From positions 62,001-126,000 of the forward strand of contig VBEG01000024.1 of assembly GCA_005882115.1 (NCBI GenBank): a stretch of 64,000 nt of DNA. Reading direction: 5' to 3'. A model generated the notes under the pieces. That model did no database searches. It had not been told where the DNA came from and saw only the letters and a list, made by a program, of their open reading frames with translations. Every line of letters begins with the position of its first letter. The stretch's first letter is position 1. The DNA comes from Chloroflexota bacterium. GTDB lineage: Bacteria > Chloroflexota > Dormibacteria > Dormibacterales > Dormibacteraceae. The position numbers and the translations under genes were made by a program. This document shows, in pieces, positions 1 to 64,000 of the stretch.

Positions 1-1
1 C

Positions 2-961
2 ACCGTCTTCGCCGTGCGCTTCAAGGTCCCAGGCGGTGACATCAAGTTCCGCGACATGGTGCGTGGTGAGATGCATTTCGACGGCGACCTGATCGGTGAC
101 TTCATCATCATCAAATCGGACACCTATCCGACCTATCAGTTCGCCAGCCCAGTGGATGACGCGCTCATGAAGATGACGCATGTGATCCGCGGCGAGGAGC
201 ACCTCTCCAACACGCCATATCAGCTGATGCTGATCGACGCGCTGGGCTACGAGCGGCCCGAGGCGTATGCGCACATGCCGCTGATCCTTGCCCAGGACGG
301 CTCCAAGCTGTCCAAGCGCAAGCACCCCGAGAGCAACCTCGCTCTCTTTCGCGAGCAGGGGTATATGCCAGAAGCTCTGATCAACTATCTCGCGCTGCTG
401 GGTTGGAACCCCGGCACCGAGCAGGAGATCTTCACGATCGAGCAGCTCGTCGGTGCCTTCACTTTCGAGCGCGTCCAGCATGCGGGCGCGCGTTTCGACT
501 GGGAGAAGCTCAACTGGATCAACGGCGAGTACATCCGCGCCCTTTCCGATGAAGAGCTCGCGCGGAGGATCAAGCCGTTCGTGCCCCAGGTCGACGAATC
601 GACACTCCAACGCGCGGTGCCCGCGCTGAAGACGCGGCTGCACAAGCTTGCGCAGGCGGTCGACTATCTCGACTACTTGTGGACGGACCCGCATCCCCCT
701 GCGATCGACGGAGAAGTCGCACCACGCGTGGGGATGGCGATCGAAGCCGTGCAACACGTGGAGTGGGAGCCCGAGCCGATCGAAGCCGCGCTCGAAAAAG
801 CCGTCGCCGAGTCCGGCGTCGGCAAGGGCAAGTTCTACAACCCGTTGCGAGACATCCTCACCGGCAAGAGGGTCTCATTGCCGATCCACTTCACGATCGC
901 CCTGCTGCCGAAGGACGTCGCGCTGTTCCGTCTGCAGCGCGCGATCAATGCGCGGGACTGA
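2..961 (+). CDS. gltX: Glutamyl-tRNA synthetase, C-terminal part (5' end outside window)
   Basis: This gene charges tRNA-Glu (or tRNA-Glu/Gln) with glutamate in the cytosol. The reading frame is open from base 2, so the N-terminal Rossmann half lies upstream of the window; the internal GTG at 14 is not a real start. Class I synthetase features are visible: the segment RGEEHLSNTPYQ and the KMSKS-type loop, here KLSKR, at about 305-319, followed by the helical anticodon-binding domain. The TGA overlaps the ATG of lgt by one base (959-963), so the two are probably cotranscribed and translationally coupled. Identification of the family is secure; whether it is discriminating or non-discriminating cannot be seen. 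Confidence 0.95.
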   Translation, partial: TVFAVRFKVPGGDIKFRDMVRGEMHFDGDLIGDFIIIKSDTYPTYQFASPVDDALMKMTHVIRGEEHLSNTPYQLMLIDALGYERPEAYAHMPLILAQDGSKLSKRKHPESNLALFREQGYMPEALINYLALLGWNPGTEQEIFTIEQLVGAFTFERVQHAGARFDWEKLNWINGEYIRALSDEELARRIKPFVPQVDESTLQRAVPALKTRLHKLAQAVDYLDYLWTDPHPPAIDGEVAPRVGMAIEAVQHVEWEPEPIEAALEKAVAESGVGKGKFYNPLRDILTGKRVSLPIHFTIALLPKDVALFRLQRAINARD

Positions 962-1785
962 TGCTGCTCACCATCATCATCGACCTCGACCCCAATCTCG
1001 CCCGCATCGGGCCTTTCCTCATCACGTGGCATGGCGTGTTCTCGGTCCTCGGCATCCTCGCGGCGGCGCGCCTCGGCTTTTGGCTGCTCGATAAGGACGT
1101 ACCCAACCTGCGCGGGACGGGCGACGGCCTCGCCTGGATGGTCGTGGTCGGCTTGATCGGCGCGCGTCTTCTATACGTGTGGGAGAACTTCCGAATCTTC
1201 TCGGGCAACCTGCTGCGCATGTTCGCTCTCACCGAGGGCGGCATCAGCCAGTGGGGCGGGCTCTTCGGGGCAATGGTGGGCGCCTACATCTGGGCGCGCC
1301 GGTCGAAGTTCTCGTTCTGGAAGATCATCGACGCCGGCGGCCCCGGCGCGATGATCGGGCTCGCGATCGGCCGCATCGGGGACGTCGTGAACGGCGAGCA
1401 CCACGGCTCGCCGACCAATCTTCCCTGGGGCGTCGAGTACGTCAACCAGAACACCCTCGGCGAGCCCGGCAAGGTCGTCCACCCAGAGGTCGCGTACGAG
1501 ATGGTGCTGTGCCTTCTCGTCCTTGGCGCGCTGCTTCCCTTCCACCAGCGGCTGAAAGCGCGACTGCCGAGCGGCGTCCTGGGTTTGATCTATCTCGGCG
1601 TCTACGCGGCGGGTCGCTTCTTTCTCAGCTACCTGCGCACCGACCCCGCCGTGTTCCTCAGCCTGCGGCAGGCCCAGCTTGCGTCCGCGCTGATGGTCGT
1701 CATCGCGATCATCGCGATACCCGTTCTTTTCCGGCTTGCCCGAGCAGGCGCCGCGCAAGCGCCGGCGACCCCGAGTCGTGTTTGA
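961..1785 (+). CDS. lgt: Prolipoprotein diacylglyceryl transferase
   Basis: Lgt moves the diacylglyceryl group of phosphatidylglycerol to the lipobox cysteine of prolipoproteins in the cytoplasmic membrane. The 274-residue product has about seven hydrophobic segments, the GRIGDVVNGEHHG signature (family GRxGNFxNxExxG), LPWGVEY, and the late AAGRFFLSYLR motif with the conserved arginine. The segment GGISQWGGLFGAMVG has Trp where many homologues have His, a variant also seen in other Gram-positive-type enzymes. The frame is open further upstream, but ATG 961 overlaps the gltX stop by one base and begins exactly at the expected N-terminus. The 3' end overlaps the convergent DUF72 gene by 77 bases. 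Confidence 0.95.
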   Translation: MLLTIIIDLDPNLARIGPFLITWHGVFSVLGILAAARLGFWLLDKDVPNLRGTGDGLAWMVVVGLIGARLLYVWENFRIFSGNLLRMFALTEGGISQWGGLFGAMVGAYIWARRSKFSFWKIIDAGGPGAMIGLAIGRIGDVVNGEHHGSPTNLPWGVEYVNQNTLGEPGKVVHPEVAYEMVLCLLVLGALLPFHQRLKARLPSGVLGLIYLGVYAAGRFFLSYLRTDPAVFLSLRQAQLASALMVVIAIIAIPVLFRLARAGAAQAPATPSRV

Positions 1786-2413
1786 AGTAGACGTGGACCT
1801 CGTCGTGGGTCGCGACCGCGGCCTTGATATCTTCGATCCACGGGCGCAACGACGCAGTCGTATATCCGCGGCGTAGGCGGAAGTACGCCAGCGACCCGAG
1901 GTCGACAAGCGGTGCGCGTGGCCACTTTGCCTCGTCGGTCACGACCAGCGCCCCGCCGTGTTGCCGGATGACGCCGTAGGTCTCTTCGTCGAACCAGGAT
2001 TCGTGCCGGAACTCGGCGGCCGCCGGCCGGCCGAGCGCCCCGAGCAGAGAGTCGAGCAATCCGACGTTCCTTTGCCGGGTGGGCGGGAACTGCAGCAGGA
2101 CCGGCCCCAGCCGGTCGCCGAGGATCGCGATGCGTTCGGTGAAGATGCGCGCCAGGCCGACCTTGTCGAACGCCTCGGCTGAGTACGTGAGTCCGCGGTT
2201 CGCTTTCATGCAGAAGCGGAATCCGGGTGGTGTCTGCACGGCCCAGTTGAGCAGCGTCGATTCAGGCGGGGTGCGGTAGAAGCTTCCATTCAGCTCGACG
2301 CCGTTGAGCCGCTCGCCGTAGAAGCCCAGCATCTTCGAGCCGGCGAGCGTCGCGGGATAGAACTTGCCCTTCCATGTCGGGTAGCTGAAGCCGGACGTCC
2401 CGGCGAAAAGCAT
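1709..2413 (-). CDS. DUF72 (YecE-like) protein
   Basis: The product is a 234-residue member of the DUF72/YecE family, TIM-barrel proteins of unknown reaction. Recognisable family features are the N-terminal GTSGFSYPTWKGKFYP, then FYRTP, FRFCMKANR, LLQFPP, EFRHESWF and the C-terminal VYFKHD. It is the last gene of a minus-strand run (kinase, kinase-like protein, metallo-hydrolase, rlmN, this gene) with only three bases between it and rlmN, so it is probably cotranscribed. Its 3' end overlaps lgt convergently by 77 bases. Family assignment is firm; no function should be claimed. Confidence 0.9.
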   Translation of the reverse strand: MLFAGTSGFSYPTWKGKFYPATLAGSKMLGFYGERLNGVELNGSFYRTPPESTLLNWAVQTPPGFRFCMKANRGLTYSAEAFDKVGLARIFTERIAILGDRLGPVLLQFPPTRQRNVGLLDSLLGALGRPAAAEFRHESWFDEETYGVIRQHGGALVVTDEAKWPRAPLVDLGSLAYFRLRRGYTTASLRPWIEDIKAAVATHDEVHVYFKHDSGSPALARRLLGQAGKERVSR

Positions 2414-2416
2414 GCG

Positions 2417-3478
2417 TCAGGAAACCGGTACGAGCTTGTTTCGCATCACGCGTTCGTGGAGCTGCCCGCAGGCGGCGTCCGCCTCGCGTCCGCGCGTGTC
2501 GCGCACGGTCACGTTGAGGCTCTGCGCCTCGACCAACGCTTTGAACGATCGGATCGAAGCGCGGTCCGGCGCACGGTACGGCGTGTCCTCGACCGGGTTG
2601 AACGGGATGAGGTTGACGTGCGCCAGCTTTCGTTTGAGCAAAACACCAAGCTCCTTGGCATCGCGCTCGGTGTCGTTGACGCCGGCGAGCATCACCCACT
2701 CGTAGCTGACCCGCCGGCCGGTCTTGTCCGCGTAACCCTGGGCCGCGTCGACCAGCTCGCGCACCGGGTACTTGCGGTTGATCGGCACGAGCACGTCACG
2801 CAACTCGTCGCGGGCCGCGTGCAGCGAGATGGCGAGCGTTACGGGAATGTTTTCGCTCCCCAGCTGCTCGATGCGAGGAATGAGACCGCTCGTCGAGACA
2901 ACAATCCTCCGCGGGCTGATCGCGAGGAGGTCCGGATCGCTGAGCCGGCGCACCGATTCGACGACCGCACGGTAGTTCGCCATCGGCTCGCCCATGCCCA
3001 TGAAGACGACGTGCGAGAGGCGCCGGCCCTCCACCGCCAGCAGTCGCACGGCGTCGACCGCCTGCTCGACGATCTCGTGCGCGTTCAGGTTGCGACCGAA
3101 TGGGAATTTCCCCGTGGCGCAGAACGGGCACCCGATCGGGCAGCCCGCCTGCGACGAGATGCAAAGCGTGGAGCGGTCGGAGTAGCGCATCACGACCGCC
3201 TCGACCGAGTGGCCACCGTCGAGCTCGAAAAGAGTCTTCGTGGTGAGTCCGTTGTCGGCTTGCGAGACCGCGATGGGATGCAGCGAGGTGATGCGGAACT
3301 CTCGATCGAGCTCGTCGCGCAAGGCCTTGGGCACATCGCGCATCGCGCCGAAGCTGGACGCGCCGCGCGCCAGCCAGGTCCAGACCTGCTTGCGGCGGTA
3401 CTCGGGGGCGTCGTGGTCCGCGAGCCACTTTTCGAGCTCGGTGGCGGACAGCGACAGAATCGGCGGCTTCGGATCCAT
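2417..3478 (-). CDS. rlmN: 23S rRNA (adenine2503-C2)-methyltransferase
   Basis: RlmN is a radical-SAM enzyme that methylates C2 of A2503 in 23S rRNA, and of A37 in some tRNAs. The 353-residue product has the CxxxCxxC iron-sulfur motif at C113, C117 and C120 in the segment AGCPIGCPFCATG, GEPMANY for SAM binding, and the C-terminal AACGQL with the cysteine (C337) that carries the transient methyl group. Length and domain order are standard. The ATG at 3478 lies 8 bases after the stop of the upstream metallo-hydrolase gene, and DUF72 follows after 3 bases, so this is an operon member. Confidence 0.97.
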   Translation of the reverse strand: MDPKPPILSLSATELEKWLADHDAPEYRRKQVWTWLARGASSFGAMRDVPKALRDELDREFRITSLHPIAVSQADNGLTTKTLFELDGGHSVEAVVMRYSDRSTLCISSQAGCPIGCPFCATGKFPFGRNLNAHEIVEQAVDAVRLLAVEGRRLSHVVFMGMGEPMANYRAVVESVRRLSDPDLLAISPRRIVVSTSGLIPRIEQLGSENIPVTLAISLHAARDELRDVLVPINRKYPVRELVDAAQGYADKTGRRVSYEWVMLAGVNDTERDAKELGVLLKRKLAHVNLIPFNPVEDTPYRAPDRASIRSFKALVEAQSLNVTVRDTRGREADAACGQLHERVMRNKLVPVS

Positions 3479-3486
3479 GACCGCGC

Positions 3487-4227
3487 CTAGGTTACCGACG
3501 GTTCGTAGAAGTCACCGCGTTCGCGCACCGCGCGGTCGTCGACCAGCTTCTTCAGGTGCGCACGCATCGTCATCTCGGCCGCGAACATCAACTTCTCGTC
3601 GAGCTGGCCGTACACGCGGCGCGTCAGCTCGAAGGCGGTGCCGCCTCCGCGCTGGACCTCCGCGAGCACCTGCGCCTCGCGTTCCAGGCGATGCTTGCGG
3701 TACTCCTCGATCTTCGCCATCGCGTCGGGCACCGGATCCCAATGCCCAGGAAAAAGTATCCGCGGCTGGAGCGCAGCCAACCGTTCCAGTGATCGCAGGT
3801 ACGCGGCGACATCGCCCTCCGGGTAGGTGACCATCGAGCTGCCCTGGCCGAGGATCAAATCGCCGGTGAACAGGGCGCCATCCAGCGCCAGCAAAAACGC
3901 GAGGTGATCGGCGCTGTGCCCCGGCGTATAGAGCGCGGTGATGTTGAGGTTGCCGACCCGCACGATGTCGCCGTCGTGAAGGTCGGGGTATCGGCGCACG
4001 GTCGCCCCATGCTGCGTGGCAAATCGGTCCGCGAGAGGCAGATGGTCGGGGTGCGAGTGGGTGACGAGGACGACGCCCACCGTGCGCTGGGCGAGGCGCT
4101 TGTTGAGCGCCGCGAGGTGACGGTCGTCGTCTGGGCCGGGGTCGATCACGGCGACGACTGGGCCCGCGTCCACGATCCACGTGTTGGTGCCCGGCCCGGT
4201 GTACGGCCCCGGGTTGGGGGCGACCAT
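3487..4227 (-). CDS. Metallo-beta-lactamase fold hydrolase (LACTB2/glyoxalase II-like)
   Basis: This 246-residue hydrolase carries the zinc motif HSHPDH (H57, H59, D61, H62), then a GHSADHLAF histidine, the metal-bridging aspartate in FTGDLILG and the late GHWDPV histidine, followed by a small C-terminal helical domain. That layout resembles LACTB2-type and glyoxalase II-type enzymes; the substrate is unknown. An upstream open stretch exists, but ATG 4227 is preferred because TTAGGAGTGG lies just upstream and the alternative would overlap the previous gene by 169 bases. The upstream gene stops at 4248, and its stop codon is part of the SD, suggesting coupling. Confidence 0.88.
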   Translation of the reverse strand: MVAPNPGPYTGPGTNTWIVDAGPVVAVIDPGPDDDRHLAALNKRLAQRTVGVVLVTHSHPDHLPLADRFATQHGATVRRYPDLHDGDIVRVGNLNITALYTPGHSADHLAFLLALDGALFTGDLILGQGSSMVTYPEGDVAAYLRSLERLAALQPRILFPGHWDPVPDAMAKIEEYRKHRLEREAQVLAEVQRGGGTAFELTRRVYGQLDEKLMFAAEMTMRAHLKKLVDDRAVRERGDFYEPSVT

Positions 4228-4247
4228 GCGCGAAACCTGAGCCACTC

Positions 4248-4994
4248 CTAACGCGGGCGGTAGGCGGGCAGGAACAGGTCGGCGCCGTCGGTGCGGCTCG
4301 TGTCGAGCCACCCGTCCAGCTGCGTGTCGACGATCAGGCGCACGAGCGGCTCGCCCAGCTCGGGAACCGGGAGCGGTTTGCGCTCGCCCACGCTGGTCAG
4401 GCTGACTTTCCACCACGCTCCAAGGGGCTGCGCGGTCACGCTGAGCGAGTCTCCCAGCAACCAGTCACGCGCGTGGCTGAAGGCCTCGACGAGGAGCGTC
4501 TCAGAGCCGAGGACGGACGCGTCGGCCGGCACGTTGCGCGTGGCGGTCGGAAGGGAGAGATTGAGAACCGCGCCGAGGACAACGCCGCGAGCCCCGTCCT
4601 TCGGCTCGACCGCGGCCGCCTCCAGCCCGGCCGCACGCCGCCCCACCTCCTGCGCCTGCTCAAACAAACCTTCGAGCATGTCCGGACGGCCGAACGCCGC
4701 CTGTCTCGCTGACTCCTGGAGCGCAAGCACCGACGAACGGAGCTTGTGGCCCAGCCGTCCCAGCAGGTAGTCGCGATGCTCCTGCGCGAACCGCTCACCA
4801 AGCTCCGCGGACTGCCTGGCCACCCGCAGCCCTCCGTGCTCCGCCCAGCCGACAAGGCGACCGTTTAGCAAGAGGGCCTCCCACGGCCCCCCGGGGGGCG
4901 GGAACTGCTGGTCGGCAGGGCCGTGCCGCTGGTGATCGGGGACGGACTCCAGGCCGCCGCCGACCCGGACCCACATCGGCGCAACGGCGCTCAT
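4248..4994 (-). CDS. Degenerate histidine-kinase-like protein (DHp-type helix pair)
   Basis: I do not recognise an exact family. The 248-residue protein contains LGRLGHKLRSSVLAL around residues 78-92, which looks like a histidine-kinase H-box with H83, followed by a helical segment typical of a dimerisation domain. The C-terminal 120 residues have the position of an ATPase domain but show no clear N-box, DxGxG or GTGLGL motif. It lies 52 bases downstream of the large GAF kinase in the same direction, so it may be an accessory phosphotransfer or dimerisation partner (inference). The start could also be ATG 5036; I chose 4994 because TTAGAGACTTCT precedes it and overlap with the kinase gene is avoided. 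Confidence 0.65.
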   Translation of the reverse strand: MSAVAPMWVRVGGGLESVPDHQRHGPADQQFPPPGGPWEALLLNGRLVGWAEHGGLRVARQSAELGERFAQEHRDYLLGRLGHKLRSSVLALQESARQAAFGRPDMLEGLFEQAQEVGRRAAGLEAAAVEPKDGARGVVLGAVLNLSLPTATRNVPADASVLGSETLLVEAFSHARDWLLGDSLSVTAQPLGAWWKVSLTSVGERKPLPVPELGEPLVRLIVDTQLDGWLDTSRTDGADLFLPAYRPR

Positions 4995-5046
4995 AGAAGT
5001 CTCTAACGCGGCCGGAGGGCTCGGCTGGCGGCCCATCCGTGTCTTT

Positions 5047-8000
5047 TTAGGTGCGGATCCGCGCGGGGACGGTGAAGCGGAAGGTGGTGCCGCGCTTGTC
5101 GCTTGCGGCGACCCAGATCCGTCCGCCGAACGAGCGCTCGACCACCAACCTGCAGAGATACAGTCCCAGGCCAAGCCCGCCCTGGGAGCGGCTGCGGCCC
5201 GCCGGACCGGTCTTCTCGAACACTGTGTCGAGCGTGCCAGCCGGCAGTCCCTGTCCGTTGTCGGCGACCGTCACCTCGAGCCAGCCGCGCTGGACCTGGC
5301 GAGCCTCGACCTGGACAGAGCTGCTCGTGTACTCAAGGGCATTGCCGATCAGGTTGGTGAGGACCTGCGCGAGGTGGGCCGGCTCGCAGAACGCGGGCGG
5401 TAGGTTGTCGGGGATGTTGACCTGGACGGCCTCGGTCCGCTCGGCGTAGCGGTGATTCAGGACCGCGATCACACCTGGCAGGGCGGACGCGAGGTCCACC
5501 GGCCCCGGGGTCGGCTCGAAATGCCGGGTCTCCAGCTTGGCGATGATCAGCTGGCTCTCGACCAGGCTCAGCAACCGGTCCGATGATTCGTACGCTTCCT
5601 GGAGGAGCGTCCTCCGCCCCAGCGTGTCGATCGTTTCGTCCCACTGCATGATCCCGGCCAGCGTGTTCTTCATCGCGGCCGCCGGGCTCCGCACCTCGTG
5701 GCCGATCGCCCGCAGCATCAAATCCTTGGCTTCGAGGGCCTGGCGCTGCACGGTCACGTCCTCGTGCAGGGTGAGCACGCCGGCCGGCTCACCTTCGAGA
5801 CCGGGGATCACCACCCGGCGCACGTGCACCGTGCGGTCCGGATCGCGCATCCGCAGCTCGATCGTGCCGTCTGCCTCGCCGTCCTCGCCCGGGATCGCGC
5901 CTGCCGCGGCGTACACCTCGTCCGGTTTGCGTCCTGGCATCTCGGATGCCTGGAGGCTGTAGATCGCCTCGATCTCGGGGTTCGCGTAAACGATCCGCCC
6001 GGCCGCGTCCTCGAGCATCACGCCGACTGGCGAGTGGCGCAGGATCGCGTTCATCATCCGGCGCTCGCGGTCGAGGGCGTCCACCAGCTCGAGCTGGCCC
6101 AGCAGCACCGCCGCCTGGCCGGCCAGCACCGCGGCGAGCCTTCGCGTCTCGGCGCCGCCTGAGGTGATTCTCGCGACGAGAAGACCCGCGAGCCGGCCTT
6201 CCACCTGGATCGGGATCGCGAAGGCATCAGGCGTAGCACCGAGCAGGTCGAGAAGCGCACGGAGGCGGCGCGCGCCGGCAGCCGACGTCAGAGCGCGGAG
6301 CAGCTGCGCGCTGTCGGTGACCGGCACCCTGGGCAAGGCGTCGCCGTTGTCGGAGCGGCGCACAAGCTCGCCATCCTCGAGCAACCACAGCTCGCCCTGC
6401 GACCCGGCCAGGGCGCGGTTGACCAGGCGGCCCATCTCTGCGCGCGCGCGGTCAGGTTCGGTCGGGGTGAGCTCAGCGAACGCCGCGACGGCCTCGAGCG
6501 TGCGGATGCGGCCTCGCGTCTCCGCCACCAGGCGGGCGTTTTCGATCGCGACCGCGGCATGGCGCGCGAAGTCCAGCGCCGCCGCGCTCGGCTCCGGCAC
6601 GAGGGTCGAGGCATGGACCGCACCGATTGCACCGACGAGGCGGTCGCCGTACCAGAGGGGAACCATGTTCCACGCGTAGTCATGCGCGGTGCCGCTGACG
6701 ATCCCGGCGGGTGCCACGCGGTCGTCCGCGTTGAGCCCTGCCCAGGCCAGAACCTCTTCGGCCGCGGCGTCACCGCTGCCGCGCGTCGCGGTCACACGAC
6801 CCTCGGTGTCGAAGGCCCAGCACACTGCGCCGGCGCATTCGAGCATCGTCCGGGCCTGGTCTGCGATGTTCGCCACAACGCTCATCAACTCGTGCCCAGC
6901 GAGCGCGGCGAGCTCCTGGATGCGGACCGACTGTGCAAGGGCGAGCTCATTCGCGTGATGGAGGCGCATCGTGCGCAGCGCGATCCCGACCACCGGCATA
7001 GCGGACTCGAGCAGCTTGAGATGTGTGGCCTGGAACTTGGCGCCGTCGTTCCTCATGACCGCCAGGCCCGCGACGACGCGATCGTTCTGGGTGATGGGCG
7101 CCCAAGCCACGTGGCTGGGCGAGCGCGAGAACAGGTAGCTGCCGATTGGACCACCGAGGTCTGCGGGCTCATGCGCCACAGCCTCCACGACGTCTGTTCC
7201 ACCCTCGATCATGCGCCGGAAGAAGGGCGCATTCTCGATGGCGACCGGTCCGATCGGTGTCGATGGCTCGCCATGCGCTGCTGCGAATCCCGCCACAAGG
7301 CCGGCCACGTCGACATACCCGAGCACCATATGCGTTGCCCCGAGGTAGTCACCGACCACCGCGAACACCGCTTCCGCCAGCTGACGTTCGTCGGCCGCGC
7401 TGGCAACGCCCATCTCGAGCAGGTGCAGCGCCTCGAGCCTGGCGCGCTCCGTCTGCGCCTGCGCGAAGTGGTCGGCGTTGGCGAGGGCGAGGCTGACATG
7501 CGCCGCGACGTCCTGCAGGAGCTTGACGTGCCAGTCGTCGAACGCGTCCTCGGTGTAGGACTGCAGGGACAGCATGGCCGTGATCCGGTCGCCGCTGAGG
7601 ACGGGCACCCAGACGAACGACCTGGAAACACGGCGGTTGTCGGAGGGTGGCCCGGAGACGAAGACGGCCGCGCCCTGGGCAACCGTCCACACCTCGCGCT
7701 CGAGCTCCTTGCCTTCAAGTGTCCGCGCCCATGGCGACTTGCGCACGAGGACCGGCTTCCCCGACTCGTAGGCCTCGCGCGAGGGGCCTGTGACAGCCAG
7801 CGCGACGGGCGGCACGACCTCCTCCACCCCACCGACGTACTGGTAGCCCTCGGCCACCGGACCTTCCGCGGTCTGCGTGATCGCGGCGAGGATGAATCCG
7901 TCGAACGTCAGGTTGGCCGAGAGCTCCTCGCGGAGGGTGCGCATGATCGACCAGCGGTCGAGGCTGGACGCAAGCCGGCGTCCGACCGAGTTGACGACCT

Positions 8001-9063
8001 CCAGGCGGCGGCGCTGGTCCTCGATCGCCTCGTAGCTGCGCGCGTTGCGAAGGGCGAGAGCCACCTCGTCGCATACGAGCTCGAGAAACGCGGCGGTCGA
8101 ATCTTCGTAGGCGTACGGGCGCGAGCACCTGATGCCCAGGGCACCCCGCGCGATACCGCCTTCTTTGAGCGGGACCCACAGCGACGAGTGCGGGTCGTGG
8201 GCGATCGCCGGTTTGTTGCCTGCAACGACGGTGCGGGCTGTGGCGGCAAGCTGAGAGCGCGCCGGCAGCCAGCGTGAGGCCGGAGCCTCGTCGCCCGCGA
8301 TACGGAGGTAACGCGCGCGGTCGTTGTCCTCCGGCAGGGTCACCATCTCGAGTGAGTCCACCGGCAAGAGCTCGCGCAACGTGCCGTAGAGACCGGTCAG
8401 AACGGTGGTCTCATCGAGCGTCGAGGTCATCGCGCGCGCGATTCCGTTGAGCGCCTGCAGGCGGCGCGCCTGGTTCCTGGTCAGCTCGTTGAGGGAGGCG
8501 TTCGCGAGGAGGACGCCCAACCGCAGGTGGACGTCCTCGAGGAACTCCTGCTCGGCGGGCGGGACTCGCCGCTTTCGATACGTGTGGTAGATGACGCTGC
8601 CGATCAGCTCGCCCTGGTGCGTGACCGGGACCCAGATCGCCATCTTGCTGCGCACGCTGCCGCCGGGTCCTTTGCCAAACTCCTGCCGGGTTGACTCGAT
8701 GGGCAGCACCGTAGTTTTCGGATTGGCGAACTGGCGCGCGTACGAGGACTCGCGGACCGGCCGGCGGCGCACGTCCTGCAGCACGCCGGAGTCGATCGGC
8801 TGCGAGTGGTACCAGCCCTCTCGCTCGAGCACCTGCAGGTTGATGGCGTCGTAGCCGAATTTGCCCTGGAGACCGCGGTAAAGCACCTGCAGGAGGTCGG
8901 CTTCGGTGACGCATGTCCCGAGCTCGTGGACGAGTGCGCTGACCGATGGCCCGGTTTTGCCGTTGGCTTGCGCCATGGGCGTCGATTTGGGGCGCGCGAC
9001 AGGGCGCGTCACCACGCTGGGCGAGCGATGCGGGCTTTTGTTACGTCGGGCGGAGGTGGCCAT
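5047..9063 (-). CDS. Multi-GAF/PAS sensor histidine kinase
   Basis: This 1338-residue cytoplasmic sensor kinase has no obvious membrane segment. Roughly six GAF-like modules fill residues 45-1000, a PAS module follows (about 1010-1110), then a HisKA domain with AIGHEVRSP (H1122) and an HATPase_c domain with NLIGNALEY (near 1237), DNGQGLP and GGLGLGLYL. It should autophosphorylate and donate to a response regulator; the two receivers at 9162 and 9836 are candidates. ATG 9063 is chosen over GTG 9069 because TATATC lies exactly 7 bases before it with no SD, as in other leaderless starts here. The C-terminus lacks an attached receiver. Ligands of the GAF modules cannot be read from sequence. Confidence 0.93.
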   Translation of the reverse strand: MATSARRNKSPHRSPSVVTRPVARPKSTPMAQANGKTGPSVSALVHELGTCVTEADLLQVLYRGLQGKFGYDAINLQVLEREGWYHSQPIDSGVLQDVRRRPVRESSYARQFANPKTTVLPIESTRQEFGKGPGGSVRSKMAIWVPVTHQGELIGSVIYHTYRKRRVPPAEQEFLEDVHLRLGVLLANASLNELTRNQARRLQALNGIARAMTSTLDETTVLTGLYGTLRELLPVDSLEMVTLPEDNDRARYLRIAGDEAPASRWLPARSQLAATARTVVAGNKPAIAHDPHSSLWVPLKEGGIARGALGIRCSRPYAYEDSTAAFLELVCDEVALALRNARSYEAIEDQRRRLEVVNSVGRRLASSLDRWSIMRTLREELSANLTFDGFILAAITQTAEGPVAEGYQYVGGVEEVVPPVALAVTGPSREAYESGKPVLVRKSPWARTLEGKELEREVWTVAQGAAVFVSGPPSDNRRVSRSFVWVPVLSGDRITAMLSLQSYTEDAFDDWHVKLLQDVAAHVSLALANADHFAQAQTERARLEALHLLEMGVASAADERQLAEAVFAVVGDYLGATHMVLGYVDVAGLVAGFAAAHGEPSTPIGPVAIENAPFFRRMIEGGTDVVEAVAHEPADLGGPIGSYLFSRSPSHVAWAPITQNDRVVAGLAVMRNDGAKFQATHLKLLESAMPVVGIALRTMRLHHANELALAQSVRIQELAALAGHELMSVVANIADQARTMLECAGAVCWAFDTEGRVTATRGSGDAAAEEVLAWAGLNADDRVAPAGIVSGTAHDYAWNMVPLWYGDRLVGAIGAVHASTLVPEPSAAALDFARHAAVAIENARLVAETRGRIRTLEAVAAFAELTPTEPDRARAEMGRLVNRALAGSQGELWLLEDGELVRRSDNGDALPRVPVTDSAQLLRALTSAAGARRLRALLDLLGATPDAFAIPIQVEGRLAGLLVARITSGGAETRRLAAVLAGQAAVLLGQLELVDALDRERRMMNAILRHSPVGVMLEDAAGRIVYANPEIEAIYSLQASEMPGRKPDEVYAAAGAIPGEDGEADGTIELRMRDPDRTVHVRRVVIPGLEGEPAGVLTLHEDVTVQRQALEAKDLMLRAIGHEVRSPAAAMKNTLAGIMQWDETIDTLGRRTLLQEAYESSDRLLSLVESQLIIAKLETRHFEPTPGPVDLASALPGVIAVLNHRYAERTEAVQVNIPDNLPPAFCEPAHLAQVLTNLIGNALEYTSSSVQVEARQVQRGWLEVTVADNGQGLPAGTLDTVFEKTGPAGRSRSQGGLGLGLYLCRLVVERSFGGRIWVAASDKRGTTFRFTVPARIRT

Positions 9064-9161
9064 TGCCACGGATATACTGCGCCAAGAGTGGGCCGCTTCG
9101 GAATTCCCAAGCGTACGCGCGACCTGAGCGGCCTGAGCGAAGGCGAGGAACCCTAGGCGCC

Positions 9162-9593
9162 ATGCCGTTCACACCGCCGAAACCGATCCCGCCTACCCCA
9201 GAAGACCTTCGCGGGTCCACCGTGCTCGTGGTGGACGACGAGCGTGCGTGGCGGGTCATCCTCGAGACCGACCTCAAGATGCTTGGCTACAAAGTGTCGA
9301 TGGCCGAGGACGCCGACCAGGCTCTGGTCCGCGCCCAGGCGGATAAACCGGAGGTGGCGATCATCGACCTGATGCTTCCTGAACCGATGGACGGTTGGGG
9401 CTTGTTGACCGAGCTGCGCGTGCGGGGTCAGAAGGTGCCGGTGATCTTCTACACCGCCTACCCGGTCTTCCCCTCGGGGACCGATGATCCGGATGTGGTC
9501 GGATACATGAGCAAAGCCGTCGACCGGGCAGATCTCTACGCTCTGCTGCCGGTCGCGATCCGGCGCTCGAGGGAGCGCCGGGACTCTGATTAG
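9162..9593 (+). CDS. Single-domain response regulator (CheY-like receiver)
   Basis: The 143-residue protein is a stand-alone receiver domain with a 20-residue proline-rich N-terminal lead. The acidic pair VVDDE (D25, D26), the phospho-acceptor in IIDLMLP (D69), the threonine in FYTAYP (T98) and the lysine in YMSKAV (K118) are all present, so it should be phosphorylatable. There is no output domain. It is transcribed divergently from the large kinase gene; only 98 bases separate the two start codons, making it the prime candidate partner. ATG 9162 is preferred over the longer upstream frame, which would run into the kinase gene. Its stop is followed after 4 bases by the stop of a convergent 40-codon gene. 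Confidence 0.9.
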   Translation: MPFTPPKPIPPTPEDLRGSTVLVVDDERAWRVILETDLKMLGYKVSMAEDADQALVRAQADKPEVAIIDLMLPEPMDGWGLLTELRVRGQKVPVIFYTAYPVFPSGTDDPDVVGYMSKAVDRADLYALLPVAIRRSRERRDSD

Positions 9594-9597
9594 TTGC

Positions 9598-9720
9598 TTA
9601 CCAGCCGAAGGACGAGAAGGCCGCCCAGATGTCTGTCCAGCCCGCTCCGGAGGCGGCCGCCAACGCACCCAGCGCGACAGTCGCGAATACCACGCTCTGG
9701 ACCTTGAATCTCCACGTCAT
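9598..9720 (-). CDS. Short membrane or secreted peptide, 40 residues
   Basis: This small reading frame starts at ATG 9720 and ends in TAA at 9598. The product begins MTWRFKVQSVVFATVALGAL and continues with an Ala-rich stretch and a Trp-rich tail, WTDIWAAFSSFGW. The basic start followed by about 17 hydrophobic residues looks like one transmembrane segment or a signal peptide. An SD-like AAAGGGG lies 10 bases upstream, and codon choice resembles the neighbours. It lies between the receiver gene (convergent, 4 bases apart) and the promoter region of the winged-helix regulator. No function is known to me; a small membrane signal protein for the adjacent two-component genes is only a guess. Confidence 0.6.
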   Translation of the reverse strand: MTWRFKVQSVVFATVALGALAAASGAGWTDIWAAFSSFGW

Positions 9721-9835
9721 CCCCAATTTACCCCTTTGTTTTTCCAATTACGTCAGGCCCGGCACAAAGTATGCGGTGCCCCAGTCGTACTTGGGCATTT
9801 TACTGTAGTCAATCTTCGTAAAAAATAATGTAGGG

Positions 9836-10642
9836 GTGGCCTTGGAAAATCGAAGCCGGACCCGTGAAATCCACAACGCTGTCAGGCGCGAGGTGCGTCT
9901 ACCGCCGCTGCCGCCCGGCCTGGAAGTGTACCGGCCGGCCGATGTCCTGGGTTCGTCTGTCCTAGTCGTCGAGGACGAGGCGGCAATGCTCCAGCAACTG
10001 CGGATCGACCTACACGATCTCGGTTACCGGCCTTCGGTTGCCGCCTCCGTCTCCGAGGCGCAAGAGCTCCTCGAGCACGAGCGCGTGGCAGCGGTGCTGC
10101 TCGACCTCGTCCTGGACGAGCGAGAGGACTCGGGCTTCGAGCTCCTGACCTGGATCCGCGAGCACCATCCCGGCCTTCCAGTGATCGTGCTGTCCGCGGC
10201 CCAGGTCAACTCCGCGTCCATCCGACGCGCCTACGAGCTCGGCGCGAGCTCGTACTTCGTCAAGGGCAACGTGCCCATGGCCCACATCTACTCCGACCTG
10301 GCGGCCCGGCTCGTCGAGCGGGGAACAGGCCGGCCCGGGAGCTACCGTTTCGGCAGGCTGGAGTTCGATCCGACACGGCGCACAGTGCGGCTGGGCGAGC
10401 GGGAAGCTCGCCTCACGCAGCAGCAGGCCGCGCTCGTGCTGTTCCTCGCCCAGGGTTCCAAGCCGGCGACGGCGCGGGACCTGATCCAGGCCGGTCTGTT
10501 TCGCAACAACGCCGCCCATTCGACCGTGCACTCAGCGTTGCTGACCTTGCGGCGCCGGCTGGACGAGCTCGAGCCCGGTCTCGGCGCTACGTTCGTCCAT
10601 GCCTCCGCACGCGGGTACAGCCTGGTGGCCGTCCATGCCTGA
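9836..10642 (+). CDS. Response regulator with winged-helix output (OmpR-like)
   Basis: The 268-residue protein has about 40 extra N-terminal residues, then a receiver domain (42-160) with E46-D47, phospho-acceptor D90 in LLDLVLD, Ser120 at the usual Thr/Ser position and K143, and a C-terminal winged helix (about 170-266) with the OmpR-type trans_reg_C pattern ending in ASARGYSLV. It is expected to bind DNA as a phosphorylation-controlled regulator. The preceding 110 bases are AT-rich and contain its promoter. GTG 9836 sits within an AGGGG sequence, so TTG 9842, five bases after that SD, is a realistic alternative start. The stop overlaps the next gene by 8 bases. Confidence 0.9.
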   Translation: MALENRSRTREIHNAVRREVRLPPLPPGLEVYRPADVLGSSVLVVEDEAAMLQQLRIDLHDLGYRPSVAASVSEAQELLEHERVAAVLLDLVLDEREDSGFELLTWIREHHPGLPVIVLSAAQVNSASIRRAYELGASSYFVKGNVPMAHIYSDLAARLVERGTGRPGSYRFGRLEFDPTRRTVRLGEREARLTQQQAALVLFLAQGSKPATARDLIQAGLFRNNAAHSTVHSALLTLRRRLDELEPGLGATFVHASARGYSLVAVHA

Positions 10643-11819
10643 CGAACACGCGACGACGCCTCTGCCGAGCAAATCCGTGCTCGATGACGTGGTCGACCTG
10701 CGCCGGCATTTTCACAAGCACCCCGAAATCAGCTTCAGCGAGCACGAGACGACGCTCTATTTGAAGGAAAGGCTGCGCGAGCTCGGACTCGATCTGGAGA
10801 CCTGTCCGACCGAGACGGGCGCGGTCGCGTTGCTGGACACCGGCCGCCCGGGCAAGACGGTCATGCTTCGCGCGGACATCGACGCGCTGCCCATCCACGA
10901 AGAGTCGGGTGTCGACTTTCACTCACGCACCGACGGGCGGATGCACGCGTGCGGCCATGACGCCCACATGGCGATCATGCTCGGCGTCGCCAGGACCCTG
11001 ATCGACCGGATCTGGGACGTCAACGGCAAATACCTTTTTGTTTTTCAACCGGCCGAGGAGATCGTCGAAGGCGCCAAAGCGATGATCGCGCGCGGCCTGC
11101 TGGAGCAGCAGCGGCCGGACGTCGTCGTCGGATTGCACATCGTCAGCTTCATGCAGCCTGGAACGGTCGTGACGAGGCCCGGGCTTCTGTGGGCCGGCTC
11201 CGACGCGTTCGACGTGAAGTTCTCCGGACCCGGCGGTCACGGCGGAATGATGGGCCGCCGCGGCAACGTGCTGGCCGCCCAGGCTTTCTTCGTCGAGCGA
11301 CTGCACACGGTCGTCGAAGGACTCGAGCACGAGGGCGTGCAGTGCCATACGACGGTCGGCAATATCAGCAGCGATGGCGCGTGGAACATAATCCCGCGCG
11401 GCGTCCTGGTCCAGGGCAGCCTGCGCACGTTCGACTCCTCGCTCCGCGAGCAGGCGCTGGATCGCCTCCACGACCTGCTGCACGAGACCGAGACCGAGTT
11501 CGAGGTGAACACGAACGTCGACCTCGTGCACGGCACAGTACCGCTGATGAACGAGCCGAACGTGACGCGCAAAGTCCTCGAGGTCGGTGAGGAGCTGATC
11601 GGCGATAAGGCGACCGTGCTCGGCCGTCCGTTGACCGTGAGCGATGACTTCGCCGAGTTTCTGACCCGAATTCCCGGTTGCTACTTCATGCTCGGCGCGC
11701 GGCCGGAGGGCGACACTCCGCCTGCGCACCACTCGCCGGGATTTCGCATCGACGAGAGCGCGCTGCCTGTCGGCGTGAAGGTGCTCGCGGGGGCGGCCTC
11801 TCGACTCGCCGCCGAGTAG
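10635..11819 (+). CDS. M20 family metal-dependent amidohydrolase
   Basis: The 394-residue enzyme belongs to the M20D amidohydrolases (hippurate, IAA-amino acid and N-acyl-amino acid hydrolases), which cut amide bonds of acylated amino acids in the cytosol. Metal motifs are clear: HACGHDAH around residues 104-111, FQPAEE near 140, and the late HHSPGF histidine. RADIDALPI near residue 80 is typical. The real substrate cannot be told. ATG 10635 overlaps the stop of the response-regulator gene by 8 bases (ATGCCTGA), so the two are coupled. A DUF5317 membrane gene follows after 9 bases. Confidence 0.93.
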   Translation: MPDEHATTPLPSKSVLDDVVDLRRHFHKHPEISFSEHETTLYLKERLRELGLDLETCPTETGAVALLDTGRPGKTVMLRADIDALPIHEESGVDFHSRTDGRMHACGHDAHMAIMLGVARTLIDRIWDVNGKYLFVFQPAEEIVEGAKAMIARGLLEQQRPDVVVGLHIVSFMQPGTVVTRPGLLWAGSDAFDVKFSGPGGHGGMMGRRGNVLAAQAFFVERLHTVVEGLEHEGVQCHTTVGNISSDGAWNIIPRGVLVQGSLRTFDSSLREQALDRLHDLLHETETEFEVNTNVDLVHGTVPLMNEPNVTRKVLEVGEELIGDKATVLGRPLTVSDDFAEFLTRIPGCYFMLGARPEGDTPPAHHSPGFRIDESALPVGVKVLAGAASRLAAE

Positions 11820-11828
11820 CGACCCGCC

Positions 11829-12362
11829 ATGCTCTGGGTCTCCGCGATCGTCCTCGGTCTGGTGTTCGGTCTGCTCACCGGCGGAAACCTCACCAACCTC
11901 GCCGGGCTCAAGTTCCGCTGGCCATGGGTGATCGTGGCTGTGATCGTGGTTCGCGAGGCGGTTCTGCTGACACCGCTGAACGCGATCGCAGGCGCGCAAT
12001 ACCTATATCTGGTTGCGCTTGCGGCGATCATCGCGTGGACGGTCTGGCATTTCGATCGCGTCCGCGGCATCTGGCTGATCGCGGTGGGCGCGTCCTTGAA
12101 CCTGCTGGTGATCCTGTTCAACGGAGCCCACATGCCGGTTGCCCCGGAACTCGCGGGTTCGCTGATCCAGCGAGGAAACCTCGGACAGTACACCGTCATG
12201 AGCAGTGCGACGCACCTCAACCTTCTGGGCGATTGGATCAAGCTGGGGCCCCTGCCGGAGGCGTACAGCATCGGAGACGTGCTAATCGCGCTCGGTCTCG
12301 CTATCGTGGTGTTTCTCGCCGTTCGGAATCCCGGCGCCCATAAGGAGCTGACGCGGCCGTGA
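11829..12362 (+). CDS. DUF5317 family membrane protein
   Basis: This 177-residue hydrophobic protein has about five membrane segments and the NGAHMPVAPE and THLNLLGDW segments that recall DUF5317 proteins, found mainly in Firmicutes, Chloroflexi and Actinobacteria. Function is unknown. It lies 9 bases after the M20 gene and overlaps the FtsH-like gene by 4 bases (GTGA), so it is translated from the same message. Placement directly before a membrane protease suggests a possible partner or substrate, but that is inference from position alone. Confidence 0.8.
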   Translation: MLWVSAIVLGLVFGLLTGGNLTNLAGLKFRWPWVIVAVIVVREAVLLTPLNAIAGAQYLYLVALAAIIAWTVWHFDRVRGIWLIAVGASLNLLVILFNGAHMPVAPELAGSLIQRGNLGQYTVMSSATHLNLLGDWIKLGPLPEAYSIGDVLIALGLAIVVFLAVRNPGAHKELTRP

Positions 12363-14476
12363 TCATCTTCTGGATCTTCACTTTCTTCGTCGGCGCCTCG
12401 GCGTTTGCCTTCGGGTTGATCGCGCTGCAGCTCGGCATCGGCTGGTCACTCGCCTACGCGGTGTTGGCGATGCTGCTTGCCCGCGGCATCTTGAGCATCG
12501 TGCGCCGCTCGTTGATCGTCCGCGAGCGCATGACGCCCGAGGCGGACACGAGTAAGCGCACCGTCGAAACCAACCGCGCGATTTTCTGGCGCCGTGCCCT
12601 CTTCGTGGGTGCGATCCCGGCCATCTACTTCGTGGCCATGTACTACATCTTCGGGCTGGCGCCTGAGGACGCGATCGCGACGCTGCCCGCTCTGCTTGCC
12701 CAGGTCTTCACGCAGCTCATCTATCTGTTCTTCTTGCTGGGCGCGAACTTCCTCTTGTTCTTCGGCCCCTTCTACATCTACACGCGCATCGGCAAGACGA
12801 TCATCAACCCCGACGACGCCAACTTCGGGGTCAGCATCGAGGACGTGCGCGGGCAGAAGGCCGCGGTCAAAGAGATGCGCCGCATCCTCGACCTCATCGA
12901 ACACGGCCGGATGTTTGTCAAGGCGGGCGGCAAGCGCGAGCGGGGCGTCCTGATGGTCGGCCCCCCCGGCACCGGCAAGACGATGCTGGCCAAGGCGATT
13001 GCGTCTTCATTGAACGTTCCGATCTATATCGCCAACGGCGGCTCGTTCGCCGGCATGTTCCTCGGCATCGACGCGCTGAGCGTGTACCTGATGGTGCGCG
13101 CGGCTCGCAAGCGAGCCAAGGTGTGGGGCGGCTGCGTCGTCTTCATCGACGAGATTGACGCCCTCGGCCAACGCCGCTCGGGCCAGGGCGGCGGTGCGAT
13201 GGGCGGAATGATGGGAATGATGGGCGGAGGTCAGCTTGGGCTGAACATGCTCCTCGTCCTGATGGACGGAATCGACAACCCGGGATTTTTCGTCAGGCAG
13301 GGCCGTGGCCTTATCAACCTCACCCTCGATGGGCTGTTCATTCCTCGCGTGATTGGCGCCAATGGCAGCAAGGTGAGCCTTCGCATCCCGGCGCTCAAGG
13401 CTCCCGCTTACAACATCATGTTCATCGGCGCCACGAACCGACCCTCCGTCATGGACGAAGCGTTGACTCGACCTGGTCGGTTTGGTCGCCAGATCGTGTT
13501 CCGGCTCCCCAATCGAGAGGACCGCAAGGACATCGCGGCGCTCTACTTCGACAAGAAGCAGCACGATCCGGCGCTCGACACGCCAAGCCGGCGCGATGAG
13601 TTTGCGCGGATCACGGAGCAGTACTCCCCGGCCGACATCGAGCAAGTCCTATCGCTCGCGCTGCTCTACGCCTTTAACGATGGGCGCGACCAGCTCACGT
13701 GGGCAGACATCCGGGAGGCGATGGGCAACGTCGAGGCGGGACTCGCAATCCCGGTGGAGTACACCGAGCGCGACAAGATCGCCGTGGCGAGGCATGAGCT
13801 GGGCCACGCAGTGGCTTCGCATTTCTTCAAGACCGATCACGCGCACGTGCGCCTCTCAATCCGCCGACGCGCGACGACGCACGGTGAGATCGGTGGCTAT
13901 CACAAGGCGCTGCCGACCGAAGAAGAGTGGTTGGAATTCCGATCGCAGCTTGCTGCCGACCTCCGGCACTTCCTCGGCTCGCTTGCCTGCGAGCACGTCT
14001 TTTATGGCGAGAACACGAGCGGTGTGTTCGGAGACCTGAGCAGCGCGACCGCCATCGCATGCCGCATGGTCGGCACGATCGGCATGGGTCCCGACAGGCT
14101 CACACCCGAGATGTCGGCTAAGGCGATCAGCATCGGGGAGCAGCTGATCTCGGTCGCGGAAATCCCCGCGGGGCTCCACGCTCAGGGCACCTGGCAGGGC
14201 GCCGTGCTGAACAACCCGCGCGGCCGGCGGGTGGTCGCGCAGCTACTGGGCGCAGCCTACATCGACGACTGGCGACTCATGAACGTGAACAAGGACGCCA
14301 TCGACCAAGCGGCGGAAGCGTTGATCGTCCAGGGTGAGCTCGTGGGCGATGAGATCAGCGGGCTGCTTGATTCTGTCGGTCTGCGCGAACCGACGGCGGC
14401 CGACCCCTACCCGCCCGAGCTGCCTGCGATCCCCGACGTACGACCTGCCATCGCGCAATCGGAGCAGACGGCCTGA
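12359..14476 (+). CDS. FtsH-like membrane AAA ATPase and zinc protease
   Basis: The 705-residue protein has hydrophobic segments near residues 1-45 and 80-142, an AAA module with GPPGTGKT (201-208), VFIDEID (261-267) and the second region of homology GATNRP...TRPGRFGRQ (358-378), then a zinc peptidase domain with HELGH (H479, E480, H483) and the third-ligand segment GDLSSAT. It should unfold and degrade membrane or cytosolic proteins. Two features differ from ordinary FtsH: a Gly/Met-rich loop at 278-291 and an insertion of about 40 residues (308-350) before the SRH. It is distantly related to classical FtsH and may be a separate paralogue. GTG 12359 overlaps the DUF5317 stop. Confidence 0.9.
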   Translation: MIIFWIFTFFVGASAFAFGLIALQLGIGWSLAYAVLAMLLARGILSIVRRSLIVRERMTPEADTSKRTVETNRAIFWRRALFVGAIPAIYFVAMYYIFGLAPEDAIATLPALLAQVFTQLIYLFFLLGANFLLFFGPFYIYTRIGKTIINPDDANFGVSIEDVRGQKAAVKEMRRILDLIEHGRMFVKAGGKRERGVLMVGPPGTGKTMLAKAIASSLNVPIYIANGGSFAGMFLGIDALSVYLMVRAARKRAKVWGGCVVFIDEIDALGQRRSGQGGGAMGGMMGMMGGGQLGLNMLLVLMDGIDNPGFFVRQGRGLINLTLDGLFIPRVIGANGSKVSLRIPALKAPAYNIMFIGATNRPSVMDEALTRPGRFGRQIVFRLPNREDRKDIAALYFDKKQHDPALDTPSRRDEFARITEQYSPADIEQVLSLALLYAFNDGRDQLTWADIREAMGNVEAGLAIPVEYTERDKIAVARHELGHAVASHFFKTDHAHVRLSIRRRATTHGEIGGYHKALPTEEEWLEFRSQLAADLRHFLGSLACEHVFYGENTSGVFGDLSSATAIACRMVGTIGMGPDRLTPEMSAKAISIGEQLISVAEIPAGLHAQGTWQGAVLNNPRGRRVVAQLLGAAYIDDWRLMNVNKDAIDQAAEALIVQGELVGDEISGLLDSVGLREPTAADPYPPELPAIPDVRPAIAQSEQTA

Positions 14477-14496
14477 GCCGACGCGCGGCGTCGTTT

Positions 14497-15312
14497 GTGA
14501 TCGCCACCGTCGTGGCGGCTTGGCCGATCCAGGCCGGCGCGCAGGATCCTGGCGCGGTGCCCAACGCCCACCACGAGGCTGCTCGCATCATCTCCGCCGA
14601 GCTCGCGATGCGCGACGCCGGGAGCCGGCTGCAGGCGCTGGCGGCTGAGAAACCGGTTGGGCTGGCCGAGACGATGCGTCACGAGCTCGCGATCGCCTCA
14701 GCGACTTTCAATTTCCGGCAGGCCGCGCGCCAGGAGGAGCTGCGCGTCTACGAGCTTGCCGGATATGCGAGTGTGGAGTCAGCGGTCATCCCGCTCTTGC
14801 CATCCGGCGTGCAAGGACCTCTGAGCGATTCGATCGCCGGCCTGCACTCCCTGTACATCCTTGCCGGCATCGACCAGTACTACCTGGTCAATGTGCACTT
14901 CACGCACCCCTACTCCGACGCGGCGCCGCTGGCCTCGCTCCGCTCCTACTACCGGGAGGCCCAGAATCTGTACGGCGTCGACGCGAGCTACCTCGCCTCG
15001 ATCAACTTCATCGAAAGCAACTTCGGGCGCGTCAACGGGCCGTCCTCAGCGGGCGCGATGGGCCCCATGCAGTTCCTGCCCTCGACGTGGAAGAACTACG
15101 GGAACGGCGGCAACATCATGGATCCCCACGCCGCCGTCCTTGCCGCCGCGCGCTACCTCGTCCACTACGGCGCCCCATACGACATGCGAACGGCGATCTG
15201 GCACTACAACCTCGACTACAACTACGTCGACTCGGTGGAGTTCTTTGCCCGCGCCTACCGGGCCGACCCCGGCTGGCTCGACCGGATGTACTACTGGAAC
15301 ACGTATGGATGA
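14497..15312 (+). CDS. Secreted lytic transglycosylase (SLT domain)
   Basis: The product (271 residues from GTG 14497) is a peptidoglycan lytic transglycosylase. The C-terminal half contains the SLT signature: catalytic glutamate in INFIESNFG (E173), then SSAGAMGPMQFLPSTW, and a terminal tyrosine-rich region. The N-terminus ends in WPIQAGAQ, a signal-peptidase site. Read in frame further upstream, the codons give LSRRAASFVIATVVAAWP, a better signal peptide with a basic start, but the only codon available there is CTG 14473, which overlaps the stop of the FtsH-like gene. The true start is therefore uncertain. The middle region (residues 25-140) is helical and family-specific. Confidence 0.85.
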   Translation: MIATVVAAWPIQAGAQDPGAVPNAHHEAARIISAELAMRDAGSRLQALAAEKPVGLAETMRHELAIASATFNFRQAARQEELRVYELAGYASVESAVIPLLPSGVQGPLSDSIAGLHSLYILAGIDQYYLVNVHFTHPYSDAAPLASLRSYYREAQNLYGVDASYLASINFIESNFGRVNGPSSAGAMGPMQFLPSTWKNYGNGGNIMDPHAAVLAAARYLVHYGAPYDMRTAIWHYNLDYNYVDSVEFFARAYRADPGWLDRMYYWNTYG

Positions 15313-15356
15313 AGCAGAGGAATTGCTGCCGTAGTCGATCGTTAGAGTAAGTACTC

Positions 15357-16052
15357 ATGGAGTATCGGATCGAACAGTTGGCCAGGGCGGCCGGCGTGGC
15401 CGTGGACACGATCCGCTTCTACCAGGGCAAAGGCCTCCTCGACGCGCCCCGGCGGGAAGGCCGGGTGACGTTCTACGGGGACGCGCACGTGGAGCGGCTG
15501 AAGCGGATCAAAGAGCTCCAGCAGCAGGGGTTCACCCTCACCGTGATCCAGCGCTTCCTGGCCGGGGAGCTCGAGGCATCCGATGAAGCGCTCGTCGCCG
15601 CGGTCACGCATCCCGCGGCGCCCCAGACCCTGACGCTGAGCGAGCTGGCCGAGCGGAGTGGGGTCGCCGAGCCCCTGCTGGTCAGCCTCGAGCAAGCCGG
15701 GCTTCTGGTCCCGATCACGGGCGGCGACGAGCCCCTCTACCCTGCCGACGACCTGGACGCAATCGCCGCGGGGATGAAGCTCATCTCGGCGGGGGTTCCG
15801 CTTGGCGCGCTGATGGAGCTCGGCAAGGACCATGCCGCCGCGGTGGACCGGACGGCGCGGCAGGCGGTCGACCTTTTCGACCGCTACGTGCGCGAGCGGA
15901 TCCAGGCTGAGGGCGGCGAGACCGAAGCCGCCGAACGCAAGCTGCTGCAGACCTTCAACGACCTGCTCGAAGCGAGCGGGACGCTGGTCCGCCACCACTT
16001 CGAGCGCACATTGCTCCGCGCCGCGCGCGAACACATCGAGAAAAAAGGTTGA
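15357..16052 (+). CDS. MerR family transcriptional regulator
   Basis: The 231-residue protein starts with a MerR helix-turn-helix (residues 3-70: YRIEQLARAAGVAVDTIRFY, then GLLDAPRR). A second stretch near 90-120 (TLSELAERSGVAEPLLVSLE) looks like another MerR-type helix-turn-helix, so it may be a double-HTH member; no metal-binding cysteines are present. The start is set by TAGAGT 8 bases before ATG 15357 with no SD, a leaderless arrangement. The stop overlaps the beginning of the menF frame, but the real menF start is probably about 50 bases further on. Target genes are unknown; the menaquinone genes downstream are candidates. Confidence 0.9.
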   Translation: MEYRIEQLARAAGVAVDTIRFYQGKGLLDAPRREGRVTFYGDAHVERLKRIKELQQQGFTLTVIQRFLAGELEASDEALVAAVTHPAAPQTLTLSELAERSGVAEPLLVSLEQAGLLVPITGGDEPLYPADDLDAIAAGMKLISAGVPLGALMELGKDHAAAVDRTARQAVDLFDRYVRERIQAEGGETEAAERKLLQTFNDLLEASGTLVRHHFERTLLRAAREHIEKKG

Positions 16053-16092
16053 AGCGAGCCGCAGGCCCGCCCCTCCCGCCGCTCCCCGGCCA

Positions 16093-16112
16093 CCTCCCCA
16101 TGAATGGGGAGG
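16093..16112. repeat. Dispersed palindrome, copy A (CCTCCCCA-TGAA-TGGGGAGG)
   Basis: An 8-bp perfect stem with a TGAA loop. The identical 20-base sequence recurs at 56012-56031, and relatives occur at 22724, 25763 and 37652. The loop contains the ATG taken as the menF start, and the right arm GGGGAGGAG looks like an SD for the region just after it. Confidence 0.85.
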
Positions 16113-17410
16113 AGTTGAGTGCCCGGACATGGGAGCTCGACCGCACGCCCGACCTGGTGGACCTGGTCAGCGCAGCGCGTGACGCCGGCCACGAGGTGAT
16201 GCTCATCGAGCGCCCGATGCCGGATGCCGTCAGCGTCGCTGCAATCGGGCGCGCGTTCGATATCGTCGCCGCGCCTGGTGGCGTCTCGTTGGAAGACGCT
16301 GGCGGCCGGCAGATCGATCTCGAGAAGGACGCCAATCGCATCGTCGCGGCAGCTCGTTTGTGGCGGCGTGTGGCGAGCTCTGAAGACGCCATCGCCGTCG
16401 GGGGGTTTGCTTACCGGCCGGACCGGGACCCAGGCGGGGCGTGGTCGGGCTTTCCCGCGCTCCTCGTGCGCGTCCCTGCGCTGGCTGTGATGCGACGCCG
16501 CGGACGGACCTTTGTCACCGCGTCCACGCCAGACGCGGAAGCGCTCCTCGACATCGGATCGACCGCCGTTCGCGCACCGGGCGCGCGGACGCTGAGCATC
16601 ACGCCGCTCCGCAACCCGCTCGCGTGGACGGCGGCGGTGGAAAGCGCCGCCGCAAGGTTGCGGGGCGGCGAGGCCGAGAAGGTCGTGCTTGCGCGCGAGG
16701 TGCTGGCCCGCGGCGATGGCGTCGTCTCGGCGGGAATGGTCGTGCGCGGTCTGCGCGCCGCCTATCCCTCCTGCTTCACCTACCTCATCGCCGGCGCGGA
16801 TGGGACCGCGTTTGCGGGAGCGTCGCCGGAGCTCCTGATCAGGCGCAGCGGAAACCACGCGTTTTCGCAGCCGATGGCAGGATCGGTCGCCCGCGGCGCG
16901 ACCGATTCCGAGGACGACCGCCTGGGTCGGCAGCTCTCGCTCAGCGCCAAGGACCGCTCTGAGCACCGGCTGGTGTCGAAGTTCGTCATGGACGCGCTTC
17001 GCCCGCTCTCGTCCGTTGTGTCGGCGCGGGAGCCGGAGGTCGCCCGCTTCACGAACATCCAGCACCTTGCGACCTCGGTCGAGGCGAAGCTGAGCGCGCC
17101 GGCTGCCGACGCATTGACCCTGGCCGCCGCGCTGCACCCGACGCCCGCGGTCGGTGGATGGCCGCGGGTGGCTGCCGACCTCCTCATCGACGAGCTCGAG
17201 AGCATGGAGCGAGGGTGGTACGCCGGTGGCGTGGGCTGGATCGACGGACGCGGCGACGGCGAGTTTGCCGTCGCTTTGCGGTGCGGCCTACTCTGGGAGG
17301 ACGGGGCGAGGCTCTACGCGGGCGTCGGGGTGATGCCTGATTCCGATCCTGCGCGCGAGCTCGAAGAGACCGAGCTCAAGTTCAAGGCGCTGCTGACGGC
17401 GCTCGTCTGA
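16100..17410 (+). CDS. menF: Isochorismate synthase
   Basis: MenF converts chorismate to isochorismate, the first step of menaquinone synthesis. The 436-residue product has the chorismate-binding fold in its C-terminal 260 residues: EKVVLAREV, FAGASPELLIRR, QPMAGSVARG, SAKDRSEH, LHPTPAVGGWP and GWYAGGVGW. An open frame runs back to 16049, but those codons lie in intergenic repeat-like sequence, so ATG 16100 inside the palindrome is used; TTG 16115 is another possibility. The upstream MerR gene ends 47 bases earlier. The TGA overlaps the ATG of the following hydrolase gene by one base. An EntC-type role in siderophore synthesis is unlikely because menD, menH, menA and menB are next to it. Confidence 0.9.
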   Translation: MNGEELSARTWELDRTPDLVDLVSAARDAGHEVMLIERPMPDAVSVAAIGRAFDIVAAPGGVSLEDAGGRQIDLEKDANRIVAAARLWRRVASSEDAIAVGGFAYRPDRDPGGAWSGFPALLVRVPALAVMRRRGRTFVTASTPDAEALLDIGSTAVRAPGARTLSITPLRNPLAWTAAVESAAARLRGGEAEKVVLAREVLARGDGVVSAGMVVRGLRAAYPSCFTYLIAGADGTAFAGASPELLIRRSGNHAFSQPMAGSVARGATDSEDDRLGRQLSLSAKDRSEHRLVSKFVMDALRPLSSVVSAREPEVARFTNIQHLATSVEAKLSAPAADALTLAAALHPTPAVGGWPRVAADLLIDELESMERGWYAGGVGWIDGRGDGEFAVALRCGLLWEDGARLYAGVGVMPDSDPARELEETELKFKALLTALV

Positions 17411-18201
17411 TGGAGACAACGATCCATGGCGCGCGCATCCACTACGAACGCGCCGGCGATGGCATGCCGGTCATCTTTCTTCACGCGGGAGTCGCCGATT
17501 CGCGCATGTGGGAGCCGCAGGTCAAGGGACTTGCGAAGCACTTCGACGTCATCGCGCCGGATATGCGTGGGTTCGGCAAGTCCGAGCTTCCGCCAGGCCG
17601 CTGGTCGCCCGTGGCCGATGTGCTGGGGTTGATGAAGGAGCTGGCGTTGAAGCCGACTCATCTGGTGGGGTGCTCGATCGGTGGCCGTCTCGCGATCGAT
17701 TTCGCGCTCGCACACCCGGAGCGCATCTCCAAGCTGGTGCTCGTTGGTCCGGGCATCGGCGGCATGAAGTTCGACGAGAAATACGCCGAGCTCTGGAGCG
17801 AGGTTGAAGCAGCGGACAAGGCTGGAGACATGGAGGCTGTAAATCGCGCCGAGATGCACCTGTGGCTGGATGGACCGCGCCGTCCACGCGGCTACGTCAA
17901 GCAGCCCTTACGTGATCTGTTCCTCGAGATGAACGGCGGCAACTTCAACAGCGATTTCAGTGCTGCGCCGCAGGATGAGCTCGATCCGCCGGCCATCGAG
18001 CGACTTCACGAAATCAGCGCACCCACGCTGGTGGTGGTCGGTGATGAAGACGTGCCGACGATCTTCGATGCGGTCGAAGAGCTGACGGAGAAGGTGCCTC
18101 ACGTGCGCAAGGTGGTGGTCCACGATGCGGCGCACCTGCCTAACCTCGAGCACCCCGACGAATTCAATCGGCTCGTGCTCGACTTCCTACGCGAGGAGTA
18201 G
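17410..18201 (+). CDS. Alpha/beta hydrolase
   Basis: The 263-residue protein has a standard alpha/beta hydrolase layout: oxyanion region IFLHAG, nucleophile elbow GCSIGG, acid residue in VVGDEDVP and the late histidine in HDAAHLPNLEHP. It overlaps menF by one base and is convergent with menD with no gap, so it belongs to the menaquinone block. A MenH-like candidate is already present at 19887, so this one could be a second SHCHC synthase-like enzyme, a thioesterase or an unrelated hydrolase; sequence alone does not decide. Confidence 0.88.
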   Translation: METTIHGARIHYERAGDGMPVIFLHAGVADSRMWEPQVKGLAKHFDVIAPDMRGFGKSELPPGRWSPVADVLGLMKELALKPTHLVGCSIGGRLAIDFALAHPERISKLVLVGPGIGGMKFDEKYAELWSEVEAADKAGDMEAVNRAEMHLWLDGPRRPRGYVKQPLRDLFLEMNGGNFNSDFSAAPQDELDPPAIERLHEISAPTLVVVGDEDVPTIFDAVEELTEKVPHVRKVVVHDAAHLPNLEHPDEFNRLVLDFLREE

Positions 18202-19878
18202 CTAACCCTTCAGCGCTGAGGCTGCCGCCTCCCAACAGAGACGCTGCCCGCTGACACTGTCCTCGCGCTTGAAGCGCACGACGACCATCGTGGGTGTCGG
18301 CGCTGCGATGGCATCGGCGATCGCCGGCTCGAGCCCGGAGCGGTCTGAGACCGGGCTGTACACGAGCCCGTAAAGTCGCGCCACCTGCGACAGGTCCAGT
18401 CCCAACGGAGTGGCGAAGATCTCCTCGAACACGTCTTGATGCTCCGCCTGCGGCAGGAAGTTGAAGACCCCGCCGCCGTTGTTGTCACAGACCACCAGTG
18501 TCGCGCGGATGCCATGGCGCTGCAGCGCCCACAGGCCGTTCATGTCGTGGTAGAGCGAGAGATCACCAAGCAGCAATACCGTCGGCGAAGGATCGCGACC
18601 TGTGGCGACACCGAGGCCGCTGGAGACCAGCCCATCGATCCCGCTCGCTCCGCGGTTCGCAAAGAACCGCTGCTGCGGGCGGACGAGCGGCCAAAAGCTG
18701 TCGGCGGCTCGGATCGGCATGCTCGAACCGATGAAGACCTGCCCTGGGTCCGGCAGCCGCGCGCTCAACGCCCTGACCACGTGACCTTCGTGAAGCGGGG
18801 TCGACACCAGAGTGGCCGCGATCGCTGCTGTGGCGCGCTTGCCCGCGCCGACCCACTTTTCCCGCCAGCCGGCCCGTTCCACCACGGGCAGCGCCTCGAG
18901 CAGCGGCTGCGGGTCGCACGCCAGGACATTCGTCGCCACGTGATCCTCGTCACGCCATGCGCGATCGGGGTCGAGGAGAAAGGTCGGGGCGGCCGCCGCG
19001 GCCAACCACCTGTTCAGCACGCGCGAGGTCGGCGTCGCGCCGATGCGTATCACCAGGTCCGGCCCGTGCTGCAACGACCAACCGGCGCGCAGCAGCGCTT
19101 CGTACGACTCGATGGCCGTGCCGGATTCGACACGTCGCAGCTGCGACGTGGGCTCGGCGAGAAGCGGCAGGCCGAGCCGGTGCAGCGCGGGCGCGAGCCG
19201 CTCGCCGTCGCGCAAGGCGCCGGCGACGACCAACGGATGCTGCGCGCGCTGGAGCGCCGAGGCAAGGGACGCGACCTGGGCCTGATTCGGCAGCAGGCGG
19301 CCGGTTGTCACCGCCTGCGCAGGCGCCGCCTCCGCGGATGGGATTTGCCCCGGCGGCGGGACGAGGGGCTCGCGGAATGGAAGGTTCAGGTGGACGGGCC
19401 CGGCGGCCGCCTCGGCCACCGCGCGAGCAGCCAGGCGCCGCCACAGTCGGGGCGCGTTCGGCAGCTCGACGGGGACGCCCGGGTCGAAGAACCACCTGGC
19501 CGCGCTCCCGTAGAGGTGTTGCTGGTCGATCGCCTGGTTCGCCCCCACTCCCTGCAGCTCGGGCGGCCGGTCCGCCGTGAGCACGATCATCGGCGTCCGC
19601 GAGTAGGCCGCCTCGATCACGGCGGCGTGAAACTCAGCCGCCGCCGTGCCCGACGTCGACAGGACGACCGCGGGCTTGCCCGTCGCCTTGCCGAGGCCGA
19701 CAGCAAAGAAAGACCCGCATCGCTCGTCGATATGGACCAGAACCTTGATGCGCGGATGCCTCTGAAGCGCCATCGCGACCGGAGCCGAGCGCGAGCCAGG
19801 CGAGATACACGCAAACTCCACGCCCTGCGCGGCCAGCTCGTCGACGAACGTGGCGGCGAAGGACTGAGCTACATCCAT
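18202..19878 (-). CDS. menD: SEPHCHC synthase
   Basis: MenD is a thiamine-diphosphate enzyme that joins isochorismate and 2-oxoglutarate to form SEPHCHC in menaquinone synthesis. The 558-residue product has the N-terminal SPGSRSAP motif, the conserved HIDERCGSFFAVGLGKATG, TSGTAAAEFHAAVIEA, TADRPPELQGVGANQ, and the cofactor-binding GDLSLYHDMNGL plus NNGGGVFNFLPQ. Length is normal for the family. ATG 19878 is back-to-back with the menH GTG at 19887, only 8 bases away, and there is no SD in front of it. The 3' end abuts the convergent hydrolase gene. Confidence 0.96.
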   Translation of the reverse strand: MDVAQSFAATFVDELAAQGVEFACISPGSRSAPVAMALQRHPRIKVLVHIDERCGSFFAVGLGKATGKPAVVLSTSGTAAAEFHAAVIEAAYSRTPMIVLTADRPPELQGVGANQAIDQQHLYGSAARWFFDPGVPVELPNAPRLWRRLAARAVAEAAAGPVHLNLPFREPLVPPPGQIPSAEAAPAQAVTTGRLLPNQAQVASLASALQRAQHPLVVAGALRDGERLAPALHRLGLPLLAEPTSQLRRVESGTAIESYEALLRAGWSLQHGPDLVIRIGATPTSRVLNRWLAAAAAPTFLLDPDRAWRDEDHVATNVLACDPQPLLEALPVVERAGWREKWVGAGKRATAAIAATLVSTPLHEGHVVRALSARLPDPGQVFIGSSMPIRAADSFWPLVRPQQRFFANRGASGIDGLVSSGLGVATGRDPSPTVLLLGDLSLYHDMNGLWALQRHGIRATLVVCDNNGGGVFNFLPQAEHQDVFEEIFATPLGLDLSQVARLYGLVYSPVSDRSGLEPAIADAIAAPTPTMVVVRFKREDSVSGQRLCWEAAASALKG

Positions 19879-19886
19879 AGGATCGA

Positions 19887-20732
19887 GTGGTGATTCTGGA
19901 CGCTGGGGACGCCAGGCTGAGCTACTTTGTCGCCGGCGACGGCCCGCCGGTCACGCTCCTCCACGGCTTCACCCAGAGCGGCCGCAGCTGGCGCGAGCTC
20001 ATCGCGCACATGCCTCTGGGCTGGACGTGGATCGTGCCGGACCTGCGCGGTCACGGCGAAACCCAGCTTCGTCATGGCGCGCTGTGCTCCATGGACGCGT
20101 GCACCGGGGATCTCGTCCTGCTCTGGGACGCGGTCGGCGTGGAGCGCAGTCACATCGTGGGCTATTCGATGGGCGGCCGGCTGGCGCTGCATGTCGCGAC
20201 CCGGCGTCCCGACCGCGTGCTCTCGCTGCTCACCATCGGCGCGCATGCGGGGCTGGAGGAAGACGCCCGCGAAGGGCGGCGCCGCGGCGACGAGGGTCTC
20301 GCCGAACGCATTGAGAAGGACGGGCTCGAGGCTTTCGCCAACTACTGGGGGTCGCTGCCCTTGTTCGCCGGCCTGGAGCGAAGAGGACCCGCCTACGTGG
20401 CGGAGATCCGCGCGGAGCGCCTGCGTAACCACGTCGCGGGCCTCGCCTGCTCGCTGCGCGGAATGGGCGCCGGCGCGATGCACCCGCTCTGGGACGAGCT
20501 CGCGCAGGTCAGCGTTCCATGCACCTTCGTGGCCGGTCAGCTGGACCACGGCTACGTGGCCTCGGCTCGCAGGTTGGCCGCCACCGTGCCACATGGACGG
20601 GTCGAGATCGTGCTCCGAGCGGGGCATGCGGTGCACCAGGAGCGACCTGATGCGTTGGCTCGGGTCCTCGCCAGTCACCTCGCCGCGGCAACGGCTGCGG
20701 GGGTCTCCTCCTCCAGCCCGACGACCGACTGA
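19887..20732 (+). CDS. menH: Alpha/beta hydrolase, probable SHCHC synthase (MenH-like)
   Basis: MenH removes pyruvate from SEPHCHC to give SHCHC. The 281-residue alpha/beta hydrolase has LLHGFTQSGRSW, PDLRGHG, the nucleophile elbow GYSMGG, FVAGQLDHGY and the terminal GHAVHQERP, a pattern typical of MenH. Position next to menD supports the assignment. Two GTG codons stand in tandem at 19887 and 19890; AGGA at 19879-19882 lies 4 and 7 bases upstream, favouring the second. The 3' end overlaps a small convergent gene by 58 bases. Confidence 0.85.
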   Translation: MVILDAGDARLSYFVAGDGPPVTLLHGFTQSGRSWRELIAHMPLGWTWIVPDLRGHGETQLRHGALCSMDACTGDLVLLWDAVGVERSHIVGYSMGGRLALHVATRRPDRVLSLLTIGAHAGLEEDAREGRRRGDEGLAERIEKDGLEAFANYWGSLPLFAGLERRGPAYVAEIRAERLRNHVAGLACSLRGMGAGAMHPLWDELAQVSVPCTFVAGQLDHGYVASARRLAATVPHGRVEIVLRAGHAVHQERPDALARVLASHLAAATAAGVSSSSPTTD

Positions 20733-20893
20733 ACGCCCGCGGCATACCGCGCCGCACCCAGACGCTCCTGGTCGAGCATCGATCCATGATCGATCCGGGT
20801 CAGTACAAAGACGCGCTCGCCTCTACGGGCGAACGCCTCGACGTCGCACGCCACGTCGGCGGGTCGCCGTGCGGTGATGAGAACGGCCTTCAC
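20675..20893 (-). CDS. Small conserved-looking hypothetical protein, 72 residues
   Basis: I do not recognise this protein. It starts at GTG 20893, overlapping the menA stop in a GTGA arrangement, which supports real translation. The product begins MKAVLITARRPADVACDVEA and looks like the first beta-alpha-beta unit of a Rossmann-type fold; it then runs into an alanine-rich end. The last 58 bases overlap menH on the other strand. It could be a short accessory protein or a truncated remnant. Confidence 0.5.
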   Translation of the reverse strand: MKAVLITARRPADVACDVEAFARRGERVFVLTRIDHGSMLDQERLGAARYAAGVQSVVGLEEETPAAVAAAR

Positions 20894-21789
20894 AGCAGGA
20901 TCCCGATGGTGAACAGAAGCGCGTACGCAAGCTCAGCGGCGGCCATGCGCTTGAGCGCGTTGACCAGCGCAGGCGCCGATGTCGTGGCGAGCGCGGTGCG
21001 GACAGGCACCGAAGCGATCGGTATGCCGAAATGCATCGCCATCACCGTCACGGGGGCGAGCTTGGTCATGAAGATGACGATTGGCACCGTGAACGCGGCC
21101 GCGACGAGCAAAACGAGGACGGCGCGCGTCCATCGGCGGCCGAGTCGCGTCGCCAGCGTCCGCTTGCCGGCCGCGGCGTCGGTCTCCATATCGCGCAGGT
21201 TGTTGAGGACGAGGATCGCGGTGGCGAGGAATCCGATGCCGCATGCCATCAGCCATGCGATCGCGGTGAGGCGCCCCGTCTCGACGTAGACGGTGCCCAG
21301 CGTCGCGACGAGTCCGAAGAAGACGAAGACGAACACCTCTCCCAGTCCGAGGTAGCCATATGGCCGCGGTCCACCCGTGTACAGCCAGCCAGCCAGCAAG
21401 CACGTCGCGCCGACCACAAGCAACCTCCAGTCCACGGCGAGGCTCACCCACAGGCCCGCCACCGCGGCGACGCCGAATGCGACAATCGCCGCCCACCTCA
21501 CGCGCTGCGGCGAGATGACGCCCGAAGAGGCGGCTCTCGGTGGACCCACTCGTTGCGAATCGGCGCCGCGCACATGGTCGGAATAGTCGTTGGCCAGGTT
21601 GACCCCAACCTGCATGGCCAATGCGACGACCAATGCAAGGAGCCCGGCCCACGGCTTTGTCAGGTCGCGCTCGTGGATGGCGACCGCGGTGCCGGCCAGC
21701 ACGGGCGCCACGGACGCCGCGAGTGTCGCGGGACGTAGCGCGGACCACCACACGCGCGAGGCGTTTATCTCCGCCGTCGCGCTAGCCAT
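20890..21789 (-). CDS. menA: 1,4-dihydroxy-2-naphthoate polyprenyltransferase
   Basis: MenA attaches the polyprenyl chain to 1,4-dihydroxy-2-naphthoate in the membrane, giving demethylmenaquinone. The 299-residue protein has about eight hydrophobic segments, the first allylic diphosphate-binding motif NLANDYSD, GPPRAASSGVISP, and the second aspartate-rich motif NNLRDMETDAAAGKRTLA. It lies 3 bases after menB on the same strand, so menB-menA-small gene form a unit. Confidence 0.94.
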   Translation of the reverse strand: MASATAEINASRVWWSALRPATLAASVAPVLAGTAVAIHERDLTKPWAGLLALVVALAMQVGVNLANDYSDHVRGADSQRVGPPRAASSGVISPQRVRWAAIVAFGVAAVAGLWVSLAVDWRLLVVGATCLLAGWLYTGGPRPYGYLGLGEVFVFVFFGLVATLGTVYVETGRLTAIAWLMACGIGFLATAILVLNNLRDMETDAAAGKRTLATRLGRRWTRAVLVLLVAAAFTVPIVIFMTKLAPVTVMAMHFGIPIASVPVRTALATTSAPALVNALKRMAAAELAYALLFTIGILL

Positions 21790-21792
21790 TGC

Positions 21793-22623
21793 CTAGGGTC
21801 GCTTGGGGAACTTTGCGAAGTTGGGCTTGCGCTTCTGCACGTAAGCGTCGCGACCTTCCTGCGCCTCTTCGCTCATGTAGTAGAGGAGCGTCGCGTCACC
21901 GGCAAGTTGCTGGATGCCGGCGAGGCCGTCGTCCGCGGCGTTGAGGCTAGCCTTAAGCATTCGCAGCGCAAGCGGGCTGAGCTCGAGCATGCGCCGGCAC
22001 CACGCCACCGTTTCCTTCTCGAGGTTGGCGAGCGGGACGACCTTGTTGACGAGGCCCATCGCAAGCGCCTCCTGCGCGTCGTACTGCTCGCACAAGAACC
22101 AGATCTCGCGCGCCTTCTTCTGGCCCACGATGCGCGCCAGGAGACCGGCGCCGTAGCCTCCGTCGAAGCTGCCCACGCGGGGGCCGGTCTGTCCAAAGCG
22201 CGCGTTGTCCGCGGCGATCGTCAGGTCGCACACCACATGCAGCACGTGACCGCCGCCGATCGCGTAGCCCGCGACCATCGCGATAACCGGCTTTGGCAGA
22301 CGACGGATCTGGACCTGTAGGTCGAGCACGTTGAGGCGGCCGGTACCTGTGGCGTCGACGTACCCGTCATCGCCGCGCACGCGCTGGTCGCCGCCGGAGC
22401 AGAATGCCTCAGTCCCCGCGCCGGTCAGGATGACCACGCCGATCTCAGGATCGTCGCGGGCGACCTCGAACGCCTTCGACATCTCGACGACCGTGGCCGG
22501 GCGGAAGGCGTTGCGTACCTCAGGCCGGTTGATCGTGATCTTGGCGATGCCGTCGGACGTCTCGTAGAGGATGTCCTCGTACTCGCCGGAACCCTTCCAG
22601 GTGGCCTCGGGGGAATCTCTCAA
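21793..22623 (-). CDS. menB: 1,4-dihydroxy-2-naphthoyl-CoA synthase
   Basis: MenB closes the second ring of the naphthoquinone from OSB-CoA. The 276-residue crotonase-fold enzyme has the oxyanion-hole segment [16 protein letters not shown], and the MenB-specific [16 protein letters not shown], which separates it from ordinary enoyl-CoA hydratases. TTG 22623 is the start: the sequence TAGGAGTGGTGAC gives AGGAG 8 bases before it. menC and menE are not in the window, so the pathway must be completed elsewhere. Confidence 0.95.
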
Positions 22624-22699
22624 GTCACCACTCCTAGAGCGATTGCTAGCACCATCAAGATCGTACGCCGCTTCCGAGCCATCCCCGGCTTCCCCGGTG

Positions 22700-22743
22700 C
22701 TTCCCCATCCCTGGGGAAGAGTTCCTCCCCAGGAATGGGGAGG
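22700..22743. repeat. Dispersed palindrome, copy B (two adjacent hairpins)
   Basis: The first hairpin is CTTCCCCA-TCCC-TGGGGAAG at 22700-22719; the second is CCTCCCCA-GGAA-TGGGGAGG at 22724-22743, with a GNRA-type loop. They sit between the convergent-side end of the MocA-like gene (stop 22753) and menB on the same strand. Confidence 0.8.
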
Positions 22744-22752
22744 CGTTCATCG

Positions 22753-23688
22753 CTACGCTCGCTGGCGCGGTCGCTTGCGCGGGAAGAGCTGGACGATCTT
22801 GGCGTAGTCCTCTGGCGTGTCGATGTCGTCCGGGCGGCCCGGGGCGGGCACGATGTCCAGGAGCTCGGGCCGGCCCTGGAGCACCTGGCGCGCGCCGGCA
22901 TCGCCCTGCAGGGCAAACAGGTCGCCCCAAAGCTCGCGGGACAGGATCACCGGGGGCGCCCACCCGCCCAGATCGTCGGTGTCCTGCGAGGCCGCGACCG
23001 CCGGCCGAGAACCTTCGCGCCTCCACGCGCGCAGCAGCGTGGCGACCGTGCGTGACCCGACCAGCGGCTGATCGCCCAGGAGGACCATCGCCCCTTCGAC
23101 CTCGGGCCGCATCGCCTTGAGTCCCACCTGGAGTGACGAGGCCATGCCGGTTTCTGCCTGTGGGTTGAAGACCAGCTCCGCCCTTCCGTTGATCGCCTTC
23201 TGCACGTCATCGTCGGTGTAGACAACCACCGTGTGATGGCACCCACCTTCAGACGCCGCGTCGAACACGTGTCGCACCATCGGCACACCGTCGATGTCGA
23301 GCAGCAGCTTTTGCGACCCGGGCATGCGCGAGCCCTTTCCGGCCGCCAGCACGATCCCGCCCACAGGCAGCAGCGCGGCCGCGAGCCTTTCGAAAGGCGG
23401 TCGCGCGGAGCGAATCCATTCGACCTCTATGCCCGCGCGAATGGCGACCTCTGCGAATTCGCGTAGCTTGGCGCTGTCGCCGTCGACCAACAGGAGGCGG
23501 CGCCCGACGAGCGAGGCGATGTCGGGAACTTGCTCGGGCAGGCCGACCACGGCGAGGGACAAACAGTCCTCACGCGACGCCACGTGCTGCAGCGCGGCGT
23601 CGAGGTCGCGACCCCGCACGACCATGGAGTGCGGACCCTCGGGCTCGCGATACGTGCGCCCTCGAATCGCCAGGTCCAGGTCCCCCAT
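22753..23688 (-). CDS. MocA-like molybdenum cofactor cytidylyltransferase with N-terminal extension
   Basis: The last 200 residues are a MobA/MocA-type nucleotidyltransferase: VGGIVLAAGKGSRMPGSQK with the LAAGxGxRMG pattern, LLDIDGVPMVRH, LLGDQPLVG and GDAGAR. Such enzymes transfer CMP to molybdopterin for xanthine and CO dehydrogenase family hydroxylases, matching the cox-like genes nearby. Residues 1-105 form an extra N-terminal region that I cannot assign (RGRDLDAALQHV..., LVGRRLLLVDGDSAKLREF). ATG 23688 is used; the frame stays open far upstream but there it is antisense to nfo. The nfo ATG lies 60 bases away in the other direction. Confidence 0.85.
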   Translation of the reverse strand: MGDLDLAIRGRTYREPEGPHSMVVRGRDLDAALQHVASREDCLSLAVVGLPEQVPDIASLVGRRLLLVDGDSAKLREFAEVAIRAGIEVEWIRSARPPFERLAAALLPVGGIVLAAGKGSRMPGSQKLLLDIDGVPMVRHVFDAASEGGCHHTVVVYTDDDVQKAINGRAELVFNPQAETGMASSLQVGLKAMRPEVEGAMVLLGDQPLVGSRTVATLLRAWRREGSRPAVAASQDTDDLGGWAPPVILSRELWGDLFALQGDAGARQVLQGRPELLDIVPAPGRPDDIDTPEDYAKIVQLFPRKRPRQRA

Positions 23689-23748
23689 CACGAACACCGA
23701 CAAAGCCCGCCCAGCATGCCAGATGGGACGCGATTTACTCTCTCTTGA

Positions 23749-24594
23749 ATGCCCCTTCTTGGAGCTCATGTCGATTCGTCCGGGGGCCTCCACCTGGCCT
23801 TTGAGCGCGCTAAAGCGATGGGGGCTGAAGCCATACAGATTCACCCTACGCCGCCTGGGTTTTGGGGGTCGCCGAAGCTCGACGAGAACCGCATCGCGAG
23901 TTTCAAGGAAGCGGCCGCCAAGCACGGCCATCCGCCGTTCTACTTTCACGCTGTCTACCTGATCAACCTCGCCGGCGACGACCCGACGCTCCGGCAGCGC
24001 TCGGAAAGCACCCTCGCCGGATACCTCAAAGCGGCGGACGACCTGGGCGTAAACGGGGTCATCTTTCACACCGGGTCGCACAAGGGCGCGGGCTTCGAGG
24101 CCCGCCTGCCGTCGATCACCGAACACCTCCAGCACGTGCTCGAGCGAGCGGACCCAAAGTCGGCGCGGCTGTTGATCGAGAACAACGCGGGCCTCGGCGG
24201 ATGCGTTGGCGCTCGCTTCGAAGAAATCGCGCAGATGCTCAGCGCGCTGGACGACGACCCTCGAGTCTCCGTTTGCTTCGACACATGTCACGCGTTCGCC
24301 TCGGGATACGATGAGCGCACGACGGTCGACGTCACGAAAACCGTCGACGAGCTGGACCGCGTCATCGGGATGAAACGCGTCGAAGTGATCCACTGCAACG
24401 ATTCGGTCACCGGCCTTGGCTCGAACCGCGACCGTCACGCCAACATCGGAACCGGGCAGATCGGTGAGGACGGCTTTCGCGCGCTTCTGCACGAGCGCCG
24501 TTTCGCGAAGCTGCCGTTCATCCTCGAGGTGCCCGGCGCGGGAGACGGACCCGACGCCGAGCAGGTTGCGACCCTTAAACGGCTGGCTGCATAG
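23749..24594 (+). CDS. nfo: Endonuclease IV (AP endonuclease)
   Basis: Nfo cleaves DNA 5' of abasic sites in base excision repair. The 281-residue TIM-barrel protein shows the zinc-ligand segments of the family: FYFHAVYLINLA, VIFHTGSHKGAG, LLIENNAG, CFDTCHAFASGYD, VIHCNDS and HANIGTGQIG, and ends in FILEVPG. ATG 23749 is preceded by TACTCT exactly 7 bases upstream and no SD, a leaderless promoter arrangement. GerW-like and small genes follow. Confidence 0.95.
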   Translation: MPLLGAHVDSSGGLHLAFERAKAMGAEAIQIHPTPPGFWGSPKLDENRIASFKEAAAKHGHPPFYFHAVYLINLAGDDPTLRQRSESTLAGYLKAADDLGVNGVIFHTGSHKGAGFEARLPSITEHLQHVLERADPKSARLLIENNAGLGGCVGARFEEIAQMLSALDDDPRVSVCFDTCHAFASGYDERTTVDVTKTVDELDRVIGMKRVEVIHCNDSVTGLGSNRDRHANIGTGQIGEDGFRALLHERRFAKLPFILEVPGAGDGPDAEQVATLKRLAA

Positions 24595-24604
24595 TAGGTT
24601 GGTG

Positions 24605-24925
24605 ATGAAGATCCTCGATCAGGTGAAAGACGTGGTCACAGGAGCGACGGTTTTCGGTGCTCCGTACGAGAAGGACGGTGTCACCGTGATCCCGGCGGCG
24701 AAAGTCAGCGGCGGCGGCGGGGGCGGTCAGGACGCCGGCGAGGCCGGCGGGGCCGGAGTGGGCGTCGATGCGAGACCGGCGGGTGCCTTCGTGGTCAAGG
24801 GTTCCGACGTGTCGTGGATACCGGCGATCGACGTCAACCGGATCGTCCTCGTAGGACAGATCGTGCTGCTCGCCGCGATCCTCAGCTGGCGCTCAGTGGC
24901 CAGGCAGCGCGCGCGAAGGGGCTAA
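24605..24925 (+). CDS. GerW/YtfJ family protein
   Basis: The 106-residue product has the GerW (sporulation protein YtfJ) pattern: VFGAPYEKDGVTVIPAAKVS followed by a glycine-rich loop, then AFVVKGSDVSWIPAID and one C-terminal membrane segment (about residues 82-97). The family is widespread in non-sporulating Actinobacteria and Chloroflexi and its function is unknown outside spores. ATG 24605 follows nfo by 10 bases; GTG 24602 is an alternative. It overlaps the convergent small gene by 4 bases. Confidence 0.85.
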   Translation: MKILDQVKDVVTGATVFGAPYEKDGVTVIPAAKVSGGGGGGQDAGEAGGAGVGVDARPAGAFVVKGSDVSWIPAIDVNRIVLVGQIVLLAAILSWRSVARQRARRG

Positions 24926-25134
24926 GCAGCGTCCGACGCGGACGGCCGGTCGTCCACAGCCAGCTGGGAAACCGGCTGCGGCTCGCCCCGAGTTCGCACC
25001 CAGAGGCGCCTGCCCAGAGTCCAGGCCACATCCAGGAGGGACGGCGCCACTCCAAGCAGGCGCCGGTTCTCGGCCTCCAGCTGGGTGTCCTTCAGCCGCT
25101 GCCACATCACCTCTTCGTTGACATACGGGTTCAC
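24922..25134 (-). CDS. Small hypothetical protein, 70 residues
   Basis: No family is recognised. GTG 25134 is preceded by a strong SD, AGGAGG, 7 bases upstream, and further up by TATACT (25175-25180), a near-ideal -10 box. The product begins MNPYVNEEVMWQRLKDTQLE and is mostly helical and soluble, with a hydrophilic tail. The strong signals make it a real gene despite its size. It is divergent from the CGNR regulator gene at 25224. Confidence 0.75.
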   Translation of the reverse strand: MNPYVNEEVMWQRLKDTQLEAENRRLLGVAPSLLDVAWTLGRRLWVRTRGEPQPVSQLAVDDRPSASDAA

Positions 25135-25187
25135 CTCGCCACCTCCTGTAACTTGCTAAGCCCTTACGTAGGTTAGTATAACCGATG

Positions 25188-25215
25188 TTGCCGATTTTGT
25201 GGTTATGGGTAGACT
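25188..25215 (+). promoter_or_regulatory. Promoter of the CGNR regulator gene
   Basis: TTGCCG (25188-25193), a 16-base spacer and TAGACT (25210-25215) form a sigma70-like promoter. The start codon follows 8 bases after the -10 box with no SD, so the message is probably leaderless. Confidence 0.6.
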
Positions 25216-25223
25216 AAGCGACG

Positions 25224-25796
25224 ATGGCGGATCGGGAAAAGGCAACAGGTGACCTGGGCCTGATTCAGGCCTTCGTCAACACGGTCGACCTGATGCCGTT
25301 GCACGAGCAGCTCCAAGACCCAAACACGCTCCAGGCGTGGCTGGTTGCAAACGGGCTCATGGACGCGTCGCACTCCGCGGACGAGGCGGACTTGAAGCAC
25401 GCGATCGCCGTCAGGGAGGCCATGCGGGGCTTGATCGGGGGCAACTCTGGCGTGCGCGTCTACCCCATCGACCTGGCGACGCTCACCAAGGCGGCTGGCG
25501 AAAGCCGGCTGCGCATGCGGTTTGGCCCCGACGGCAGGCCGCGCCTGGAGCCAGAAGCCTCAGGCGCCGTCGGGGCCATCGGTCGCCTTGTCGCAACTCT
25601 CTACGCGGCGATGCAGGAGGAGGGCTGGGAGCGGCTCAAGCTGTGCAGCTCAGACCCCTGCCGGTGGGTGTTCTACGACCGCTCGAAGAACCAGTCGAGC
25701 CGCTGGTGCAAGATGGCTTCCTGCGGCAACCGGGAAAAAGCCCGGCGCTTCCGTGCGAAGAACACCTCCCCACGCAGGGGGGAGGTGTCGGCTTAG
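25224..25796 (+). CDS. CGNR zinc-finger transcription regulator (ABATE-type)
   Basis: The 190-residue protein has an N-terminal ABATE-like domain (residues 10-130) and a C-terminal CGNR zinc finger: LCSSDPCRWVFYDRSKN, then RWCKMASCGNREKARRFR, giving four cysteines and the CGNR motif. Such proteins are presumed DNA-binding regulators. The last 11 residues (NTSPRRGEVSA) are encoded by a copy of the dispersed palindrome, directly before the stop. A TetR regulator at 37641 ends in almost the same way. The stop overlaps the convergent xdhC-like gene by 4 bases. Confidence 0.9.
   Translation: MADREKATGDLGLIQAFVNTVDLMPLHEQLQDPNTLQAWLVANGLMDASHSADEADLKHAIAVREAMRGLIGGNSGVRVYPIDLATLTKAAGESRLRMRFGPDGRPRLEPEASGAVGAIGRLVATLYAAMQEEGWERLKLCSSDPCRWVFYDRSKNQSSRWCKMASCGNREKARRFRAKNTSPRRGEVSA
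25763..25787. repeat. Dispersed palindrome, copy C (inside the CGNR gene end)
   Basis: CACCTCCCC and GGGGAGGTG form a 9-bp stem with a 7-base loop (25772-25778). It encodes the C-terminal tail of the CGNR regulator and is followed by GTCGGC and the stop, as in copy D read from the minus strand. Confidence 0.85.
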
Positions 25797-26758
25797 GAGC
25801 CTGCGCGGACCTCTTTCATCGCCACGCCTGATCCGCCAAAGCGGACCGCGGTGATCTCGGCCAGGATGCCGAGCGCGGTCTCCTCCGCCCCGCGGCTGCC
25901 CAGGTCCAAGCCGATCGGGCCATGCACGCGCGACAGCTGCTCTTCGGTGAATCCTTCTTTGCGCAGCGCGTCGAAACGGTTCTGGTTGGTCTTCCGGCTG
26001 CCGATCGCCCCGACGTAGCCGGCGTCCTTCTGCAGCACCGAACGCAGCGCAGGAAGGTCGAACTTGGGATCATGGGTCAGCACCACGACGTACGTCGAGT
26101 TGTCGACCGTAATCTTCGCCATCGCCTCATCCGGCCACGCGACGATCAGCTCGTCAGCCTCGGGGAACCTTTCCTTCGTCGCGAACTTCGCCCGGGCGTC
26201 GACCACCGTGACGCGATAGCCCATCAGCCTGGCGAGCCGGTGCAATGGGATCGCGATGTGGATCGCCCCGATGATCACAAGGTGTGCCGGTCGTCGAAAC
26301 GGCTCCACAAAAACGTCCCCCTGGCGTTTCGCGAGCTCCGTGCCCTGCGGTGTGCCTTCGACGACCTCGGCGTCGCCGGTGAGGAGATTCGTTCTCAGCG
26401 TCGCAGGCTCATCGCGGTTGAGCATCGCGAGCACCTGCTGCTGCGCGCGACCGAACGGCTGGATGAAAACCTCGATGTGGCCGCCGCATGCGAGCCCGAC
26501 CTCGAACGCGACGTCGTCGGCCACGCCGAACGCGGCGATCTTCGGCTGACCGCTCTTCAGGACCTTCTGCGCCTCTTCGAAGACGGCCCCTTCGATGCAT
26601 CCGTTCGAGACGGACCCCGCCATCTTCCCCGAACGCGTCACCAGCATCTTCGAACCCAGTGGCCTCGGGCTCGAGCCCCATGTCTCGACCACGGTCGCGA
26701 TCGCGATGTCTTCGCCGGAGCGAGTCCACTCGTTGAGCTCGCTGAGGAGCTCCCTCAT
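25793..26758 (-). CDS. XdhC/CoxI family maturation factor
   Basis: XdhC-type proteins bind molybdenum cofactor, help its sulfuration and insert it into hydroxylases of the xanthine and CO dehydrogenase families. The 321-residue product has both family domains: the N-terminal one with AGSVSNGCIEGAVFEEA and CGGHIEVFIQP, and a C-terminal Rossmann domain with GAIHIAIPLHRLARLMGY, YVVVLTHDPKFD, YVGAIGSRK and HGPIGLDLGS. It is the last gene of coxD-coxE-xdhC and overlaps coxE by 4 bases, supporting a role in maturing CoxL. Confidence 0.93.
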   Translation of the reverse strand: MRELLSELNEWTRSGEDIAIATVVETWGSSPRPLGSKMLVTRSGKMAGSVSNGCIEGAVFEEAQKVLKSGQPKIAAFGVADDVAFEVGLACGGHIEVFIQPFGRAQQQVLAMLNRDEPATLRTNLLTGDAEVVEGTPQGTELAKRQGDVFVEPFRRPAHLVIIGAIHIAIPLHRLARLMGYRVTVVDARAKFATKERFPEADELIVAWPDEAMAKITVDNSTYVVVLTHDPKFDLPALRSVLQKDAGYVGAIGSRKTNQNRFDALRKEGFTEEQLSRVHGPIGLDLGSRGAEETALGILAEITAVRFGGSGVAMKEVRAGS

Positions 26759-27921
26759 CTCGACTTCCTCGAATCAAGGGACGCGAGCAGCCGGCCGAGA
26801 TCCTCGAGGGCCGCGACGTTGTGCGCGGCGAGAAAGTCATCGCAGTGTGGCAGCGCCGCCGCCATGCCCCGTGTCAGCGGCTCGTAGCCCTCGGATCCGA
26901 GCAGCGGGTTCAGCCAGATCAAGCGATGCGCCGATCGGTGCAGGTGGATCAGCTCAGCGACGAGATGGCTGGGATCGCCGCGGTCCCACCCGTCGCTGAT
27001 GATGACCACCACGGCCCCGTGGCCGAGCACCCGACGCGCCCAGTGGCGGTTGAAGTCAGCGAGCGCGTCCCCGATCCTCGTGCCACCGCTGAAGTCGTGG
27101 ACTCGCTTGCTCACCGAATCCAGCGCGCGGTCGAGGTCGCGCTGGCGGAGCAAGCGCGTAATGCGTGTCAAGCGGGTCGAGAAGACGAACGCCTCCAGGT
27201 CTTCGCGACGCGCGATCGCGTGGGCGAAGATCATCAGCAGCCGCGAGTAACGCTCCATCGAGCCGCTCACATCGCAGATCAACACCAGCGGCCTGCGCCG
27301 AACCCGAGGCTTGCGCCGAAAAAGCGTCATGAGCTCGCCGCTCGACCGGATCGCGTGGCGCGCCGAACGCCGGAGGTCGATGCGACCCGTGCGGGACGGC
27401 CGCAGCCGGCGGGTCCGCTTTTCAGCGACCCTCCACGGCGCCTGCTCCAGTAATCGCCGCACCTGTTCGGTCTCGGTCCACGTCATCTCTTCGAAGTCTT
27501 TGTGGCGGAGGAGCTCCTCAGCGCTGTATCCGCTCGAGCTGGCCGGGAATTCGGTGGCATCCTGCTCGCGGTTCATCTGTGACGCATTGAGGCCGAGGGC
27601 GTTTGCCCACGCCTTCGCGCGCTCCGGCGACAGAGGCAGCGCCCGGCTTCGCCCGGGGAGGACGCCGGCCGCGGACCGGGGATCGGGTGGCGCCCAGAAG
27701 ATGTCGAAGGCGGCTTCGAAGGTCGGGATGTCTTCCTTGCGGCTGACGAAAACCGAACGCAGCGCGTTGCGGAAATCGAGCTCCTGCTTCAGGTCGATGC
27801 AGCCCAACGCCCGCGTCGCGTCGGTCAGGCGACGCGGACCGGCCTCCAATCCGGCGTCGTGGAGCAGTCGCGCGAAGGCGCCGAGACGCGGGAGGAGGTC
27901 GACCCGAGACCCCTCATGCAC
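26755..27921 (-). CDS. coxE: CoxE-like VWA domain protein
   Basis: CoxE proteins carry a von Willebrand factor A domain and act with the CoxD ATPase in metal-centre maturation of molybdenum hydroxylases. The 388-residue product has a basic, variable N-terminal half, then a VWA domain starting near residue 211 with the MIDAS motif CDVSGSMERYS (D217, S219, S221), and GGTRIGDAL and ISDGWDRGDP for the other metal-contact residues. It overlaps coxD by 8 bases and xdhC by 4 bases on the same strand, so all three are coupled. Confidence 0.92.
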   Translation of the reverse strand: MHEGSRVDLLPRLGAFARLLHDAGLEAGPRRLTDATRALGCIDLKQELDFRNALRSVFVSRKEDIPTFEAAFDIFWAPPDPRSAAGVLPGRSRALPLSPERAKAWANALGLNASQMNREQDATEFPASSSGYSAEELLRHKDFEEMTWTETEQVRRLLEQAPWRVAEKRTRRLRPSRTGRIDLRRSARHAIRSSGELMTLFRRKPRVRRRPLVLICDVSGSMERYSRLLMIFAHAIARREDLEAFVFSTRLTRITRLLRQRDLDRALDSVSKRVHDFSGGTRIGDALADFNRHWARRVLGHGAVVVIISDGWDRGDPSHLVAELIHLHRSAHRLIWLNPLLGSEGYEPLTRGMAAALPHCDDFLAAHNVAALEDLGRLLASLDSRKSR

Positions 27922-28801
27922 GCTGCGCCTTCTCGACCAGGGCTGGCACCTGCTCGCGCACCCGCTCCAGGTCCTCCTGGTACTTCAGCGCCGCGCCCAT
28001 GGTCGCGCTGACGAGGTTGGGGTCGATCCGCGTCGCGCCCAGCGCGGCGAGCGACCGCGCCCAGTCGAGGGTCTCCGCCACCCCAGGCACCTTGTAGAGG
28101 TCCATCCCGCGCAGGCCTTGGACGAGGGCCGCGACCTCGCGGGCCAGGCCGTCCGCCGCCTCCGGCGCGCGCGCGCGGACGATCTCGACCTCCTTGTCGA
28201 GGTCGGGGTAGTCGATCCAGTGGTAGAGGCAGCGGCGCTTCAGCGCGTCGTGCACCTCGCGCGTACGGTTGGATGTGATCACGACGAACGGCACCTGGCG
28301 GGCCTTGATGGTCCCGATCTCCGGGATGGAAATCTGGAAGTCGGAGAGCAGCTCGAGCAGGAAAGCCTCGAACTCCTCGTCGGAGCGGTCGATCTCGTCG
28401 ATCAGGAGCACCGGCGGCGTCGCGTCGTCGTTGTCGATGGCGTCGAGCAGCGGGCGGCGGAGCAGAAACTCCGAGCTGAAGATCTCGCGCTCGGCGGCGC
28501 GGCGGTCCTCGCCTTCGCCCATCAACCTGATGTGGAGAAGCTGGCGGGGATAGTTCCACTCGTAGACGGCATGCGCCAGGTCGATGCCTTCGTAGCACTG
28601 GAGGCGGATCAGCCGCGCGCCAAGGACCTCGGCCATGACCTTGGCCGCCTCCGTCTTGCCGACCCCGGCCTCGCCTTCTATGAAGAGCGGCTTTTGCAGC
28701 TTGAGGGCGAGAAAGATGGATGTCGCGAGCGCGCGGTCGCCGATGTACTTGCGCTCGCGCAGGCGTCGCTCGACGTCCTCGATGGTTGGGGGCGCGCTCA
28801 C
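27914..28801 (-). CDS. coxD: CoxD-like MoxR family AAA ATPase
   Basis: CoxD is a MoxR-type AAA ATPase needed to finish the Mo/Cu centre in the studied CO dehydrogenase. The product has Walker A EGEAGVGKT, Walker B VLLIDEIDRS and the TSNRTREVHDALKRRC arginine region. GTG 28801 is used (295 residues); TTG 28810 would add three residues. TACGCT lies 9 bases before GTG 28801, and a hairpin separates it from coxM, so coxD-coxE-xdhC may have its own promoter as well as read-through from coxSLM. Confidence 0.93.
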   Translation of the reverse strand: MSAPPTIEDVERRLRERKYIGDRALATSIFLALKLQKPLFIEGEAGVGKTEAAKVMAEVLGARLIRLQCYEGIDLAHAVYEWNYPRQLLHIRLMGEGEDRRAAEREIFSSEFLLRRPLLDAIDNDDATPPVLLIDEIDRSDEEFEAFLLELLSDFQISIPEIGTIKARQVPFVVITSNRTREVHDALKRRCLYHWIDYPDLDKEVEIVRARAPEAADGLAREVAALVQGLRGMDLYKVPGVAETLDWARSLAALGATRIDPNLVSATMGAALKYQEDLERVREQVPALVEKAQRA

Positions 28802-28819
28802 GGTGGACAAAGCGTACGA

Positions 28820-28848
28820 GGTGGCCTGACCTGATTGGCCAGGCCACC
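28820..28848. terminator. Hairpin between coxM and coxD
   Basis: A perfect 9-bp stem, GGTGGCCTG and CAGGCCACC, with an 11-base loop. It lies after the coxM stop (28857) on the minus strand. No T-run follows, so it may attenuate, process or stabilise the message rather than terminate it fully. Confidence 0.5.
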
Positions 28849-28856
28849 CCGAGTCT

Positions 28857-29672
28857 TTACTGACGTCCTTCGGCTTGGTTGATGGCCCTCTTGGTCAGGA
28901 CGCGCGCAAGGTGCTTCTTGTACTCCGGGCTGGCCCGCAGGTCGCCGGCTGGGTCGAGGCCGTCCGACGCATGCTGGGCCGCCTCTTCCGGTTTGGCGCC
29001 CTTGTGCATCGCCTCCTCGACGGCGGTCGCCCTGACGGGCGTAGGGCCGACGTTGGTGAGGCCGATCCGCCAGTCACCGTTGATCTTCTGGGCTGCCACC
29101 CCGACGATCGCCCAGTCGAACAGCCGGCGGCGGAACTTGACGTACTTGTGGGGTCCGTTGGCGACGGGAAAGACGACTTCGGTGATGATCTCGTCCGGCC
29201 CCAGGCTGGTCGTGAAAAGGTCCTTGAAGAACTCGCGGGCGGGGATCGTCCGCTGGTTGGTCACGATGTCGGCGTCGAGCATCAACGCGAGGGTCGGATA
29301 GTCGCCGGCCGCGTCGGCGTGGGCGATCACGCCGCCCATGGTGCCCATGTTGCGGACCTGGTTGTCGCCGACCTCACCGGCGACTTCAGCCAGCAGGGGC
29401 AGCTTCTCTTTGATCACCGACGAGTTCTGGATCGTCACGTGGCGGGTCAACGCGCCGATGCGCAGCTTGTGCCCGTCTTCCTTGATGTTGTCGAGGTCCT
29501 TCAGGCCGTTGATGTCGACGATTGCCGTCGGCTGCGCGAGTCGGAGCCGCATCAGCGGAATCAGGCTGTGCCCACCGGCGAGCACCTTTGCGTCCTCTCC
29601 ATATTTGCTGAGCAGCTTGGCCGCCTCCTCCACCGAGGAGGCACGTGCGTATTCGAATGCGGCTGGAATCAC
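28857..29672 (-). CDS. coxM: FAD-binding medium subunit of a CO dehydrogenase family hydroxylase
   Basis: This subunit carries FAD and passes electrons from the iron-sulfur subunit to an acceptor. The 271-residue product has the two FAD motifs of the family, AGGHS (32-36) and TMGG followed by AHADAAGDYP (111-126), and a normal C-terminal domain. It overlaps coxL by 4 bases. Gene order S-L-M is the order usually linked to form II enzymes. Confidence 0.94.
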   Translation of the reverse strand: MIPAAFEYARASSVEEAAKLLSKYGEDAKVLAGGHSLIPLMRLRLAQPTAIVDINGLKDLDNIKEDGHKLRIGALTRHVTIQNSSVIKEKLPLLAEVAGEVGDNQVRNMGTMGGVIAHADAAGDYPTLALMLDADIVTNQRTIPAREFFKDLFTTSLGPDEIITEVVFPVANGPHKYVKFRRRLFDWAIVGVAAQKINGDWRIGLTNVGPTPVRATAVEEAMHKGAKPEEAAQHASDGLDPAGDLRASPEYKKHLARVLTKRAINQAEGRQ

Positions 29673-32023
29673 TTGCTTGCCCCCTTCATCATGTGCCAGA
29701 GCTTGTCTGGAGTCGCGGGCATGTCGACGTGCTTGATGCCGAGCGGGCTCAGCGCGTCGCAGATGGCGTTGATCACCGCCGCGCTCGCGGCGATGGTGCC
29801 GGCCTCGCCGATCCCCTTGACGCCCAAGGAGTTGGTTGGAGAAGGCGTGACGGTATGGTCGAGGCTCAGCGGCGGGATCTCCCCGATCCCCGGAAGCAGG
29901 TAGTCGATCATCGTTCCGGTCTTGAGCTGGCCGGTGTCCTCGTCGTAGACGACCTCTTCGTACAGCGCCTGGGCGATTCCCTGCACCGCGCCGCCGTGGA
30001 TCTGGCCGTCGACGATCATCGGGTTGATGATGTTTCCGCAGTCATCGACCGCGATGTATTTCTCGAGCTTTGCGTTGCCCGTCTCCGCGTCGACTTCGAC
30101 GACCGCAATGTGCGTGCCGAACGGCCACACCAGGTTGGGCGGATCAAAGTAGGCGACCGCTTCCAGTCCTTGCTCCATGCCCTCGGGGAGGTTCATGCCG
30201 TAGCTCGCGAACGCGACCTCGCCGAATGCCTTCGCCTTGTCGGGTGAGCCCTTGACGTGGAAGCTCCCGTGGTCGAAGACCACGTCCTCCTCGGCGGCCT
30301 CGAGCATGTGCGCCGCGAGCTTCTTGCCTTTGTCGATGACCTTGGTGGCCGCCATGCTGATGGCCACACCGCCGACCGCGAGGCTGCGGCTGCCGTAGGT
30401 GCCGTAACCGAATGCTGTGCCCTCGGACGTATCGCCGTGCCTCAATTCAACGCTTTCGTAAGGCACGCCCAGCTGGTCGGCCACGATCTGAGAGAAGGTC
30501 GTTTCGTGACCCTGACCGTGTGAATGGGTGCCCGTGTACACGATCACGGATCCGGTGGGCGTCACGCGCACCTGGGCCGATTCCACGAGTGCGATGCCGC
30601 CCGTTGCCGGCGCCGTCGCCGCGCTGGGCCCGAAGCCGCAGAGCTCGATCCACGTCGAGATGCCGATCCCGAGGTAGCGGCCCTGCTTGCGGAGGTCGGC
30701 CTGCTTCTTGCGCAGCTCCTTGTATCCGACGAGCTCGAGGGCGCGGTCGAGCGCCTTGTCATAGTCGCCCGAGTCGATGACCAAGCCGAAGTTCTGGGTG
30801 AACGGAAACTCCGTCGGCTGGATGAAGTTCTTGCGCCGGATCTCGACCGGGTCCATCTTGAGCTCGAGCGCGACGAGGTCGACCATCCGCTCGACGAGGT
30901 GCGTCGCCTCCGGGCGGCCGGCGCCGCGGTACGGATCCGTCGGCACGCGGTTGGTCAGGATCCCGATCGTCCGGGCCGAGATGCCCTTCCACTTATATGC
31001 ACCGCCCGCCATCAGGCACGTACACGCCTGGAAGGCGGTGAAGGTCCCGCAGTAGGCGCCGACGTCCAGGAACTGCGTCATGCGCATGCCGAGCAGGGTG
31101 CCGTCCTTCTTGGCCGCGACCTCCACGTCGTAGTACTGGCCGCGACCGTGGGTCGCGTTCTGGAGCGACTCCGTGCGCGTCTCGATCCACTTCACTGGGC
31201 GCTCCGCGAGCCTCGAGAGCGCCGGCACGAGGTAGTCCTCGGGGTAGGGGCTGATCTTGCTGCCGAAGCCGCCGCCCACGTCGGGCGAGATCACCCGCAC
31301 CTGGCTTTCCTTGAGGCCCATCGCGCCCGAAACGAACAGGCGGATGAAGTGCGGGTTCTGGCTCGACATCCAGATCGTCAGCTTCTTGTCGTACGTCTCG
31401 TACTCGGCGAGCACGCCGCGCGGCTCCATCGGCACCGGCGCCAGGCGGTTCTGGAGGATGTGCTCTTTGACCACGACGTCGGCTTCTTGGAAGGCTGCCT
31501 CGGTGACTTCGGGGCCCGTGTAGGTCAGATCCCAGGAGATGTTGTCGGCGGCGCCTTGATGCACAAGCGGGCTGCCCTTCGCCATGGCTTTCTCGGTATC
31601 CATCACGGCCGGGAGCTCTTCGTAGTCGACCTGGATCAGGTTGGCCGCGTCGGCGGCCTGTCCTTTGGTGTCGGCGAGCACGACGGCGACGATCTCGCCC
31701 TGGTAGCAGACCTCTTTCTCGGCGATGGGGAATCGCTCCGGGATGTACTTCTTCTCTGCGACGAAAGCCGGTGCGGCGGGATGCGTACCCGCGAGCTGAC
31801 CCTTGAAGTCGCGAGCGGTGTATACACCGGCCACGCCCGGCGCCTTGCTCGCGTCGGTCATGTCGATGCTCTTGATGCGCGCGTGCGCGAAGGGACTCCG
31901 GACAAAAGCCGCGTATGCAGCGCCCTGGCGCGTGAAGTCGTCGATGTAGTGGCCGTGACCTGTGATCAGGCGCGGGTCTTCGCGGCGGTGGATCTTGGCT
32001 CCGACCAGCTGGGTGACCGCCAT
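29669..32023 (-). CDS. coxL: Molybdenum-binding large subunit, form II CO dehydrogenase-like
   Basis: The 784-residue subunit holds the molybdopterin cytosine dinucleotide cofactor and the active site. It has the family features GGGFGSKISPYPED, HSHGQGHET and the catalytic glutamate in GIGEAGTIA near the C-terminus. The active-site loop near residue 365 reads DPYRGAGRPE. Form I enzymes proven to oxidise CO have AYXCSFR there; AYRGAGR marks form II, whose members mostly have other or unknown substrates. The S-L-M order agrees. CO oxidation should therefore not be assumed; an aldehyde or N-heterocycle is equally possible. The start lies one base after the coxS stop. Confidence 0.93.
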   Translation of the reverse strand: MAVTQLVGAKIHRREDPRLITGHGHYIDDFTRQGAAYAAFVRSPFAHARIKSIDMTDASKAPGVAGVYTARDFKGQLAGTHPAAPAFVAEKKYIPERFPIAEKEVCYQGEIVAVVLADTKGQAADAANLIQVDYEELPAVMDTEKAMAKGSPLVHQGAADNISWDLTYTGPEVTEAAFQEADVVVKEHILQNRLAPVPMEPRGVLAEYETYDKKLTIWMSSQNPHFIRLFVSGAMGLKESQVRVISPDVGGGFGSKISPYPEDYLVPALSRLAERPVKWIETRTESLQNATHGRGQYYDVEVAAKKDGTLLGMRMTQFLDVGAYCGTFTAFQACTCLMAGGAYKWKGISARTIGILTNRVPTDPYRGAGRPEATHLVERMVDLVALELKMDPVEIRRKNFIQPTEFPFTQNFGLVIDSGDYDKALDRALELVGYKELRKKQADLRKQGRYLGIGISTWIELCGFGPSAATAPATGGIALVESAQVRVTPTGSVIVYTGTHSHGQGHETTFSQIVADQLGVPYESVELRHGDTSEGTAFGYGTYGSRSLAVGGVAISMAATKVIDKGKKLAAHMLEAAEEDVVFDHGSFHVKGSPDKAKAFGEVAFASYGMNLPEGMEQGLEAVAYFDPPNLVWPFGTHIAVVEVDAETGNAKLEKYIAVDDCGNIINPMIVDGQIHGGAVQGIAQALYEEVVYDEDTGQLKTGTMIDYLLPGIGEIPPLSLDHTVTPSPTNSLGVKGIGEAGTIAASAAVINAICDALSPLGIKHVDMPATPDKLWHMMKGASK

Positions 32024-32024
32024 G

Positions 32025-32534
32025 TCAGTTGCCTCCCGCGGCGACCGTGGCCTTCTTGCCCGTCGCGCCGCTCATCGTCTTGGAGGCGGTCTGGACGGCC
32101 TTGATGATGTTCACGTAGCCGGTACACCGGCAGAGGTTGCCTTCGAGTCCCCGCCGGATCTCGTCTTCGGTCGGGTTCGGGTTCTGCGAGAGCAGATACG
32201 CGGTGGCCATGATGAAGCCCGGCGTGCAGTAGCCGCACTGCAAGCCGTGCTCGTCCCAGAACGCCTGCTGGATCGGGTGCAGCTCGCCATCCTTGGCCAT
32301 GCCCTCGATCGTCTGCAGGTTCTTGCCCTCCGCCTGGACGGCGAACATCGTGCAGCTCTTCACGGCTTTGCCGTCGACGAGGATCGTGCACGCGCCGCAC
32401 TGGCTGGTGTCGCACCCGATGTGCGTGCCGGTCAGCCCCAGGTTGTCACGCAGGTGATGCACGAGCAGCAGGCGAGGCTCGACCTCATGCTCGTGCCGGC
32501 GGCCGTTGACGGTAGTGGCGACCTTCAGCTTCAT
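32025..32534 (-). CDS. coxS: Iron-sulfur small subunit of the molybdenum hydroxylase
   Basis: The 169-residue protein carries two [2Fe-2S] clusters. The ferredoxin-like one uses C41, C46, C49 and C61 (CDTSQCGAC then C), and the helical one C100, C103, C135 and C137 (CGYCTPG and CRCTG). ATG 32534 is preceded by AAGGAGG about 6 bases upstream. It is the first gene of the S-L-M unit and is divergent from coxG, with 103 bases between the starts serving as a shared promoter region. Confidence 0.95.
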
Positions 32535-32637
32535 ACGGTCCTCCTTGACCCCTCCGATGGCGGCGCGCGGCAGAACCGCGCGGGAAACGGGCCCGAGCGC
32601 AGACGAACCCCTCTATTGCGCTACTTTTAGACGGGAA

Positions 32638-33240
32638 ATGCAACTGGAGAATTCCTTTCAGGTGGGCGCTCCTCCAGAGCGTGTCTTCGAATACCTGCTC
32701 GACATCAACAAGGTTGTCGGCTGCGTGCCCGGCGCTGAGCTGTCCGAAGTTGTCGACCAGAGCACGTTCAAGGGCAAGGTCAAGGTGAAGGTCGGGCCGA
32801 TCACCGTCGCCTACAGCGGGACGGCGCGGATCTCCGAACGGAACGACACCGAGCGGCTCGCGACCCTTACGGCGGAGGGCCGGGAGACGACCGGCCCGGG
32901 ATCGGCGCGAGCCACCGCTCAGATGCACGTGCAGACCGCGGGTGAGGGTTCGCTGGTCCGCATCACGACCGAATACCACGTCGCCGGCCGCGTCGCCCAG
33001 TTCGGACGCGGCGTCATGGAGGACGTCTCCAAGCGGCTGGTCAACGATATGGCGAAGTGCATCCAGGCCAACCTCGAGGCCGATGATCCCGCCCTCGAGG
33101 ACGACGTCGCGGCGGCCGTGTCGCGCTCCTCGGCCGCGCAAGCAACGGTCAGGGCAGCTCAGCCGGTCAGTGCGTTTGGGCTATTGCTCCACCTGATCGC
33201 CGTTCGATTCCGACGGCTCTTCGGCCGGGGGTCAGCCTAG
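32638..33240 (+). CDS. coxG: CoxG-like membrane-associated SRPBCC protein
   Basis: CoxG recruits CO dehydrogenase to the membrane in studied systems, and recent work links the family to carrying quinone to the enzyme. The 200-residue product has an SRPBCC (START-like) domain from residue 1 to about 150 with FEYLLDINKVVGCVPGAEL, and ends in a hydrophobic tail AFGLLLHLIAVRFRRLFG suited to membrane contact. ATG 32638 sits at the expected beginning of the domain. It is divergent from coxSLM. Its presence suggests the molybdenum enzyme feeds electrons to the respiratory chain. Confidence 0.9.
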   Translation: MQLENSFQVGAPPERVFEYLLDINKVVGCVPGAELSEVVDQSTFKGKVKVKVGPITVAYSGTARISERNDTERLATLTAEGRETTGPGSARATAQMHVQTAGEGSLVRITTEYHVAGRVAQFGRGVMEDVSKRLVNDMAKCIQANLEADDPALEDDVAAAVSRSSAAQATVRAAQPVSAFGLLLHLIAVRFRRLFGRGSA

Positions 33241-33270
33241 AAAAAAACCGAGCGCGCCTCTGGCGCGCTC
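33241..33270 (-). terminator. Rho-independent terminator
   Basis: Read on the minus strand, GAGCGCGCC-AGA-GGCGCGCTC is followed by CGG and seven T residues (33241-33247). The stem overlaps the stop codon of the 172-residue minus-strand gene and lies just after the coxG stop. Confidence 0.9.
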
Positions 33271-33787
33271 ACCCTAAGAACACGGCCAGCATCAGGTCGC
33301 GGTTCACCCAGATGTTCGGCTGGGTCCAGCTCTTGCCAGGGATGCCGAACATCGTGACCGTCACATCGATCATGGCGAAGAATCTGGACTTCATGAGGAT
33401 CTCGGTGTGCATGCTGGGCTCGGTCGCGGACGGGAACTCGGCCGCGCCCGTGACCATGAAGTTCGCGCCCTGGAACATGACGTACCGCCGCGTCATATCG
33501 GCGACGAGGTCGGGCGGGGGCGGCTCCGGCTCGATCGTCCGGATGCCTCCGATCAGGTTCTTGTTGAACAGGCCTTCGGGCACCCCGCTCAGGGGCACCG
33601 CACCCGGAAGCAGCGGTTCCGCGCTGACGTTGCGCATATGGAATAGCGGTTCGGGGTCGTTGATCGTCTCCCTCAGGCGGCCGCCGCGAACCTGGACCTC
33701 GGCCGTCAACCGCTCGTAGGCGGTCAGCACGTCGACTTTGCTCCAGGAAAGGTTTGCTGCGGTGAAGCCTCCGGAGGGGCTCGACAT
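33269..33787 (-). CDS. Hypothetical protein, 172 residues
   Basis: No family is recognised. ATG 33787 gives a product beginning MSSPSGGFTAANLSWSKVD with no signal peptide, a mixed alpha/beta composition and conserved-looking blocks such as RYVMFQGANFMVTGAAE and PNIWVNRDLMLAVFLG. It has its own strong terminator whose stem overlaps the stop codon, so it forms a single-gene unit. The open frame continues upstream, but that stretch is repeat-like and antisense to the amidase gene. Confidence 0.75.
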   Translation of the reverse strand: MSSPSGGFTAANLSWSKVDVLTAYERLTAEVQVRGGRLRETINDPEPLFHMRNVSAEPLLPGAVPLSGVPEGLFNKNLIGGIRTIEPEPPPPDLVADMTRRYVMFQGANFMVTGAAEFPSATEPSMHTEILMKSRFFAMIDVTVTMFGIPGKSWTQPNIWVNRDLMLAVFLG

Positions 33788-33810
33788 CGGCGGCAAGAAT
33801 AGCGTCTCGG

Positions 33811-33877
33811 ACAGGGGGGTGGTCCCCCCTGTCGCCCGACGCGGGCGAAGCCCGCGTGATCGGGCTACCCCCCTGCC
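33811..33877. repeat. Compound palindrome upstream of the amidase gene
   Basis: Hairpin 1 is ACAGGGGGG-TGGT-CCCCCCTGT (33811-33832). Hairpin 2 is ACGCGGGC-GAA-GCCCGCGT (33839-33857), extended by GCCCG (33834-33838) and CGGGC (33861-33865) around a 3-base bulge. The outer arm ACAGGGGGGT can also pair with ACCCCCCTGC (33867-33876), so a cloverleaf is possible. Confidence 0.75.
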
Positions 33878-33901
33878 CGATTCAGACCCGAAAATGGGGC
33901 G

Positions 33902-35053
33902 ATGCGCCTGGACGACGCCCGAGCTCGAATTCGCGAACGATCCGACCTCAACGCGTTCATCTCCGTCTCCGATGAGCGCGGCGACGGAACGGTGGTCGCC
34001 GTCAAGGACCTCATCGACGTCAAGGGCATGGTCACGACGGCAGGCGGCGTGATCCTGCCGGCTGAGCCGGCGACGGACGACGCGCCCGTCATCACGAGGA
34101 TCCGGCATGCCGGATGTGTGGTGGTCGGCAAGGCCAACCTGCACGAGTTCGCCTATGGCGTGACCAGTGTCAATCCCCATTACGGGCCGGTGCGCAATCC
34201 GTACGACTCGAGCCGAGTCGCGGGCGGCTCGTCGGGCGGCTCGGCGGTCGCCGTCGCCGCCGGCATGTGCGACTGGGCTGTCGGGAGCGATACCGGGGGA
34301 TCGATCCGCATCCCGGCCTCGTTCTGCGGCGTGGCCGGATTCAAGCCGGAGTTCGGCAGCATCGAGATCGCCGGCGTCATCCCGCTCGCGCACTCCCTGG
34401 ACACGCTCGGCCCGCTGGCCCCAGATATCGCTTCCGCTGCGCGGGCGTACTTCATGATGACGGGCGAAGCGATTTCCCTGGATGGGCTTGCACGACCGCG
34501 ACTCGCGGTTCCCGGCGGTTGGGTGTTCGGGCTCGACGACGAGACCGCCCGCGCTTGGGAAGGTGCCTCGGCTGGGGTCCCGGAGGTCGATTTCGTCGAT
34601 CGCGAGCAGCTGTTCGAGGTGGGCCTGACGATCCTGCTTGTGGAGGCCTTCGAGTATCACCGGCGTTGGGTGGCGGAGTCACCCGAGAAGTACGGCGCTG
34701 ACGTGCTCGCACTGCTCAAGCGGGGGGAGACCGTTCCGGCGGGCGAATATCGGGACGCGCTGCTCGAGCTGCCGAAGCTGCAGGCGGCGGCGCGCGCGGC
34801 GATGCAAGACGTCGACGCTCTGCTCCTTCCGGCGTCCGCGATCGTCGCCCCGCTCGTCGAGGACACCGAGCACGCGCGCGAGCCGATCACGCGCTTCACG
34901 AGGCCGTTCAACACCACGCACCAGCCGGTGGCGGTTGTGCCCGCGCCTGTTGCCGGCCTCCCGGTCGGGATCCAGGTGGTAGGGCAGACCAACGCTGAAA
35001 CGCTGCGGGTCGCGAGGTGGTTGGAACAGGAATGGCGAAAGTCCGCAGCCTGA
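33902..35053 (+). CDS. Amidase signature family hydrolase
   Basis: The 383-residue enzyme has the Ser-cisSer-Lys triad of amidase signature proteins: K35 in VAVKDLID, S110 in AGGSSGGSA and S134 in GSDTGGSIRIPAS. It is shorter than GatA and most amidases (about 450 residues), mainly in the region between residues 170 and 260, so it is not GatA; substrate unknown. ATG 33902 follows the compound palindrome by 24 bases and has no clear SD. The 3' end overlaps the methyltransferase gene by 22 bases. Confidence 0.9.
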   Translation: MRLDDARARIRERSDLNAFISVSDERGDGTVVAVKDLIDVKGMVTTAGGVILPAEPATDDAPVITRIRHAGCVVVGKANLHEFAYGVTSVNPHYGPVRNPYDSSRVAGGSSGGSAVAVAAGMCDWAVGSDTGGSIRIPASFCGVAGFKPEFGSIEIAGVIPLAHSLDTLGPLAPDIASAARAYFMMTGEAISLDGLARPRLAVPGGWVFGLDDETARAWEGASAGVPEVDFVDREQLFEVGLTILLVEAFEYHRRWVAESPEKYGADVLALLKRGETVPAGEYRDALLELPKLQAAARAAMQDVDALLLPASAIVAPLVEDTEHAREPITRFTRPFNTTHQPVAVVPAPVAGLPVGIQVVGQTNAETLRVARWLEQEWRKSAA

Positions 35054-35871
35054 AGTCGAAGGACCTCTACCCCATGATCTTCAGCCGGCATGCCGCGGCG
35101 TACCAGCAGCGGCTGGAGCAGATCATGGCTCGGGGCGAAGCGCGCGGCCGCGAGCGAGTCATCACGCTCCTACGCCTCGAGCCCGGGATGCACGTCCTCG
35201 ACCTTGCCTGCGGGCCGGGAACGCTGAGCAGGCCGATCGCCACCCAAGTCGGGCCGAGCGGCGAGGTGATCGGAGTTGACCTCGCGGAGGGCATGATCGA
35301 GCTCGCCCGCGCGACCCGCATACCCCACGCGCGCTTTCAGGTCATGGACATCGAGAAGCTCGACTTCCCGGATGCGTCGTTCGACGCCGCTGCGTGCGGA
35401 CACGGGCTCCAGTTCGCGCCGGACCTGTCTCGGGCTCTTGTCGAAGCCCGTCGCGTGTTGCGCTCCGGCGCAAGGTTTGCCGCCAGCATCCCGGTCGACG
35501 GTGGCAACCAGCGGCCGTGGAAGGTGATGGATGAGGTCGTCGATCGCTGGCTGCCGCCGGCGCCGAAAGCGTCGGACCAGGAGAGCACCCGCCAGACGGT
35601 CAACGACGCACAGGCGTTGCTACAGGCTCTCGCCACGGCGGGCTTTGTCGACGCCGACGTCGAGGTGATCGACGAGAAGGTGCGCTGGGATTCCGCCGAG
35701 CAGCTCGTTTCTCGATGCATGAGCTGGTGGGACCTGGCTTCGCGGCTCGACGGAGTCTCCGCATCCAGACGACAAGCGTTCCGGAACGACGCCGCCGAGA
35801 CGTTGCGCCGCGAACACCCGGGTGCGATCGAAACCATGGGCCGGACGCACGTGGCGTGGGCGATCGCGTGA
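35032..35871 (+). CDS. SAM-dependent class I methyltransferase
   Basis: The 279-residue protein is a Rossmann-fold methyltransferase with motif I VLDLACGPGTLSRP, the acidic end of strand two in VIGVDLAEGMIELAR, and FDAAACGHGLQFAPD. It resembles UbiE/MenG and other small-molecule methyltransferases; no substrate can be named. A menaquinone methyltransferase role is possible, since MenG is otherwise missing from the window, but the gene lies 12 kb from the men block. ATG 35032 has AGGA just upstream. GTG of the next gene overlaps its stop. Confidence 0.85.
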   Translation: MAKVRSLKSKDLYPMIFSRHAAAYQQRLEQIMARGEARGRERVITLLRLEPGMHVLDLACGPGTLSRPIATQVGPSGEVIGVDLAEGMIELARATRIPHARFQVMDIEKLDFPDASFDAAACGHGLQFAPDLSRALVEARRVLRSGARFAASIPVDGGNQRPWKVMDEVVDRWLPPAPKASDQESTRQTVNDAQALLQALATAGFVDADVEVIDEKVRWDSAEQLVSRCMSWWDLASRLDGVSASRRQAFRNDAAETLRREHPGAIETMGRTHVAWAIA

Positions 35872-37184
35872 TCCGGCGAGCCGCTGCATCCGTCCTCGCG
35901 GCAATCGCGTTCCTGTCGGGCTCCTCAACGCCCGCGCAGGCGGCGTCGGCGCCGGCGCAGTACCGCGCGCTTTGGGTCGACGCGTTCCACGACGGGATGA
36001 AGTCGCCGGCGCAGGTGGAAAAGCTCGTCGCGGACGCCAAGCGCGCAAACCTCAACACCCTGATCGTCCAGGTCCGCAAGCGAGGCGACGCCTACTTCGG
36101 CCATTCGATCGAGCCGCGGGCGACGGACATCGTGGGGCCGAGCGATTTCGATCCTCTCGACTACCTGCTTCGCCTTGCCCACGCCTCAACGCCGCGGATC
36201 GACGTCCACGCCTGGGTCAACGTCTACTTCGCCGGCCAGACCAGCCTCGTCTACTCGACGCAGGGCGAACAGTGGGGTACCCGCGCCAACGATGGCGCGA
36301 GCAGCGGGTTTCTCGACCCTGGCGTGCCGGAGGTGAACATCTACCTGCAGCGCATCTTTGTCGACCTCGCGCGCAGTTACGACATCGACGGCCTTCACCT
36401 CGATTTCATCAGGTATCCGGGACAGACCTGGGGCTACAGCCCGACGGCGATCGAGCTTTACATGCTGCAGAGCAGGGCGACCCGGACGCCAAGCCCTGCC
36501 GATCCAAGCTGGCAGGCATGGCGTCGGGCCCGGGTGACCGCGTTCGTGCGCGACCTCAACCACGAGCTGAAGCAGGACAAGCCGGCACTCAAATTGAGCG
36601 GCGCGCTCATCTGTTTCGGCGGCGGGCCGCTCGACTCCTCTGGCTGGCCCCTGACCTCCGCGTACTCGTCGGTCTTCCAGGACTGGCGATCGTGGCTGAT
36701 CAACGGGTATCTCGACTTCGGTGTCCCGATGAACTACGACAGCGACTGGAGCACGCGTGAGAAGGGATGGTTTGGGCGCTGGCTCGCATTCGAAAAGGAC
36801 TCAGGCTTCGCCAATCGAGTTGTGATCGGAGTCGGTGCGTTTCTCAACTATCCAGAGGACACGCTGGCGCAGATCCGCCGCGTGCTGGCCACGTCTACCG
36901 GGGGAAATCGGGTGCTCGGTGTCGCGATCTATTCGTATGCGTCGACGTCGGTCTACGGCTCCGACGATTTCTATGGTTCCCCCGACCTCGCCGGGGGCCT
37001 CCCACGTCAGCCCTACGCGGGTGGGATCACGGACCAGGCGGGACTCCTCGCGCGGGCGCGGACGTTCAACGATCTGTTCATGACGCAGCTGTCGCGCGCG
37101 GACTACTACCGCGACGTGAAGCTGGGTTGGGTCGGCACCCAGCCCGTCTTCACCCAGGCCGCCTCGGTGCCCGGCTCACGATGA
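35868..37184 (+). CDS. Secreted GHL10-type glycosyl hydrolase-like protein
   Basis: The 438-residue product has a signal peptide (IRRAAASVLAAIAFLSGSSTPAQA, quoted in two parts: basic start then a hydrophobic core ending in AQA) and a TIM-barrel domain of the glycosyl hydrolase-like 10 family: YRALWVDAFHDGM, VHAWVNVYF, YDIDGLHLDFIRYPG and PMNYDSDW. Family members are presumed to act on extracellular or cell-wall glycans. GTG 35868 overlaps the methyltransferase stop (GTGA) and starts exactly at the signal peptide. The next gene overlaps by 4 bases. Confidence 0.88.
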   Translation: MIRRAAASVLAAIAFLSGSSTPAQAASAPAQYRALWVDAFHDGMKSPAQVEKLVADAKRANLNTLIVQVRKRGDAYFGHSIEPRATDIVGPSDFDPLDYLLRLAHASTPRIDVHAWVNVYFAGQTSLVYSTQGEQWGTRANDGASSGFLDPGVPEVNIYLQRIFVDLARSYDIDGLHLDFIRYPGQTWGYSPTAIELYMLQSRATRTPSPADPSWQAWRRARVTAFVRDLNHELKQDKPALKLSGALICFGGGPLDSSGWPLTSAYSSVFQDWRSWLINGYLDFGVPMNYDSDWSTREKGWFGRWLAFEKDSGFANRVVIGVGAFLNYPEDTLAQIRRVLATSTGGNRVLGVAIYSYASTSVYGSDDFYGSPDLAGGLPRQPYAGGITDQAGLLARARTFNDLFMTQLSRADYYRDVKLGWVGTQPVFTQAASVPGSR

Positions 37185-37576
37185 ACGTGCCGCATCCGAG
37201 CGCGATCCTTCGTCTGCTCGGATTTGCGGTGGCGGCCGGCCTGGCGATGGCCGGCATCCAGCCGGTGCTTGCGGCGACGACGGGATCGATCGAGATGCGA
37301 TGGGCGTTCGGACTGACAGCGCCCGCGGTTCTCACCGCCGGACTCGTCTTCGGAGCCGCGCGCGCCTTTGACCGAGGCGATGCTGCCCAGCCGCCGTGGT
37401 ATTCCGCGTGGCTGCTGCTGCCGGGCGCGTTCCTCCTGGCCGGTGCGGCCGCGATGTGCCTCTTCGGAGCGCTCGTCGAGTTCACGCTCATCCCGTGGAC
37501 GATGTGGGTGCTGTTGATCACGGGCGCCCTGCTGTGGACCGCGGCCATGGTCCTGGTCCGCAGCCACTCGCACTGA
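37181..37576 (+). CDS. Small membrane protein, 131 residues
   Basis: No family is recognised. ATG 37181 overlaps the stop of the glycosidase gene (ATGA). The product has four hydrophobic segments (about residues 8-30, 43-60, 75-97 and 102-124), the first possibly a cleaved signal with VLAATTG. It ends in a His-containing tail, VRSHSH. Coupling to the secreted glycosidase suggests a cell-envelope role (inference). A composite repeat follows two bases after the stop. Confidence 0.75.
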   Translation: MNVPHPSAILRLLGFAVAAGLAMAGIQPVLAATTGSIEMRWAFGLTAPAVLTAGLVFGAARAFDRGDAAQPPWYSAWLLLPGAFLLAGAAAMCLFGALVEFTLIPWTMWVLLITGALLWTAAMVLVRSHSH

Positions 37577-37578
37577 CT

Positions 37579-37672
37579 CTTCCCCCGCTTGCGGGGAAGT
37601 ACCCGTCCTCAGGGGCCCCTGAAGAAGTCCCCTCCGTCGGCTACGCCGACGCCTCCCCATTGGGTGGGGAGG
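37579..37672. repeat. Dispersed palindrome, copy D (composite of four hairpins)
   Basis: In order: CTTCCCC...GGGGAAG (37579-37599), TCAGGGGCCCCTGA (37609-37622), GTCGGC-TAC-GCCGAC (37636-37650) and CCTCCCCA-TTGGG-TGGGGAGG (37652-37672). The last two encode the C-terminal end of the TetR protein on the minus strand, in the same frame as copy C in the CGNR gene. Confidence 0.85.
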
Positions 37673-38312
37673 TGTTAGGGCTCGCGCCCGCCGTCGCGGC
37701 TCGTGTCAGGCGCTCGCGGATGGCGCGTCTGCCGCGCTCCAGGGCCCGCGACCCCTCGCCGGACTTGAACCCGCCGTTGGCGCCGCCCATCAGGCTGTCG
37801 AGCTCCCAGGCCAGCTGCTCGGGATCAACGCCGGCTTCGATCTCACCGGCCTGCTGCGCCTCGCGAACCGCGCGCTGCAGCGTGTAGGACCAGTAGGCCT
37901 TCTTCTCGAGGACTGAATCGCGGACCGGACCTGGACGGCGACTGTCGTACTCCTCGGCCACGGCCCAGAAGAAACAGCCTCCCGGAAAGACTCCGCGCTC
38001 GAGGTAGGACATCCAGCGCTCGCACAGCGCCCAAACGCGACCGACCCCGCGGGGCAGGGCCAGGGCGGGGCGGATGACCTCGTCCGCGAAGATCTCCGCC
38101 GCGGCGTCGATGGTTGCCATGTGCAGCTCCTCCTTGGAGCCGAAATGGGCGAACAGGCCGCTCTTGCTCATGCCGAGGTCGCTCGCGAGGCGCTGCAGGG
38201 AGACAGCCTCCAGGCCCTCGGCCGAGCCGACCCTGGCGGCATGGAGCAGGATCGCCTGCTTGGTGCGCATCCCACGCTGCCGGCGACGGTCGGTGGTGGC
38301 TTCCAGCGCCAT
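37641..38312 (-). CDS. TetR family transcriptional regulator
   Basis: The 223-residue regulator has an N-terminal TetR helix-turn-helix (about residues 12-60: LQRLASDLGMSKSGLFAHFG) and a C-terminal ligand-binding domain with PGGCFFWAVAEEYDSRPGPVR-type features. The tail NTSPPNGEASA is encoded by the dispersed repeat. ATG 38312 is chosen over the in-frame ATG at 38333, because TAATAT, its likely -10 box, lies at 38324-38329. Two related operator-like sites lie in the divergent promoter region, so it probably represses itself and the GNAT operon. Confidence 0.88.
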   Translation of the reverse strand: MALEATTDRRRQRGMRTKQAILLHAARVGSAEGLEAVSLQRLASDLGMSKSGLFAHFGSKEELHMATIDAAAEIFADEVIRPALALPRGVGRVWALCERWMSYLERGVFPGGCFFWAVAEEYDSRRPGPVRDSVLEKKAYWSYTLQRAVREAQQAGEIEAGVDPEQLAWELDSLMGGANGGFKSGEGSRALERGRRAIRERLTRAATAGASPNTSPPNGEASA

Positions 38313-38323
38313 GTTGTGCCGAA

Positions 38324-38378
38324 ATATTAGCACGACCGGTCGGATACTCTTGACTTTGCACGACCGATCGTGCTATTT
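38324..38378. promoter_or_regulatory. Divergent promoter region with two TetR operator-like sites
   Basis: Site 1, GCACGACCGGTCGGAT (38330-38345), touches the minus-strand -10 box TAATAT. Site 2, GCACGACCGATCGTGC (38358-38373), is a near-perfect palindrome between the plus-strand -35 box TTGACT (38350-38355) and its -10 region. Both share GCACGACCGRTCG. Confidence 0.75.
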
Positions 38379-38395
38379 CTTTGTCAGGTGGAATT

Positions 38396-38899
38396 TTGAT
38401 CCAGATCCAATCCGCAAACGCGCACCGTCCAGGGCTGGTGGCGCTCGAGCCGTCGGACGGCGCACCCGTCGCCCGGCTGTTCGGCCGCCTCTCCAACGAG
38501 TCGATCCACCGCCGGTTCTTCAGCCCCATCTCCCGACCTGAGCAGTTCGTGGCCGCCATCCTGCGGGTGGACCGGCGGGACCGGGTCGCGATCGCCGCCG
38601 TGGAGAACGGCGAGATCGTCGGCGTCGCGCAGTACGCCCGGACGCAAGGCAAGTCCGAGGCCGACCTGGCGATCGTGGTCGCCGACGGGTGGCAGAAGCA
38701 AGGTCTGGGGAGGCGGCTCGTCGCTTCGCTTGCAGATCGTGCGGCCAGCCATGGCATCACCGCGTTCGCGGTGGATGTCCAGGGCGACAACTACGGGGTC
38801 ATCAAGCTGCTGCGCCGCGTCGCGCCGGGGATCCATCTCGCGTTCTCCGGAGGCGTCGGCGAAGGCTCGTTCCCGCTGACGGCGAAAGAAGGCTCGTGA
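38396..38899 (+). CDS. GNAT family N-acetyltransferase
   Basis: The 167-residue protein is a GNAT acetyltransferase with the acetyl-CoA loop GWQKQGLGRRL near residue 105 and a family beginning (LVALEPSDGAPVARLF, IHRRFF) seen in enzymes joined to or near cyclic-nucleotide domains, such as Pat-type lysine acetyltransferases. TTG 38396 is used because AGGTGGA lies just upstream; TTG 38381 is possible. The next gene, a cyclic-nucleotide-binding-like protein, overlaps by 4 bases, which supports a Pat-like split system (inference). Confidence 0.85.
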   Translation: MIQIQSANAHRPGLVALEPSDGAPVARLFGRLSNESIHRRFFSPISRPEQFVAAILRVDRRDRVAIAAVENGEIVGVAQYARTQGKSEADLAIVVADGWQKQGLGRRLVASLADRAASHGITAFAVDVQGDNYGVIKLLRRVAPGIHLAFSGGVGEGSFPLTAKEGS

Positions 38900-39252
38900 G
38901 CAACGCCGATCGGTTGCGCATCTTGCTGGCCACCAAAGAACTCGCCGGCTTCACCGCCACGAAACTGCAGGACCTGCTCCCATTCGTCGACGAGCTGTGT
39001 GTGCCGGCGGGCGCCGAGCTCGCCCGGGAGGGGCAGCTGTGCCACCAGCTGCTCATCGTCGCGGAGGGGTTGCTCGCGACACGTGGCAAGCGCGGATCAG
39101 GAAGGCTTGGTCCCGGTGACACTTTCGGGTGGACCGCGATGCAGGATCGTGGCCAGAACGACGCCACCGTCGAGGCTCTCTCCCCCGCATACGTTCTGGT
39201 GATGAGCCATCAACAGTTCCGCGCCGTCGAGGGCCTAGCCCGCTGCGCGTGA
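38896..39252 (+). CDS. Cyclic-nucleotide-binding-like domain protein
   Basis: The 118-residue product has a cupin-like beta roll similar to the cNMP-binding domain: DELCVPAGAELAREGQLCHQLLIVAEG and GPGDTFG. The phosphate-binding cassette is not complete, so ligand binding is doubtful. There is no DNA-binding domain. GTG 38896 overlaps the GNAT stop (GTGA). In mycobacterial Pat enzymes a cNMP domain and a GNAT domain lie in one chain; here the two are separate, coupled genes. The 3' end overlaps the convergent glycosylase gene by 18 bases. Confidence 0.7.
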   Translation: MSNADRLRILLATKELAGFTATKLQDLLPFVDELCVPAGAELAREGQLCHQLLIVAEGLLATRGKRGSGRLGPGDTFGWTAMQDRGQNDATVEALSPAYVLVMSHQQFRAVEGLARCA

Positions 39253-40161
39253 GTGCATCATGCCCGCGCCGCCGCTGAGCATCCGGCGCAGGCAGACCGC
39301 GACCCACATCCGATAAGGTCGCCATTGCTCGGCGATTTCGGTCAGCTTCGTGATATCGGGCTCTCGCGAAAGCCCGTAGGCAGTGGCGACGGCGCTCAGC
39401 AATCGAGCCTCACTGGTCGGCAGCTCGTCGACAGCGCTGAGCGCGCGCAGTCGCACCAGCTGCGATCCGAACTCGCCTATCCCTTTCAAGCGCTGGAGGG
39501 TCTCGAGCGCTTTCTCGTGTGACATCGCACGCAGGGTTTCGGTGTCGATCTCGCCGCCCAGCGCGGCATCACCAAGCCCGTTGAGATATTCGACCTTGCG
39601 CCCAAAAAGCCCCTTAAAGGTCTGCAAGTGGATCAGAGCTTCAGGTCCGGGAAAGCAATACAGGCGATGCCCATGGATGTCGACGGACGCGCCGAGCTCG
39701 CGGCACATCCTTTCCTTGACGGTCTGTGCCTGGCGCATCGCGATGCGCGACGAGATAAGGCACCACGCGGCTGCCTCATACGCATTCGACCAGTTGACTG
39801 GACGGAACCCTGGGAACATCGTCTGCAGCCGGGCGACGGCCGGATCGCGGTTTGCGACCTCCGGCCACTCGCGCCCATCGACGTCAAGACTGAGGATGCG
39901 CGTGGTCTGTGCCCGAACAGCGTCCACCGGCGCATCGCCGTAAACGGTCCCGGCTACTCGACCGCTGTCACCTTGGGTCAGGCACACGCCCGCCGGCGTC
40001 CATTCCCGGTCGGTGAGAAAAGCTAGATGGAGATGCCCATCCGACTTGTTTCCTTCGGACGGCGCTTCATGCCACGCGTCGATGAAGCCCGCGCTCTCGC
40101 GCAGCGAGTAATCGCCTAGTGGATCAAGAATGAAAGTTGGCGGCCCGGCGGCGGTGCTCAC
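39235..40161 (-). CDS. AlkA-like HhH-GPD DNA glycosylase homologue
   Basis: The 308-residue protein resembles DNA-3-methyladenine glycosylase II: an N-terminal beta domain and a helical HhH-GPD domain with LKGIGEFGSQLVRLRAL. At the place of the catalytic aspartate (P-x-x-D in relatives) it reads LPTSEARL, with Glu instead of Asp, so activity may be altered. GTG 40161 (VSTAAGPP) is chosen because TAGGA lies 10 bases upstream and the protein domain starts there; the frame stays open further upstream in poor-looking sequence. Two other AlkA-type genes are in the window (56019 and 59125). Confidence 0.82.
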   Translation of the reverse strand: MSTAAGPPTFILDPLGDYSLRESAGFIDAWHEAPSEGNKSDGHLHLAFLTDREWTPAGVCLTQGDSGRVAGTVYGDAPVDAVRAQTTRILSLDVDGREWPEVANRDPAVARLQTMFPGFRPVNWSNAYEAAAWCLISSRIAMRQAQTVKERMCRELGASVDIHGHRLYCFPGPEALIHLQTFKGLFGRKVEYLNGLGDAALGGEIDTETLRAMSHEKALETLQRLKGIGEFGSQLVRLRALSAVDELPTSEARLLSAVATAYGLSREPDITKLTEIAEQWRPYRMWVAVCLRRMLSGGAGMMHSRAAG

Positions 40162-40519
40162 GCGAGGCAATCCTAGGTGGAAATGAGCTGACTTCGGAGG
40201 TTCGCGGGAGCCTCGAAAGTGGTCAATTCCGTGAATTGTTAGTGAGGCCGGCGGGACCATACGATCGCCCTTTCCGTGACGGGGCACAACGCCGGGATGC
40301 GCGCTGGATATTGCGCGCAGCCGCATGGTGTGCGGTGCCGTGCCAACCGGCGGTCAGGTCAGCGTGTACCTTTCGGCCGACACCAGCAAGCCGGCACATT
40401 CCATTACGGAGTGAAATTCGCCGACATCTCTGGCGGGACCACGGTCTCTGTCGACCAGAAAGTGACGGTACGCATCAGATCGTCTCGTGTTCCGAGGTCA
40501 TCAGCTCGGCCTCGGCCAC
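40162..40519. other. Intergenic stretch with a possible gene remnant
   Basis: No intact gene is visible. On the plus strand around 40325-40480, two frames read like parts of one beta-rich protein: GGQVSVYLSADTSKPAHS in one frame, then GVKFADISGGTTVSVDQKVT in the next, separated by a frameshift. This may be a decayed gene, but the evidence is weak. Confidence 0.3.
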
Positions 40520-40550
40520 AAAAAAAGCCGGCCGCTACAAGGCGACCGGC
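40520..40550 (-). terminator. Terminator of the cold-shock gene
   Basis: On the minus strand GCCGGTCGC-CTTGTA-GCGGCCGGC (one G-T pair) is followed by seven T residues (40520-40526). It starts 17 bases after the csp stop codon. Confidence 0.9.
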
Positions 40551-40566
40551 CACGAAGAGCAGTCGG

Positions 40567-40770
40567 TCAGGCCAGCTTGATGCGGTTGGCTCGCGGACCC
40601 TTCTGGCTTGGTTCGATCTCGAAGCTGACGCGCTCGCCGCCCGCCAGCGAATCGAAGTTGACGCTCGAGTCAAGGCCCGTGCGGTGGAAGAAGTATTCCT
40701 TCCCGTCTTCGGCCGCGATGAAGCCGAAGCCACGGTCGGAGACCAGCTTCTTGATGGTCCCTGTCGGCAT
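40567..40770 (-). CDS. csp: Cold-shock protein
   Basis: The 67-residue protein is a single cold-shock domain that binds single-stranded RNA and DNA and acts as an RNA chaperone. RNP1 is DRGFGFI and RNP2 is EYFFHRTG (consensus VFVHF-like). Length matches CspA-type proteins. ATG 40770 has GAGGAG as SD 9 bases upstream. The leader contains an 11-bp inverted repeat (40784-40826) whose base overlaps the SD, and a strong terminator follows. It lies downstream of the EamA gene in the same direction. Confidence 0.95.
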   Translation of the reverse strand: MPTGTIKKLVSDRGFGFIAAEDGKEYFFHRTGLDSSVNFDSLAGGERVSFEIEPSQKGPRANRIKLA

Positions 40771-40783
40771 CCCCCTAACTCCT

Positions 40784-40826
40784 CTTCTCGAAAGCTAGTC
40801 GCGAACGCACGGGTCCTTTCGAGAAG
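40784..40826 (-). promoter_or_regulatory. Leader hairpin of the cold-shock mRNA
   Basis: CTTCTCGAAAG (40784-40794) and CTTTCGAGAAG (40816-40826) are perfect 11-base complements with a 21-base loop. The stem base shares a position with the SD (40779-40784), so folding could limit ribosome access. Confidence 0.7.
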
Positions 40827-40888
40827 ATTCCGACCGCGGCGAACATCGCCCGCCTACCGGGGACAAAAGTACCTTACCAGTCGAGCCT

Positions 40889-41743
40889 CTAGCTGGCCAG
40901 CAGGGCGACCCCGGCCAGGGTGGCGAGGGCGCCACTCAACTTGATGGTCGTGCGGCTTCGCTCGCGCAGCCGCCACACGCCCCACACCGCGACCGCGACC
41001 ACTGCGGTCTCCCGGACGGGGGCGACGATCGCGAGGGGAGCAAAGCTCAGGGCGAAGAGCACAAGCACGTATCCGGCCAGAAAGAACACGCCGATGATCA
41101 CTGCCTGGCGCCAGGTTGGACCGGAATACGGATCCGGCGCGCGGTAGAGACCAAGTCGCGCCGCAACCCACAGCGTGATGGGCAGCTCGATCGCCATCAG
41201 CGTGAACAGCAGCCAGCCGTACATCCATGGCTCGGTCAGTCGAACGCCGACACGATCGACAGTCGTATAGGCGGCGATCGCGACGCCGGTGAGCAGGGCG
41301 GGGACTGTGGCACGACCGCTGGCCTGCGACAGCGTGACCGCGAGAATCCCAAGCAAAAGCAGGCCGACGCCGATGAGCTGCAGCGTTGCCAGTCGTTCAC
41401 CCAGCACAGCAAGACCGACGAGCACGCTGAGGAGCGGTGCGGAACCGCGCGCGATCGGATATACAGCCGAAAGCTCTCCGCGCCGGAACGCAGCCGAGAG
41501 CAGCCAGAGGTAGAGCGTCTCGAGGAGCGATGAGATCAGACAGAATCCCGCTGCCGCGGGATCCAGGGTCGGCCTGCCCAAAAGCAGCCAGGCCGGCACG
41601 AACACGATCGTCGCGATCAGTCCAGCGACAAGCGTGGCCCGGCGAAAGGTCGCGATCGGATCGCCGCTCACTTTGACGAGGACGTTCCACGTGCCATGAA
41701 ATGCGGCCGCCGCCAGCGCCATCCCGACGGCGATCGCGATCAC
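40889..41743 (-). CDS. EamA/DMT family membrane transporter
   Basis: The 284-residue protein has ten hydrophobic segments and the duplicated EamA layout of drug/metabolite transporters, with FHGTWNVLVK in the first segment and YPIARGSAPLLSVLVG in the first EamA repeat. Substrate unknown. GTG 41743 overlaps the stop of the upstream lipase-like gene (GTGA), which decides the start; ATG 41722 is an alternative. The csp gene follows on the same strand. Confidence 0.88.
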   Translation of the reverse strand: MIAIAVGMALAAAAFHGTWNVLVKVSGDPIATFRRATLVAGLIATIVFVPAWLLLGRPTLDPAAAGFCLISSLLETLYLWLLSAAFRRGELSAVYPIARGSAPLLSVLVGLAVLGERLATLQLIGVGLLLLGILAVTLSQASGRATVPALLTGVAIAAYTTVDRVGVRLTEPWMYGWLLFTLMAIELPITLWVAARLGLYRAPDPYSGPTWRQAVIIGVFFLAGYVLVLFALSFAPLAIVAPVRETAVVAVAVWGVWRLRERSRTTIKLSGALATLAGVALLAS

Positions 41744-42426
41744 GGACGGGCCGGTCGCGCGAGAAGCCTTCCCACCAAACGGAAGACCTCGGGGTTGACC
41801 ACCAGGCCGTTGTGGGTTCCCCACACCTGCATCGCCGGGATGTCGGGGCGGAGGCAGGATCGAAAATTCACGACGTCGTCCGCCTTGGTGTAGATCGATG
41901 TCGTCGGGACGATGGGAGCGAGCTTGAGGTCGTAGGTGAAACGCCCTTCGGCATTGAACCGCCGACCGAAGGCGAGCTCGTTGGCGGTGCGCACGACCCC
42001 CACGGCGTGATGCGTGATCGACGCCAGGTCCGTCCAGTCCGCAAGCGGCGCGCCAAGGGCGAGCACCTGCTCGACACCCTCGGGCTTGCGCTGCGAGTAA
42101 ACCTTGGCCAGCAGTCCCCCGCGGCTGTGACCGATAAGGCTGACCCGCGACCCGGTCTCTTTCTGGATGGCGCCCACCTTGCGGCGAAGGCCCGCCAGCA
42201 TCCGCTCCGAGTGCTGCACGTTGAGCACGATGCCGGAGAGGTACGCGCGGTATCCGACTCGACCCAGCCACGCATGCATCATTCGGAGCGTCCAGTCGCC
42301 GGCGAGGAAACCCGGGATCAAAAGCACAGGCCGGCCGTCACCGTGAGGCACTCCCCGGCCGCGGAACACGGGGTCCTTGAGCAGCGCCGACAACTCGCGG
42401 ATCGCGAAGGGGTCCCACAGCCTCAT
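41740..42426 (-). CDS. Lipase-like alpha/beta hydrolase, paralogue 1
   Basis: The 228-residue hydrolase has LLIPGFLAGDWTLR at the oxyanion region, the nucleophile elbow GHSRGG and the late THNGLVVNP histidine; it resembles PGAP1-like and triacylglycerol lipase-type proteins. A close paralogue lies at 43998 in the opposite direction and shares DPVFRG, PGFLAGDWTLR, GHSRGG, PTTSIY and CLRPDI. No signal peptide is present. It is coupled to the EamA gene by a GTGA overlap. Confidence 0.85.
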   Translation of the reverse strand: MRLWDPFAIRELSALLKDPVFRGRGVPHGDGRPVLLIPGFLAGDWTLRMMHAWLGRVGYRAYLSGIVLNVQHSERMLAGLRRKVGAIQKETGSRVSLIGHSRGGLLAKVYSQRKPEGVEQVLALGAPLADWTDLASITHHAVGVVRTANELAFGRRFNAEGRFTYDLKLAPIVPTTSIYTKADDVVNFRSCLRPDIPAMQVWGTHNGLVVNPEVFRLVGRLLARPARP

Positions 42427-42524
42427 AGCGTGCGATGGTAGTTGTCGAACCCGCTTGGCTTAATCAGCCGCGACACCTCGATCTCGATCAATTAGTTATA
42501 CATACAGCATGTTAAATTAATGTC

Positions 42525-43067
42525 GTGACCCGGCCCTATCGGTTGGGGCGAAGGCAGCCCGCGATCGACCGGACGTCCCGCGCGATCCTGGAAGCGGCCC
42601 GTGACCTTGTCGCCGAGCAACCCGCGGCGGCGGTCAGCGTGGCCTCGATCGCGCGGCGGGCCGGCGTCTCCCGGATCACGGTCTACAACCGTTTTGCGTC
42701 CCGCGCGGGCGTGCTCGGGGCCCTGGTCCCGCCCAAGACCGTGCCCGCGCCGCGGGTGGAGGACCCATACGACGCGCTGCGCGTTTTTCTCCACGCGGCG
42801 ACGGCCGGTTGGTCCGCCAACCCCGCGCTGTACCGTCACCTCCCCGCCGTCCAGGACCCCACCCAGCCTGATGAGGTGCGCGGCCTCGCCGAGCGACTTG
42901 CGGCGTCGGACGCGCTTCGGCCCGGGTGCTCATTGCGAGAAGCGGAAGATGTCATCGCTGCGCTCAGCTCGTTCGTCATGTTCGACCGTCTCCACAGGGA
43001 CGGGCGGCGGCCGGCATCTGCAGTGGCGGACGTGCTCATGCGTTTGGCCTCCGGAATCCTGGCGTAG
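42525..43067 (+). CDS. TetR family transcriptional regulator
   Basis: The 180-residue regulator has a TetR helix-turn-helix near residues 36-60 (VASIARRAGVSRITVYNRF) and a divergent C-terminal domain. GTG 42525 has no SD; TAAATT stands 6 bases before it in an unusually AT-rich stretch (42486-42520), so the message is probably leaderless. It lies between the divergent lipase-like gene and another alpha/beta hydrolase gene that starts 14 bases later, and may regulate both. Confidence 0.88.
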   Translation: MTRPYRLGRRQPAIDRTSRAILEAARDLVAEQPAAAVSVASIARRAGVSRITVYNRFASRAGVLGALVPPKTVPAPRVEDPYDALRVFLHAATAGWSANPALYRHLPAVQDPTQPDEVRGLAERLAASDALRPGCSLREAEDVIAALSSFVMFDRLHRDGRRPASAVADVLMRLASGILA

Positions 43068-43081
43068 GATCTTTTGACGCA

Positions 43082-43972
43082 GTGCGGCATAGAGTCGCGG
43101 ATGTCGGCGGGCCGGTGCATTACGTCGACTTCGGCGGCTCGGGCCGGCCGGTGCTCATGGTCCACGGTCTCGGCGGAAACGCGCTCAACTGGATGGCTGT
43201 GGGTCCAGCGATCGCGGAGACGCGCCGCGCGCTGGCCATCGACCTCGCGGGATTCGGCCAGACGCCACTCTTCGGACGCGCCGCCACGGTCGGCGCCAAC
43301 GTCGCGCTCGTCCACAACTTCATCGATGGCGTGGTCGGCGAACCGGTGATGCTGATGGGCAACTCGATGGGCGGATACATCTCGGTCGTCGAGGCGGCCG
43401 CGCACCACGGTGCAGTGACGTCGATGGTCCTCGTCGACCCCGCCGTCCCGGGCCCTCACGTCCGCTGGCCAGAACCGCTGATGCTGGGCGCGATTGCCGC
43501 GCTTTCGATTCCAGGTCTTGCGCAGACACTTCTCGATCGGAGGCTCCGCGTGCTCGGCCCGGAGGCGCTCGTCAAGAACACGCTTGCCCTGGTCGCCACG
43601 GATCCTTCGCGCATCGACTCCTCGGTGGTCGACGCGCACGTACGGCTGACGGAGGAGCGCCAGCATCTGGGACGGCAGAATGCGCGCGCGTTCATCCAGG
43701 CCTCGCGATCGATCGGTTTTCGCATGACGGATCCGCGCTTTTGGGCACGGGTGGCCGCCGTCAGCACTCCTACCCTCGTCATCCACGGAAGCCTGGATCG
43801 ATTGATCCCGCTATCGGCCGCCCGCGAGCTGCAACGCCGCCGCCCTGATTGGAAGCTCGAGGTCCTCGACGGAGTCGGTCACGTGCCGATGATGGAAGCG
43901 CCGGATCAGTTCATGGACGCGCTGGAGGCGTGGAGCGCGTATAGAATCCCAACCGCCGCCGCAGTTTCATGA
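43082..43972 (+). CDS. Alpha/beta hydrolase
   Basis: The 296-residue hydrolase has LMVHGLGGNALNW, AIDLAGFGQTP, the nucleophile elbow GNSMGG, VIHGSLDRLIP (acid) and GHVPMMEAPD (histidine). It resembles epoxide hydrolase, haloperoxidase and MhpC-type enzymes; substrate unknown. GTG 43082 is used, 14 bases after the TetR stop; the frame continues upstream inside the TetR gene. The next gene, the second lipase-like paralogue, starts 25 bases later. Confidence 0.85.
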   Translation: MRHRVADVGGPVHYVDFGGSGRPVLMVHGLGGNALNWMAVGPAIAETRRALAIDLAGFGQTPLFGRAATVGANVALVHNFIDGVVGEPVMLMGNSMGGYISVVEAAAHHGAVTSMVLVDPAVPGPHVRWPEPLMLGAIAALSIPGLAQTLLDRRLRVLGPEALVKNTLALVATDPSRIDSSVVDAHVRLTEERQHLGRQNARAFIQASRSIGFRMTDPRFWARVAAVSTPTLVIHGSLDRLIPLSAARELQRRRPDWKLEVLDGVGHVPMMEAPDQFMDALEAWSAYRIPTAAAVS

Positions 43973-43997
43973 CGGAGTAAGCGCTCAGCAGCACGAA

Positions 43998-44795
43998 GTG
44001 GCCACAGCCTCCGAACCTCCCCATAGCAAGCGCGCCGGCCGGCTGAACGCTTCCGCGTCGATTCTTCCTCAGCTGCGGCACCTGGGCCGTTGGGACCCAC
44101 TACCTCCGATGTGGCTCGAGGGCCGCTTCTCTTTCGAGTTCCTTCGCCTGATTCGAGACCCCGTCTTTCGCGGCGATGACGTGCCGCCGGGTTTGCGCAA
44201 GCCCGTGCTCCTCATCCCCGGATTCCTGGCCGGCGACTGGACTCTCCGTACCCAGTACGACTGGTTGAAGCGCATCGGTTATCGCCCGCGGCTCGCCGGT
44301 CTCGCCTTCAACGTGATGTATTCCGAGGTCATGCTCAAACCTCTCCTCGACACGTTGCTCGCTCAGCATCGCAAGACCGGAGCGCGGATCGCCGTCGTAG
44401 GCCACAGCCGCGGCGGGGTGCTGGCCAAGGTACTGTCGCACCGCAAGCCGGACCTGGTGGAGCAGGTGATCACGCTCGGCTCGCCGCTCAACGACCCCTT
44501 CGACGTGCACCCGCTCACGATGGCCGGAGTCCACGCCGCGCACCTCTTCAACGCGGTGCGCTACCGGCATCCCGCCTCGGTCGAGATGCGATTCCTGCGC
44601 GACCTGAAGGCGGCTCCGCGCGTCCCGACCACGTCGATCTACTCGCGCTCGGACGGCGTGGTCAACTGGAAGGCCTGCCTGCGGCCGGACATCAACGCGA
44701 TCGAGGTCCACGGCAGCCACGTTGGCCTGGCTCTCAATCCCGAGGTGTACCGCATCCTCGCCCATCTGCTCCCCGCTCCCTGGCGCCAGCCGTAG
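43998..44795 (+). CDS. Lipase-like alpha/beta hydrolase, paralogue 2
   Basis: The product (265 residues from GTG 43998) shares DPVFRG, LLIPGFLAGDWTLR, VVGHSRGGVLAKV, PTTSIYSRSD and CLRPDI with the protein at 41740 and has the same Ser-His layout. It carries about 30 extra N-terminal residues; alignment with the paralogue begins near RWDPLPP, so the true start may be later. No clear SD. It ends 22 bases before the TPP riboswitch. Confidence 0.82.
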   Translation: MATASEPPHSKRAGRLNASASILPQLRHLGRWDPLPPMWLEGRFSFEFLRLIRDPVFRGDDVPPGLRKPVLLIPGFLAGDWTLRTQYDWLKRIGYRPRLAGLAFNVMYSEVMLKPLLDTLLAQHRKTGARIAVVGHSRGGVLAKVLSHRKPDLVEQVITLGSPLNDPFDVHPLTMAGVHAAHLFNAVRYRHPASVEMRFLRDLKAAPRVPTTSIYSRSDGVVNWKACLRPDINAIEVHGSHVGLALNPEVYRILAHLLPAPWRQP

Positions 44796-44816
44796 CCCGC
44801 AAGTAAGATCGATTCC

Positions 44817-44899
44817 AGCGGGAGCTCGCGCGTAGCGGGCTGAGAGGGCGCCGGGCGCCGACCGCATGAACCTGAACTGGGTAATGCCAGCGGAGGGAG
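44817..44899 (+). promoter_or_regulatory. TPP riboswitch (THI element)
   Basis: The conserved THI-box blocks are all present: GGGCTGAGAGGG, a small variable hairpin, ACCGCATGAACCTGAACTGG and GTAATGCCAGCGGAGGGAG. The GGAGGGAG at 44892-44899 serves as SD for the transporter ATG at 44904, so ligand binding can block translation directly. It controls the cytX-like and thiD genes. Confidence 0.96.
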
Positions 44900-44903
44900 A
44901 CCC

Positions 44904-46280
44904 ATGAGCGATATCGGGGCTCGGCCGGCCGAGGCGGACGCCTTTGGCAAGGTGGAGGCGCACGGCATCGAGGCGATCCCCGCGGCCGATCGCCACGGCA
45001 GGCCACGCGAGCTGGCGTTTCTGTGGGCGGGCGCGTTCGTCAACTACGCGAGCCTTTTCACCGCGAGCCTGCTGACGACGTACTACGGGCTCGGCGTCTG
45101 GGACGGCCTTGTCGCGACGGCGCTGGGCACGGTCGCAGCCGCGGTGATTCTCGGCCTGCTGAGCAACACCGGCCCGCGATCAGGGCTGCCGCAAATCGCG
45201 TTCACGCGCAGCATCTTCGGCCTGCGCGGCTCGTATGTCGGTGCAGCCCTGACGCTGTTTCTCGCCATCGGCTGGTTTGCGGTCGACTGCGTGATCGCGG
45301 CACAAGCCGGTGCTCAGCTCTTTGGCGGAGGTAACAGCGCGGCGACATTCGGCCTGGTCCTGTTCATCGCCGCGATCAGCGTCGCCGTCGCGATCTTCGG
45401 GCACCAGACCATCAAAGTCCTCGAGACGTATGGCGCCGTGACATTCGCTTTGCTGTCGGCAGCGCTATTTGTGTTCCTGGCCCCGCAGTTCCACTGGACG
45501 CAAGGCCCGGCCGCGTCGGGTTCCGACTACGCGGGCGCATTCGTGCTCGGCTTCATGACCTGCTTCGCCCTCGTCGCGTCCTGGTATCCGTTCGCCAGCG
45601 ACTACTCCCGATACCTGCCGGCCGCGAGCCCGACCCGCGCGGTCACACTGTGGCCGGTCGCGGGCATCGCGATCCCAATGGTGCTGCTCGGCCTGTTTGG
45701 CCTGCTGCTGCCGACCATCGATGCCGGACTGGCCCAGAACCAGGGCGTCCTGGCGGTGATCACCGCGCACGCGCCGCCGTGGATCGCGATTCCGTTCTTC
45801 GTGTTCATCATCGTCGGCGAGATCTGGGCCAACTACCTCGACGTGTACACCGCAGGCCTCGTCACGCTTGCGATGGGGATCCGGCTCCAGCGCTGGCAGA
45901 CGGCGCTGGGCTGCGGTTTGCTCGGCACCGCGCTCGCGGCCTACGCGGTGCTCATCAGCGATTTCCACGTCGCTTACGAGGACTTCCTGATCCTCACGTA
46001 TCTCTGGGCGCCCGCGTGGGCGGCCGTCGTGCTGCTGAGCTTCTTCGTCTTCGAGGGCAAGAGCCGCCCGGGCCTCGCCCTCGCGGCATGGCTCGCGGGC
46101 ACCGCGACGAGCCTTCTGTTCGTCAACTACGCGAACCTTTTCGGCAACGTCTTCGCGGGAACGCGATTCTTCAACGATGGATTGACGTCGGCGCTGCACG
46201 GAGCTGATCTTTCAGGCGTGATCAGCGTCGGCGTAGCGGCGATCGTTTACTGGACAGGCCGGCGGTTCAGCAACGCATGA
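44904..46280 (+). CDS. cytX: NCS1 family transporter, probable hydroxymethylpyrimidine permease (CytX-like)
   Basis: The 458-residue protein has about twelve membrane segments and the NCS1 (cytosine/purine permease) layout, with WAGAFVNYASL and ASDYSRYLP. Because it is directly controlled by a TPP riboswitch and coupled to thiD, its likely cargo is the thiamine precursor hydroxymethylpyrimidine, as for CytX; this rests on context, since cytosine permeases look alike. ATG 44904 lies 4 bases after the SD inside the riboswitch. The stop overlaps thiD by 4 bases. Confidence 0.9.
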   Translation: MSDIGARPAEADAFGKVEAHGIEAIPAADRHGRPRELAFLWAGAFVNYASLFTASLLTTYYGLGVWDGLVATALGTVAAAVILGLLSNTGPRSGLPQIAFTRSIFGLRGSYVGAALTLFLAIGWFAVDCVIAAQAGAQLFGGGNSAATFGLVLFIAAISVAVAIFGHQTIKVLETYGAVTFALLSAALFVFLAPQFHWTQGPAASGSDYAGAFVLGFMTCFALVASWYPFASDYSRYLPAASPTRAVTLWPVAGIAIPMVLLGLFGLLLPTIDAGLAQNQGVLAVITAHAPPWIAIPFFVFIIVGEIWANYLDVYTAGLVTLAMGIRLQRWQTALGCGLLGTALAAYAVLISDFHVAYEDFLILTYLWAPAWAAVVLLSFFVFEGKSRPGLALAAWLAGTATSLLFVNYANLFGNVFAGTRFFNDGLTSALHGADLSGVISVGVAAIVYWTGRRFSNA

Positions 46281-47074
46281 AGATCCCGGTCGCGCTGACG
46301 ATCGCGGGCTCCGACTCTGGTGGCGGTGCCGGCATCCAGGCGGACCTGAAAACCTTCGCGGTCCTCGGCGTGCACGGCACCTCCGCCATCACCGCGATCA
46401 CGGCCCAGGACACAACCGGTGTCACCGACATCCTCGAGCTGCCGACCTCTCTGATCCGCAAGCAGATCGCGGTCGTGACCGGAGACATGGGGGTCCAGGC
46501 TGCGAAGACCGGGATGCTGTCGAGCGCTTCGATCATCGCCACAGTCGCCGGCGCGATCACCGAATTGCGCATCCCAAACCTGGTGGTCGACCCGGTGATG
46601 GTCGCCAAAGGCGGCGCCAAGCTTCTGCGCGATGACGCGGTGGCAGCCCTTCGCGAGCGCCTGCTTCCCCTGGCTGCGGTGATCACTCCGAACATCCCCG
46701 AGGCGGAGGTCCTGCTGGGGCGCCCCATCACGAGCCTCGACGAGCGGCGCGTGGCGGCGCGCGACCTCGTCGCGATGGGGGCGCGAATCGCGGTGGTGAA
46801 AGGTGGGCATGCGGACGGCGACGCGACCGACGTGTTCTTCGACGGAACGCAGATGATCGAGATGGCGGCGGAGCGGATCGCGACGCCGAACACACACGGG
46901 AGCGGTTGCGTGTTCTCAGCGGCGATCACGGCCCACCTGGCCCGCGGCGCAGAGCCCCTCGCGGCGGTGCGGGAGGCCAAGCAGTTCGTCACGATGGCGA
47001 TCGCGAACTCGCTCGAGATCGGCCATGGCCACGGTCCCGTGAATCCGGCGTTTGCTCTCGGGGGCGGCGGTTAA
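46277..47074 (+). CDS. thiD: Hydroxymethylpyrimidine/phosphomethylpyrimidine kinase
   Basis: ThiD phosphorylates HMP and HMP-P for thiamine synthesis. The 265-residue ribokinase-fold enzyme has AGSDSGGGAGIQADLKTF at its start, GDMGVQAAKTGML, VVDPVMVAKGG, ITPNIPEAEVLL and the catalytic THGSGCVFSAAI loop. The ATG overlaps the transporter stop (ATGA), so both are under the TPP riboswitch; together they form a salvage unit for HMP. No other thiamine gene is in the window. Confidence 0.96.
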   Translation: MKIPVALTIAGSDSGGGAGIQADLKTFAVLGVHGTSAITAITAQDTTGVTDILELPTSLIRKQIAVVTGDMGVQAAKTGMLSSASIIATVAGAITELRIPNLVVDPVMVAKGGAKLLRDDAVAALRERLLPLAAVITPNIPEAEVLLGRPITSLDERRVAARDLVAMGARIAVVKGGHADGDATDVFFDGTQMIEMAAERIATPNTHGSGCVFSAAITAHLARGAEPLAAVREAKQFVTMAIANSLEIGHGHGPVNPAFALGGGG

Positions 47075-47086
47075 GCTTTTCGTCCC

Positions 47087-47962
47087 ATGAGCAAGCGAAA
47101 GCGCGCCACGATCGGCAAGACTCCGGCCACGCCGTCGACCGAAGCGGGCGTCGAGGAATCAGCGGACGACACGGCGGTCAAGGACGATATGGTTCATGTC
47201 ACTCCCGACCTCCTCGCCGGAAGCCCCGATATCTTCGCCAGCAAGAAGACCGAGGCAACCGAACCGGAGCCGGAGGCGGAGCTAGCCGCACCCGAGGTCG
47301 TCTCAGAACCGATCGAACCCCTCGATGCGAGCACCACGCTGACGCGGGAGGAACCGCCCGCGCTCGCCCCCGAGCCACCGGCGACTTCGCCGCCGCCATT
47401 CGTCAACGCGGTGGCGTACCAGGCACGACCACGTCGTGGCGGGTCCACCAGCGCGATCGGAATCGTGCTCGTGGTCATCGGCATCTTCGCCCTGGCCGTA
47501 GTCCTGTCAGGTGTCGACTTCACGCAGAGCGGCTGGCCGCTCTTCGTCATCATTCCGGGTCTGACCCTGCTGGTCGTCGGCTTCGTCAACGTCGGCGCGG
47601 TGGCGACGATCCCTGGGGGACTGTTGAGCGTGCTCGGCGTCGTGCTCGCTTACACGAGCAGCACCGGCGACTGGCCGGCGTGGGCTTACGCGTGGGCCCT
47701 GGTCGTGCCCGGCGGCATCGGCCTCGGCATGTACCTGCAGGCACTGCGGGACCACGATCAGCAGGCGCTGCGCACCGGGCGGACGCTCCTGGCAATCGCC
47801 GTGATGATCTTTCTGGTCGGCTTTGTGCTCTTCGAGTCGATCCTCGGCATCAGCGGTCGCGACTACTTCGGACCCGTGGGCAAGGCAGCGTTGCCGGTGC
47901 TGCTGATCCTCGTTGGCGTGATCCTGCTCGTGCGCAGCATCCAGCGGAGCCGCCAGACCTAA
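47087..47962 (+). CDS. Membrane protein with acidic Pro-rich N-terminus
   Basis: No named family is recognised. The 291-residue protein has about 125 disordered residues at the N-terminus, rich in Glu, Pro, Ala and Thr, followed by six or seven membrane segments (about residues 128-285). ATG 47087 lies 12 bases after thiD, so it may be read from the same message, though a role in thiamine metabolism is not implied. The stop overlaps the convergent double-GNAT gene by 4 bases. Confidence 0.8.
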   Translation: MSKRKRATIGKTPATPSTEAGVEESADDTAVKDDMVHVTPDLLAGSPDIFASKKTEATEPEPEAELAAPEVVSEPIEPLDASTTLTREEPPALAPEPPATSPPPFVNAVAYQARPRRGGSTSAIGIVLVVIGIFALAVVLSGVDFTQSGWPLFVIIPGLTLLVVGFVNVGAVATIPGGLLSVLGVVLAYTSSTGDWPAWAYAWALVVPGGIGLGMYLQALRDHDQQALRTGRTLLAIAVMIFLVGFVLFESILGISGRDYFGPVGKAALPVLLILVGVILLVRSIQRSRQT

Positions 47963-48999
47963 AGCCGCGCCTCCAGCTGCTCACGCGTCATCTGGTACTC
48001 GACCGCGGTCCGGTAGGCCTTGAAGCCCATCGTCCGGTTGATGTTCAGCATCGGACCGTTCGAGTGCGCGTTCTCGGTCACGATCCACCTGGCGTCGGGA
48101 TAGAGCTCGCGGATGTGCAAGACCATGGCGGCCTTGATCCATTTTCCGAGGCCGCGACCGCGCGCGTCGGGCCGGACGCCGGTGAACTGCTGGTAGATCA
48201 GCGTGCGCCGGTAAGGCGCCCATGTGATATCGGTCATGCCGGAGATCACGCCATCGGGTTCACGCGTGATCACCGTGTGCTGGACCTCGCCGACGAGCGC
48301 CTGCCGCTCGTTCCAGTCCTTGATGCGTTCGGGCGTGACGATGATCTGGCCGATGTCCAGGCTTTCGAAAGGCATCGTGTTGAGCAATGAGGTCAGCTGG
48401 GGCGCAAAGTCGGCGAGCACCGACGCGGGCAGCACGCCGTCGTAGATCTCAAGCTTCGTCTGCGGGGAGCGCTGCGCGCCTTCGGCCATCCAGCGCTCGA
48501 GCATCGGCCAATCGACCTCCGAGAGCTTGAGCCGGCTTTCGATCTCGGTCAGCTTCTGTTCGGCCCCGAGCCACTCGAGAAAGCCGTGTCCTGGCTCTTC
48601 CTCGGTGCTCATGCCCACGACCGTGCATCCATGCTCGTCCATCAACTTCGCGATGACAGGCACCCATAAGGCGCCGATGCCTTGGCGCCGGGCGTCCGGT
48701 CTCACGTATCCGTCCGCCCAGAAGAGGTGCTTGTTGGTCTCATACTCCGCATTCCGCGGCGTCACCGTCTCCCCGTAGAACGAGCTGAGCATCACACCGT
48801 CGCGCGAGATCTCGTAGAAATGCTGAAACTCGAAAGGATTGCCTTTTTTCATTCGGGTTTCGACCTCTTCGTCGGGCTGCACCGGATCGTCAGGGCGCGA
48901 TTCGTTCTGCCGCACACGGCGAAGCTCGTGAAATCGATTCCAGAACGCTCGATCGGTGCTCGCAACGTCGATCCGGACCGGCGTCAGCTCCCCCACCAT
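47959..48999 (-). CDS. Tandem double GNAT acetyltransferase
   Basis: The 346-residue protein contains two GNAT domains. The acetyl-CoA loops are similar: [15 protein letters not shown] in the first half and [15 protein letters not shown] in the second, so it arose by duplication and fusion. The first domain may be structural. Substrate unknown; tandem GNATs include mycothiol synthase, but the match is not specific. ATG 48999 has no SD, and TTATCC lies 7 bases before it. The divergent LLM gene starts only 23 bases away. Confidence 0.87.
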
Positions 49000-49022
49000 T
49001 GAGCTTGGATAATCTCACAGCG
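49000..49022. promoter_or_regulatory. Overlapping divergent leaderless promoters
   Basis: Minus strand: TTATCC (49007-49012), 7 bases, ATG 48999. Plus strand: TAATCT (49010-49015), 7 bases, GTG 49023. The two -10 boxes share bases, so polymerase can open only one at a time. Confidence 0.6.
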
Positions 49023-49793
49023 GTGTCGGAGACTCGGCCGTTCAAAGTTGGCGTGACCATCCATCCGCAGCAATGCACGATCCAGGAGCTGCGCGATGCG
49101 TGGCGGCGCACGGATGAGCTCGGAGTCGACAGCATCTGGTTCTGGGATCATTTCTATCCGCTGTACGGCAATCCGAACGGCAACCATTTCGAGTGCTGGT
49201 CGCTGCTGGCGGCCGTCGCGATGGACACGAAAGTCCCGCAGATCGGACCCATGGTCACGTGCATCGGGTATCGCAACCCCGACCTGCTCGCGACGATGGC
49301 CACCACTGTGGACCAGCTGTCGGGCGGTCGATTCGTGTTCGGCCTCGGAGCCGGTTGGTTCGAGCGCGACTACGCCGAGTACGGGTACGACTTCGGCGAG
49401 ACGCGCGACCGCGTGCGGCTGCTCAAGGAGTCCCTTCCCCGAATCAAGCGGCGGATCGAGAAGCTGCGGCCTGGACCGGCGGGCAGGATGCCGATCCTCA
49501 TCGCGGGCGGGGGTGAGAAGGTGATGCTCCGCCTGGTCGCGGAGCACGCCCAGATGTGGAACGCGATCGGGTCAGCCGAGCAGTACGCGCACAAGTCGAA
49601 GGTCCTGGACGGGTGGTGCGAGCGGATCGGCCGGGACCCTCGCGAGATCGAGCGCACGGCGAACGTGCCGGCTCTCACGGCGAAGGCAGTCGACGAGTGG
49701 CTGGAGGCAGGCCTTCAGCACTTCGTGCTCCGCCTTGCGCACCCGTTCGACACCAAAGACCTGGAGCGGGTGCTGAAGATCAGAGATTCCTGA
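49023..49793 (+). CDS. LLM class flavin/F420-dependent oxidoreductase
   Basis: The 256-residue TIM-barrel protein belongs to the luciferase-like monooxygenase superfamily, close to the F420-dependent group: VGVTIHPQQCTIQELRDAWRRT (first strand and helix), SIWFWDHF, LAAVAMDTKVPQIGPMVTC, YRNPDLLATMATTVDQLSGGR and FGLGAGWFERDYAEYG. Substrate and cofactor (FMN or F420) cannot be settled by sequence alone. GTG 49023 is preferred over TTG 48999, since TAATCT lies 7 bases upstream. A terminator follows at 49924. Confidence 0.9.
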   Translation: MSETRPFKVGVTIHPQQCTIQELRDAWRRTDELGVDSIWFWDHFYPLYGNPNGNHFECWSLLAAVAMDTKVPQIGPMVTCIGYRNPDLLATMATTVDQLSGGRFVFGLGAGWFERDYAEYGYDFGETRDRVRLLKESLPRIKRRIEKLRPGPAGRMPILIAGGGEKVMLRLVAEHAQMWNAIGSAEQYAHKSKVLDGWCERIGRDPREIERTANVPALTAKAVDEWLEAGLQHFVLRLAHPFDTKDLERVLKIRDS

Positions 49794-49923
49794 GAAATTC
49801 CCAGGAGGCCGCCGCCAACCATCCTGATCCCCACAATGAAAACGGGGCTTTATTGTGGTTGGCGCACTAACACAATCTGGGCCGCCGGCGTAGCATTTCC
49901 TTCACCACACCCTCTTCGCGGCG

Positions 49924-49960
49924 CGAGCCTCCTACCGCATGGCAGGAGGCTCGTCTTATT
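49924..49960 (+). terminator. Terminator after the LLM gene
   Basis: CGAGCCTCCT (49924-49933) and AGGAGGCTCG (49944-49953) form a 10-bp stem with a 10-base loop, followed by TCTTATT. A weaker hairpin with CCACAAT and ATTGTGG lies upstream near 49830-49860. Confidence 0.75.
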
Positions 49961-49968
49961 TGTGGCAT

Positions 49969-50031
49969 ACCGCGAGCGCCGGCGGCCGCAGGTAATTCGA
50001 GGACCCGAAAACCGCGAGTGCCGGCGGTCGC
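49969..50031. repeat. Two 21-base direct repeats downstream of pntB
   Basis: ACCGCGAGYGCCGGCGGYCGC occurs at 49969-49989 and again at 50011-50031 with two C/T differences, spaced 42 bases apart. The second copy ends 3 bases before the pntB stop codon. Confidence 0.75.
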
Positions 50032-50034
50032 GGA

Positions 50035-51420
50035 TTACGCCGCCTTGACGGCGGACACGAGCTTGGTCAGGGAGTCCTTGGCGTCCCCGAAAAACATCAC
50101 GGTATTCGGTCCGAACATGAGGTCGTTGTCGATCCCCGCAAACCCGGGGCGCATCGAGCGCTTCATGAAGATGATGTTCTTGGCCTGGTCGGCGTTCAGG
50201 ATCGGCATCCCGTAGATGGGGCTGCCCGGCGTGTTGCGCGCCGCAGGGTTGACGACATCGTTGGCGCCGACGATCAGGGCCACGTCCGCGTTCTTGAAGT
50301 CGTCGTTGACCTGGTCCATCTCCTTGAGCTGCTCGTAGGGCACATTGGCCTCGGCGAGCAGCACGTTCATGTGACCAGGCATGCGTCCCGCGACCGGGTG
50401 GATCGCGTACTCGACGTCCACTCCTCGCTTCTCGAGCACGTCGGCCAGCTCGCGTGCGGCGTGCTGGGCCTGGGCAACCGCCAGTCCGTAACCCGGGACG
50501 ATGATCACGCGCTGCGAGTAGGCCAGTAGGGTGCCGAGGTCTTCCGCCGAAGCGGAGCGAACGCTGCGGCCCTGTGCCCCTGCGGCGGCCGTGGCTGCCG
50601 TATGCGCCTGGCCGAACGCACCAAAGAGGACATTGCCCAGCGAGCGACCCATTGCATCGCTCATGAGCTTCGTCAGCAGGCTCCCGGAGGCCCCGACCAA
50701 TGTGCCCGCCACGATGAGCGCGAAGTTGTTGAGCGTGAACCCGCTCGCCGCGACGGCCAGACCGGTGCACGCGTTGAGAACCGAAATCACGACCGGCATG
50801 TCGGCGCCGCCGATCGGAAGCACGAACGCCACACCGAGGATCAGCGCGAGCACCATCAGGGGAAGGAAGGTGAGCGGTACCGACGCGAGAGCGAGGATCG
50901 CGATGGCCAAGCCCACGATCGCCGCCGCGAGGACGCCGTTGACGATCTGCTGGCCCGGATACGTGATCGGAGTCCCGGTCATCAGCTCCTGCAGTTTCGC
51001 GAACGCGACGGCGCTGCCCGCGAAGGAGATCGAGCCGATCACGATGCTGAAGACGCTCGGAAAGAGCACGGCAAACTGCGGATGGACGCCGAACTTCAGC
51101 AGCTCGGCGACCGCGACCAGCGCCGCGGCGCCGCCTCCCACGCCGTTGAACAGGGCGACCATTTGGGGAATCGCGGTCATGCGCACCATGCGCGCCCCGA
51201 CCGTCCCGACCAGGCCGCCGATCGCGATCCCGATCCCGGTGATGATCAAACCTGCGCTCGTGAAATGGAGCAGTGGAACCGTCGCACCGAGCGCGACGAC
51301 CATGCCGGCGGCGGCCGTGAAGTTGCCGTTCCGCGCGCCTTTGGGCGAGCTGAGCTGCTTCAGGCCGAGGATGAAAAGAACCGCCGCCAGCAGGTAGGCC
51401 AGCGTGATCGCAACAGTCAC
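50035..51420 (-). CDS. pntB: NAD(P) transhydrogenase subunit beta
   Basis: PntB is the membrane and NADP(H)-binding subunit of proton-translocating transhydrogenase. The 461-residue protein has nine or so membrane segments and a C-terminal dIII domain with VIIVPGYGLAVAQAQHA, HPVAGRMPGHMNVLLAEA, VNDDF, ALIVGANDVVNPAA and KRSM. GTG 51420 is the start. A 199-base stretch with no recognisable gene (51421-51619) separates it from pntAB; upstream order on the strand is pntAA, pntAB, pntB. Confidence 0.96.
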   Translation of the reverse strand: MTVAITLAYLLAAVLFILGLKQLSSPKGARNGNFTAAAGMVVALGATVPLLHFTSAGLIITGIGIAIGGLVGTVGARMVRMTAIPQMVALFNGVGGGAAALVAVAELLKFGVHPQFAVLFPSVFSIVIGSISFAGSAVAFAKLQELMTGTPITYPGQQIVNGVLAAAIVGLAIAILALASVPLTFLPLMVLALILGVAFVLPIGGADMPVVISVLNACTGLAVAASGFTLNNFALIVAGTLVGASGSLLTKLMSDAMGRSLGNVLFGAFGQAHTAATAAAGAQGRSVRSASAEDLGTLLAYSQRVIIVPGYGLAVAQAQHAARELADVLEKRGVDVEYAIHPVAGRMPGHMNVLLAEANVPYEQLKEMDQVNDDFKNADVALIVGANDVVNPAARNTPGSPIYGMPILNADQAKNIIFMKRSMRPGFAGIDNDLMFGPNTVMFFGDAKDSLTKLVSAVKAA

Positions 51421-51619
51421 GGCCCGAGCCTTCGACGAGAGATTCGGTGGCCAGGCGGCCCAGATGCTAGGCGCGGCCGAGCACCGGAGCGAGCGCGCAC
51501 CTCCCGGGCTCCCCGCGCCGTGGTTGCGCGGGGGGGATGAGGAGCGGAGCTCGCAACAACGCAGATGGGCTGCATGGGCGCCGAAGATCCGTCGACGGTC
51601 TCTGGCCGGGACTGTCGAG

Positions 51620-51940
51620 TCATTTCTTGGCCTCGGCCGGAGTCGGTGCCTTCGGTGGCTGGCGGCCCTTGAACATCTCGAGCATGCGGTCGGTGACCAC
51701 GAACCCGCCGACGACGTTGGTCGTGGCGAGGGTCACCGCGACCAAACCGAGGATGATCGTCACCGGTGAGTCGGCGCCAGCTGCGATGAGAATCGCGCCT
51801 ACCAGGATGATGCCGTGGATCGCGTTCGTGCCCGACATCAGCGGCGTATGCAGGATGGTCGGCACCTTGGAGATGACCTCGAAGCCGACAAAAATCGCCA
51901 GCACGAAGAAGGTCAGCTCGTTGAGGAGCTCGTTGGTCAC
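51620..51940 (-). CDS. pntAB: NAD(P) transhydrogenase subunit alpha, part 2 (membrane)
   Basis: The 106-residue protein corresponds to the membrane part of PntA, carried by a separate gene as in Rhodospirillum-type three-subunit enzymes. It has three or four hydrophobic segments with TFFVLAIFVGFEVISKVP, LHTPLMSGTNAIHG and TNVVGGFVVTDRML. GTG 51940 overlaps the pntAA stop (GTGA), which fixes the start and couples the two. A longer open frame upstream is inside pntAA. Confidence 0.94.
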   Translation of the reverse strand: MTNELLNELTFFVLAIFVGFEVISKVPTILHTPLMSGTNAIHGIILVGAILIAAGADSPVTIILGLVAVTLATTNVVGGFVVTDRMLEMFKGRQPPKAPTPAEAKK

Positions 51941-53067
51941 GCCGCGGAAACCATCTGTTTCGCGCGCTCGTTGACGATCTCGCCGCCATGCGTCACGCAC
52001 GCGGCCTTGGTGATCTCGTCCTCGAAATCCAAGGCAAGGGCCCCGTTCTTGACGAGGTGCAAGAGCAGGTTGGCGACGTTGCGCGCGTAGAGCTGGCTCG
52101 TGGTCTGCGGCATGGTCGAAGGCACGTTGCGAGTGCCGATGATGGTCACGCCATCAACACCGATCTCCTTGCCGGCCTGGGTCAGCTCGACGTTGCCGCC
52201 CGTCTCGGCGGCCAGGTCTACGATCACCGAGCCCGCGCGCATTCCTTTAACCATTTCGGCGGTGACGAGTAGCGGTGCCTTTCGCCCTGGCACCGCGGCC
52301 GTGGTGATGACCACGTCCGCCTTTGCGACGTGCTCGCCGATGAGCTGCCTCTGCTTGCTCAGGAACTCTTCGGACTGCTCTCGTGCGTAACCGCCCTGAC
52401 CCTCCTGAGCCTCGAGGGGAAGCTCGATGAACGTGGCGCCGAGCGACTGCACCTCTTCTTTGACCGCCGGGCGCACGTCGTAGGCGGAGACGACGGCGCC
52501 GAGCCGGCGCGCGGTCGCGATCGCCTGCAGCCCCGCGACCCCCGCCCCCATCACCAGGACTCGTGTTGGAGCTACCGTGCCCGCCGCGGTCATCATCATC
52601 GGAAAGAGCTTGCCCAGGCGCTCCGCGGCGATCAGCACGGCCTTGTAACCCGACGCGGAAGCCTGTGAGGAGAGCGCGTCCATCGACTGCGCTCGCGAGA
52701 TGCGCGGCAACAGCTCGAGGCTGAAGGCGGTGATCGCGTGTTGGGCCAGCGACTTCACGGTGTCGCCCTGGGTCGCCGGCTGCAAGAAGCTGATGAGCAC
52801 CGCACCCTTTTTCAAAAGAGCGATCTCGCTTTCCCTCGGCGCCTGCACCTTGAGTACCGCGTCCGCGTAATGAAGCATCGTGCCGGCGCGGCTTTCGACC
52901 TTAGCCCCGGCGTCCTCGTATTGCTTGTCGGTGAGGAAGGCGGCCGCCCCGGCTCCGGCCTCGACGCTCACCTCGAGGCCGGCCGCGGTGAGCATCTTGG
53001 CGGTGTCCGGGACAATCGCCACGCGGCGCTCGCCCTGCTCGATCTCCCTGGGAACCGCCACCTTCAC
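51937..53067 (-). CDS. pntAA: NAD(P) transhydrogenase subunit alpha, part 1 (NAD-binding)
   Basis: This soluble subunit binds NAD(H). The 376-residue protein has the alanine dehydrogenase/PntA fold: VPREIEQGERRVAIVP at the start, LVMGAGVAGLQAIATARRLGA for the dinucleotide, SAYDVRPAVKEEVQSLGA, and VITTAAVPGRKAP. GTG 53067 has no SD; TAGAGT stands 9 bases upstream. The gene is divergent from korA, 76 bases away. It should supply NADPH at the expense of the proton gradient. Confidence 0.95.
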   Translation of the reverse strand: MKVAVPREIEQGERRVAIVPDTAKMLTAAGLEVSVEAGAGAAAFLTDKQYEDAGAKVESRAGTMLHYADAVLKVQAPRESEIALLKKGAVLISFLQPATQGDTVKSLAQHAITAFSLELLPRISRAQSMDALSSQASASGYKAVLIAAERLGKLFPMMMTAAGTVAPTRVLVMGAGVAGLQAIATARRLGAVVSAYDVRPAVKEEVQSLGATFIELPLEAQEGQGGYAREQSEEFLSKQRQLIGEHVAKADVVITTAAVPGRKAPLLVTAEMVKGMRAGSVIVDLAAETGGNVELTQAGKEIGVDGVTIIGTRNVPSTMPQTTSQLYARNVANLLLHLVKNGALALDFEDEITKAACVTHGGEIVNERAKQMVSAA

Positions 53068-53143
53068 GACTCGACGACTCTAAGGAATCGAGGGTCCCTC
53101 CTGCACCCGCGTAGAATCCGTAGTCCGCCAACCCAAAATCGAA

Positions 53144-54946
53144 GTGACCGAACCAATCGTCAACGACCTCACCATCCAGGCCGCCACCGTCAACGGTTCT
53201 GGCAGCCAGACCGCAAACCTGGTTTTGACCAGAGCGATCTTCCATATGGGAGTCCCGGTAGCGCCCAAAAACGTCTTTCCCTCCAACATTGAAGGCCTCC
53301 CCACGTGGTACCAGCTGCGGATCACGCCGGAAGGACACATGGCGCGCTCGGACAAGGTCGACGTCCTGGTCGCGTTCAACGTTGCCACGTGGCGCCAAGA
53401 CCTGACGACGGTACGCGCCGGCGGCGTGGTCATCCACGAGGAGGCGTTTTCTACCGCCGAGGCGCGCACCGACGTCACCTACTACGCGGTGCCCTTCTCC
53501 AAGCTGGCCAAGGCGAAGATCCAGAGCGACACGCTCCGCAAGCAGCTGGCCAACATGATCTATGTCGGCGTGGTGGCCGGCGTGCTCGGCATCCCGTGGG
53601 AGGCGCTCGAGCACGGGGTCAGGCGCCAGTTCCTCGCCAAGCCCAAGGCGGTACCGATCAACCTCGATGCGATCAAGGTCGGGTACGACTACTGGCAGGA
53701 CAACTTTTCCAAAGAGGATCCCTACCGCCTCGAGGCGATGACCGGCAGGGTTGAAGGAAAGGCCCTCGTCGAGGGCAACCAGGCGGCCGCGCTCGGTGCC
53801 TTGATGGGCGGCGCCAGCGTCGTCGCGTGGTACCCCATCACACCGTCGTCCTCTCTGTGCGAGTACTTCATCGCTTACTCGGACCGATTCCGCGTCGACC
53901 CGAAGACCGGCGAGAAGCTGGTCTCGGTGGTCCAGGCCGAGGACGAGCTGGCGGCGGTTGGGATGGCGATCGGCGCCGGCTGGGCGGGCGCACGGGCATT
54001 CACGTCCACCTCCGGACCCGGCATCTCGCTGATGGCCGAGTTCTCCGGTCTCGCCTACTACGCCGAAGTCCCGGTCGTGATCTTCGACATCCAGCGCATC
54101 GGCCCGTCGACTGGTCTTCCGACGCGCACGTCGCAAGCCGACATCGGGTTCGTCTACACGCTGTCGCACGGCGACACCAAGCACATCGTCCTGCTGCCTG
54201 GGACGGTCGAGGAATGCTACGAGTTCGCGCGCGATGCATTCGACTACGCGGACCGATTCCAAACGCCAATCTTTGTGCTCTCCGACCTCGACCTCGGCAT
54301 GAACCTGTGGATGACTCCGGAGTTCAAGTACCCGGAGAAACCATTCGACCGCGGCAAGGTGCTGTCGAAGGATGACCTCGAGAAGGTGGCTGGCGAGTGG
54401 GCACGCTACCGCGACGTCGACAAGGACGGCGTCACCTACCGCACCCTGCCCGGGACCGACCATCCGGCGGCGGGCTACTTCACGCGCGGCTCAGGCCATG
54501 ACGAGAACGCCCGCTACACCGAGGGCGCGGACGCATACGCAAACAACATGGACCGCCTCGTGCGCAAGCTGGAGACCGCACGGCACGCGCTTCCGGCGCC
54601 TGTGATCGATGAGGCCGGCTCATCCGTAGGCCTGATCGCGTTCGGGTCGACCCACGCGGCCGTGGTCGAAGCCCGTGAGACGCTGCTTTCCGCCGGTCAG
54701 GCGATCGACTACCTGCGCGTGCGAGCCCTGCCTCTGTCGGATGATGTGGCCGCGTTCGTGGAGCGCCATGAACGCGTGTACGTGGCGGAGCAGAACCGCG
54801 ACGGCCAGCTCTTCGACATCGTTCGCCTCGCCCTCCCCCCCGCGCTGGTCGACCGGGTGCGTTCGATCCGCCACTACAACGGGCAGCCGATCCCCGCTGC
54901 TGCGATCATCGAGCCACTGATGGACCGCGAGGCGGTGCCCGCATGA
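53144..54946 (+). CDS. korA: 2-oxoacid:ferredoxin oxidoreductase, fused gamma-alpha subunit
   Basis: Together with KorB this enzyme oxidatively decarboxylates a 2-oxoacid (likely 2-oxoglutarate) to its CoA ester with ferredoxin. The 600-residue chain has a gamma domain at residues 10-180 (GSGSQTANLVLTRAIFHMG) fused to the alpha domain (from about 195) with ALVEGNQAAALGALMGGASVVAWYPITPSSS, TSTSGPGISLM and RIGPSTGLPTRTSQAD. This fused form is typical of Actinobacteria and Chloroflexi. GTG 53144 has no SD. korB overlaps by 4 bases. Confidence 0.93.
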   Translation: MTEPIVNDLTIQAATVNGSGSQTANLVLTRAIFHMGVPVAPKNVFPSNIEGLPTWYQLRITPEGHMARSDKVDVLVAFNVATWRQDLTTVRAGGVVIHEEAFSTAEARTDVTYYAVPFSKLAKAKIQSDTLRKQLANMIYVGVVAGVLGIPWEALEHGVRRQFLAKPKAVPINLDAIKVGYDYWQDNFSKEDPYRLEAMTGRVEGKALVEGNQAAALGALMGGASVVAWYPITPSSSLCEYFIAYSDRFRVDPKTGEKLVSVVQAEDELAAVGMAIGAGWAGARAFTSTSGPGISLMAEFSGLAYYAEVPVVIFDIQRIGPSTGLPTRTSQADIGFVYTLSHGDTKHIVLLPGTVEECYEFARDAFDYADRFQTPIFVLSDLDLGMNLWMTPEFKYPEKPFDRGKVLSKDDLEKVAGEWARYRDVDKDGVTYRTLPGTDHPAAGYFTRGSGHDENARYTEGADAYANNMDRLVRKLETARHALPAPVIDEAGSSVGLIAFGSTHAAVVEARETLLSAGQAIDYLRVRALPLSDDVAAFVERHERVYVAEQNRDGQLFDIVRLALPPALVDRVRSIRHYNGQPIPAAAIIEPLMDREAVPA

Positions 54947-55965
54947 GCGCGACGGTCAACCACGTCGGGCTTCCGCGCGATGCTTACAAGGGCGCCGCGA
55001 CCACGCTGTGCGCGGGGTGTGGGCACAACTCGATCACCAACCACATGATCAAGGCGCTCTACGAGCTCGGTGTCGAGCCGCACCTGCTGGCGAAGATGTC
55101 GGGCATCGGCTGCTCGTCGAAGACACCCGCGTACTTCGTCGAGACGGCGCACGGCTTCAACGGCGTCCACGGGCGCATGCCGGCGCTCACGACCGGGGCC
55201 CACCTGGCGAACCGCCAGCTGATCATGCTCGGGGTGTCCGGCGACGGAGACACCGCGTCGATCGGCCTCGGCCAGTTCATGCACCTGATCCGCCGCAACG
55301 TCGACTGCACGTACATCATCGAGGACAACGGAACCTACGGCCTGACGAAGGGCCAGTTCTCGGCGACGGCCGACCTCGGATCGATGCAGAAGAAAGGCGC
55401 TGTCAACACATTCCAGCCGATCGACCCTTGCGCGGTCGCGCTGGCGCTCGGTTGCTCGTTCGTCGCGCGCTCGTTCAGCGGCGACGGCAAGCAGGTCGTG
55501 CCGTTGATCAAGGCGGCGATCGCCCACCGCGGGACCGCAATCCTCGACATCGTCTCGCCGTGCGTGACCTTCAACGACCATGACGGCTCGACCAAGAGCT
55601 ACAGCTGGGTGAAGGACCACGAGGAGTCGATCGCGGACGTCTCGTTCATTCCTTTCTTCGAAGAGGTTCACGTCGACTACGAGCCCGGCACCGTGCGGGA
55701 CGTGCGGCTGCACGACGGGTCGCATATCGTGCTGAAGAAGCTCGGCGAGGACCACGATCCGACCAACCGCCAGGCGGCGATTCGGGTGATCGAGGAGGCC
55801 CGCGCCGAGGGTCACCTGGTGACGGGCCTGCTCTACGTCGACACCGCGATGGCCGATTTCGCCTCGACCGAGGAGATCCCGCAGCGCCCCTTGAAGGACC
55901 TGGGCGAGGCCGAGCTCCGGTTGAGCCGCGAACAGTTCGCGCAATTCATGTCCGAGTTCGCCTGA
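54943..55965 (+). CDS. korB: 2-oxoacid:ferredoxin oxidoreductase, beta subunit
   Basis: KorB binds thiamine diphosphate and one [4Fe-4S] cluster. The 340-residue protein has CAGCGH (C23, C26), GIGCSSK (C57) and a later cysteine in IVSPCVTFND as cluster ligands, and the ThDP motif GDGDTASIG...EDNGTYGLTKGQ. The ATG overlaps korA (ATGA). The C-terminus carries the usual small domain. A copy of the dispersed repeat starts 47 bases after the stop. Confidence 0.94.
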   Translation: MSATVNHVGLPRDAYKGAATTLCAGCGHNSITNHMIKALYELGVEPHLLAKMSGIGCSSKTPAYFVETAHGFNGVHGRMPALTTGAHLANRQLIMLGVSGDGDTASIGLGQFMHLIRRNVDCTYIIEDNGTYGLTKGQFSATADLGSMQKKGAVNTFQPIDPCAVALALGCSFVARSFSGDGKQVVPLIKAAIAHRGTAILDIVSPCVTFNDHDGSTKSYSWVKDHEESIADVSFIPFFEEVHVDYEPGTVRDVRLHDGSHIVLKKLGEDHDPTNRQAAIRVIEEARAEGHLVTGLLYVDTAMADFASTEEIPQRPLKDLGEAELRLSREQFAQFMSEFA

Positions 55966-56011
55966 AGGCTTCTACCCGCGGTCGTGCGGGGCGCCACGCC
56001 CCCTCCGGCGC

Positions 56012-56031
56012 CCTCCCCATGAATGGGGAGG
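56012..56031. repeat. Dispersed palindrome, copy E
   Basis: Identical over 20 bases to copy A at 16093-16112: 8-bp stem with a TGAA loop. As in copy A, the loop supplies the ATG taken as the start of the following gene. Confidence 0.85.
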
Positions 56032-56642
56032 ACATTGCCAAGGGGACTCGACTCGTTGGACGACGTGATCCGGCGATGGCCGCCCTCATCAAGCGCACCG
56101 GTGCGATGGAGCTGCGCGACCCGCTGGACGACAGCTTCTCGGCGCTGGTCCGCTCGATCATGTACCAGCAGCTCGCGGGTGCCGCGGCGACCGCGATCCA
56201 CGGCCGGTTCCTGAAGCTCTTCGCCGAAGCGCTCTCCCCCTCCGCAGTCCTCGCGCTGCCCGTGGGCGTGATGCGCGGAGCGGGTGTCAGCGGGCCCAAG
56301 GAGGCCGCGATCACAGACCTCGCGCGGAAGGTGGCGGACGGCACGGTACCGCTGGGGGACGTGGATGCGCTGAACGACGACGAGCTCGTGGCGCGACTGG
56401 TCCAGGTGCGCGGGATCGGGCGCTGGACGGCGGAGATGTTCCTGATCTTCCAGCTGCGGCGGCTCGACGTCTGGCCCGTGGACGACTACGGCGTCCGTAA
56501 GGGATGGACCCTTGCCCACCGCAAGCGGGAGATGATCACGCCGAAGGCGCTGCAGGCCGAGGGCGAGACATTCCGGCCCTACCGGACGATCGCCGCGTGG
56601 TACTGCTGGCGCGCGGTCGAGAACTTCGTCCTCCCAACTTGA
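56019..56642 (+). CDS. DNA-3-methyladenine glycosylase II-like (AlkA/HhH-GPD)
   Basis: The 207-residue enzyme is a compact HhH-GPD glycosylase that removes alkylated bases. It has SIMYQQLAGAAA, the helix-hairpin-helix VRGIGRWTAEMFLIF and the catalytic aspartate in WPVDDYG, and ends in YRTIAAWYCWRA. ATG 56019 lies inside the palindrome; the next ATG (56076) would remove residues before the first helix. The domain begins near residue 17, so the start is acceptable but not certain. The N-terminal beta domain of E. coli AlkA is absent. Confidence 0.88.
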   Translation: MNGEDIAKGTRLVGRRDPAMAALIKRTGAMELRDPLDDSFSALVRSIMYQQLAGAAATAIHGRFLKLFAEALSPSAVLALPVGVMRGAGVSGPKEAAITDLARKVADGTVPLGDVDALNDDELVARLVQVRGIGRWTAEMFLIFQLRRLDVWPVDDYGVRKGWTLAHRKREMITPKALQAEGETFRPYRTIAAWYCWRAVENFVLPT

Positions 56643-56667
56643 GGTGCGCCCTGCGCGCGCCCGGCGC

Positions 56668-57318
56668 CTAGCGGGCGTACTTCCGGCGCAGCTTCTCGAG
56701 CGCCTGCTCGGTCATCGGCGGCCACCCGTACGCGTCGAGGAAGGCGCCGCCGAAACCTTTGCCGTAGTTGTACTGCAGTGTCCAGACGCCGGCCGCGAGA
56801 TCGTCCTCGGGATTCCCGAGGCCGGCCCCGCCGACGTCGACCAGGCCGCTGAGCTCGCCCTGGTGAACCAGGACGTTCGGCAGGCAGTAGTCACCGTGGA
56901 TGAGCACGTGGCCTGGCTTCTTGACGCCGAAGGGGCAGTCGGTCGCTTCCGTCGCGTGGAGCTTGCGCAGGATCTGACCCAGCTTGTTTGCGACCTGGAC
57001 CGGATCCCACCCCACGGATTCGTGGAACATCGGCACTCCCAGGACCGCGTGCGTGACGAGCCAGTCGTCGTCAGCTTCGTGGAAAAAGCCGATGACTCCC
57101 GGCCCGGGCCAACTTCCCTCGAGCCACGCCAGGCGATCACGCTCTCCGGCCAAGTTGGCCGCGCGTTTGACGAAGACCGTGCGGTCTGCAACGGCCAGGC
57201 GCCAGACGGTGCCGGACCAGCTCATCCACGCGAACTCCTCCGCCACTGGGGATGCACCGAGCGCCGACACAACCGCTTCGCGCACCGCGGCGGGCAGGGA
57301 GGGCGATGACGATTTCAC
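56668..57318 (-). CDS. Aminoglycoside/choline phosphotransferase-like protein
   Basis: The 216-residue protein is an APH-type kinase with the catalytic Brenner motif HGDYCLPNVL and the metal-binding GLVDVGGAGLGNPEDD. The fold resembles aminoglycoside 3'-phosphotransferases, but the N-terminal lobe is short, and many soil relatives phosphorylate other small molecules, so resistance must not be assumed. GTG 57318 has GAGAGGA about 6 bases upstream, which fixes the start within a longer open frame. It is divergent from the M3 peptidase gene, 34 bases away. Confidence 0.85.
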   Translation of the reverse strand: MKSSSPSLPAAVREAVVSALGASPVAEEFAWMSWSGTVWRLAVADRTVFVKRAANLAGERDRLAWLEGSWPGPGVIGFFHEADDDWLVTHAVLGVPMFHESVGWDPVQVANKLGQILRKLHATEATDCPFGVKKPGHVLIHGDYCLPNVLVHQGELSGLVDVGGAGLGNPEDDLAAGVWTLQYNYGKGFGGAFLDAYGWPPMTEQALEKLRRKYAR

Positions 57319-57352
57319 ATCATTCCTCTCTGTAGCATGTGCGCGGGGTGGT

Positions 57353-59053
57353 GTGGTGATTGCTCTGCCTGAGTCGCCTGACGCATTCAAGACCGCGACG
57401 TGGGAAGACGTGGCGCCGTACTACGAAGACCTTGCGACGCGGCCCCTGGACAAGACCAATGTCGAGACGTGGCTGAGAGATTGGTCCGATTTCGAGTCGA
57501 TGCTCGCGGAAGCGGCCGCCCTCGCCCACTTCGCGTACGCGTGCAACACCGCCGACGCGGAGAGCGAGCGGGCGCAGCTGAGGTTTGGAAGCGAGATCGA
57601 TCCCAAGGCCGACGAGCAGCGGACAAGGCTGCAGCGCCGGTTGGTCGAGCTTGGCTACGCGAGACCCGACATGGAGACGACGATCCGTCGATTCCGCAAC
57701 CAGATGGAACTGTTCAGCGAGGCCAACGTGCCCCTTTTCGCTGAGCTGTCAAGGCTTTCAACCGGCTGGGCTAAGGCCATCGGAGCGATGACGGTCGACT
57801 GGGATGGCCAGGAGATGACGCCGCTGCAGATGTGGCCGTATCTCGAAGAAAACGACCGGACTGTCAGGGAACGCGCATTTCGCAAGCAGTTCCAGCCCTA
57901 CGTCGAACAACGCGACACGCTCGCCGACTTTTTCGACCGCATGTACGACCTGAGGCAGCAGATCGCCAAGAACTCTGGATTCGCCAACTTCCGCGACTAC
58001 GCTCACCGCGAGAAAAATCGCTTCGACTACACCCCTGACGACTGCTTTCGGTTTCACGAAGCCGTCGAGGAGGTGGTTCGCCCCGCGGCCAAACGCCTCC
58101 TGAGGCGCCGCCGCGCCCACCTCAAGGTGGACCCGCTACGACCGTGGGATCTGTGGGTGGATCCCAAGGCGAGGCCGGTCCTTCACCCGTACCGCGACGT
58201 GCGCGAGTTCGTCGACATGTCAAAAGACATCTTCGCCAACGTCGAACCCGATTTCAAAGGCTACTTCGAGCGCATGGCCGAGGCAGGGCTGCTCGACCTC
58301 GACAATCGCAAGGGCAAAGCCCCCGGCGGCTACTGCGACTCTCTGCCGTATCACAAGCTGCCGCTCATCTTCATGAACGCGGTCAACATCGACGAGGACG
58401 TGCGCACGCTGCTCCACGAAGCGGGTCACTCGTTTCACGTATTCGAAGCCGCCAACCTTCCTTATCTCTTCCAGCGCCACCCTGGCGCGGAGATGGCAGA
58501 GGTCGCATCGATGTCGATGGAACTCCTGTCGTCGCCGTACATCGATCGCGACCACGGTGGCTACTACGACGAGGCGGAGGCGCTGCGCTCACGGCGTGGA
58601 TTGCTGGAGCGGACCGTCCTTTTCTTCACCCACTGCGCGTCGGTGGACGCATTTCAGCAGTGGATGTACACGACGCCCGACGGCCGCGACCGCGATGCGC
58701 GTGATCGCAAGTGGCTCGAGCTGCGCGACCGCTTTGAGGGCGATTCGGTCGACTGGAGCGATCTGGACGCCCAGCGTATCGCGCGCTGGTACTTCCAGCC
58801 TCACTTCTTCGATTACCCGTTCTATTACATCGAGTACGGCATCGCGCAGCTGGGAGCCCTGCAGGTGTGGCGTAACAGTCTGTCCGACCGGCGCGGGGCG
58901 GTTCGCAAATATCGGGAGGCGCTCGCGCTCGGGGGAACCAAGCCACTGCCCGAGCTCTACAAGGCCGCGGGCGCGCGACTGATCTTCGACGGCGATGGGA
59001 TGCGCGAGCTGATCGACCTGGCCGAGGAGGAGCTCGCCGGCTTAGACGCCTAG
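57353..59053 (+). CDS. M3 family oligoendopeptidase
   Basis: The 566-residue protein is a zinc metallopeptidase of the M3 (oligoendopeptidase F) family that cleaves short peptides in the cytosol. The zinc motif LLHEAGHSFH lies near position 58411-58440, with the third ligand region AEVASMSMELLSS downstream and the family-specific GIAQLGALQVWR near the end. Either GTG 57353 or GTG 57356 is the start; the frame runs much further upstream but there it is antisense to the phosphotransferase gene. No signal peptide. Confidence 0.93.
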   Translation: MVIALPESPDAFKTATWEDVAPYYEDLATRPLDKTNVETWLRDWSDFESMLAEAAALAHFAYACNTADAESERAQLRFGSEIDPKADEQRTRLQRRLVELGYARPDMETTIRRFRNQMELFSEANVPLFAELSRLSTGWAKAIGAMTVDWDGQEMTPLQMWPYLEENDRTVRERAFRKQFQPYVEQRDTLADFFDRMYDLRQQIAKNSGFANFRDYAHREKNRFDYTPDDCFRFHEAVEEVVRPAAKRLLRRRRAHLKVDPLRPWDLWVDPKARPVLHPYRDVREFVDMSKDIFANVEPDFKGYFERMAEAGLLDLDNRKGKAPGGYCDSLPYHKLPLIFMNAVNIDEDVRTLLHEAGHSFHVFEAANLPYLFQRHPGAEMAEVASMSMELLSSPYIDRDHGGYYDEAEALRSRRGLLERTVLFFTHCASVDAFQQWMYTTPDGRDRDARDRKWLELRDRFEGDSVDWSDLDAQRIARWYFQPHFFDYPFYYIEYGIAQLGALQVWRNSLSDRRGAVRKYREALALGGTKPLPELYKAAGARLIFDGDGMRELIDLAEEELAGLDA

Positions 59054-59090
59054 GCTCGCCCGACTGCTGCGGCGGGCAACACCCCTCACC

Positions 59091-59124
59091 CCAATCCGCT
59101 CCCCGCCGGGAGAGGGAGGATTGG
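59091..59124. repeat. GC-rich palindrome related to the CCTCCCC family
   Basis: CCAATCC (59091-59097) pairs with GGATTGG (59118-59124), and inside it CTCCC-CGCC-GGGAG (59099-59112). It lies between the convergent stops of the M3 and glycosylase genes and could also work as a bidirectional terminator, although no T-run follows. Confidence 0.65.
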
Positions 59125-60021
59125 CTACCTGTTGGTGATGTTCCTGAGGGGCTTACGCGGGCCGAATCGGGGAGCCCCGATTCCCGCCGCCATGATCAAG
59201 CGGATCACCCGTGCCCGGTGCCCGCGGTACGGCTCGAGGAGCTCGAGCATGCGCGCGTCGGTTGAACGCGGCGTGCCTTCGAGCGCGAAGCCGATCGAAT
59301 GCGGCAGGTGGTAGTCGCCCACCGGAACCGCGTCGGGGTCACCCAGCGCGACCATCGCGACCTTGGCGGCGGTCCACACCCCTACTCCCGGAAACGCCTG
59401 CATCCTGCGATACGCGCCGGGCATGTCCATCTGTGTGACCTGCTCGAGCCGCTTGGCGCTCCGGGCGGCGCGGATGATCACATCGGCCCGGCGCCGCTCG
59501 ATGCCGAAGCGATGAAAACTCCAGTACGGCATGCGCGCCAAAACCTGGGGCGAAGGCGGCAACCTCAGCGGAAAGGGGCCGGGCGCTTGCTCGCCGAGCG
59601 CATTCACCAGGTGTCGATACGAGTCGCGGGCCTCCTCGCTCGTTACCTGCTGGCCCAGCACAGTCGGCACAAGGGTTTCGAACACCGCAAGTGTGCGCGG
59701 CATGCGAACGCCGCGAATCTCGTGGTGCAGGCGTGCGACCAGTGGATGCGCGGGCATGAATTCGCTGTCGTCATCGCCCTCTCCGCATGAGGCCGGCGCA
59801 TTGGCGGCCGCCCATTCCGCACCGGGACCCCACGCGCGCACGTCGACCGATCCGTTGGTGCGCTCGAGCCTGACAGTCGCAGGGCCGGCGGGGGTCCGGG
59901 TGGCCCGCCAGATCGCGCCGCCTTGGTGGCGCAGCCATGGACCGCTCCCGAGCGGCGCCAGGGTCAGGTGGAGGTCGAGCGGGCGGCGCGGCTCAAACCG
60001 CGCCTGGGCATCCGGGGTCAC
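59125..60021 (-). CDS. DNA-3-methyladenine glycosylase II-like (AlkA family)
   Basis: The 298-residue protein has an N-terminal beta domain (residues 1-100, as in E. coli AlkA) and a C-terminal HhH-GPD domain with VLGQQVTSEEAR, AFPGVGVWTAAKVAMVAL and the catalytic aspartate in VPVGDYHLP. It is the full-length type of the three AlkA-like proteins in the window. GTG 60021 is the start. It lies 11 bases after the upstream kinase gene in the same direction and may be cotranscribed with it. Confidence 0.9.
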   Translation of the reverse strand: MTPDAQARFEPRRPLDLHLTLAPLGSGPWLRHQGGAIWRATRTPAGPATVRLERTNGSVDVRAWGPGAEWAAANAPASCGEGDDDSEFMPAHPLVARLHHEIRGVRMPRTLAVFETLVPTVLGQQVTSEEARDSYRHLVNALGEQAPGPFPLRLPPSPQVLARMPYWSFHRFGIERRRADVIIRAARSAKRLEQVTQMDMPGAYRRMQAFPGVGVWTAAKVAMVALGDPDAVPVGDYHLPHSIGFALEGTPRSTDARMLELLEPYRGHRARVIRLIMAAGIGAPRFGPRKPLRNITNR

Positions 60022-60032
60022 GATCCGGGACT

Positions 60033-61802
60033 TTACTTGCTGACCGGCACCGTGAACCTGAAGGTGCTCCCCTCTCCCAGGGTTGACGTGACGGTCAGGT
60101 CGCCGTCGTGCATGCGCGCGATCTCACGAGAAAGCCACAAACCGAGCCCCGTTCCCTGCACGTGGACCGAGCTCTCGATGCGCCCGAATCGCGAGAACAG
60201 CTGCTCCTGGTCACTTTCGGCGATGCCCACTCCACGGTCGGTGACAGAGACCAGCGCTTGGCTGTCAACGCGCCGGACGTCGACGGTGATGTCTGTTCCC
60301 GCGGGCGAGTACTTGGCTGCGTTGCTCAGCAGGTTGCGAACCACGATCTGGAATCGATCGGGGTCGACCTCCGCCTCGATCGCTTCGACGGGTGCGTCGA
60401 CCTTCAGGTCGTGGTCGCTGAGCAGCATCCTGACGCCGTCGATCGCCGAATCCGTGAGCTCGACGATGTCGACGTGTTGCCGCTTCAGTGCCAGGCGTCC
60501 TTCCTCGAGACGCGAAGCCTCGATCATCTGCTCGACCATCCAGTTCACCTCGTCGGATTTGGAGATCAGCAGCGGGAGGACCGAGCGTGCTTTCGGGGAG
60601 AGCTCGCCGAGTGCTCCCGCTTCGAGCATCGTCAGGTAGCCCTTGATCACTGTCATCGGGCCGCGCAGCTCATGCGAGGCGACGTTCAAGAAGTCGGTCT
60701 TGGCGCGCTCCAGCGCCGCGATCTTCGAGCTGAGGGTCACTCGGTCGATGCCGGCCGTGATGCTCACCGCGTACTCGCGCAGGCGGGCCAGCTCGTCGTC
60801 GCCGAACAGTGGGCTGAGGCGTCCGGAGACGATGACCATTGCACCGCGGCCCGGACGCAGCTCCAGCGGGACCACAAGGCTTCGGCCTGCGCGCCATGGC
60901 GCATGGCCGTCGCCCCTGCCGTCGACACTGAGATAGGAGAATCGTTTGCTAAGCGAGGCGGCATCGTCAGAGCTGATGCCACGTGCCGCCAGCACCGATC
61001 CGTCTGAGTCGAGCACAAAGGCAGCTTCCCCGCCGACGAGGCGTTCCGCCCAGACGAGCGCGCGATCGGCGAGCGTGGCGCGATCGGGGCTGTACAGGAG
61101 CAGGTCATGCATCGCGTTGCGGAACTGGTCCTCTTCCGGCTGTCTCCAGATGCGACGCAGCCAGACGGGAGGGAAGAAGGCGACATAGAGAACCGGCACC
61201 GTGGCCAGGGCAAACAGGTCGATCACAACGGAGAGCGCGTCGTTGGCGGTTCCGGCGACCGTGCCGATGAGGACGACGAGCAGCAGACCTGCGTAGCCCG
61301 CCGAGATGGCACGAAGACGAGCCTTTTCGACCTCGGGGCGGCCGCGCGAGGCGATCCAGAAGGTGACGATCGGCTCGAGGATGCAGAACGCCCACACTCC
61401 CACCGTCGAGACAAGAGCGAGCGATTGCACGGCGTTGTGCGGACTCTCGGGATCCGCGGGCAGCTGGACGGCGATGTCGAGAAGACCGACAGCGACGATC
61501 AGTAGCGTGACGAGACGGGTCTTGGCGACTCCGAACGGCACAAACGAATCCCGGAACATCAGCAGGCCGTAGCCGGACACAAGAAAGATGACCGCCGCGA
61601 GATCGGTGAGCAGCTGGGTGTTGGCGCCGGTGCCGGTCAGGCTTGGCGCCAGCAGCATCACGATCGCCAGCGAGCCGATCGCGATCGCCAGGTTTCCGTG
61701 GCGGCGGTCGGGCTGGTGGATCCAGGCCGCCACCGTCCTGATCGCCAGGACAGCGAACGCGATTTCGATGGCAAGCAGAAGCACCAGGAGGACTTCGGCC
61801 AT
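60033..61802 (-). CDS. Membrane sensor histidine kinase
   Basis: The 589-residue protein has about seven N-terminal membrane segments (residues 1-230), a GAF-like linker (about 240-350), a HisKA domain with ASHELRGPMTV (H377) and an HATPase_c domain with NLLSNAAKYSP, DRGVGI and GTGLGLWLS. The 7-helix input domain resembles 7TM or MASE-like sensors; the signal is unknown. No response regulator is adjacent. ATG 61802 has TATTCT 6 bases upstream and no SD, a leaderless start; the open frame beyond it is not translated in this model. Confidence 0.92.
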   Translation of the reverse strand: MAEVLLVLLLAIEIAFAVLAIRTVAAWIHQPDRRHGNLAIAIGSLAIVMLLAPSLTGTGANTQLLTDLAAVIFLVSGYGLLMFRDSFVPFGVAKTRLVTLLIVAVGLLDIAVQLPADPESPHNAVQSLALVSTVGVWAFCILEPIVTFWIASRGRPEVEKARLRAISAGYAGLLLVVLIGTVAGTANDALSVVIDLFALATVPVLYVAFFPPVWLRRIWRQPEEDQFRNAMHDLLLYSPDRATLADRALVWAERLVGGEAAFVLDSDGSVLAARGISSDDAASLSKRFSYLSVDGRGDGHAPWRAGRSLVVPLELRPGRGAMVIVSGRLSPLFGDDELARLREYAVSITAGIDRVTLSSKIAALERAKTDFLNVASHELRGPMTVIKGYLTMLEAGALGELSPKARSVLPLLISKSDEVNWMVEQMIEASRLEEGRLALKRQHVDIVELTDSAIDGVRMLLSDHDLKVDAPVEAIEAEVDPDRFQIVVRNLLSNAAKYSPAGTDITVDVRRVDSQALVSVTDRGVGIAESDQEQLFSRFGRIESSVHVQGTGLGLWLSREIARMHDGDLTVTSTLGEGSTFRFTVPVSK

Positions 61803-61835
61803 TGCGGCAGAATAGCCTACCCGAGGATTTTTCAA
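61803..61835 (-). promoter_or_regulatory. Leaderless promoter of the membrane kinase gene
   Basis: On the minus strand TTGAAA (61830-61835), a 15-base spacer and TATTCT (61809-61814), then 6 bases to ATG 61802. The short distance leaves no room for an SD. Confidence 0.6.
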
Positions 61836-61896
61836 GGATATGCAACACGTTTTATCTGCTCGGTTGGCGACAAAACGACAGCGCGCCCTGGGGAAA

Positions 61897-62655
61897 CTAA
61901 AGCAGGGGCGGCGCCAGCAGGATCCCGTTCGGGTCGGTCTGGTCCGCCTCGAGGCGGCGGATCTCAAAGCTCCGCAGCCCGCTGACATCGGGAGTCACGG
62001 GCGCGGCGTCGCGCCCCTCCAGCAGGTTGATCCCCAGGTGGTGGTGGTAGCCGTCCCAGCTCATGAAGCGCATGATGCCGCCGGCCTCGGCCATCAGCTC
62101 CATCCCGAGCGATTCGTAGAAGGCTTGGCTTCCGTCGAGGTCGCTGACGTTCAGGTGCATGTGACCGAGCACAGTGCCGGCCGAGAACTTGGGCTGCGGC
62201 GGCGCGGCGATCCGCAGCAGACGTTCGAAGTCGAGATGCTCGATGCCGATGCTCAACCGCCCATTGGGGTATTGCCACTCGCTCCGCGGCCGATCGGCGT
62301 AGACCTCGATCCCGTTTCCTTCCGGATCGTCGAAGTAGAGGGCCTGGCTCACCAGGTGATCGGACGTCCCGGTAAGCGGAAGCTTCTCCTCCAAGGCGCG
62401 ACGCAGAAAGCCGCCCAGCTCCTCCTCCGACGGAAGGAGGATCGCGAAATGGTAGAGGCCGGCGGTATGCCTCGGCCGCGGGCGACCGTCCGGGAGCGCC
62501 GTCAGGCGTAGCAGTGAGGCATCCCCGGCCCCCAGGACCGCGTAGGCCGCATCGCCGGCCATGCGGGTCAGGCCGAACCACTCGTAGAAGTCGACCTCCC
62601 GTTGAAGGTCGAGGACCTTTAGTTCCAGCGCGCCCAGAGGCCAGTCAGTCTGCAA
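61897..62655 (-). CDS. VOC family ring-cleavage dioxygenase-like protein
   Basis: The 252-residue protein has two vicinal-oxygen-chelate modules like catechol-2,3-dioxygenase (CatE/YfiE type). The first module has GLYHFAILLP and YFDDPEGNGIEVY; the second GHMHLNVSDL and HHHLGIN, giving the metal histidines and glutamate. It may be an extradiol dioxygenase or a glyoxalase-type enzyme. TTG 62655 immediately follows the plsC stop, so the start is uncertain but coupling is likely; no ATG lies nearby. Confidence 0.87.
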   Translation of the reverse strand: MQTDWPLGALELKVLDLQREVDFYEWFGLTRMAGDAAYAVLGAGDASLLRLTALPDGRPRPRHTAGLYHFAILLPSEEELGGFLRRALEEKLPLTGTSDHLVSQALYFDDPEGNGIEVYADRPRSEWQYPNGRLSIGIEHLDFERLLRIAAPPQPKFSAGTVLGHMHLNVSDLDGSQAFYESLGMELMAEAGGIMRFMSWDGYHHHLGINLLEGRDAAPVTPDVSGLRSFEIRRLEADQTDPNGILLAPPLL

Positions 62656-63384
62656 TCAGTACCAGTAGTTGGGGCCTTCCGACCGCGAGCCGCCGGGCGG
62701 CGGGTCGACCGCGATGCCCTTGGGCCCGGCCAGCTCCCTGACCGCCCGTTCCGCCCGCGCGATGAAGGATTCGTAGTCGTCATCCTCGGCGGCTGCGAGG
62801 GGCGATCCGAAGGTGATCGTCACACGCCCTCGCTTCGGCACGCGCCGGAATCGGGGCATCACCTCGTACATGCCGTCGACGTAGGCCGGCACGATCGGAA
62901 CGCCGGCGTCCATGGCGAGGATCGCCGCGCCTTTACGAAACTCGCCGATGGCGCCTGTCGCGGTGAGACGGCCTTCGGGAAAGATGATCACCGACCAGTT
63001 CTTGCGCAACAGGTCTTTCAGGTATTCGAGGTGAGCCCTGGCCCCGCCACTTCGCGGGATCGGAAACGCATCCACGGTGACCTGCGCGAGGCGTGCCTCC
63101 CACTTCCTCTTGAAGATCGAGTCCGCGGCCGCGACCACCACCGAGCGATGGCGATACCGCGGCGGCAACGCCTCGGCCATGACGACCGCGTCCAGCGCAC
63201 TGACATGGTTGGCGACAAACACGGCGGGGCCGTCCAGGCTTCGCAGCAACTCGCGGTCGCGCACGGTCAGGCGGCAGAAGCTCGAGAGCGCGGGAAACAA
63301 GAGGCTTGACTGCAGCGCGGCGCGCATCCTGCGCATGCCTCGAGTGCGAGTCCATTCCGCCGCGTCGACCGCGTGCGTCTCCAC
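62656..63384 (-). CDS. plsC: 1-acylglycerol-3-phosphate acyltransferase (PlsC-like)
   Basis: The enzyme acylates lysophosphatidate to phosphatidate at the membrane in phospholipid synthesis. The 242-residue product has the four acyltransferase motifs: NHVSALD (NHxxxxD), the FPIPRSGG block, FPEGRLT and PIVPAYVDG. GTG 63384 is preferred: TACACT lies 8 bases upstream and TTGCAT 16 bases further, a leaderless promoter; ATG 63336 and TTG 63420 are alternatives. The frame near the N-terminus is Arg-rich, which suits a membrane-peripheral segment. Confidence 0.9.
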   Translation of the reverse strand: METHAVDAAEWTRTRGMRRMRAALQSSLLFPALSSFCRLTVRDRELLRSLDGPAVFVANHVSALDAVVMAEALPPRYRHRSVVVAAADSIFKRKWEARLAQVTVDAFPIPRSGGARAHLEYLKDLLRKNWSVIIFPEGRLTATGAIGEFRKGAAILAMDAGVPIVPAYVDGMYEVMPRFRRVPKRGRVTITFGSPLAAAEDDDYESFIARAERAVRELAGPKGIAVDPPPGGSRSEGPNYWY

Positions 63385-63392
63385 CGGCGATG

Positions 63393-63420
63393 AGTGTATG
63401 CGCGCATACGAGTGATGCAA
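63393..63420 (-). promoter_or_regulatory. Promoter of plsC with a 14-bp palindrome
   Basis: On the minus strand TTGCAT (63415-63420), a 16-base spacer and TACACT (63393-63398) precede GTG 63384 by 8 bases. GTATGCGCGCATAC (63396-63409), a perfect palindrome, sits in the spacer and could be an operator. Confidence 0.6.
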
Positions 63421-63425
63421 GCGGC

Positions 63426-63601
63426 AGGGGAGGAAGGATTCGAGCCTTCAACCTCAGCCGAGAGCGCGGCCCGCGCTCGACTGGTTCGTGGTCGCGTATG
63501 AACCTGGCCAGAACCCCCGGCAAATCGCCGGGGGCTGACCTCGCCACGACCTGAACGTCGCACCTCCTCCACTTCGCGCCCGATTGGTGAGGCGCGATCT
63601 T
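63426..63601. ncRNA. Candidate structured RNA upstream of plsC
   Basis: No protein gene fits this stretch. Conserved-looking hairpins follow one another: GAAGG-ATTCGAG-CCTTC near 63432, GAGCGCG-GCC-CGCGCTC near 63471, a long stem GGTTCGTGG/CCACGACC enclosing CCCCCGGC-AAATC-GCCGGGGG (63514-63534), a closing pair GGAGGA/TCCTCC, and a terminator-like hairpin at 63574. On the minus strand the 3' part looks like a tRNA T-arm plus acceptor (CTCGAAT loop, CTCCCCT pairing 6 of 7 with AGTGGAG at 63567-63573). Strand and function are undecided. Confidence 0.4.
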
Positions 63602-63603
63602 TT
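63574..63603 (+). terminator. Terminator-like hairpin
   Basis: TCGCGCC (63574-63580) and GGCGCGA (63591-63597) form a 7-bp stem with a 10-base loop, followed by TCTTTT. It would end a plus-strand transcript coming from the candidate RNA; the nearest gene on that side is on the minus strand. Confidence 0.55.
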
Positions 63604-63613
63604 CGCAGATACC

Positions 63614-64000
63614 TTAGTGGCCCCGGAAAGCCTCTTCGAGCCATTCGGCGAACACTCCCGGCGCCACCTTGGCGTCCAGGACCAGGCCGGGTCGGTGCTT
63701 GCGTTCGGCCCATTTTCTGACCCCTGCGAGATCGGCCGGCCGGCGCACGGTGATCCCCTCCAGGCCGAGGGCCCGCCCTATGGCGGCGAAGTCGGTGTCG
63801 GGGAAGCGGACGATGTCGAGGGGATGCCCCGCGGGGGCGAAGTGGTGCACCTCCGCGCCGTAGGCCGCGTCGTTGTAGATCAGCACCAGCATGTCGAGGC
63901 CCAGGCGCGCGGCCGTCTCCAGCTCGGGCAGCGCCATCAGCGCGCCGCCGTCACCGAGGGCTGCAACGGTCATTCGGTCGGGGCGGGCGACGGCGGCACC
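63614..64000 (-). CDS. Thiamine-diphosphate enzyme, C-terminal part (5' end outside window)
   Basis: The visible 128 residues are the ThDP-binding third domain of an acetolactate synthase/benzoylformate decarboxylase-type enzyme. The cofactor motif is ALGDGGALMALPELETAARL ... YNDAAYGAE (GDG to N pattern). The frame remains open to base 64000, so ATG 63973 is internal and the N-terminal two domains lie beyond the window. Which 2-oxoacid it uses cannot be said. The stop lies 10 bases beyond the terminator-like hairpin on the opposite strand. Confidence 0.88.
   Translation of the reverse strand, partial: GAAVARPDRMTVAALGDGGALMALPELETAARLGLDMLVLIYNDAAYGAEVHHFAPAGHPLDIVRFPDTDFAAIGRALGLEGITVRRPADLAGVRKWAERKHRPGLVLDAKVAPGVFAEWLEEAFRGH

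Follow-up and report, generated by a model that had tools for sequence, protein, structure and literature searches.

At positions 9598-9720 of the window, by which we mean the whole 64,000-nucleotide stretch of soil-bacterium DNA analysed, the minus strand carries a 40-codon open reading frame (ORF) between two response regulator genes, here RR1 and RR2. A sequence-only reading had singled out this frame for its ATG start, a Shine-Dalgarno-like AAAGGGG, a single hydrophobic helix, a Trp-rich end and its place between the two regulators, and all of these features were recovered. Translation of the reverse complement gives MTWRFKVQSVVFATVALGALAAASGAGWTDIWAAFSSFGW followed by a stop codon, 40 amino acids in all, on a strand that the earlier reading had left unstated; AAAGGGG is present at 9737-9731 on the same strand, hydropathy analysis gives one hydrophobic stretch only, the tail is GWTDIWAAFSSFGW, and both RR1 and RR2 match Response_reg. 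The features of the locus are as follows.

5047-9069, minus strand: GAF-PAS histidine kinase (HK), matching Pfam GAF, PAS and HATPase_c, with HisKA below its cut-off
9162-9593, plus strand: RR1, single-domain receiver protein (Response_reg, E 1.7e-17), convergent neighbour
9560-9581, no strand assigned: GC-rich hairpin just past the peptide stop, in the last codons of RR1
9598-9720, minus strand: ORF of the predicted small membrane protein, 40 codons, ATG at 9720-9718 and stop at 9600-9598
9731-9737, minus strand: Shine-Dalgarno-like AAAGGGG, ten bases before the ATG, within an A/G-rich leader at 9721-9747
9768-9773, minus strand: CATACT, likely -10 element of a peptide promoter, judged by ortholog conservation
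9784-9812, no strand assigned: partly conserved middle part of the intergenic region between the divergent genes, candidate site for a shared regulator, from a 30-region alignment read by eye
9836-10642, plus strand: RR2, receiver domain plus C-terminal output region (Response_reg, E 3.9e-17), divergent neighbour

The peptide ORF thus converges with RR1 and diverges from RR2, for which the start is GTG 9836 or TTG 9842. In the 1340 aa of HK, a single 19-residue window exceeds a hydropathy of 1.6 (1.74), and the kinase is predicted to be soluble, without a clear membrane span. Beyond the kinase, the minus-strand gene at 4248-4994 has no Pfam match, and its GHKLRSS resembles, by eye, a degenerate kinase His box. 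The block also holds an M20 peptidase and a DUF5317 membrane protein (Pfam); the frame of the M20 peptidase overlaps the end of RR2 at 10599-10642, which suggests one operon. These are followed by proteins that we take, by kinship, to be FtsH-like, transglycosylase-like and MerR-like. Named RR2 relatives with identity of at least 71% come from binned genomes titled Candidatus Dormi(i)bacterota, Candidatus Dormibacteraeota or Chloroflexi, and from one "unidentified bacterium". The size of the peptide ORF is unremarkable by itself, with 122 ORFs of at least 30 aa overlapping positions 4000-16000 of the window. It is raised above chance because its place, start, frame and protein are all conserved.

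We followed the ORF through 42 genomes of the window's family, Candidatus Dormibacterota, 17 of which belong to the same genus. Thirty-two of the 42, including G012 and G065, have it intact. One more, the binned and incomplete genome G007, has a broken copy whose frame is disrupted somewhere after residue 5 and before the second half of the helix. Within the genus, where stop codons and frameshifts were looked for, 16 of 17 genomes keep the frame and G007 alone has lost it. Searching with the window peptide alone gave a match of some kind (E up to 0.1) in 16 of the 17 genus genomes, 15 of them at the peptide locus; the G007 match fell elsewhere and G012 gave none. A profile of 31 orthologs run against 110 genomes of the class (E up to 0.01) matched 33, all among the 42 family genomes, and none of the 68 from other families. 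Of 400 genomes drawn from the phylum, 16 matched at E up to 0.0001, and every one belongs to the peptide's own family; at most 19 first-look candidates were scored per genome, so that a weak member might be missed. The alignment of 31 rows used here leaves out G009 contig C199 (DNA the same as in G004), G010 (protein the same as in G002), the broken G007 and six contig rows that repeat G genomes; S960 represents G065, whose own fetched contig has an identical ORF. G009 is one binned genome with two differing copies of the locus (L034 and L038), each near a contig end, and is likely a mixed bin.

Thirty-nine fetched loci carry the peptide ORF (33 distinct places and six repeats, the broken G007 included), and in every one it sits between RR1 and RR2 on the strand opposite to theirs. 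A kinase match is present in 38 of them, the remaining locus stopping at a contig end. The profile search gave no confident copy away from the locus in the 42 family genomes; the few off-locus matches (E 0.002 to 0.007) fall within frames of 283-563 residues. Candidate paralogs in the window's own genome were weak matches in long frames (E 0.17 and 0.28; profile E 0.0066) and were taken as chance. RR2, matched at E up to 1e-60 in 37 of the 42 genomes, extends to genomes without the peptide: G029, G036 and G027 keep HK, RR1 and RR2, and G020 and G032 have RR2. In the last two, a relative of the 4248-4994 gene is head to head with RR2, at the peptide's usual place. On a tree of RR2 from 37 genomes, with the broken G007 scored as peptide-bearing, the peptide label needs at least two changes, where shuffles need 4.8. 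Of the five peptide-free rows, four group together and G027, on a long branch, falls within the rest; a clean split by peptide appears in just 8% of bootstrap trees. A single gain of the peptide is plausible.

Comparison of the 31 distinct orthologs showed fixed ends and a variable tail. All begin Met-Thr-Trp, a count obtained with a search pattern that demanded ATGACNTGG, to which a profile search free of that demand added no member. Residue 6 is Lys or Arg and residue 28 is aromatic (Trp, Tyr or Phe) in all 31, an acidic residue (Asp or Glu) stands at position 30 in 29, and Ala occupies residues 21, 23 and 26 in 28 to 29. Lengths range from 30 to 48 residues, mostly through the tail, which ends in Trp in 22 orthologs, Phe in seven, Leu in one and Ala in one. 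Net charge is +2 or +3 over residues 1-10 in every ortholog and 0 to -4 over the tail, a pattern that in all 31 fits a topology with the N-terminus inside and the C-terminus outside. The residues kept at positions 6, 28 and 30 and the Ala pattern would agree with positive-inside orientation, interface aromatics and small-residue packing. The structure model is a single helix spanning residues 3-38 (pTM 0.42), with mean pLDDT of 92 and 95 over residues 1-20 and 70 and 58 over the remainder. An upstream in-frame start at TTG 9747, which would give 49 aa, was rejected because G001 has only two codons open before the ATG and because the ninth upstream codon is no start in eleven relatives (G008, G014, G015, G018, G024, G030, G031, G061, G063, S960 and G023).

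Substitution patterns point to selection on the protein. Over codons 2-30, pN/pS in the true frame was 0.41 for 14 members of the genus and 0.50 for a set of 30 sequences. For the remaining five frames, the genus values were 1.07, 2.21, 1.14, 0.58 and 2.14, and those of the 30 sequences 1.17, 1.55, 1.25, 0.62 and 1.62. Four of these frames were rejected as the true gene with ratios of 1.07 or more, and the antisense frame (0.58 and 0.62) was read as the shadow of the true one. Over 36 codons, which partly take in the variable tail, the ratio was 0.53 for 15 genus members (bootstrap 0.41 to 0.66) and 0.60 for the family set, and 46% of nucleotide differences in the genus fall at third codon positions. 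Summed over 13 close pairs, hand-chosen and in part sharing members, pN/pS was 0.25 for residues 2-28 versus 0.65 for the tail, with pS of 0.41 and 0.44. Judged from these ratios, the frame is under purifying selection, most strongly over residues 2-28, which makes the helix look like more than a disposable signal.

Conservation extends upstream of the ATG. Thirty of 31 orthologs have AAGGGG in the 30 nt before the ATG, and mean pairwise identity of the 27-base leader is 96% versus 70% for codons 2-30 among 14 genus members, or 82% before the ATG versus 62% in the ORF among 29 sequences. In the window the leader folds worse than shuffles (z +1.9), and a repeat search of the window's own genome with up to three mismatches found it at the peptide locus alone. 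CATACT, looked for within 75 nt, lies 52-54 nt upstream of the ATG in 29 of 31 orthologs; a sigma-70 consensus scan of 9500-9900 returned no promoter pair. In the alignment of 30 intergenic regions (G023 omitted), the space between the two start codons looks like a conserved promoter region common to the peptide and RR2. TTGGAAAA occurs at 9740-9747 and 9842-9849, near both ends of the divergent region and each time oriented with its own transcript; by eye, these copies are kept in many, not all, relatives. At the other end of the gene, the stretch 9550-9605 folds at -23 kcal/mol on the minus strand (z -2.6) and -25.5 on the plus strand (z -2.4). The arms of the 9560-9581 hairpin are perfect in 27 of 31 orthologs, there is no T run, and the hairpin is absent from the terminator scan output; it may act as a bidirectional terminator of a kind without a T run.

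Searches of family collections gave the peptide no name. The window peptide had no Pfam match at E 0.01 or at E 1, and across the 31 orthologs ten Pfam families match one or two members each (best E 0.0096), none of them MgrB. NCBIfam, queried with the window peptide and two orthologs, returned one weak match far below cut-off, solved structures one match at E 2 and PHROGs one at E 0.79. A structured RNA was rejected, the sole Rfam match (E 0.23) lying far below the gathering score. In the open-licence literature, the peptide is unnamed in the titles and abstract beginnings among the matches listed.

Several small membrane proteins offer functional comparisons. SafA and MzrA act on histidine kinases of Escherichia coli, according to excerpts of PMC8404706, and the peptide resembles them by description as a small membrane protein, no family model having matched it convincingly. 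The E. coli PhoQ inhibitor MgrB is described in the same excerpts as a single-pass protein of 47 aa with a basic N-terminus inside and its C-terminus outside, ending in Trp (W47), dependent on C28 and C39, and acting on the membrane kinase PhoQ (PMC8404706). The peptide shares with MgrB, so described, small size, a single pass, a basic N-terminus, a terminal Trp and a two-component link. It differs in the lack of a cysteine pair (one of 31 orthologs, G033, has any cysteine, and that a single one), in the lack of a family match and in an adjacent kinase without a clear membrane span. On the features given in those excerpts, MgrB is the nearest functional likeness; the peptide is not a member of that family, because it has no cysteine pair and no model match. 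In kind, it sits with small single-pass proteins at two-component loci, as a conserved short ORF with one helix and synteny with a kinase and regulators. Streptococcal SHP and ComS pheromone precursors are likewise encoded by short hydrophobic ORFs that adjoin a regulator gene and have aromatic residues at the end, features that the peptide shares. Unlike the SHP and ComS loci, this one has no Rgg- or ComR-type regulator among the eight neighbours searched, and the leader half of the peptide is the more constrained. No Rgg/PlcR-type or membrane receptor was found among the eight block proteins, a set that includes the peptide and one protein without a Pfam match.

Taken from sequence comparison, the peptide is very likely the product of a real protein-coding gene, a small membrane protein that matches no family model, because natural selection keeps the gene in most of the family. 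This part of the sequence-only reading stood. Its further proposal, that the peptide tunes the kinase, draws on gene place and the region shared with RR2 and is unproven, given that the neighbouring kinase looks soluble and that in three relatives HK, RR1 and RR2 are present and the peptide is not. Gene place by itself does not prove function, and HK-RR1-RR2 does not need the peptide, because those three relatives retain the system (and two others have RR2) without it. We give an even chance to the peptide being a single-pass accessory of HK-RR1-RR2, N-terminus in and C-terminus out, co-regulated with RR2. As such, it would be an inner-membrane protein driven by its own promoter within the region common with the divergent RR2, and because that promoter lies in the common region, RR2 probably controls both the peptide and itself. 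RR2 would turn on the peptide as an output and feedback accessory of the system. The invariant cytoplasmic end, with Met-Thr-Trp and basic residues, and the small-residue face of the helix would probably be docking surfaces for a partner that lies within or at the membrane, leaving a short, outward-facing, mostly acidic and species-variable tail with a terminal Trp or Phe. The peptide might thereby couple HK-RR1-RR2 to the membrane or tune another membrane protein. With a neighbouring kinase that looks soluble, the peptide is unlikely at this locus to grip a membrane kinase directly in the manner of MgrB; it would fit better that the peptide recruits a soluble component to the membrane or acts on an unlinked membrane protein.

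The main ambiguity concerns the small residues around positions 24 and 26, which fit either a helix-packing face or a signal-peptidase site. The main rival is a secreted signalling precursor, with residues 1-26 as signal, cleavage after A26 and a pheromone-like product, an aromatic, mostly acidic and species-specific peptide of 4-22 residues. A simple script rule places small residues at -3 and -1 of this site in 26 of 31 orthologs, equally suited to a helix end, and the fast tail (0.65) has fixed ends, with an aromatic-x-acidic start and, in 29 of 31, a final Trp or Phe. Constraint is nevertheless tighter in the supposed signal half (0.25), the eight block proteins include neither a receptor kinase with clear membrane spans nor an exporter, and cleavage in G023 would leave DWYW only. 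The summed tail ratio is also below 1, so no positive selection is shown. We regard such a precursor, and the pheromone-like product it would yield, as unlikely, and keep it in view because the tail behaves like a specificity region. Quite improbable is the more particular proposal of a species-specific peptide signal of uncultured soil Dormibacterota, with production set by RR2, a conserved leader and a fixed C-terminal Trp or Phe; if true, it would mean self-recognition through HK-RR1-RR2 or an unlinked receptor.

A small membrane protein functionally unrelated to the two-component genes, for example a membrane enzyme subunit or a stress peptide, is somewhat unlikely. It would suit the genomes that hold HK, RR1 and RR2 together without the peptide, the confinement of the peptide to one family in the class and phylum searches, and its convergent position with RR1 outside any kinase operon; it sits poorly with the lack of a confident off-locus copy in 42 family genomes and with the conserved region common with RR2. 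That the transcript, as a small regulatory RNA, carries the function and the ORF is a by-product has a slim chance. A leader more conserved than the ORF itself and a strong hairpin after the stop would be expected of such an RNA, but selection acts at the amino-acid level, the leader in the window is less structured than shuffles and Rfam holds no credible match. A chance ORF without product is, given the conservation, very unlikely, a slimmer prospect still. Small ORFs are common in this GC-rich window, and each of three further frames is open in 23 to 25 of the 31 orthologs, yet start, ribosome site and frame are kept in 31 distinct sequences with pN/pS well below 1.

The peptide family is narrow in distribution and ordinary in kind; what is unusual is the pairing of fixed ends with a variable tail. 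With it, an unrecognised protein family, detectable by comparison alone, joins a group whose relatives in this analysis are almost all binned genomes. It also raises the questions of how a soluble kinase system may reach the membrane via a tiny partner, and why a tail that changes in length and sequence retains an aromatic residue at its C-terminus.
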